From: Methylococcaceae bacterium | GTDB taxonomy: Bacteria; Pseudomonadota; Gammaproteobacteria; Methylococcales; Methylomonadaceae | DNA: 32,452 bases | NCBI GenBank assembly: GCA_030627265.1 | Contig: DAOUSK010000013.1 | Coordinates: 1 to 32,452, forward strand | Reading direction: 5' to 3' | Shown here: piece after piece, positions 1 to 32,452 of the stretch | Layout of the letters: each line of letters starts with the position of its first letter | Position numbering within the stretch: position 1 is the stretch's first letter | Notes under the pieces: generated by a model | Seen by the model: only the letters and a program-made list of their open reading frames with translations | The model's database searches: none | What the model was told of the DNA's origin: nothing | Translations under genes and position numbers: made by a program

Positions 1-1043
1 TAACGCGGATTTTAGAGGCAGAGACTTTTGATGGCGTTATTATTTTTGTACGTACAAAAAATGCAACGATAGAGCTGACAGAAAAATTAGAAGCGCGCGG
101 CTATTCAGCTGCGGCAATTAATGGTGATCTAGCGCAAAACCAGCGTGAAAAAACGATTAATCGTCTGAAAAAAGGTAGCTTAGATATTTTAGTTGCAACA
201 GATGTTGCTGCACGTGGCTTAGATGTACCTAGAATTAGCCACGTTATTAACTACGATATTCCTTACGATACAGAAGCCTATGTGCATCGTATTGGACGTA
301 CAGGTCGTGCGGGTCGTTCTGGTGATGCAATTTTATTTGTTGCACCACGTGAAAAACGTATGTTGTCAGCTATTGAGCGTGCAACCAATCAACGTATTGA
401 ATTATTAGAAATGCCTTCAACAGAAGCGATTAATGATAAACGTGTTGATCGTTTTAAACAGCAGATTACAGATACACTTGCAAAAGAGTCTTTAGAGTTT
501 TACGCTAAGATTATTGAGCAATATGAAGCTGAGCATGATGTGCCTGCACAAGAAATTGCAGCCGCTTTAGCTAAATTAGTACAAGGTGACGAGCCTTTGT
601 TACTACATAAAGCACCTAAAGTGACTGAGAGCAATGAGCGTGGACGTGATAAAAGACGTCGCGAAGAGAGCCGGGAAAGAGGTGGTTCTCAACCTGAAAT
701 GCAACGCTACCGTATTGAAGTAGGTAAAGATCATGGTGCGATGCCTGGCAACATTGTTGGCGCAATCGCAAATGAAGCCGGCCTAAATGGTAAAGAAATT
801 GGCCAAATTGATATGCACGCTGATTTTACAATGGTTGATTTACCAAAAGGCATGCCAAATGAAGTCTTTAATGCGCTTAAAGCAACACGCGTTGCAGGGC
901 AGAAATTAGATATTTCACCTGCTAAAGACGGCGAAGTACCAAGACAAGAGAGAGATTCTGCACCTCGTAGAAGAAATGGCGGTGGTGGAGATAAGTCAAA
1001 CAAAAAACCTCGCAGAAACCCGCGTAGAAGCAAGCCTTCGTAA
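1..1043 (+). CDS. deaD: DEAD-box RNA helicase, DeaD/CsdA-like, C-terminal part (5' truncated by window edge)
   Basis: Frame open from base 3 (TRILEAETFDGVIIFVRTKNATIELTEKLEARGYSAAAINGDLAQNQREKTINRLKKGSLDILVATDVAARGLDVPRISHVINYD...YVHRIGRTGRAGR), continuing into ORF 282..1043 with a DbpA-like RNA-binding domain and a basic R/G-rich tail. Confidence 0.92.
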   Translation, partial: TRILEAETFDGVIIFVRTKNATIELTEKLEARGYSAAAINGDLAQNQREKTINRLKKGSLDILVATDVAARGLDVPRISHVINYDIPYDTEAYVHRIGRTGRAGRSGDAILFVAPREKRMLSAIERATNQRIELLEMPSTEAINDKRVDRFKQQITDTLAKESLEFYAKIIEQYEAEHDVPAQEIAAALAKLVQGDEPLLLHKAPKVTESNERGRDKRRREESRERGGSQPEMQRYRIEVGKDHGAMPGNIVGAIANEAGLNGKEIGQIDMHADFTMVDLPKGMPNEVFNALKATRVAGQKLDISPAKDGEVPRQERDSAPRRRNGGGGDKSNKKPRRNPRRSKPS

Positions 1044-1060
1044 TCGTTTTTTAGATTAAG

Positions 1061-1099
1061 AAAAAAGCCCTAATTGATTGAATCAGTTAGGGCTTTTTT
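1061..1099 (+). terminator. Rho-independent terminator after deaD
   Basis: AAAAAAGCCCTAA-TTGATTGAATCAG-TTAGGGCTTTTTTT: perfect stem plus T-tract. Confidence 0.9.
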
Positions 1100-1186
1100 T
1101 ATGCCTGAGGATAACTGCCCTAAAGACTTGCGCCCCGTTTCCTGCTTCTAATAAGTCCCTACTTTTTATGCTTAAACGTAATACCT

Positions 1187-2227
1187 ATGACACCTGAAAA
1201 TTTTCAACTGCAATTACTTGAATGGTTTGACCAATTTGGCCGAAAAGACTTGCCTTGGCAACATCCGATTAGTCCGTACCGCGTTTGGCTTTCTGAAGTT
1301 ATGCTACAACAAACGCAAGTTGTGACAGTTATCCCTTATTTTAATAAATTTATTAAACAGTACCCAACAGCTAAAGAGTTGGCAAATGCGCCCTTGGATA
1401 ATGTTCTGAGCTTATGGGCTGGTTTGGGTTATTATGCGCGCGCAAGAAATCTACACAAAGCAGCGCAACAAATTGATAAATCTGGATTCCCCGAAACATT
1501 GGACGCTTTGGTGGATTTACCCGGCGTTGGCCGCTCAACAGCGGGTGCGATACTGAGTATTGCTTTTTCTAAAAGCCATGCGATCTTAGATGGTAATGTC
1601 AGACGTGTTTTGGCTCGATTTAAAGGAATAGAGGGATGGACAGGAGGAAGTGCGGTTAACAAGCAGCTGTGGGATCTTAGCGAATACTATACGCCGGAAG
1701 AGAGATCTGCCGACTATACGCAAGCAATGATGGATTTAGGCGCTACCGTTTGTACGCGATCAAAACCCTTATGCTTGCAATGTCCGCTACAAATAGATTG
1801 CCAAGCCTTGCTACAAGATAAGGTTCATTTATTACCAACCCCCAAAGTCAGCAAGAAAATACCGGTTAAGCAGTTGGTTTTTATTCTTGCCACCAATAAA
1901 AAAGGCGAAGTCTTACTCGAAAAAAGGCCGCCAGTCGGAATTTGGGGAGGCTTATGGAGTGTACCAGAGCTAGAGAGCAAGCTGGATATATTAGCCTGGA
2001 TTGAGAAACATGATTTAACGGTACATGAAACTAAAGAGCTGACTGTAAAGCGCCATACATTCTCCCATTATCATTTAGATTATTTGCCTATTCAACTTAC
2101 TGTCGATAGCCCTACAAATAATGTGATGGAAGCAGATTTACGAATCTGGTATAAACATATGCAGCATAAGAATATAGCGCTACCTGCGCCAATAAAACAA
2201 TTATTTGATGAGCTTAAAGAGGACTGA
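1187..2227 (+). CDS. mutY: A/G-specific adenine DNA glycosylase MutY
   Basis: HhH motif LPGVGRSTAGAILS, 'DGNVRRVLARFKGIEGW', [4Fe-4S] motif C-x6-C-x2-C-x5-C (CTRSKPLCLQCPLQIDC), C-terminal NUDIX-like domain. Confidence 0.96.
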   Translation: MTPENFQLQLLEWFDQFGRKDLPWQHPISPYRVWLSEVMLQQTQVVTVIPYFNKFIKQYPTAKELANAPLDNVLSLWAGLGYYARARNLHKAAQQIDKSGFPETLDALVDLPGVGRSTAGAILSIAFSKSHAILDGNVRRVLARFKGIEGWTGGSAVNKQLWDLSEYYTPEERSADYTQAMMDLGATVCTRSKPLCLQCPLQIDCQALLQDKVHLLPTPKVSKKIPVKQLVFILATNKKGEVLLEKRPPVGIWGGLWSVPELESKLDILAWIEKHDLTVHETKELTVKRHTFSHYHLDYLPIQLTVDSPTNNVMEADLRIWYKHMQHKNIALPAPIKQLFDELKED

Positions 2228-2229
2228 AA

Positions 2230-2502
2230 ATGGCAAGATTAGTTAACTGTGTAAAATTGGGTACGGAAGAGGAGGGCCTAGAGTCTATTCCATTTCCAGG
2301 TGAAAAAGGACAGTATATTTTTGAACATGTGTCACAAAAGGCGTGGAAAGAGTGGATGGCAATGCAGACAGTGTTAATTAACGAGCATCGTTTAGCGAGT
2401 TTTGAGCCAAAAGCAAAAAAATTAATTGAAGAAGAAAGGGAAAAATTCTTATTTGGAACAGATTTCCAAACGCCAGAAGGCTATGTGCCAGAAAAGGCGT
2501 AG
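2230..2502 (+). CDS. yggX: Probable Fe(2+)-trafficking protein (YggX family)
   Basis: 90 aa, MARLVNCVKLGTEEEGLESIPFPGEKGQYIFEHVSQKAWKEW motif; directly downstream of mutY as in many gammaproteobacteria. Confidence 0.95.
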   Translation: MARLVNCVKLGTEEEGLESIPFPGEKGQYIFEHVSQKAWKEWMAMQTVLINEHRLASFEPKAKKLIEEEREKFLFGTDFQTPEGYVPEKA

Positions 2503-2535
2503 AGCTTAAGGTACTACAAGGTTGAAAGCATATTT

Positions 2536-2560
2536 GAAGCGAGGCTAAAGGCCTCGCTTC
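2536..2560. terminator. Hairpin between convergent yggX and rho (possible bidirectional terminator)
   Basis: GAAGCGAGGC-TAAAG-GCCTCGCTTC, perfect 10-bp stem; no strong T-tract. Confidence 0.6.
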
Positions 2561-2593
2561 CATCCTACGCAAACACGTAAAATATAGTGTTTC

Positions 2594-3850
2594 TTAACGC
2601 TTCATAGACTCAAAAAATTCAAGATTAGTGTTAAAGTCTTTCAATTTTCCTAATATAAATTCAGACGCAGCCATTTCATCCATCGGCTGTAAAATTTTAC
2701 GTAAAATCCAAGTTTTTTGTAACTCTTCAGGGGCAACTAAATAGTCTTCACGGCGAGTACCAGAGCGGTTTATATTAATCGCAGGGTAAATACGTCTTTC
2801 TGCAATTTTACGTTCCAGGTGTAATTCCATATTACCCGTTCCTTTAAACTCTTCATAAATCACTTCATCCATTCGTGATCCGGTATCAACAAGCGCCGTT
2901 GCAATAATCGTTAAACTACCGCCTTCTTCAATATTACGTGCTGCACCAAAGAAACGTTTAGGTTTTTCTAGGGCATTCGCATCAACACCACCTGATAAGA
3001 TTTTACCTGATGAAGGCGCGACCATATTGTAAGCTCTTGCTAGACGCGTTAATGAGTCTAACAAAATGACTACATCGTGTTTATGCTCAACTAAACGACG
3101 TGCTTTTTCAATCACCATTTCGGCAACTTGAACGTGACGTGTTGCAGGCTCATCAAACGTACTAGAGATAACCTCACCACGAATACAACGCTCCATCTCT
3201 GTCACTTCTTCAGGGCGCTCATCAATGAGCAAGACAATCATGTAACATTCAGGGTTATTCTCAGAGATCGATTGTGCAAGACTTTGCAAAATCATTGTTT
3301 TACCCGCTTTTGGCGGAGAAACAATCAAGCCCCGTTGGCCTTTACCAATAGGTGAAACTAAATCAATAACCCGTCCTGTTAAATCGGCACTTGTGCCATC
3401 ACCACGCTCCATAATAAAGCGCTTAGTAGGAAAAAGAGGAGTTAGGTTAGAGAAGAGAATTTTGTGTTTAGCATTTTCAGGCGTTTCAAAGTTGATTTTT
3501 TCAACTTTAAGCATGGCGAAATAGCGCTCGTTATCTTTAGGCGGTCTTATTTTTCCGCTGACAGTATCACCAGTACGAAGGCTAAAGCGTCGAATTTGGC
3601 TTGGGGAGACATAAATATCATCAGGGCCAGCAAGGTAAGAACTGCCTGGGGTACGAAGAAAGCCAAAGCCATCTTGTAAGATCTCTAATACCCCATCGCC
3701 ATAGATATCTTCACCACTTTTTGCTTGTTTTTTTAAAATGGAGAAAATAACATCTTGTTTTTTTGCTCGGGAAACACTATCAATATTTAATGATTCAGCG
3801 AGAGCAATAACTTCAGTGATCGGTTTTAGTTTTAATTCAGTTAGGTTCAT
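2594..3850 (-). CDS. rho: Transcription termination factor Rho
   Basis: MNLTELK start, [10 protein letters not shown], Walker [12 protein letters not shown], Walker [19 protein letters not shown]-terminal [20 protein letters not shown]. The start is placed at MNLTELK (3850) rather than the ORF-track start at 3901. Confidence 0.97.
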
Positions 3851-3983
3851 ACAATGGATAAATTTATTAGAAGGGGTGAGCTCATTAATGTCGAAAGACA
3901 ACTTAAGCTAAATTAAGGTGCGGTTATTTTGGTGTTCAGGAAGGCGCTAAGAGATCAGCACCAAATGCGAAGTATACGCAAGT

Positions 3984-4021
3984 AATCAGGAAGTTACAAA
4001 TAAACTTTGCACTTCCTGATT
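3984..4021 (-). terminator. Hairpin downstream of trxA (terminator or rho-leader structure)
   Basis: AATCAGGAAGT...ACTTCCTGATT, perfect 11-bp inverted repeat, 16-nt loop; weak T-tract. Confidence 0.45.
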
Positions 4022-4028
4022 TTATATC

Positions 4029-4367
4029 TTAGATATTGTCGTCAATAAATTGAGTAAGTTGCGACTTAGTTAACGCCCCTACTTTTGTTGCTTCAACATC
4101 GCCATCTTTAAATATCATCAATGTTGGAATGCCACGTACACCGTAATGTGCAGGTGTTGCTGAGTTGTCATCAATATTCAATTTAGCAACAGTGATTTTA
4201 CCGTCGTATTCTTTTGCAATTTCATCTAAAACAGGCGCGATCATTTTGCAAGGACCACACCATTCTGCCCAGTAATCAACAAGGACGGGGATACTTGATT
4301 TTAAAACAAGTTCATCAAAAGTACTATCAGCTACATGAAGGACTGAGTCACTCACGCTATTCTCCAA
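4029..4367 (-). CDS. trxA: Thioredoxin
   Basis: [22 protein letters not shown] active site, [14 protein letters not shown]; adjacent to rho and divergent from rhlB as in E. coli. Confidence 0.96.
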
Positions 4368-4513
4368 ATTATTTAACGAGCGGCTAATATCGCTGTATCG
4401 ATCATTTTTGTCAATCTATTTTTGCTAGTTACTTTTAGCTTATCCAGTATTAACAGAGAGTTAATAGGTTTAACTTCAGTGCAACTTAAAGTTTATTACT
4501 GTATTCTATACGC

Positions 4514-5779
4514 ATGAAGAAAACACACTTAACAGAGACGCGCTTCGTTAATTTGGAGCTTTCACGGCCCATTTTACGAGGCTTAAAAGATGCAGGATTC
4601 GATCAATGTTCGCCTATTCAGGATCAATCATTACCGATTGCATTAAGAGATAGAGATGTTGCAGGCCAAGCACAAACAGGCACGGGTAAAACTGCCAGTT
4701 TTTTATTGGCAACTTTTCAGCGCTTACTTAATGATAAGAGTGAAACGAAACAATATCCTAGAGCGCTCATTCTTGCGCCTACTCGTGAGTTAGCGATTCA
4801 AATTCATAAAGATGCATTGCAGCTAGGCAAATACTTGAATTTCAATATGGCGCTTATTTATGGTGGTACGGATTACCAAAAGCAACTAAAAGCAGTGCAG
4901 TCTAATGTGGATATTATTATTGCCACGCCGGGCAGGATTATTGATTTTTATCGACAAAATGCTTTTTCTTTAGATCACATTCAAGTGATGGTGATGGATG
5001 AAGCCGATAGAATGTTTGACCTCGGTTTTATTAAAGACATTCGATACTTATTAAATAGAATGCCTAGCCCTGAAAAGCGCTTAAATTTACTATTTTCAGC
5101 GACTTTATCCTTTAAAGTGACTGAGCTCGCTTATGAGCATATGCATCAGCCAGTGATGGTGAAAATTGAAAGCGAAGAGATGACTTCAGCTTCAATTAAG
5201 CAATCTGCATTTTGTCCTGCGAATGAGCAAAAAATCCCCTTATTGCTAGGCCTATTAGAGAAGCATAAGCCTGTCCGTAGTATTGTTTTTGTTAACACGA
5301 AACGGTGCGGAGAGAAATTAGCGGATTATTTAGCCGCTAACGGGCATAAAATAGCCTTATTAAGTGGTGATGTTCCACAGGATAAGCGCGAACGATTATT
5401 AGCTGATTTCCAAGAAAGTAAAGTGACCATTATGATTGCGACTGACGTTGCAGCACGTGGCTTACATATTCCTGATGTCTCGCATGTCTTTAATTTTGAT
5501 TTACCACAAGATTGTGAAGATTATGTACATAGAATTGGTAGAACAGCACGTTTTGGCGCAGAAGGTGAAGCCATTAGCTTTATTTGTGAAGAGTACGCTT
5601 ATTCGATGCCAGATATAGAGCAATATATCGGACAAAAAGTGCCCTTGGAGAGAATCTCGGAAGATTTATTGCCTGAGATGATTAAACCAGCGCCGAGAAA
5701 ACCAAAACCGAGAGTTCAAAAACCTTATAAAAAACCAGTTCGAGCACAAAAAGAAAAGACTTCCAATACTGCTAGGTAA
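4514..5779 (+). CDS. rhlB: ATP-dependent RNA helicase RhlB
   Basis: MKKTHLTETRFVNLELSRPI start resembles RhlB; AQTGTGKT, PTRELAIQ, DEAD, SAT and HRIGRTAR motifs; rhlB/trxA/rho synteny. Confidence 0.92.
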   Translation: MKKTHLTETRFVNLELSRPILRGLKDAGFDQCSPIQDQSLPIALRDRDVAGQAQTGTGKTASFLLATFQRLLNDKSETKQYPRALILAPTRELAIQIHKDALQLGKYLNFNMALIYGGTDYQKQLKAVQSNVDIIIATPGRIIDFYRQNAFSLDHIQVMVMDEADRMFDLGFIKDIRYLLNRMPSPEKRLNLLFSATLSFKVTELAYEHMHQPVMVKIESEEMTSASIKQSAFCPANEQKIPLLLGLLEKHKPVRSIVFVNTKRCGEKLADYLAANGHKIALLSGDVPQDKRERLLADFQESKVTIMIATDVAARGLHIPDVSHVFNFDLPQDCEDYVHRIGRTARFGAEGEAISFICEEYAYSMPDIEQYIGQKVPLERISEDLLPEMIKPAPRKPKPRVQKPYKKPVRAQKEKTSNTAR

Positions 5780-5808
5780 GGTAGCTATTATTAAAGTTAA
5801 GAAAGTAC

Positions 5809-5859
5809 GCCTGTTACAAACCCCATCAATAGCGTAAAACGAAGGGGTTTGTAACAGGC
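5809..5859. repeat. Long perfect inverted repeat / hairpin downstream of rhlB
   Basis: GCCTGTTACAAACCCC - 19 nt - GGGGTTTGTAACAGGC; 16 bp perfect stem, no T-tract. Confidence 0.8.
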
Positions 5860-5943
5860 ACTCTACGAGTTACATAATAAAAAACTATACCTTTTTACAT
5901 TGCAGTATTATTATAAAAGTATCCCTCAGCGACTGAGATACTT

Positions 5944-8802
5944 ATGTTTTCCATTGATCATATCCCCCCAGAATTACACGCTTCTACCCAGCTCTCTTTA
6001 GATAAATTTACCGAAGCATTACAGCGATCAAATTTAATATTTCCTAACAATAATTTAGCAACCGAAAGCCTCGCTAAAATATTTTGTTGCAGTGAATTTA
6101 TTGCCTTACAAAGTGAGAGACAGCCACAATTATTAATTGACCTTATAAACTCAGGCGATTTATTTAGCGCAGAAGTTCGCCAGCAGTATGTAACGCAATT
6201 AGCAGCGATCACTTTTGATGGTGATGTAGAGCTAATGAAGGCGCTGCGAAAATTTCGTAATCAGCAAATGATGCGTATTGCATGGCGTGATTTAGCGGGT
6301 TGGTCTGATTTGGATGAAACCTTAGCCGACTTAACCGCACTGGCGGAAAGTTGCATTCAATTCACCCTAAACTACCTTTATCAACAAGCTTGTGAACGCA
6401 AAGGGACACCTGTCTTGGATGATGGTAGCGCACAAAATATTGTTATCTTAGGTATGGGCAAGCTGGGTGCTTGGGAGTTAAATTATTCATCTGATATTGA
6501 TTTGATTTTTGCTTACCAACAAGATGGCGTATTGGCGGACCGTAAAGAAACCACTTATGGTGAATTTTTTGCCCGAATTTGTCGTCAGCTAGTTAAAATT
6601 TTAGATGAAATCACGGCGGATGGCTTTGTTTTTAGAACCGATATTCGTTTACGCCCTTTTGGTGATAGCGGCCCGATTTTAATGAACTTTGATGGCTTAG
6701 AGAATTACTACCAAACTCAGGCAAGAGAATGGGAGCGATATGCCATGGTAAAAGTACGGCCTGTGGCAGGGGATGAGCACGGCGCAGAACAATTTATGAG
6801 CTTAATAAAGCCTTTTGTGTATCGTCGTTATCTGGATTATGGTGCATTTGAAGAATTGCGTAGCTTAAAGCAACAGATTACCCAAGAATTACAGCGTAAA
6901 GACCGGATGGATAACGTTAAGTTAGGCCCCGGCGGTATTCGCGAAATTGAATTTATCGGGCAAGCTTTTCAGCTAATTCGTGGTGGGCAAGACGAAGATT
7001 TGCAAGAGCGACAAATTCAAATCATCCTAAAATTATTAGGCGATAAAGACCTGATAAGCTCGGAAGATTCAGAGCAATTAATTACTTCTTACCAATTTTT
7101 ACGACGTGTTGAAAACCATATTCAAGAGTACCAAGATAAGCAAGCGCATGATCTGCCTAAAACAGAAAAAGAGCAGTTAATTTTAGCATTTTCTATGGGG
7201 TTTACTGATTGGCAAAGTTTTAAACAAGACTTAGATAAAGTACGGGCACAAGTCCATAGCGTGTTTATTACCGTTTTTTCCATAGAAGATAGTGAAGATC
7301 AGCCCAGCATCAGCAGTCAAATTTGGATGGCGCAAGCAGATGAAGAAATCCGATTAAATCAACTGGCTGAATTAGGTTACCAGGAGCCAGAAAAAACATT
7401 GCTTTTAATTGACCAGTTTCAAAGTGCATCAAGTATTAAGCGTTTAACGGTTAAAGGCGCAAATGCATTAAATAAATTAATGCCAAAAATTTTAGAGCTG
7501 GTGCCGAAAGAAAAAAATCCTCAGCAAACATTGCAACGGCTTTGTCGATTATTTGAAGCGCTAGCAGGGCGTAATGTTTACCTTGCCTTGTTAGCTGAAA
7601 ATGAAAATGGCTTACAGCAGTTGATACAGTTAAGCGCAGCAAGCCCTTGGATTAGTGATTACCTTAGTCAATTCCCAGCGCTTTTTGATGAGTTACTGGA
7701 TATAAGGTCGCTTTATGAGCCCTTAGAAAAATCAGCGTTACAAACACAGCTAGACGCAGCGCTAAAAAAAATAGAGCCTGATGATATAGAGCAGATTATG
7801 TTTGCTATGCGTAAGTTTAAACAAATTAACGTACTTCGTGTTGCGGCTGCCGATATTATGGGCGCTGTGCCACTGATGGTCGTGAGTGATTATTTAAGCT
7901 ATATTGCGGAAGTTATTTTAGAAAAATCAACAGAAATAGCGTGGCAAATATTAGCCAAAAAACATGGTACACCACCGAATTCAAGTTATGAAAGTAGCTA
8001 TTTTGGTGTCTTAGGTTTTGGCAAATTAGGTGGGTTAGAGCTGAGTTATAGCTCAGATTTGGATCTCATTTTTATTTGTAATTACCCAGATAATAACGCA
8101 CTAACCGATGGGCGTAAGCAAATTACCAGCATGCAGTTTTATGCTAATTTAGGACAGCGCATCCGTAGCTTACTCAATACTCCTATGCTTTCGGGCATGC
8201 TTTATGAGGTCGATATGCGTTTGCGTCCGCGTGGCGAAGCGGGTTTATTAGTCACCCCATTAAATAGTTATGAAGACTATCTTAATAATGAAGCGTGGAC
8301 TTGGGAGCATCAGGCGTTGGTGCGAGCACGGTTTATTAATGGTGATGTTAAAACTCAAAAAGAATATGAGCATACCCGTAAAAAAATCTTATCGCTACCA
8401 AGAAACTGCAGTGATTTAAAAAAAGAAGTGCGAGAAATGCGCATTAAAATGCGCGAAAATCTTGATAAAAGTACCGCTGAATTATTCAGCTTAAAACAAG
8501 GTGTTGGCGGGATTACTGATATCGAATTTATCGTACAATATTTGGTTTTATCATTTAGCCACCAGTATCCCGAGCTAACTAAAGTCACTGATAATATTAG
8601 CTTGTTAGCTAAATTAGCAGAGTTAAAATTACTCACTTTTGAGCAAACTCATTGCTTAGAGTCCGCTTATTGTACTTTTAGAGATAGAGGGCATAAAGAA
8701 GCCTTACAGGAAAACAAGCCCATGATCCCACAAGCCGAATTAGTTGAAAAACGTACAAAAATAGCTAATATTTGGCAGCAGGTGATGGAAGATAAAACAT
8801 AG
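5944..8802 (+). CDS. glnE: Bifunctional glutamine synthetase adenylyltransferase/deadenylase GlnE
   Basis: 952 aa with two nucleotidyltransferase motifs (LGMGKLGAWELNYSSDIDLIF and LGFGKLGGLELSYSSDLDLIF), LRPFGDSGP and RLRPRGEAGLLV. Confidence 0.96.
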   Translation: MFSIDHIPPELHASTQLSLDKFTEALQRSNLIFPNNNLATESLAKIFCCSEFIALQSERQPQLLIDLINSGDLFSAEVRQQYVTQLAAITFDGDVELMKALRKFRNQQMMRIAWRDLAGWSDLDETLADLTALAESCIQFTLNYLYQQACERKGTPVLDDGSAQNIVILGMGKLGAWELNYSSDIDLIFAYQQDGVLADRKETTYGEFFARICRQLVKILDEITADGFVFRTDIRLRPFGDSGPILMNFDGLENYYQTQAREWERYAMVKVRPVAGDEHGAEQFMSLIKPFVYRRYLDYGAFEELRSLKQQITQELQRKDRMDNVKLGPGGIREIEFIGQAFQLIRGGQDEDLQERQIQIILKLLGDKDLISSEDSEQLITSYQFLRRVENHIQEYQDKQAHDLPKTEKEQLILAFSMGFTDWQSFKQDLDKVRAQVHSVFITVFSIEDSEDQPSISSQIWMAQADEEIRLNQLAELGYQEPEKTLLLIDQFQSASSIKRLTVKGANALNKLMPKILELVPKEKNPQQTLQRLCRLFEALAGRNVYLALLAENENGLQQLIQLSAASPWISDYLSQFPALFDELLDIRSLYEPLEKSALQTQLDAALKKIEPDDIEQIMFAMRKFKQINVLRVAAADIMGAVPLMVVSDYLSYIAEVILEKSTEIAWQILAKKHGTPPNSSYESSYFGVLGFGKLGGLELSYSSDLDLIFICNYPDNNALTDGRKQITSMQFYANLGQRIRSLLNTPMLSGMLYEVDMRLRPRGEAGLLVTPLNSYEDYLNNEAWTWEHQALVRARFINGDVKTQKEYEHTRKKILSLPRNCSDLKKEVREMRIKMRENLDKSTAELFSLKQGVGGITDIEFIVQYLVLSFSHQYPELTKVTDNISLLAKLAELKLLTFEQTHCLESAYCTFRDRGHKEALQENKPMIPQAELVEKRTKIANIWQQVMEDKT

Positions 8803-8844
8803 GTTTTGCGATATTTTAATGGATGTGGATATGACTGTACTTGA

Positions 8845-8869
8845 TGGGTTGCTGTTAGGTAGCAACCCA
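8845..8869 (+). terminator. Hairpin downstream of glnE
   Basis: TGGGTTGCT-GTTAGGT-AGCAACCCA, perfect 9-bp stem; no T-tract. Confidence 0.5.
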
Positions 8870-9182
8870 GTAGCGGCCTAATTATTTAGGTTGGTGCAGA
8901 GCGATGGATCAGAGTTGTGGTTTAACGCTCGAAAAGTGACTACATTGTGCGCTTGGATATTTTTAACACTTAACAGTGATAGACATTTAACGGAATATCA
9001 CGTTTTTATCGGAGGTTAATGGCTATTTTCCTTGATAAATGGATGCGGTGATCGAGTTGTGTAGAGTGAAAAATAGAAAAATCACCACGCATTAAGGCTT
9101 TAATTAACTATATTTTATGATTGCTTGTTTCAAGAAGTAATCAACATCAAGCAGTTAGCTTATTATTTATATGTCACTTTTA

Positions 9183-9212
9183 TTGACAAGCGGCCCTATT
9201 TAAGACTAAAAT
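9183..9212 (+). promoter_or_regulatory. Sigma70-type promoter upstream of rpmH
   Basis: TTGACA (9183-9188), 18-nt spacer, TAAAAT (9207-9212), about 50 nt before rpmH. Confidence 0.55.
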
Positions 9213-9261
9213 TCCAGCTCTTTCACCCCAAATTTATCTATATTTTTTAAGGAATCTTAGA

Positions 9262-9396
9262 ATGAAAAGAACTTTCCAACCAAGTAAAATCAAACGCGCT
9301 CGTGTACATGGCTTTCGTGCAAGAATGGCAACTGTTGGTGGCCGTAACGTCATCCGTGCACGTAGAGCGAAAGGTCGTCACGTACTAGCACTATAA
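9262..9396 (+). CDS. rpmH: 50S ribosomal protein L34
   Basis: Manual translation [44 protein letters not shown] (44 aa); absent from ORF track because it is short; upstream of rnpA. Confidence 0.97.
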
Positions 9397-9402
9397 TAAA
9401 TA

Positions 9403-9771
9403 GTGGATCAGAAAAGCGCGAGTTTTCCGCCTAAGCTCCGATTACTAGAGCCGGCAGAATTTAAACGTGTTTTTGCTAAACCGGAAAGATCTAGTGATAA
9501 ATATTTTACAGTTCTTGCGGTAGCTTCCGACTTAACGCATCCGCGTTTAGGCTTAGCTATTGCAAAGAAAAGCGTTAAACGCGCTGTCGATAGAAATAGA
9601 ATCAAACGATCTGCCCGGGAAAGCTTTAGATTACAGCAGCATGAGATTAGCTCTCTTGATTTTGTCGTTATGGCGCGTCGAGAAGCGGCTATAGAAAACT
9701 CCAAAGTGCTACAAGCCTCTTTGGATAAGCACTGGCTTAAATTGGTTAAGCGATGCGCACCCTCCTCATAA
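9403..9771 (+). CDS. rnpA: Ribonuclease P protein component
   Basis: GTG start; '[29 protein letters not shown]' RNase P protein signature; rpmH-rnpA-yidD-yidC synteny. Confidence 0.95.
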
Positions 9772-9980
9772 ATTTCCTTAGGTTTTATCAATATTTTATA
9801 AGCCCGCTATTAGGAAGTAACTGCCGCTTTCACCCCACTTGTTCGAGCTATGCTATGCAAGCCATATCACTACACGGCGCATTAAAAGGCTCTTACCTCA
9901 CAATAAAACGATTACTCCGATGTCACCCTTTTAATAATGGTGAGATTGATGATCCTGTACCCAAAAAGACTGGTAAGTAA
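9753..9980 (+). CDS. yidD: Membrane protein insertion efficiency factor YidD
   Basis: [49 protein letters not shown] signature; overlaps rnpA 3' end. Confidence 0.96.
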
Positions 9981-9981
9981 A

Positions 9982-11616
9982 ATGGAGAATTTAAGGTTTG
10001 TACTCATCGTAATTTTATCGATGATTTCACTCATGTTATGGGAAGCTTGGCAGCTGGACTACGGCCCCAAAGACCCTTTAACAACAACCCTAGATAGTAA
10101 TGGCAATCCTGTTACTGTAGTCGGTACAGCAGCCAACAGTAATGGCTCTGAACTACCACTAGACGAAACAGCAATTGATAACAGCATTATTACCGTTTCT
10201 ACCGATGTTTATCAGCTAGAAATTGATACTAAAGGCGGTACATTACGCAACCTCGATCTTCTTGAGTACACGGTTAATAAAGGCGAAGAAGATAAAGTTC
10301 GCTTATTAGATTCTCGTGGCGACAAATTGTTTTTAGGCCAAAGCGGTTTATTAACAAGCGGCTCGTCAGCTAAATTACCTAATCATAATGTGTCACTAAA
10401 AGCAGCTAAATCTAATTACACATTAGCGATAGGCGAAGATACTTTAAACGTACCATTAACATGGACAGATGGACAAGGTATCAGCTATACAAAAACATAC
10501 ACTTTCAAGCGTGGCAGTTATGTTATTGGTTTAGCACAAGCAGTTAATAACCAATCAAGCGCTGATTGGACAGGTAGACAATACACACAACTATTAAGAG
10601 TGCCGCATACAGATGAAAAAGGTAATACTTTCATCCGTACTTACTCCGGTGGTGTTGTTTATACTGAAGAAGAAAAATATCAAAAAATTGATTTTGATGA
10701 CATGGCAGATGAAGACCTAAAAACTAAAACAGTTGGCGGTTGGTCTGCAATGATTCAGCATTATTTTGCAACAGCGTGGGTTCCACCTGCTGGAGAAGAG
10801 CATAACTACTTTACTAAAGAATTAAGTAATGCACGTTTTGTGATTGGTTCTTACTCTAACCCAACAACGGTTGCAGCAAAGACATCAACAACATTCTACA
10901 GCCAATTATTTGTTGGGCCTAAAATCCAACCTATGATGGAAGCCGTTGCTCCAGGATTAGAATTAACAGTTGATTACAGCTGGTTAACAGTGATTGGTAA
11001 ACCGATTTATTCACTATTGAACTTCCTACACTCTTACTTAGGTAACTGGGGATTTTCAATTATGGGTGTTACTTTTTGTATTAAGTTATTATTCTTTCCA
11101 TTATCTGCTGCTAGTTACAAATCAATGGCGAATATGCGCAAGCTACAACCGCGTTTAGCACAATTGAAAGAAAGCTATGGTGACGATAGACAGCGTTTCA
11201 ATACTGAAATGATGGAGCTATATCGTAAAGAAAAAGTAAACCCAATGGGTGGTTGTTTGCCGATTATGGTGCAAATCCCTGTGTTTATTTCACTTTACTG
11301 GGTATTAATTGAAACCGTTGAATTAAGACAAGCACCGTTCTTATTATGGGTTCAAGATTTATCAGCACAAGATCCATATTTTGTACTACCTGTTATTATG
11401 GGGATTACAATGTTCTTACAACAACGCCTAAATCCTGCGCCGGTAGATCCATTACAAGCGAAGATTATGCGTATGTTCCCAATTGTATTTACCGTGTTCT
11501 TCTTGTTCTTCCCTGCAGGTCTTGTTTTATACTGGGTAACAAACAACACGTTATCTATTATTCAACAGTGGTTTATTACTAAAAAGATTGTCGGTGAATC
11601 ACCGCTTAAGACTTAA
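9982..11616 (+). CDS. yidC: Membrane protein insertase YidC
   Basis: MENLRFVLIVILSMISLMLWEAW start (ORF-track start 9937 lies inside yidD); periplasmic domain then YKSMANMRKLQPRLAQLKESYGDDRQRFNTEMMELYRKEKVNPMGGCLPIMVQIPVFISLYWVL. Confidence 0.97.
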   Translation: MENLRFVLIVILSMISLMLWEAWQLDYGPKDPLTTTLDSNGNPVTVVGTAANSNGSELPLDETAIDNSIITVSTDVYQLEIDTKGGTLRNLDLLEYTVNKGEEDKVRLLDSRGDKLFLGQSGLLTSGSSAKLPNHNVSLKAAKSNYTLAIGEDTLNVPLTWTDGQGISYTKTYTFKRGSYVIGLAQAVNNQSSADWTGRQYTQLLRVPHTDEKGNTFIRTYSGGVVYTEEEKYQKIDFDDMADEDLKTKTVGGWSAMIQHYFATAWVPPAGEEHNYFTKELSNARFVIGSYSNPTTVAAKTSTTFYSQLFVGPKIQPMMEAVAPGLELTVDYSWLTVIGKPIYSLLNFLHSYLGNWGFSIMGVTFCIKLLFFPLSAASYKSMANMRKLQPRLAQLKESYGDDRQRFNTEMMELYRKEKVNPMGGCLPIMVQIPVFISLYWVLIETVELRQAPFLLWVQDLSAQDPYFVLPVIMGITMFLQQRLNPAPVDPLQAKIMRMFPIVFTVFFLFFPAGLVLYWVTNNTLSIIQQWFITKKIVGESPLKT

Positions 11617-11637
11617 AGTTTAAACACTGCTAAAAAC

Positions 11638-11678
11638 TAAAAAGCCGAATTTAGCGCAAGCTAGTTCGGCTTTTTTAT
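11638..11678 (+). terminator. Rho-independent terminator after yidC
   Basis: AAAAAGCCGAA-TTTAGCGCAAGCTAG-TTCGGCTTTTTTA hairpin with T-tract. Confidence 0.85.
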
Positions 11679-11710
11679 TGCCTAATTTAAAACCATTCAT
11701 TGTATTGCTT

Positions 11711-13054
11711 ATGAAAAATATAACCTCAGATACCATTGCCGCTATCGCAACGCCACCAGGAAATGGTGGTGTTGGTATTATTAGGATTTCAGGTAATAAA
11801 GCGAAAGACATTGCCCAAGCGCTAACTCAAAAAGAATTGCAGCCGCGCCATGCGCACTATGCCAATTTTTACGATAGCGATGAAAGTATTTTAGATTCGG
11901 GTTTAGCGCTATTTTTTCCTAACCCCGCTTCATTTACAGGTGAAGATACGGTAGAAATTCAAGGGCATGGTGGCTCGGTTATTTTAGACCTATTGCTTAA
12001 GCGCATTGTTTCTTTAGGCTGCCGCATGGCAAATGCAGGTGAATTCTCCGAACGCGCTTTTTTAAATGACAAGATAGACCTCGCGCAAGCGGAAGCTATT
12101 GCTGATTTAATAGAAAGTAGTACCGAGCAATCAGCACGCTCTGCACAAAAATCAATGCAAGGGGTTTTCTCCAAGCAAATTAATGCGCTCGTTGAAGAGC
12201 TAATTGAATTACGCATTTACGTCGAAGCCGCGATTGATTTTGTTGATGAAGAAATCGACTTTTTAGGCGATGGTGTGGTTGAAAAACGCATTATTAGTTT
12301 AGCTGAGACAATTGCAGTGATTTTATCCACAGCACAACAAGGACGATTGTTACGAGACGGAATGAATGTCGTTTTAGCAGGTAAGCCCAATGCAGGTAAA
12401 TCGAGCTTATTAAATGCCTTAGCAGGCCACGATGCTGCAATTGTTACCGACGTAGCAGGAACAACACGCGATATCCTTAAAGAACGCATTCAAATTGATG
12501 GTATGCCGCTGCATATCATTGATACCGCCGGTTTACGTGAAAGCGATAATAAAGTTGAGCAAGAAGGCATACGCCGCGCGCACTCTGAAATACAGCGTGC
12601 CGATAAAATTCTATTATTGATTGACGCAAATGATCCTAATCCTGATGAGCTATTAAAGACGCTACCAAAAAATATTAGCCTAACTAAAATTTACAATAAA
12701 ATTGATCTCAGCAAACAAATACCAAAAATACAAGAAACGGCAACGGGCACAGAAATTTACCTCTCTGTAAAACACAGTTTAGGCATGGATTTATTAACCC
12801 AGCATTTAAAACAAAGCGTGGGATTTGATGCGAATGCCGATAATGTTTTCATCGCCCGCCGCCGCCATATTGATGCCTTAGAAAAATCCGCAGAATTTGT
12901 GGATAAAGCACTAATGCAACTAGAGTGCGCAGCAGGTGAGTTAGTTGCTGAAGATTTAAGGCAAGCACAAAATAATTTATCAGAAATAACCGGTGCATTT
13001 ACGTCGGATGATCTGTTAGGCAGAATTTTTAGCTCTTTTTGTATTGGAAAGTAA
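11711..13054 (+). CDS. mnmE: tRNA uridine-5-carboxymethylaminomethyl(34) synthesis GTPase MnmE
   Basis: [24 protein letters not shown]-terminus, G1 [23 protein letters not shown]-terminal [11 protein letters not shown]. Confidence 0.97.
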
Positions 13055-13109
13055 CGGAGTAAAAAGCAGAAATTAAACTAGAGGTATCTTTTTTACTTAT
13101 GACATAAAT

Positions 13110-13127
13110 ATGTTATAACATTGTTAT
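13110..13127. promoter_or_regulatory. Overlapping palindromes upstream of mazEF-like pair (probable operator)
   Basis: ATGTTATAACAT (13110-13121) overlaps ATAACA-T-TGTTAT (13115-13127), 25-42 nt before the antitoxin start. Confidence 0.55.
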
Positions 13128-13151
13128 TATTTTTATATTAATGGAATAGCC

Positions 13152-13394
13152 ATGCACACTCATTTAAGAAAAGTAGGTAACTCTCAAGGAATTATTATTC
13201 CAGCTAGTTTTATACAGGCGTGTTCGTTAAAAAAAGATATTGAGTTAAGAATTGAAGGTAACACTTTAGTTATTGAGGCTTTAAAAAAACCAAGATCAGG
13301 TTGGTTTGATAATTATAAGGATGAAGAGCTATTAAAGGATGACGTATGGAATGATACTTTACCCGATGATATTACCGAGGAATGGCAATGGTAA
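13152..13394 (+). CDS. MazE-like (AbrB/SpoVT-fold) antitoxin
   Basis: MHTHLRKVGNSQGIIIPASFIQ...IELRIEGNTLVIEALKKPRSGW is a typical MazE/AbrB motif; overlaps downstream MazF ORF. Confidence 0.9.
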   Translation: MHTHLRKVGNSQGIIIPASFIQACSLKKDIELRIEGNTLVIEALKKPRSGWFDNYKDEELLKDDVWNDTLPDDITEEWQW

Positions 13395-13696
13395 AGTGTG
13401 GAGAGGTTTATTGGGTTAATCTTGACCCTACTTTTGGTACCGAGATTAAGAAAACACGCCCTGCATTAATTGTATCACCTGATGATTTAAATGATGCTTT
13501 GCCAAGGGTTATCATTGCACCTTTAACAAGCAAAGGTCAGTCTTTAGGCTGTCGGCCTGAAATAGTTTTTAATAATCGTCCCTCTCGATTATTGTTAGAT
13601 CAAATTCGTTCAGTCGATAAAAGGCGTTTACTAGAGAAAATGGGAGAAATAGATAAAAAGTTTTGGCATTCCATTTTGCTGGAAATGCTGGACTAA
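13382..13696 (+). CDS. MazF/PemK-family endoribonuclease toxin
   Basis: GEVYWVNLDPTFGTEIKKTRPALIVSPDDLN...VIIAPLTSK...LLLDQIRSVDKRRL. Confidence 0.94.
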   Translation: MAMVKCGEVYWVNLDPTFGTEIKKTRPALIVSPDDLNDALPRVIIAPLTSKGQSLGCRPEIVFNNRPSRLLLDQIRSVDKRRLLEKMGEIDKKFWHSILLEMLD

Positions 13697-13787
13697 AAAG
13701 AGCCTTTTATTGTATTTTTACACCTAATTTACAAGGTGCAATCAAATCCGAATACACTACTCAAAACGGTATCGTACAGCTGTATTT

Positions 13788-13824
13788 ATCGTTCCTCACG
13801 CTGGCTGGGGGCGGTGGGAACGAT
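13788..13824. repeat. Degenerate REP-like hairpin (CGTTCC...GGAACG type)
   Basis: ATCGTTCC-TCACGCTGGCTGGGGGCGGTG-GGAACGAT; 8-bp perfect outer arms. Confidence 0.5.
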
Positions 13825-13887
13825 GAAAAATTTTTTACCATGAAGAGATTGTGTTAAATGTATAGCCATATTAACTGATACTTTTTG

Positions 13888-15477
13888 TTACTTGACTAAA
13901 AGATCCCGCATCATTCCCATATCTTCATGCTCTAAGTTATGGCAGTGATACATAAATAGGCCGGTAAAGTCATTAAATGGTTTTAAAATAGTTACTTTTT
14001 CACCGGGCATAACTAATACGGTATCTTTCCAGCCTTTATCTAAAAAGCCCTTAGCAACTGAAGTGTAGCCGTCTCCAGATTTATTTCTAACTTCCCGTTT
14101 AAGCACTTGGAATTGCTCGCCATGTAAATGCATAGGGTGCGGCATTCCCATGCCAGCCATGCCGCCCATACCACGATGAAAGCCATTATCAAATTCCATT
14201 AACTGCAAAGTATTAACAGGAATAATTTCATCTTCCCGAATATCATTCATTTTATAAGAGCGACCATTTAGCAAGGCAGACATATGGTGCATAGATAAAG
14301 TAATACGCCTTGGTGAATTAGGATTTTCAGCATCAGATAAACGTAAAGGCGTTATTTTGCTCAATTGCTTCGGTAAGACATCATGGCTAGATACTTTTTT
14401 ACTAACCCGCACTTTAAGTACAGCAAAATCTTGTCCTGTCTGTGAGCCTCCACTCATACCACCCATCATGCCACCACGACGACCTCCCATCATACCCATT
14501 CCCCCCATACCGCCAGAAGAAAACTCTAAACTACGCAAGGTCAATTCCGTGCCAACTTTCTTATGACTAAAGTCTACCCAGATTTCTCGACGTTCAGCGG
14601 GGGCTAAGGTTAGATAGGGAAGTGTTTCAGCTTGCTCTAAAAGCCCACCATCTGTCGCAATAACTTTAATCGGCGACCCATCATCCCAAGCTAATTTATA
14701 AATGCGTGAGTTAGAACCATTTAATAAGCGCATTCGATAAGCGCGGGTTGCTACAGGTAATTCAAAATTAGGCGTGCCATTAACCAGAATCTGATCGCCT
14801 AAAAACCCATGCATCTTCATCATCATACCGCCACCATATTGCAGCTGGTTTTGCTGATCAAAATTACGATCTTGAATGACTAAAGGTAGATCAAATTCAC
14901 CATTTGGTAATTTAAGAGATTGCTCTTCGTTGTCACTGATAAGAAAAAAACCTGCAAGCCCTGAATAGACATGTTTAGCGGTTAAGCCATGAGTGTGCGC
15001 ATGATACCAATAAGTTCCCGCTCTATTGAGTATTTCAAATTCATAAACATAAGTTTCACCGTTATCAATAGCATACATGGGGTTTCCATCCATTTTTGAC
15101 GGTACATGCAAGCCATGCCAATGTAATATTGTTGAAGAAGATAATTCATTTTTTAAATAGATACGAACCTTCTGACCTTTATGTAAACGAATAGTGGGGG
15201 CAAGATAACTCTTTTCATTGGTAATGGTATTTGCCGGTCCTTTTAAAACCTCACCTATCACTTTCCAGACACGAGTTTGTGGGCCATTAAAAATAGGCAC
15301 GTACCTAACTTCAGCCGTCAGGTTAATTTCTACATCTGGGTTAAAATCAGGGGATGCCTGATTAGCCACTTGCATTGTTTTGGCATTGAGTAGACTAGGA
15401 AATGTAGTCAATGCTGCTGCACTAATACCTGCAATCTTTAAAATTTTGCGGCGTTGAATATTGATGTTATTCGGCAT
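13888..15477 (-). CDS. Multicopper oxidase (CueO/CopA-like) with Tat-type signal and Gly/Met-rich insert
   Basis: Four copper motifs HWHGLHV, WYHAHTHG, HPMHLHGEQF, MYHCHNLEHEDMGMM; RRKILKIAGISAAAL Tat-like signal; MGGMGMMGGRRGGMMGGMSGG segment. Confidence 0.93.
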   Translation of the reverse strand: MPNNINIQRRKILKIAGISAAALTTFPSLLNAKTMQVANQASPDFNPDVEINLTAEVRYVPIFNGPQTRVWKVIGEVLKGPANTITNEKSYLAPTIRLHKGQKVRIYLKNELSSSTILHWHGLHVPSKMDGNPMYAIDNGETYVYEFEILNRAGTYWYHAHTHGLTAKHVYSGLAGFFLISDNEEQSLKLPNGEFDLPLVIQDRNFDQQNQLQYGGGMMMKMHGFLGDQILVNGTPNFELPVATRAYRMRLLNGSNSRIYKLAWDDGSPIKVIATDGGLLEQAETLPYLTLAPAERREIWVDFSHKKVGTELTLRSLEFSSGGMGGMGMMGGRRGGMMGGMSGGSQTGQDFAVLKVRVSKKVSSHDVLPKQLSKITPLRLSDAENPNSPRRITLSMHHMSALLNGRSYKMNDIREDEIIPVNTLQLMEFDNGFHRGMGGMAGMGMPHPMHLHGEQFQVLKREVRNKSGDGYTSVAKGFLDKGWKDTVLVMPGEKVTILKPFNDFTGLFMYHCHNLEHEDMGMMRDLLVK

Positions 15478-15759
15478 AATAGTCCCCTAGTAAACAAAGT
15501 AATATAAGTATTTTATAATATACTTGTCGTTTATTGTAAAGGACTTCTTCTTTTTATTGCGTAACAAAAATGGGAGTCAAGCAGCACAATATGGAGTTAT
15601 TATTTATACTGAGGAACGAGGATTCAATAATACCCAAGTCTGGTTTGCCTTTTGACTTTACAGCCGCACTAGATAATCAGTTACGTAGCCTACTTTTCTA
15701 GCATGCCTGTAAAGCCAAAATACTGCGTTATATTTTCGGGTTTTATTAAACTCTTGTCC

Positions 15760-16377
15760 TTAAGGTAAAACAAATTTTCTTCTTAAGTTATCTAAACTAA
15801 CAAATGCAGCATTAATCACCCCTAAATTTGCTAAACTTGCAGGGATCACACCAGCAGGATCACCATGCATTTGATGGGTAATATGAATATTTGGCGCATG
15901 ACTTAAATCAAGTTTCCAGTAACCATCTGAAGTACGCATCTGCACAGTATTGCCTTCTGCCGGTAATTGTTTTTTAATGTTTTCCGGTAACAAATCACGA
16001 GGAATGTTTTTTAGCTTTAAGGTGTGTATCTGTGTTTGTAAGTTAAATTTTTCATCGCTGTACATCACTGTATAACGATTATTTAAAGGCCAGGGTAGAT
16101 TGCTTAATTTGTAGATATAGCCATCCGTTAACTGCAATTGATAAATGCATTTATATTGCCAGTCTGGGCAGTTTTTCGGTTCTTTAATAAAAGTCAGTAG
16201 CTCTGCTAAATTCGCTGTAATATTGACTTCGCCTTTAAATTCTTTGTAATCAGAGTTAGGCAGTGTTCGCGTATAAACAGTGATACCATTTTTTTCTTTT
16301 GCGAGCATCCAATCTGATGGTTCTTGAGCGTAACAGGGAAAACTGATGAACAAACTCAGCAATAATAATTTCAACAT
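15760..16377 (-). CDS. START domain-containing exported protein
   Basis: Signal peptide MLKLLLLSLFISFPCYAQ; 'WMLAKEKNGITVYTRTLPNSDYKEFKGEVNI...' and C-terminal 'GVIPASLANLGVINAAFVSLDNLRR' typical of bacterial START-domain proteins. Confidence 0.8.
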   Translation of the reverse strand: MLKLLLLSLFISFPCYAQEPSDWMLAKEKNGITVYTRTLPNSDYKEFKGEVNITANLAELLTFIKEPKNCPDWQYKCIYQLQLTDGYIYKLSNLPWPLNNRYTVMYSDEKFNLQTQIHTLKLKNIPRDLLPENIKKQLPAEGNTVQMRTSDGYWKLDLSHAPNIHITHQMHGDPAGVIPASLANLGVINAAFVSLDNLRRKFVLP

Positions 16378-16395
16378 GAAATAAAGGGTGGCTAG

Positions 16396-16722
16396 ATGAA
16401 TGTAAAAAATATATTAGCAGAAATTCCCGAACAAGTGCCCAATGAATTATTCACAACCTTGCTACAAAATCCGCAGATAAAAATCGAACGCATTGTTTCC
16501 AAAGGCCAGTGTGATGCTAAGGGTGAGTGGTATGACCAAGAAATGGATGAATGGGTGATTTTATTACAAGGCGAAGCAATATTGGAATTTACCGAGCCCA
16601 ATGAGTTAAAAAGTCTAAAATCTGGCGATTATTTGTTTATTCCTGCACATAAAAAACATCGGGTTGAATGGACTCATTTAGAACAAGAAAGCATCTGGTT
16701 GGCGATACATTTTTCAAAATAG
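16396..16722 (+). CDS. Cupin domain-containing protein
   Basis: 108 aa; 'EWVILLQGEAILEF...LKSGDYLFIPAHKKHRVEWTHLEQESIWLAIHF' double-stranded beta-helix cupin motif. Confidence 0.87.
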   Translation: MNVKNILAEIPEQVPNELFTTLLQNPQIKIERIVSKGQCDAKGEWYDQEMDEWVILLQGEAILEFTEPNELKSLKSGDYLFIPAHKKHRVEWTHLEQESIWLAIHFSK

Positions 16723-16773
16723 GGTAGTATGCTTAATAAATTAAGATGATTACAGTAATAAAGAATAAACAAA

Positions 16774-18093
16774 ATGACAAAAGCAGCAAAAATTGGATTT
16801 ATTAGCTTAGGGTGCCCTAAAGCATTGGTTGATAGCGAACGCATTTTAACGAAACTCCGCTCAGAAGGTTATGAAGTCGCACCTGATTATGAAGGTGCAG
16901 ATATGGTAGTGGTTAATACCTGTGGTTTTATTGATTCAGCCGTAGAAGAATCATTAGATAGCATCGGTGAAGCGCTTAATAAAAATGGCAAAGTGATTGT
17001 GACGGGCTGCTTGGGTGCAAGACCTGAGGAAATTTTAGAAAGACATCCGCAAGTCTTGGAGATTACTGGCGCGCATGCGTTAGAAGAAGTAGTCGCAGCG
17101 GTGCATAAACACTTACCGCCTGCACATGATCCGTTTATCAGTTTAGTGCCACCACAAGGGATTAAATTAACCCCGAAACATTACGCTTATTTAAAAATCT
17201 CAGAAGGCTGTAATCATCGCTGTAGTTTTTGCATTATTCCTTCCATGCGGGGTGATTTAGTTAGCCGCCCAATTAATAGTGTGCTCGCTGAAGCGAAACG
17301 CCTTGCCGATGCAGGTGTAAAAGAATTATTGGTGGTTTCGCAAGATACCAGTGCTTACGGTTTAGATTTGAAATACGCTGAGTATGACTGGCAAGGTAAA
17401 GCTTTGCGTACGCGTTTTTATGATTTAGCTGAAGCTTTGGGTGATCTGGGTATTTGGGTGCGTATGCATTATGTTTACCCTTATCCACACGTTGATGAAG
17501 TCGTGCCTTTAATGGCAGCGGGTAAAATTTTACCGTACTTGGATATTCCTTTCCAACATGCCAATACGCGCATATTAAAGTTAATGAAGCGCCCAGCCGC
17601 AACAGAAAATAACTTGGAACGCATTAAAGCATGGCGCAAAATTTGCCCTGACCTGATTATTCGAAGTACCTTTATTGTTGGTTTTCCTGGAGAAACAGAA
17701 GAAGAATTCCAAGAATTATTAGATTTTTTAACCGACGCTCAACTAGATCGTGTTGGTTGTTTTGCTTATTCACCCGTTAAAGGTGCTGCGGCGAATGAGT
17801 TGCCTGATCCAATTCCTGAGTCTATTCAGCAAGAACGCTTAGAACGTTTTATGGCGCATCAAGCGGTTATTAGTGCAGCAAGGTTGCAGCAACGCGTTGG
17901 GCAAATCGAACAAGTGATTATTGATGAAGTGGTTGAAGAGGGTGCAGTTGCTCGTAGTATGGCAGATGCACCAGAGATTGATGGCCAAGTTTTTATTGAT
18001 GGTGCAACCCATTTAAAAGTAGGTGATTTAGTCACTGTAGAAATAGAAGAAGCGGATGATTATGATGTGTGGGGGCGTTTATATCAATCATAA
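16774..18093 (+). CDS. rimO: Ribosomal protein S12 methylthiotransferase RimO
   Basis: [18 protein letters not shown], radical [25 protein letters not shown]-terminal TRAM domain. Confidence 0.97.
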
Positions 18094-18120
18094 TCCTTCA
18101 TGGTGAGTTGCTTAAGTTAA

Positions 18121-18271
18121 GAGGCTGTGAAAACATTCAAGAATAACCTGTAAAAAACAGGTTTCGTAGGTTGGGCTGAGCTTGCGAAGCCCAACAATCA
18201 ATGGCTTCTCTAGCATCAGATGTTGGGCTTCATGCTTCAGCCCAACCTACGCATAATACTTTCACAGCCTC
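18121..18271. mobile_element. MITE-like element with 12-bp perfect TIRs, flanked by TAA direct repeats
   Basis: GAGGCTGTGAAA (18121-18132) / TTTCACAGCCTC (18260-18271), extended 17-bp ends match at 15/17; TAA at 18118-18120 and 18272-18274; no transposase inside. Confidence 0.75.
18165..18251. repeat. Inverted pair of GTAG-type REP-like units
   Basis: CGTAGGTTGGGCTGAGCTTGCGAAGCCCAACA (18165-18196) and near-perfect inverse TGTTGGGCTTCATGCTTCAGCCCAACCTACG (18221-18251); each unit is GTAG plus an imperfect palindrome. Confidence 0.8.
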
Positions 18272-18367
18272 TAAAGCCAGCGTACAAACGCTTGGGCTTG
18301 CTATAAGCTCGAAAACATCAATACAAAATGCTAAAATTTACACAGCTAAACAATTTAGAGAGAGATC

Positions 18368-19123
18368 ATGGCAGGACATAGTAAGTGGGCTAATATTAAG
18401 CACCGTAAAGCTGGGCAAGATGCCAAGCGCGGAAAGTTATTTACCAAGTTAATTCGTGAAATTACCGTTGCTGCAAAAGGAGGCGGTGATATTGCGAATA
18501 ACCCAAGTTTACGTGCCGCTGTTGATAAAGCATTAGGCGCAAATATGAAGCGCGATACCGTAGAAAATACCATTAAAAAAGCCACCGGCAATGTGGAAGG
18601 TGTGAACTACGAAGAAGTCCGCTATGAAGGTTATGGCTCGGGTGGTATTGCTGTTATGGTTGATTGTCTGACCGATAACCGTAATCGTACCGTTGCTGAA
18701 GTACGCCATGCTTTTTCTAAAGCAGGTGGAAATTTAGGCACCGATGGTTCTGTTGCTTATATGTTTAATAAAGTAGGCATCATTAGTTATAGCCCAGAAG
18801 TGAATGAAGATGAAGTCATGGAGGCTGCTTTAGAATCAGGTGCTGAAGATGTGATTACACATGAGGATGGCTCTATTGATGTAATGACTGACCCTGACGA
18901 CTACTTAACGGTTAAAGATGCAATGATAGCAGCAGGGTTTGAGCCAGAAGCGGCTGAAGTCACTATGCAAGCAGATTTACAAGTCGCATTAAATGTAACC
19001 GATGCAGAAAAAGTATTACGTCTAGTCGATGTGTTGGAAGATTTAGATGATGTGCAAAGTGTTTATTCTAATGCTGATATCAGCGAAGCAGTGATGCTAG
19101 AACTAGAAGAACTTGGTGGCTAG
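18368..19123 (+). CDS. yebC: YebC/PmpR family DNA-binding/translation regulatory protein
   Basis: [32 protein letters not shown] signature; upstream of ruvC. Confidence 0.96.
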
Positions 19124-19616
19124 AATATTAGGAATTGATCCTGGTTCACGCATTACTGGTTTTGGAGTGATTGATGAAACACCCAATGGTTATCAATATA
19201 TAGCCAGTGGGTGTTTACGCATAAAAGGTGATGATTTTCCTTTGCGCCTCAAGCAGATATTTGCTGGTATTAGTGATGTGGTGGAAGAATACAAACCCAC
19301 TGAAATGGGCATAGAGCAAGTTTTTATGCACAAAAATGCTGATTCCGCCTTAAAGCTTGGTCAAGCGCGAGGAGCTGCCATTTGTGCGGTGCAACTTTTT
19401 GATATTCCCGTTTATGAATATGCCGCAAGACAAGTCAAACAAGCGGTTGTTGGTAAAGGCTCTGCTGATAAAAATCAAGTACAACAAATGGTAAAAATCT
19501 TATTAGGTATTACTGGCGAGCTACAAATAGATGCCAGTGATGCACTGGGTATTAGTATTTGCCATGCGAACTACCAACAAACACAACGACAAATTAATAA
19601 AGGACAACATCAGTGA
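19116..19616 (+). CDS. ruvC: Crossover junction endodeoxyribonuclease RuvC
   Basis: [17 protein letters not shown], '[24 protein letters not shown]'; start GTG 19116 (or TTG 19113), overlapping yebC. Confidence 0.96.
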
Positions 19617-20215
19617 TCGGTTTTTTGCGTGGTAAATTAGTCTCTAAAGCTCCCCCTTTACTCATATTAGATGTTCAAGGGGTGGGTTATGAAGTTAATG
19701 CGCCAATGACCACTTTTTATAATCTTCCTGCTCTGGGAGAAACGATTCAGTTACAAACCCACCTTTCTATTCGTGAAGATGCCCACGTTTTATTTGGCTT
19801 TTCCACAGAGGCAGATAGAGTGATGTTCAGGTTGTTGATTAAAGTCAATGGTGTGGGGCCTAAACTTGCTTTAGCCATTTTATCAGGACAAAGTGTTGAT
19901 GAATTTCATCGCTGTATTAATGATAACGACACAGCAACCCTGATTCGATTACCAGGGGTAGGAAAAAAGACGGCTGAACGTTTAATTGTAGAAATGCGGG
20001 ATAAACTACCCCAACTAGATAGCGCTAGTCAGCAAACAGGCAATCAGGGGGCTGATATGCCCACTGTTAGTCGTAGCAGTGCGAAACAAGAAGCGATTAG
20101 TGCTTTATGTGCGTTAGGCTATAAAGCTGCTGAAGCAAGTAAAATGGTGCAAAATATCGCGCAAGAAAATAAAACCTGTGAAGAAATTATTCGTCTTGCG
20201 TTGCAGGGAAAATAA
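19613..20215 (+). CDS. ruvA: Holliday junction branch migration protein RuvA
   Basis: GTG start; [28 protein letters not shown]; HhH motifs VNGVGPKLALAILS and LPGVGKKTAERLIVEM. Confidence 0.96.
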   Translation: MIGFLRGKLVSKAPPLLILDVQGVGYEVNAPMTTFYNLPALGETIQLQTHLSIREDAHVLFGFSTEADRVMFRLLIKVNGVGPKLALAILSGQSVDEFHRCINDNDTATLIRLPGVGKKTAERLIVEMRDKLPQLDSASQQTGNQGADMPTVSRSSAKQEAISALCALGYKAAEASKMVQNIAQENKTCEEIIRLALQGK

Positions 20216-20505
20216 TTTTTAATTTAAAGCAATTAAAAGATAAAGGTTTAGTGGTATACCAATCCCAGTAAATAGGGGCTGCTATAAGTAACTGTGATAA
20301 CACACATACACACTGTAACTGTCCTGTAGGGTAGGTAGAACGTAATGCCTGTCTTTTTAGGTGTGTATGCCCCGCAATCCTACGTATAAAGTGAGTTTTA
20401 TTTTTGCTTCTATTGCAGTTTGCGTAACTTATATTCTCTTCTTTAATTTAATGATAGATGTTTTATAAACATTAGTACCCTATAGATGAAATTAGGAAAC
20501 AAAAA

Positions 20506-20841
20506 ATGAGCAACACGGTATATACAGGAAAATTACGCCAGTGGAATAAAGATAAAGCTTTTGGTCTTATCGGACAAACTAAAGGCAAACGTGATATTTT
20601 TATTCATGGGTCAGAGCTAAAAGGGTTAAGCCGTAAACCAAAAATTGGGGATACAATTTCCTATCAAATAATTACCTCCAAAGGAGGCAACACTCAGGCG
20701 ATCAATGGCCATATTAAAGGCATTAGTGAACCTCTCTCTAGCAGACATACTCAAAGAAAAAGCTGGCAAAAACTAGGTAGCTTAATCGCTATCTTTTTAA
20801 GCATTGTCGCTATTGTTAATCTTGTTAAGTACTTTATGTAA
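20506..20841 (+). CDS. Cold-shock-domain-like protein with C-terminal transmembrane helix
   Basis: TGKLRQWNKDKAFGLIGQTKGKRDIFIHGSEL resembles CSD RNP motifs; C-terminal LGSLIAIFLSIVAIVNLVKYFM hydrophobic helix. Confidence 0.75.
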   Translation: MSNTVYTGKLRQWNKDKAFGLIGQTKGKRDIFIHGSELKGLSRKPKIGDTISYQIITSKGGNTQAINGHIKGISEPLSSRHTQRKSWQKLGSLIAIFLSIVAIVNLVKYFM

Positions 20842-21040
20842 GGTGATGCAGTTCGAGGTGTAATTCTAGTTAACACAGGTATAAGGCATTATAAATTGCG
20901 TAGAAATTAACATAGCGAATGTTACTCTAGAAAGCATTAATATAAGGTTAAAAAAGGGATGTACACTTAAAGTATTTCCGTGATTAGCGTCACAATTTCA
21001 AGTATTTGGCTTTAATTTTTTTTTTAAAAATAGGATAATC

Positions 21041-21065
21041 GTCACAAATGCTACAGAATTGTGAC
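21041..21065. promoter_or_regulatory. 25-bp dyad GTCACAA-N11-TTGTGAC upstream of AP2-like gene
   Basis: GTCACAA ATGCTACAGAA TTGTGAC; third GTCACAA copy at 20989-20995. Confidence 0.5.
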
Positions 21066-21151
21066 AGTTTCATTTTGTAACCCCCTTATAAAATCTGAAT
21101 TAACTGAGAAGAGAGATTGATTTCATTATTGAAATATCAATTAATTAGAAT

Positions 21152-21658
21152 ATGGTAAAACACAAACACATTACACAGCCTGATGTCTTTGGCTATCAAG
21201 TACGTATTGTTCGCCGCGGAAAAGAAAGCAGTCGCTATTTTTCTCATAAATTATGGGGAAGCAAGAATAAGTCTGTTACCGCTGCTATTGCTTGGCGTGA
21301 CCAAATGCTGGTTGCTTTAAAAGGCAGTAGAATTCGCTTCTTAAAACCCCCTAAGAATAAAACATCCACTGGGTTAACGGGCGTTTCTAGAACCATTAAG
21401 TACGATAGAAGAAAAGATAAAAGTTACCTTTGTTATACCGTTTTTTGGGTTTTAAATGGCAAATCTAAAAACAAAACCTTTCAAGTTGGTAATGTGCAAA
21501 CCACTACGGCTGATGACGAACTGCATGCCTTTCGTACTGCGCGTATTTTTAGATGTTGCTATGAGTATTCTATTGATAATGATAAACATTTTGCAGATGA
21601 TGAGTTTGCTGGTTGGAAAAAGAAACGTCTTTACGATACCTTGACACCAGAACTTTAA
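21152..21658 (+). CDS. AP2-like domain-containing putative DNA-binding protein
   Basis: GYQVRIVRRGKESSRYFSHKLWGSKNKSVTAAIAWRDQML followed by TGLTGVSRTIKYDRRKDKSYLCYTVFWVLNGKSKNKTFQVGNV...ELHAFRTARIFRCCYEY: two AP2/integrase-like beta-sheet units. Confidence 0.6.
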   Translation: MVKHKHITQPDVFGYQVRIVRRGKESSRYFSHKLWGSKNKSVTAAIAWRDQMLVALKGSRIRFLKPPKNKTSTGLTGVSRTIKYDRRKDKSYLCYTVFWVLNGKSKNKTFQVGNVQTTTADDELHAFRTARIFRCCYEYSIDNDKHFADDEFAGWKKKRLYDTLTPEL

Positions 21659-21833
21659 GTTTATTGCCCCGGAAAAATGAGAGGCTTAATCCCCTCACTT
21701 TAAATGTAAGATATAAATGGTCTATTTTTATTTGAGGTTTTAACAGCATCTCTTGAATTTATTTTCTCACCTCCCATTTTATTCCTATAAAATAGAAAAT
21801 AATTCTATTTATCTCTTCCTTTAAGTTAACAAT

Positions 21834-22724
21834 ATGACTGCTCCTTCTGCATTATTTGAATCATCACTGTCTCAATTAAAATTACGTACTCGCGGCAAGG
21901 TTCGTGATATCTATGAAGTTGATGATGAGCACTTGTTAATTGTAACCACTGATCGCCTTTCAGCTTTTGATGTCATCTTACCCAACCCAATTCCAGGGAA
22001 AGGGCAGGTACTTACCAGTGTTTCGAATTTTTGGTTTGATAAAATGCGTTCAGTTATTCCAAACCACTTATCAACGCTGAGCCTAGAAAGCATTGTCCCT
22101 AATGCTGAAGAACGCGCTCAAATTGAAGGCAGAGCGATTATTGTTAAAAAGCTTAACCCTCTTCCTGTTGAGGCTATTGTTCGCGGTTATTTAATTGGCT
22201 CAGGGTGGAAAGACTATCAAAAATCTGGCAGTGTTTGCGGCATAGAGCTTCCTAAAGGCTTACAGCAAGCCCAGCAACTACCTGAGGCTATTTACACGCC
22301 TTCGACAAAAGCTGCTGTGGGTGATCATGATGAAAATATTCCTTTTGCTGAAACGATCCCTCTACTTGGCGAGGAAATGGCAACTCGTGTGCGTGATATC
22401 AGTATAAAGCTTTATACGGAAGCGGCAGAATACGCTAAACAGCGCGGTATTATTATTGCTGATACTAAATTTGAATTTGGTTTAGATGCTCAAGGTGAGC
22501 TATTTCTGATTGATGAGGCGTTAACGCCTGATTCATCACGCTTTTGGCCTGCAGACCAGTATCAAGTTGGCATTAGCCCGCCAAGTTTTGATAAGCAATT
22601 TATTCGTGATTATTTAGAAACGCTAGACTGGGACAAAACAGCGCCAGGCCCAGAGTTACCTGAAGAAATAACCACAACCAGTAGCCAAAAATATCAAGAA
22701 GCAATGCATAAACTGCTCGATTAA
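21834..22724 (+). CDS. purC: Phosphoribosylaminoimidazole-succinocarboxamide synthase
   Basis: [82 protein letters not shown]. Confidence 0.96.
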
Positions 22725-22776
22725 AAGGTAAGTTTCACGCGCTACTTAATTCTAGTACCAAAAAGCAGGCGATAAC

Positions 22777-23268
22777 TTACACAGGAAAAGGGACTTTCCT
22801 TTGTTGGCTGCTGCTATGCGCAACAAACCCCCTCCATAAATCAGCATAATTACACTGCTCTACGGGGTGCTCTTGCTCGCCTGCAATTTCTGCTAACGGC
22901 TGTAAAACAAAAGCATACGCTAAAATATCGGCGTGGGGCAGGGTAACCGCCTCTGTTTGCATTATCGTTTGGTCATATAAAAGCAAATCTAGATCTAGAC
23001 TTCGTGAAGAAAATTTTTCTATCCCTCTTACTCGGCCATGTGCCGCTTCTATTTTTTTTAGCCGCAAAGTAATATCAACAGCACTTTTTTCACTATAAAA
23101 AGCGCTGACTAAATTAAAAAAAGCATCGCCTTCAAAACCAACGGAGCTTGATTCATAAAGGCTAGAATTTTGCAAAACGCCAAATTCGCCTTGCAAAGCA
23201 GTGAGGGCAGAAACAACATTCTGCTCTCGGTTAATGTTGCTGCCTATGCTGATATAACAGAGTGCCAT
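22777..23268 (-). CDS. folK: 2-amino-4-hydroxy-6-hydroxymethyldihydropteridine diphosphokinase
   Basis: YISIGSNINREQNV, EAAHGRVRGIEKFSSRSLDLDLLLYD; adjacent to folB. Confidence 0.95.
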   Translation of the reverse strand: MALCYISIGSNINREQNVVSALTALQGEFGVLQNSSLYESSSVGFEGDAFFNLVSAFYSEKSAVDITLRLKKIEAAHGRVRGIEKFSSRSLDLDLLLYDQTIMQTEAVTLPHADILAYAFVLQPLAEIAGEQEHPVEQCNYADLWRGFVAHSSSQQRKVPFPV

Positions 23269-23273
23269 TGGCG

Positions 23274-23627
23274 CTATTTTTGACCGCGCTCAATAATAAT
23301 ACCCACATCAGTCCCAGCGCTAATAGCACCTTTTTTATTCAGTGTTAATTTAACCCAAGGTACATTAAATTCGGTACGAATCAGTTGGTTAATTTCTTCT
23401 GCTAATTTCTCAACCAAAAAATACTCGCTTGCTTCAACAAAGGCAATCACCTTATCAGAAACAGCCTTATAATCTAAGGTATCTTCAATATCATCTGTTT
23501 GCGCCGCTTTTTTAATATCATGCGCCATTTCTATGTCTAAAATGACCGTTTGTTTTGTTTCGCGCTCCCAGTCAAAGATACCAATAATTGTTTCTACCTT
23601 TAAACCGCCTAAAAAAATGATGTCCAT
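23274..23627 (-). CDS. folB: Dihydroneopterin aldolase
   Basis: GLKVETIIGIFDWERETKQTVILDIEM, ...DYKAVSDKVIAFVEASEYFLVEKLAEEI, TLNKKGAISAGTDVGIIIER. Confidence 0.95.
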   Translation of the reverse strand: MDIIFLGGLKVETIIGIFDWERETKQTVILDIEMAHDIKKAAQTDDIEDTLDYKAVSDKVIAFVEASEYFLVEKLAEEINQLIRTEFNVPWVKLTLNKKGAISAGTDVGIIIERGQK

Positions 23628-23817
23628 AAACTTTCCAGTATTATAATAGTAATTAAAAATGGCTTGCGTGGTGGAAATGCTGGTTAAACAGGCTAAGAAT
23701 CCACCAAACTTATCTGACCAGTCAGTATCTAGGAAATAGAACTTTCATTCAAGCCTAAACCATGAGATTGTTAATAAAACACTCAAACTACTTACAAATA
23801 TCAATTCTAAGGATCAA

Positions 23818-24393
23818 ATGATGATTGAATGGCTAACTGTTCCCGCTGCTTATTTATTAGGCTCTATTTCAAGTGCAATAATCGTTTGTCGCTTAATGGG
23901 CTTAGCTGACCCACGCGAACAAGGCTCGGGAAATCCTGGGGCAACCAATGTTATGCGTATCGGTGGTAAAAAGGCTGCTGCGATTACTTTATTAGGCGAT
24001 ATGCTTAAAGGCTTAATCCCTGTCTTAATTGCTCAAGCACTCAACGTAGAGCCTATCATTTTAGCCTGTGTTGTTTTTGCTGCTTTTATTGGCCATTTAT
24101 ACCCAGTATTTTTCGGCTTTGCAGGTGGAAAGGGCGTAGCAACGTCTTTAGGTGTCTTTTTAGGTGCAAGCTGGATGCTGGGTTTGGCTCTCTTAGGAAC
24201 CTGGTTTATCGTTTATAAAATATCCAAAATTTCATCCATGTCTGCATTAATAGCCGCGGTATTTGCCCCAATTTATGCTTACTTTATTTTTGGCCTGCAG
24301 CCTATCGTTTATATTGCGATAGCCATGTCTATTATTCTAATTTGGCGACATACTGATAATATTAAACGCTTATTAGCGAAAGAAGAAAAATAA
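23818..24393 (+). CDS. plsY: Glycerol-3-phosphate acyltransferase PlsY
   Basis: YLLGSISSAIIVCRLMGLADPREQGSGNPGATNVMRIGGKKAA, GHLYPVFFGFAGGKGVATSLG; ATG at 23818 or 23821; usual convergent/divergent neighbour of folB. Confidence 0.96.
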   Translation: MMIEWLTVPAAYLLGSISSAIIVCRLMGLADPREQGSGNPGATNVMRIGGKKAAAITLLGDMLKGLIPVLIAQALNVEPIILACVVFAAFIGHLYPVFFGFAGGKGVATSLGVFLGASWMLGLALLGTWFIVYKISKISSMSALIAAVFAPIYAYFIFGLQPIVYIAIAMSIILIWRHTDNIKRLLAKEEK

Positions 24394-24423
24394 CCCTTTT
24401 CATAATCAAAAAGGCAGTCTGAA

Positions 24424-24588
24424 ATGAATAATGAAAAACAAGAAATCATTGTTACCGACGTACAAATACCATTTATTTCCATGGTTGTCTTAATGGTAAA
24501 GATGGCGATTGCTTCTATCCCTGCACTTTTTATTTTGACTATGCTCGGTGGGATTTTTTCTGGATTATTTGGCTCGATTTTTCGTTAA
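24424..24588 (+). CDS. Small membrane protein (54 aa)
   Basis: Manual translation MNNEKQEIIVTDVQIPFISMVVLMVKMAIASIPALFILTMLGGIFSGLFGSIFR*; hydrophobic; absent from ORF track due to length. Confidence 0.7.
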   Translation: MNNEKQEIIVTDVQIPFISMVVLMVKMAIASIPALFILTMLGGIFSGLFGSIFR

Positions 24589-24677
24589 GTCGAGTGGGTA
24601 CTCTATTAAAACACTAGCCTTTGATATAAAAATGGCTGCTGAAAAACCTGCCAATCACCTGGAGTTTTTTGTTACAA

Positions 24678-24697
24678 GGGTATACCATTAAGTACCC
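24678..24697. promoter_or_regulatory. Dyad upstream of parDE-like pair (possible operator)
   Basis: GGGTATACCATTAAGTACCC: GGGTA/TACCC arms plus internal GGTATACC palindrome, 25-44 nt before the antitoxin start. Confidence 0.45.
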
Positions 24698-24721
24698 ATT
24701 ATTAATATTTAAGGTGACAAC

Positions 24722-24961
24722 ATGCCTAAAAATACTAGCATGACCCTTGGTGATCACTTTGATGCCTTTATCGCTCATAAAATTAAAGAAGGTCGCTTTT
24801 CTTCAGCAAGTGAGGTGGTGCGAACGGCGCTTAGAATGTTTGAAGATAACGAGCAAAAAACAGAAGCTCTTCGATACCTTCTTAAAGAAGGTGAGCGTAG
24901 CGGTACTGCAGAGTACAGCTATGAAGGTCTCATGAATGAACTCGATGAAGAACTGGGTTAG
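24722..24961 (+). CDS. ParD-like antitoxin (ribbon-helix-helix)
   Basis: NTSMTLGDHFDAFIAHKIKEGRFSSASEVVRTALRMFEDNEQKTEALRYLLKEGERSG classic ParD. Confidence 0.93.
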   Translation: MPKNTSMTLGDHFDAFIAHKIKEGRFSSASEVVRTALRMFEDNEQKTEALRYLLKEGERSGTAEYSYEGLMNELDEELG

Positions 24962-25260
24962 TGAAGTCCTTTACGCTTACCAATAAGGCTAAGGCGGATT
25001 TAAAATCAATTGCTGTCTATACCCAGAGAAAGTGGGGGAAAAATCAACGTAAAATTTATTTACGACAAATTGATGATGCTTTTCATATGCTATCGGAGGC
25101 ACCCGAGTTAGGCAATAAATGCGATTTTATTAAACAAGGGTATAGAAAGTTCCCCATTTCTAGCCATATTCTTTTCTATCGCAGTATTAGTCCGTTACAA
25201 ATTGAGTTTGTTCGTATACTGCATAAACGCATGGATGCTAAAACACAGATTAAAACCTAA
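24961..25260 (+). CDS. ParE-like toxin (RelE/ParE superfamily)
   Basis: FTLTNKAKADLKSIAVYTQRKWGKNQRKIYLRQIDDAFHMLSEAPELGNKCDFIKQGYRKFPISSHILFYR...VRILHKRMD; GTG start overlapping the ParD stop by 1 nt. Confidence 0.93.
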   Translation: MKSFTLTNKAKADLKSIAVYTQRKWGKNQRKIYLRQIDDAFHMLSEAPELGNKCDFIKQGYRKFPISSHILFYRSISPLQIEFVRILHKRMDAKTQIKT

Positions 25261-25261
25261 T

Positions 25262-25732
25262 CTACATGCCTCGACGTTTCGCTTTAAAAAAATCGCGTAA
25301 TAGAGCGCTACAGGTCTCTGATAACACGCCAGCTTGCCATGTTACTTTATGATTCAAAAAAGGCGCTTCGGTCAGCTCTAGCGCACTACAGATTGCGCCA
25401 CGTTTAGGGTCTGTCGCGCCAAATACCACGCGTGCAATTCGCGCATGGGAAATAGCGCCCATACACATCACACATGGCTCTAATGTGACATAGAGCGTGC
25501 AATCATTTAATCGGTAATTATTTAATGCTTTGCCTGCATTGCGCAAGGCTGTCATTTCCGCATGGGCGGTTGGGTCACTATCAATAATCGGTGTATTCCA
25601 GCCCTCCGCAATGCAGCTATTATTGTGGACAATAACCGCGCCTACGGGCACTTCTCCTTGGTCTTCCGCACGCTGCGCTAGCCTAATGGCATAACGCATC
25701 CATGCTTCATCTTGTTCAGTGCTTATTCCCAC
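25262..25732 (-). CDS. tadA: tRNA-specific adenosine deaminase TadA
   Basis: [50 protein letters not shown] zinc deaminase motifs. Confidence 0.96.
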
Positions 25733-27309
25733 TCTATGGTTGCCGGCGGCTTGCCTGAGATATCATAAGTAACCCGCGAAATACCATCCACTTCATTAAT
25801 AATACGCGTAGAAATCAAGCCTAAAAACTCATAGGGTAGATGCGCCCAGCGTGCGGTCATAAAATCAATGGTTTCTACCGCACGAATCGCGATAACATAA
25901 TCATAACGACGACCATCACCCATCACACCGACTGATTTAATCGGCAAAAATACCGCAAAGGCTTGGCTTACTTTTTGATATAAATCATGTTTATAAAGTT
26001 CTTCGATAAAAATCGCATCCGCTTTACGCAACAAATCCGCATATTCTTTTTTTACTTCACCTAGAATACGCACGCCTAAACCCGGTCCTGGGAAAGGGTG
26101 GCGGTGAATCATATTCGCTGGCAAGCCTAACTCTAAACCTAGCTTACGCACTTCATCTTTAAATAATTCACGTAAAGGCTCTAATAACTTAAGCTTCATA
26201 TCTTTTGGTAGACCGCCAACATTATGGTGCGATTTAATTAAATGCGCTTTACCATTTGCTGCCCCCGCAGATTCAATTACATCGGGATAAATTGTGCCTT
26301 GAGCTAACCATTTTGCATTAGTTAATTTAGCGGCTTCTTCATCAAAAATTTCAACGAATAAGTTACCAATAATTTTACGTTTTTGCTCAGGATCTGTTTT
26401 ACCGGCTAAAGCGTCTAAATAGCGCTGTTCGGCATTCACACGAATAACATTCACGCCCATGTTTTCAGCAAACATGGCCATGACTTGATCGCCTTCGTTT
26501 AAGCGTAATAAACCTGTATCAACAAACACACACACGAGTTGCTTACCAATGGCTTTATGTAATAAAGCAGCGACAACAGAAGAATCCACGCCGCCAGATA
26601 GGCCAAGAATAACGTGATCCGTGCCCACTTTTTCTTTAATTAAAGCAAGATTTTCTTCGATAATATGCGCTGAATCCCACAAGGCATCACAAGCACAAAT
26701 ATCTAAAACAAAGCGACTTAACATGCGTCCACCTTGTTTAGTGTGGGTTACTTCAGGATGAAACTGCACACCATAATAATCTTTTTCTTCGTTCGCAATG
26801 CCTGCAATCGGCGCGCCATCAGAGCTTGCGATAAGTTTAAACCCTTCAGGTAAATCAACAACGCGGTCGCCGTGACTCATCCAAACATCAAGTAAGCCAA
26901 AGCCTTCGGCACTCACTTCATCTTCTATATCTTTTAATAATTTAGAATGGCCGCGTGCGCGAACTTGTGCATAACCAAATTCACGATGGTTTGATGCTTC
27001 AACTTTACCGCCCAGCTGTTCTGTCATGGTTTGCATACCATAACAAATACCAAAAACAGGAACGCCCGCATCAAAAACAGCTTGTGGTGCGCGCGGTGTG
27101 TTTCCTAGGGTAACAGACTCAGGGCCACCGGATAAGATGATTCCTTTTGCGCCAAAATTAATGACCGCTTCTTCGCTACAATCACAGGCATAAATTTCGC
27201 AATAAACGCCAATTTCACGAATACGACGAGCAATAAGTTGAGTATATTGTGAGCCAAAATCTAAAATTAAGATTTTGTGTGCATGAATGTCAGTATTTTG
27301 TTGATTCAC
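25723..27309 (-). CDS. guaA: GMP synthase (glutamine-hydrolysing)
   Basis: [20 protein letters not shown], class I GATase GICYGMQ, PP-loop [17 protein letters not shown]-terminus [12 protein letters not shown]. Confidence 0.97.
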
Positions 27310-27350
27310 AGGCGGTCCCTTTGAATGGTAAGTTTTCTGGTGCTACAAAC

Positions 27351-27379
27351 AAATCGAGGCTCACTAGGAGCCTCGATTT
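27351..27379 (-). terminator. Hairpin between guaB and guaA
   Basis: AAATCGAGGCT-CACTAGG-AGCCTCGATTT; perfect 11-bp stem. Confidence 0.6.
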
Positions 27380-27400
27380 AAAAAATAAAATAGTTAAGAA

Positions 27401-28894
<1,494 letters not shown>

Positions 28895-28967
28895 TTAACC
28901 GACCATTCTACTATATATTGTATTTTTTAAAAAATTATTTATCTATAAATAACAAGAGCCTAATCTA

Positions 28968-29417
28968 ATGACTAGAAACCACCTGCTATTCACTTTTTTG
29001 CGTTACTTAATATCCGGCGGTTTAGCGACAGCAGTTCACTTTGCGGTATTGATTAGCTTATTAGAGTACCATTTAGTTTCGCCTGTGCATGCAACAATGG
29101 TCGGTGCTTTTTGTGGGTTTTTAGTCAATTACCCAATGCAAGTGGCATGGACCTTTAAAGTAAAAGGCTCACATAAGCGATTTTTTACGCGTTATTTTAT
29201 GGTGACGATATTAATGTTTGGGCTTAATGCGGGAATTTTTTGGCTTGCCAGCTTACCGCCAAGCTTACAATTTTTATTGGCTTTACCTTTCCCGCATTTT
29301 ATTGAACAACCTCATCATTTAGGTTATTGGTATGCGCAAATTATTGCGACAGGCATTGTCTTTTTCTGTAATTTTTTGATTAATCATTTTTTCACCTTTG
29401 CAGCCCAAAAGGACTAG
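28968..29417 (+). CDS. GtrA family membrane protein
   Basis: FLRYLISGGLATAVHFAVLISLLEYHLVSPVHATMVGAFCGFLVNYPMQVAWTF...NFLINHFFTF: four-TM GtrA-like pattern. Confidence 0.8.
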   Translation: MTRNHLLFTFLRYLISGGLATAVHFAVLISLLEYHLVSPVHATMVGAFCGFLVNYPMQVAWTFKVKGSHKRFFTRYFMVTILMFGLNAGIFWLASLPPSLQFLLALPFPHFIEQPHHLGYWYAQIIATGIVFFCNFLINHFFTFAAQKD

Positions 29418-29427
29418 CCTTTACAGT

Positions 29428-29547
29428 ACGTAGGTTGGGTGAGATTTTTATTGCGAAGCATTAAAAACGAAATCCGACATAGTATGATTTCGAAAATGTC
29501 GGATTTCGTTATCGTTGCTACGCTAGATGAGCTCATCCAGCCTACGT
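29428..29547. repeat. Nested palindromic REP-like element between convergent genes
   Basis: Outer ACGTAGGTTGGGTGAG / CTCATCCAGCCTACGT (14/16 complementary) enclosing perfect 15-bp AACGAAATCCGACAT / ATGTCGGATTTCGTT. Confidence 0.8.
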
Positions 29548-29553
29548 GGTATA

Positions 29554-30351
29554 TTAGAGACTGCCCCACAAGACCTTTGCAGCAACCAATAAAAGCAATA
29601 CCGAAAAATAACGTTTTAATTTTTGTGAGGGTAATTTAGTTGCTAATTTTGCCCCAAGAGTAACGCTTAATACACTACTAAGCACAACCCCGAAAAAAGC
29701 AGGCAAGTAAATATAGCCCAAAGAACCTTCAGGCAATCCCTCAGCATTCCAGCCAATTACCATATAACTAATAGACCCTATTAAAGCTAAAGGAAAGCCA
29801 CAGGCGCTGGAAATAGCCACTGCATGTTTCATTTTTACGCCATGTTTAACCAGATAAGGCACTGTTAAAGTACCGCCTCCAATGCCTAAAAAGGCAGAAA
29901 CAAAACCAATAATACCGCCTGCTAGTTTTAAGCGATGGGGATTAAGTTCCCGCAAACCTTGTTTAGGTTTATAGGCCAGGGCCATTTGCAAGGCAGCCAA
30001 TAATAAATACACGCCAAAAATTAACTGCAAATAATGAACCGCTAATTTATCTGCAAACAAAACCCCAAGGAAAACCCCCAGCACCATACCGCTACTTAAA
30101 TGTAGAACAGGGGCTTTCAGTAAAGTCCCCATACGATAATGCGCCCATGTTGCTGATAAAGAAGTGACCACAATACTGGCAAGGGAAGTGGCAATTGCGA
30201 TAAGCATGACTTGGTCGCCCACTACCTTATTCATCGACAAAACAAATAAAAAGAAGGGTACTAAAACCAATCCTCCACCGATACCAAAAAGCCCCGCTAA
30301 GACTCCTGAAAATCCACCAAAAACAAAACATAGCAAAAAAACATCTAACAT
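29554..30351 (-). CDS. TauE/SafE family (sulfite exporter-like) membrane protein
   Basis: GGFSGVLAGLFGIGGGLVLVPFFL and GFVSAFLGIGGGTLTVPYLVKHGVKMKHAVAISSACGFPLALIGS duplicated TauE motif. Confidence 0.92.
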   Translation of the reverse strand: MLDVFLLCFVFGGFSGVLAGLFGIGGGLVLVPFFLFVLSMNKVVGDQVMLIAIATSLASIVVTSLSATWAHYRMGTLLKAPVLHLSSGMVLGVFLGVLFADKLAVHYLQLIFGVYLLLAALQMALAYKPKQGLRELNPHRLKLAGGIIGFVSAFLGIGGGTLTVPYLVKHGVKMKHAVAISSACGFPLALIGSISYMVIGWNAEGLPEGSLGYIYLPAFFGVVLSSVLSVTLGAKLATKLPSQKLKRYFSVLLLLVAAKVLWGSL

Positions 30352-30442
30352 GCGTTTCTATTACCCGAAAAATTGAGATCACTCTATAATAAGGGCTGAT
30401 TTACAAATAAGCACTTAATTATTTATAAGAGTTCTATCTATT

Positions 30443-31684
30443 ATGAAAGCCTATTTAGTCGGCGGTGCCGTCCGTGACACACTGCTTAATTTCCCTGTTC
30501 GAGAGCGTGACTGGGTGGTTATTGGCGAAACGCCAGAAGCGATGCTCAGTCGTGGGTTTATTGAAGTCGGTAAAGATTTCCCCGTTTTTTTACACCCCAC
30601 AAGCAAAGAAGAATACGCCTTAGCACGCACCGAAAGAAAAACGACTCACGGGTACAAAGGTTTTGCCGTCCATGCAACCCCCGACGTTACCTTAGAGGAT
30701 GATTTAATTCGCCGCGACTTAACCATCAACGCAATCGCCATGCTTGATGATGGCTCATTAATTGACCCTTATAACGGGCAAGCGGATTTAAAAAACAAAA
30801 TATTCCGCCATATTTCCCCTAGTTTTTGTGAAGACCCCGTTCGTGTACTACGCATTGCTCGGTTTTGCGCACGTTATCAACATTTAGGCTTTACCATTGC
30901 GCCAGAAACCCAAGAGCTAATGCAAGAAATGGTGCAACAGGGTGAAATTGATTTCCTTGTGCCTGAGCGTGTCTGGGCTGAAACTAAAAAAGCATTGGCT
31001 GAAGAAACCCCTGCGGCTTATTTTCAAGCATTGCGTGATTGCGGGGCGCTGGAACGTATTTTCCCAGAACTTGACGCCCTTTTTGGGGTGCCGCAAACGG
31101 CTGAATACCATCCAGAAATCGACACAGGCATTCATACTTTAATGGTGCTGGAGCAAGCTTGTTTATTAAGTAATGATTTAAGTGTGCGCTTTGCAGCATT
31201 AACGCATGACCTTGGCAAAGCACTGACCGATAAGGAAAACTGGCCGCATCACTACGGACATGAAACCTTAGGTTTAAGCGCACTAAAAAAACTCTGCAAG
31301 CGCCTGCGTGTGCCCAATGAATATCAAAAATTAGCGCATCATGTGATGGAATATCATACCCACTGCCATCGCGCCAAAGAGCTTAAAGCAAGTACGCTGT
31401 GCAAATTATTATGCAGTTTAAATGCATTTAAAGATCAATCTCAATTGGAGTCTTTTTTACTCGCTTGTGAAGCTGATGCAAAAGGGCGTTTAGGTTATGA
31501 AAATGCCAGCTATCCACAAGCTGATTATTTGCGGGCTGTTTATAAAGCAGCAATGGCAGCGGATACCAGTGACATTTTAAAAAGTGACTTGCAAGGCAAA
31601 GCTATCGGGGATGCAATATTTCGTTTACGCAGCCAAGAAATTGAAAAAATAAAACAACAACTTACTTCCACAAAACAGGATTAA
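30443..31684 (+). CDS. cca: Multifunctional CCA tRNA nucleotidyltransferase
   Basis: MKAYLVGGAVRDTLLNFPVRERDWVVIG, RRDLTINAIAM, HD motif FAALTHDLGKALTD. Confidence 0.96.
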   Translation: MKAYLVGGAVRDTLLNFPVRERDWVVIGETPEAMLSRGFIEVGKDFPVFLHPTSKEEYALARTERKTTHGYKGFAVHATPDVTLEDDLIRRDLTINAIAMLDDGSLIDPYNGQADLKNKIFRHISPSFCEDPVRVLRIARFCARYQHLGFTIAPETQELMQEMVQQGEIDFLVPERVWAETKKALAEETPAAYFQALRDCGALERIFPELDALFGVPQTAEYHPEIDTGIHTLMVLEQACLLSNDLSVRFAALTHDLGKALTDKENWPHHYGHETLGLSALKKLCKRLRVPNEYQKLAHHVMEYHTHCHRAKELKASTLCKLLCSLNAFKDQSQLESFLLACEADAKGRLGYENASYPQADYLRAVYKAAMAADTSDILKSDLQGKAIGDAIFRLRSQEIEKIKQQLTSTKQD

Positions 31685-31686
31685 TC

Positions 31687-32169
31687 ATGCCTTCTTTTGA
31701 TATTGTTTCAGAATTTGATATACATGAAGCACAAAATGCACTCGCTCAAGCCAACAAAGAAGTCGGCGCACGTTTTGATTTTAAAGGTTCTAATGCAGAA
31801 TTTGTATTAACCGATAAATCGATTTTAATGAAAGCAGCATCGCCCTTTCAGCTACAACAAATGCTACCTATATTGCTATCTAAACTCACCAAACGTGGCA
31901 TTGATGTTGCCTGTTTAGAGACTGGGGACGTTAAAGAAGCGGCCAAAACAGCCGAGCAACCGGTTGAAATGCAAGAGGGCATTGATAAGCCTTTTGCTAA
32001 AAAAATCGTTAAGCTGATTAAAGATAAAAAATTAAAAGTCCAAGCCGCGATTGAGGGTGAAAAAATTCGTGTTACTGGTAAAAAACGCGATGACTTACAA
32101 GAAACCATGCAAATGTTGCGCGGAGCAGAATTAGAGCAGCCTTTACAGTTTAATAATTTTAGAGATTAA
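31687..32169 (+). CDS. yajQ: YajQ family (cyclic di-GMP-binding) protein
   Basis: MPSFDIVSEFDIHEAQNALAQANKEVGARFDFKGSNAEF...VRGAELEQPLQFNNFRD-like end; 160 aa. Confidence 0.95.
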   Translation: MPSFDIVSEFDIHEAQNALAQANKEVGARFDFKGSNAEFVLTDKSILMKAASPFQLQQMLPILLSKLTKRGIDVACLETGDVKEAAKTAEQPVEMQEGIDKPFAKKIVKLIKDKKLKVQAAIEGEKIRVTGKKRDDLQETMQMLRGAELEQPLQFNNFRD

Positions 32170-32179
32170 AATAAATTAA

Positions 32180-32216
32180 CGCACAATGAAATGCACAATA
32201 GGTATTTCATTGTGCG
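32180..32216. terminator. Hairpin downstream of yajQ
   Basis: CGCACAATGAAAT - 11 nt - ATTTCATTGTGCG, perfect 13-bp stem, no T-tract. Confidence 0.55.
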
Positions 32217-32273
32217 GATATTAAGCTTAGATGTCATAATAACGTTAAATTAATTATTCATTTGGCATATCGC

Positions 32274-32452
32274 ATGGCATATCAATCACTTTCGTATAAC
32301 GACAAAATTGAAGCTTTATTAAACCACCACAGCATTAAAACTTCCGTTAAGTTAAGCCATTTACTCGGTGTATCACGAAATTCAATTCTCAATTGGCGCG
32401 ATAACGATACTAATATCAATACTGAAAACCGTGAAGCTATCGACTTCTGGTA
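32274..32452 (+). CDS. N-terminus of HTH-containing protein, truncated by window end
   Basis: MAYQSLSYNDKIEALLNHHSIKTSVKLSHLLGVSRNSILNWRDNDTNINTENREAIDFW...; helix-turn-helix-like LSHLLGVSRNSILNWR. Confidence 0.6.
   Translation, partial: MAYQSLSYNDKIEALLNHHSIKTSVKLSHLLGVSRNSILNWRDNDTNINTENREAIDFW

Follow-up and report, generated by a model that had tools for sequence, protein, structure and literature searches.

A MITE with a REP-doublet body and IS1182-type ends in the rimO–yebC gap of a Methylococcaceae bacterium

The window, i.e. the whole stretch of 32,452 nucleotides analysed here, contains a tightly folded inverted repeat between two genes, which raises the question of whether this structure belongs to its neighbours or is a mobile element and, in the latter case, which enzyme mobilises it and what it chooses as a target. 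The 151-bp element (positions 18121–18271) is intergenic, lying 27 bp 3′ of rimO (16774–18093) and 96 bp 5′ of yebC (18368–19123). The two genes, named from their Pfam domains, are on the same strand.

Anatomy and copies of the element

A sequence-only reading of this region had described inverted ends identical at 15 of 17 positions with TAA outside them and no room for a transposase. All of this was confirmed: the outer 12 bases of the ends match perfectly, both outer edges directly abut TAA, and the element, too short for a transposase, holds no transposase-sized ORF. That reading had recognised neither the REP doublet in the interior nor the use of palindromes as insertion sites. The family consensus of the 17-bp terminal inverted repeat is GAGRCTGTGAAAGTATT; the component features are given in Table 1. 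The predicted RNA fold of the element has an energy of −82.5 kcal/mol (z −10.8). The subterminal hairpin is weakly preserved among the other copies, with 47.7% of cells paired. An Rfam identity was rejected, the only match being a below-threshold one of miRNA type that reflects the hairpin alone, and an 83-aa ORF that overlaps both the element and the yebC start was treated as chance.

Table 1. Components of the element and its flanks, in window coordinates
Feature	Positions	Strand	Sequence or remark
Target duplication, left	18117–18120		TTAA
Terminal inverted repeat, left	18121–18137	+	GAGGCTGTGAAAACATT
Small subterminal hairpin, AACCTG..CAGGTT, in the longer left arm	18145–18163	+	
REP 1, palindrome with GTAG tag	18166–18196	+	GTAGGTTGGGCTGAGCTTGCGAAGCCCAACA
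REP 2, inverted copy; pairs with REP 1 as REP doublet (REPIN)	18221–18250	−	
Terminal inverted repeat, right	18255–18271	−	GAGGCTGTGAAAGTATT (read on the − strand)
Target duplication, right	18272–18275		TAAA, 3/4 bases as in left copy
Right flank	18272–18301	+	TAAAGCCAGCG..., like one arm of GCTGGCTTTAGCC-type palindrome

The draft genome of the host comprises 2.3 Mb in 182 contigs and is about 91.5% complete. BLAST retrieved from it near-full copies of ∼150 bp with both ends at C88, C144, C10, C124, C4 and C6; a further copy, at C146, is interrupted by the contig end, so that the draft holds approximately seven near-full copies (85–94% identity), in addition to assorted truncated ones. The end motif, with at most one mismatch, matched 43 times in the 2.3 Mb, compared to no match for the reversed control, so that the recurrence of the element greatly exceeds what chance would give. 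Full-length copies are frequent in the same-genus genomes G002, G007, G013 and G014 and were also found in G009, and a more diverged full-length copy is present in G008, again of the same genus. Outside the genus, matches are confined to the interior core (element positions about 48–133). With its inverted ends, no transposase gene and many copies at unrelated sites, the element is a MITE.

Two variants were encountered among these copies. A copy from G013 (L105, 548–699) apparently has the REP core inverted relative to the outer arms. In G009, three MITE copies (L132, L135 and L136) are interrupted within their first REP region by an IS110-family element, which apparently uses the MITE-carried REP as its target; these 1.46-kb and 2.6-kb 'elements' were set aside as MITEs with nested IS110.

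Transposase partner and target sites

The 17-bp ends were listed across the same-genus genomes, and the G009 pairs at an IS-like distance were retrieved. Eight transposase-bearing elements with these ends, 1.69–2.81 kb in size, were collected (L130, L131, L133, L134, L139, L212, L231 and L266). The transposase belongs to the IS1182 family in all eight, the MITEs with nested IS110 insertions being excluded; three of the eight, L212, L231 and L266, come from other genome contigs. Every transposase-bearing element found with both ends thus carries an IS1182 transposase, and the 17-bp ends of the window element match theirs. The G009 transposases, in which DUF772 and DDE domains were recognised, have NF033551 as their best match; the copies are partly broken, and each protein falls slightly below the whole-protein cut-off of NF033551 because of its broken frame. 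In G013, the same ends bound a 541-aa open frame for a 49% identical transposase. No match to the IS1182 transposase was found in the host assembly itself, and the partner therefore lies in the ∼9% of that genome not covered by the assembly or is no longer present.

The duplication produced on insertion was assessed on 128 distinct end pairs, among which those of L163 and L004 are probably chance pairs, with the right flanks re-paired in 500 rounds as a control. The flanks agree over 4 bp in 75 of the 128 pairs, compared to 5.9 expected by re-pairing (maximum 14). Agreement over exactly 3 bp was found in 15 pairs, i.e. the 4-bp class outnumbers the 3-bp class five to one, and the 3-bp duplications are mostly other than TNA (GGA, TCC, AGA). 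In 36 pairs there is no exact repeat of 3–5 bp; some of these have decayed and others may be false pairs. The duplication of the window copy is read at 4 bp, TTAA/TAAA with one mismatch, TAA being only part of it.

In the 4-bp set, G and C precede and G and C follow the duplicated bases, which thereby form the centre of position-specific GC-N4-GC palindromes. At least five contiguous stem pairs surround the duplication in 20 of the 75 pairs, whereas re-pairing gives 2.9 and at most 9. Because some palindrome families recur in several of the pairs, the sites represent separate insertions, but their target sequences are not independent. Hairpin targets are exemplified by GCAATAGC-TAAA-GCTATTGC and TCCCACGC-TGGA-GCGTGGGA. 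As the flanks of these pairs form contiguous stems around the duplication, the duplicated bases correspond to the hairpin loop. The small 3-bp class includes TTCCCACGC-GGA-GCGTGGGAA, with a loop of three bases, suggesting that the length of the duplication follows that of the loop. In the host genome, the targets contain TTTA in a short local palindrome, GGC-TTTA-GCC, which is situated within an arm of a longer hairpin and outside its terminal loop.

Three of the target palindromes are REPs flanking RAYT genes. In G007, the palindrome GCAATAGCTTTAGCTATTGC occurs ∼52 times, in part as an array to either side of a RAYT gene. In the host genome, the C68 RAYT gene lies between GCTGGCTTYAGCCTGC hairpins, which are also found dispersed. 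The RAYT gene of G006 is flanked by GTAGGAGGGGCTTTAGCCGCGAC, the palindrome that holds element insertions in G014. Target palindromes free of insertions are abundant. The C68 locus (L060, 1321–1848) encodes a RAYT-type Y1 transposase and has GCTGGCTTCAGCCTGC hairpins on both sides (−51 kcal/mol), which are apparently the cognate REPs of this RAYT.

REP-doublet body and the rimO–yebC site

The body of the element (18166–18250) consists of two inverted palindromes with GTAG tags. In 15 diverse copies, the REP stems are paired in 94–98% of cells, with double-sided changes, and in the whole structure 19 cells are changed on both sides, compared to 8.9 after shuffling. The same REP flanks a RAYT gene in the same-genus G014 (L294) and in the order-level relative G026 (L295). 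With its two inverted GTAG-tagged REPs, the body is a REPIN as this term is used in PMC3116915. In the stretches read around the host's own RAYT genes, the interior REP was not seen beside them. The C68 and C41 RAYT genes were both rejected as its source: the palindrome on the flanks of the former is another one, and the surroundings of the latter contain no such REP.

Other elements with the same ends hold different bodies, several of which are other palindromes. An interior hairpin with z < −3 was found in 11 of 18 sequence groups, one of the 11 (L163) being probably a chance pair. Distinct interior palindromes within the same IS1182-type ends were observed in L168, L173, L179, L187, L196, L230, L253, L261 and L270; GTCATTCCCGCGAAGGCGGGAATCC, CCCCTCCTTATCAAGGAGGGG and other GTAG-tagged REPs are examples.

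Given such a body, the element might be a REPIN moved by a RAYT, its outer ends being merely adjoining sequence. The doublet is indeed cognate to RAYT genes of relatives, and the core-only matches outside the genus (query positions 48–133) are in keeping with such a history. However, the duplication falls precisely outside the outer ends, and the same ends bound both IS1182 elements and MITEs with unrelated interiors, which makes movement by a RAYT alone improbable.

It could also be argued that the element is a fixed RNA structure of rimO–yebC maintained by selection, namely a terminator or an mRNA-stability hairpin, as the extreme hairpin energy reported above and the common orientation of the neighbouring genes would suggest. 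In the close relative G017 (RimO 96% identical), however, the rimO–yebC gap aligns without the element, from which it follows that this is not a fixed regulatory structure. The element is likewise absent just upstream of yebC in G015, where no rimO match was found, and was not seen upstream of yebC in the other relatives compared. Furthermore, it is present at unrelated sites elsewhere, and the terminator reading was rejected since the T-tract is absent. We therefore consider a selected RNA structure very unlikely; a neutral insertion into intergenic DNA is the most likely explanation of the element at rimO–yebC, with secondary effects on expression being possible.

The comparison with a close relative, proposed in the sequence-only reading in search of an empty site, thus revealed the expected absence of the element in G017, but not a clean site with a single duplication, as about 60 bp of the element's flanks are missing from that gap as well. 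The right flank TAAAGCCAGCG, also absent from G017, resembles an arm of the GCTGGCTTTAGCC-type palindrome in which further copies of the host genome are inserted, and the left flank of the window copy no longer mirrors the right one. The match of the right flank to a palindrome arm makes it probable that the element inserted into a palindrome of this kind, itself a newcomer at rimO–yebC, of which the left half has decayed. In several other relatives (L159, L160, L162, L163, L156 and L158), complete or half palindromes of the GTAGGCTTTAGCCTAC type are located just upstream of yebC, and this gap is therefore a recurrent home of hairpin repeats.

The reading initially proposed for the window was correct in that the element is non-autonomous, of DDE type, bounded by inverted repeats and present in many copies, further ones occurring in the host genome as it had anticipated, but the family is IS1182, not IS5, and the duplication is 4 bp in length rather than a 3-bp TNA. 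Assignment to the IS1031 group of the IS5 family, with a transposase of that family acting from elsewhere in the genome, agrees with TAA on both sides and with the 3-bp repeats of the minor class, but is hardly tenable, as none of the elements found with these ends belongs to IS5, every transposase-bearing one being IS1182, and the duplications are predominantly of 4 bp, the 3-bp ones being mainly non-TNA.

Proposed insertion route and known systems

The ends, the 4-bp duplications, the target symmetry, the REP-doublet body and the absence of the element in a relative are observed directly. Alongside them, sequence comparison renders it highly probable that the feature is a 151-bp IS1182-family MITE with a REP-doublet body, mobilised in trans and inserted at the centre of a palindrome. 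An IS1182 transposase would act in trans on the MITE ends and transfer them to both strands of the target, at the edges of a hairpin loop or at a palindrome centre, and gap repair would then duplicate the loop bases. The REP doublet would be cargo that became enclosed by two IS1182 ends, and it may or may not still be a substrate for a RAYT.

More tentatively, the data may reflect a branch of IS1182 elements, mainly from Gammaproteobacteria and largely from Methylococcales, that recognises hairpin loops and not a sequence, with the loop duplicated and the stem kept, and whose MITEs repeatedly package dispersed palindromes, REPINs among others. As its MITEs would package such palindromes, each insertion would use up one hairpin landing site and plant new ones. 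If so, two unrelated enzymes could perhaps move the same element, namely a DDE transposase through its ends and a RAYT through its core. The element links MITEs and REPINs, small bacterial repeat classes that are usually treated apart, and provides a ready test case of whether two unrelated transposases can spread one short element.

IS1182-derived MITEs are known: MITEPye1 of Paracoccus yeei, which folds as a long hairpin (PMC11578231), and the ISMac2-type MITEs of Methanosarcina acetivorans, of which a 160-bp one has 4-bp direct repeats (PMC3852290). Like the present element, they are gene-less and possess IS1182-like ends and direct repeats; unlike it, in the parts of these two reports considered here, they are described with neither a REP-doublet body nor insertion into REPs or hairpin centres. 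For the IS1182 family, Siguier et al. are cited in PMC5678879 as mentioning palindrome targets, without details, and the present collection adds many natural insertion sites to this little-documented behaviour. The staphylococcal IS1272, also of the IS1182 family, chooses hairpins regardless of their primary sequence, but replaces the stem-loop without a duplication (PMC5678879, PMC4923244), whereas the present element leaves the stem in place and duplicates the loop, an outcome drawn only as hypothetical pathway c in PMC5678879.

The body of the element shares with REPINs and RAYTs the two inverted GTAG-tagged palindromes, the short spacer and the REP flanking RAYT genes (PMC3116915, PMC2817692, PMC3733652), but here DDE-transposon ends, flanked by target duplications, enclose the doublet. 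Insertion sequences targeting REPs include ISPsy8, ISPa11, ISPpu9/10, ISRm22 and IS1397 (PMC1525189). ISPsy8, like the element, inserts into a REP at its symmetry axis, with a repeat of 3 bp; the families treated in that study are IS3, IS110, IS4, IS256 and IS5, IS1182 and MITEs being unmentioned there. In the open-access library searched, no MITE with a REPIN as its body was described. IS1182 MITEs, REPINs and insertion of IS elements into REPs are each already known, and it is their combination in one element that looks new.
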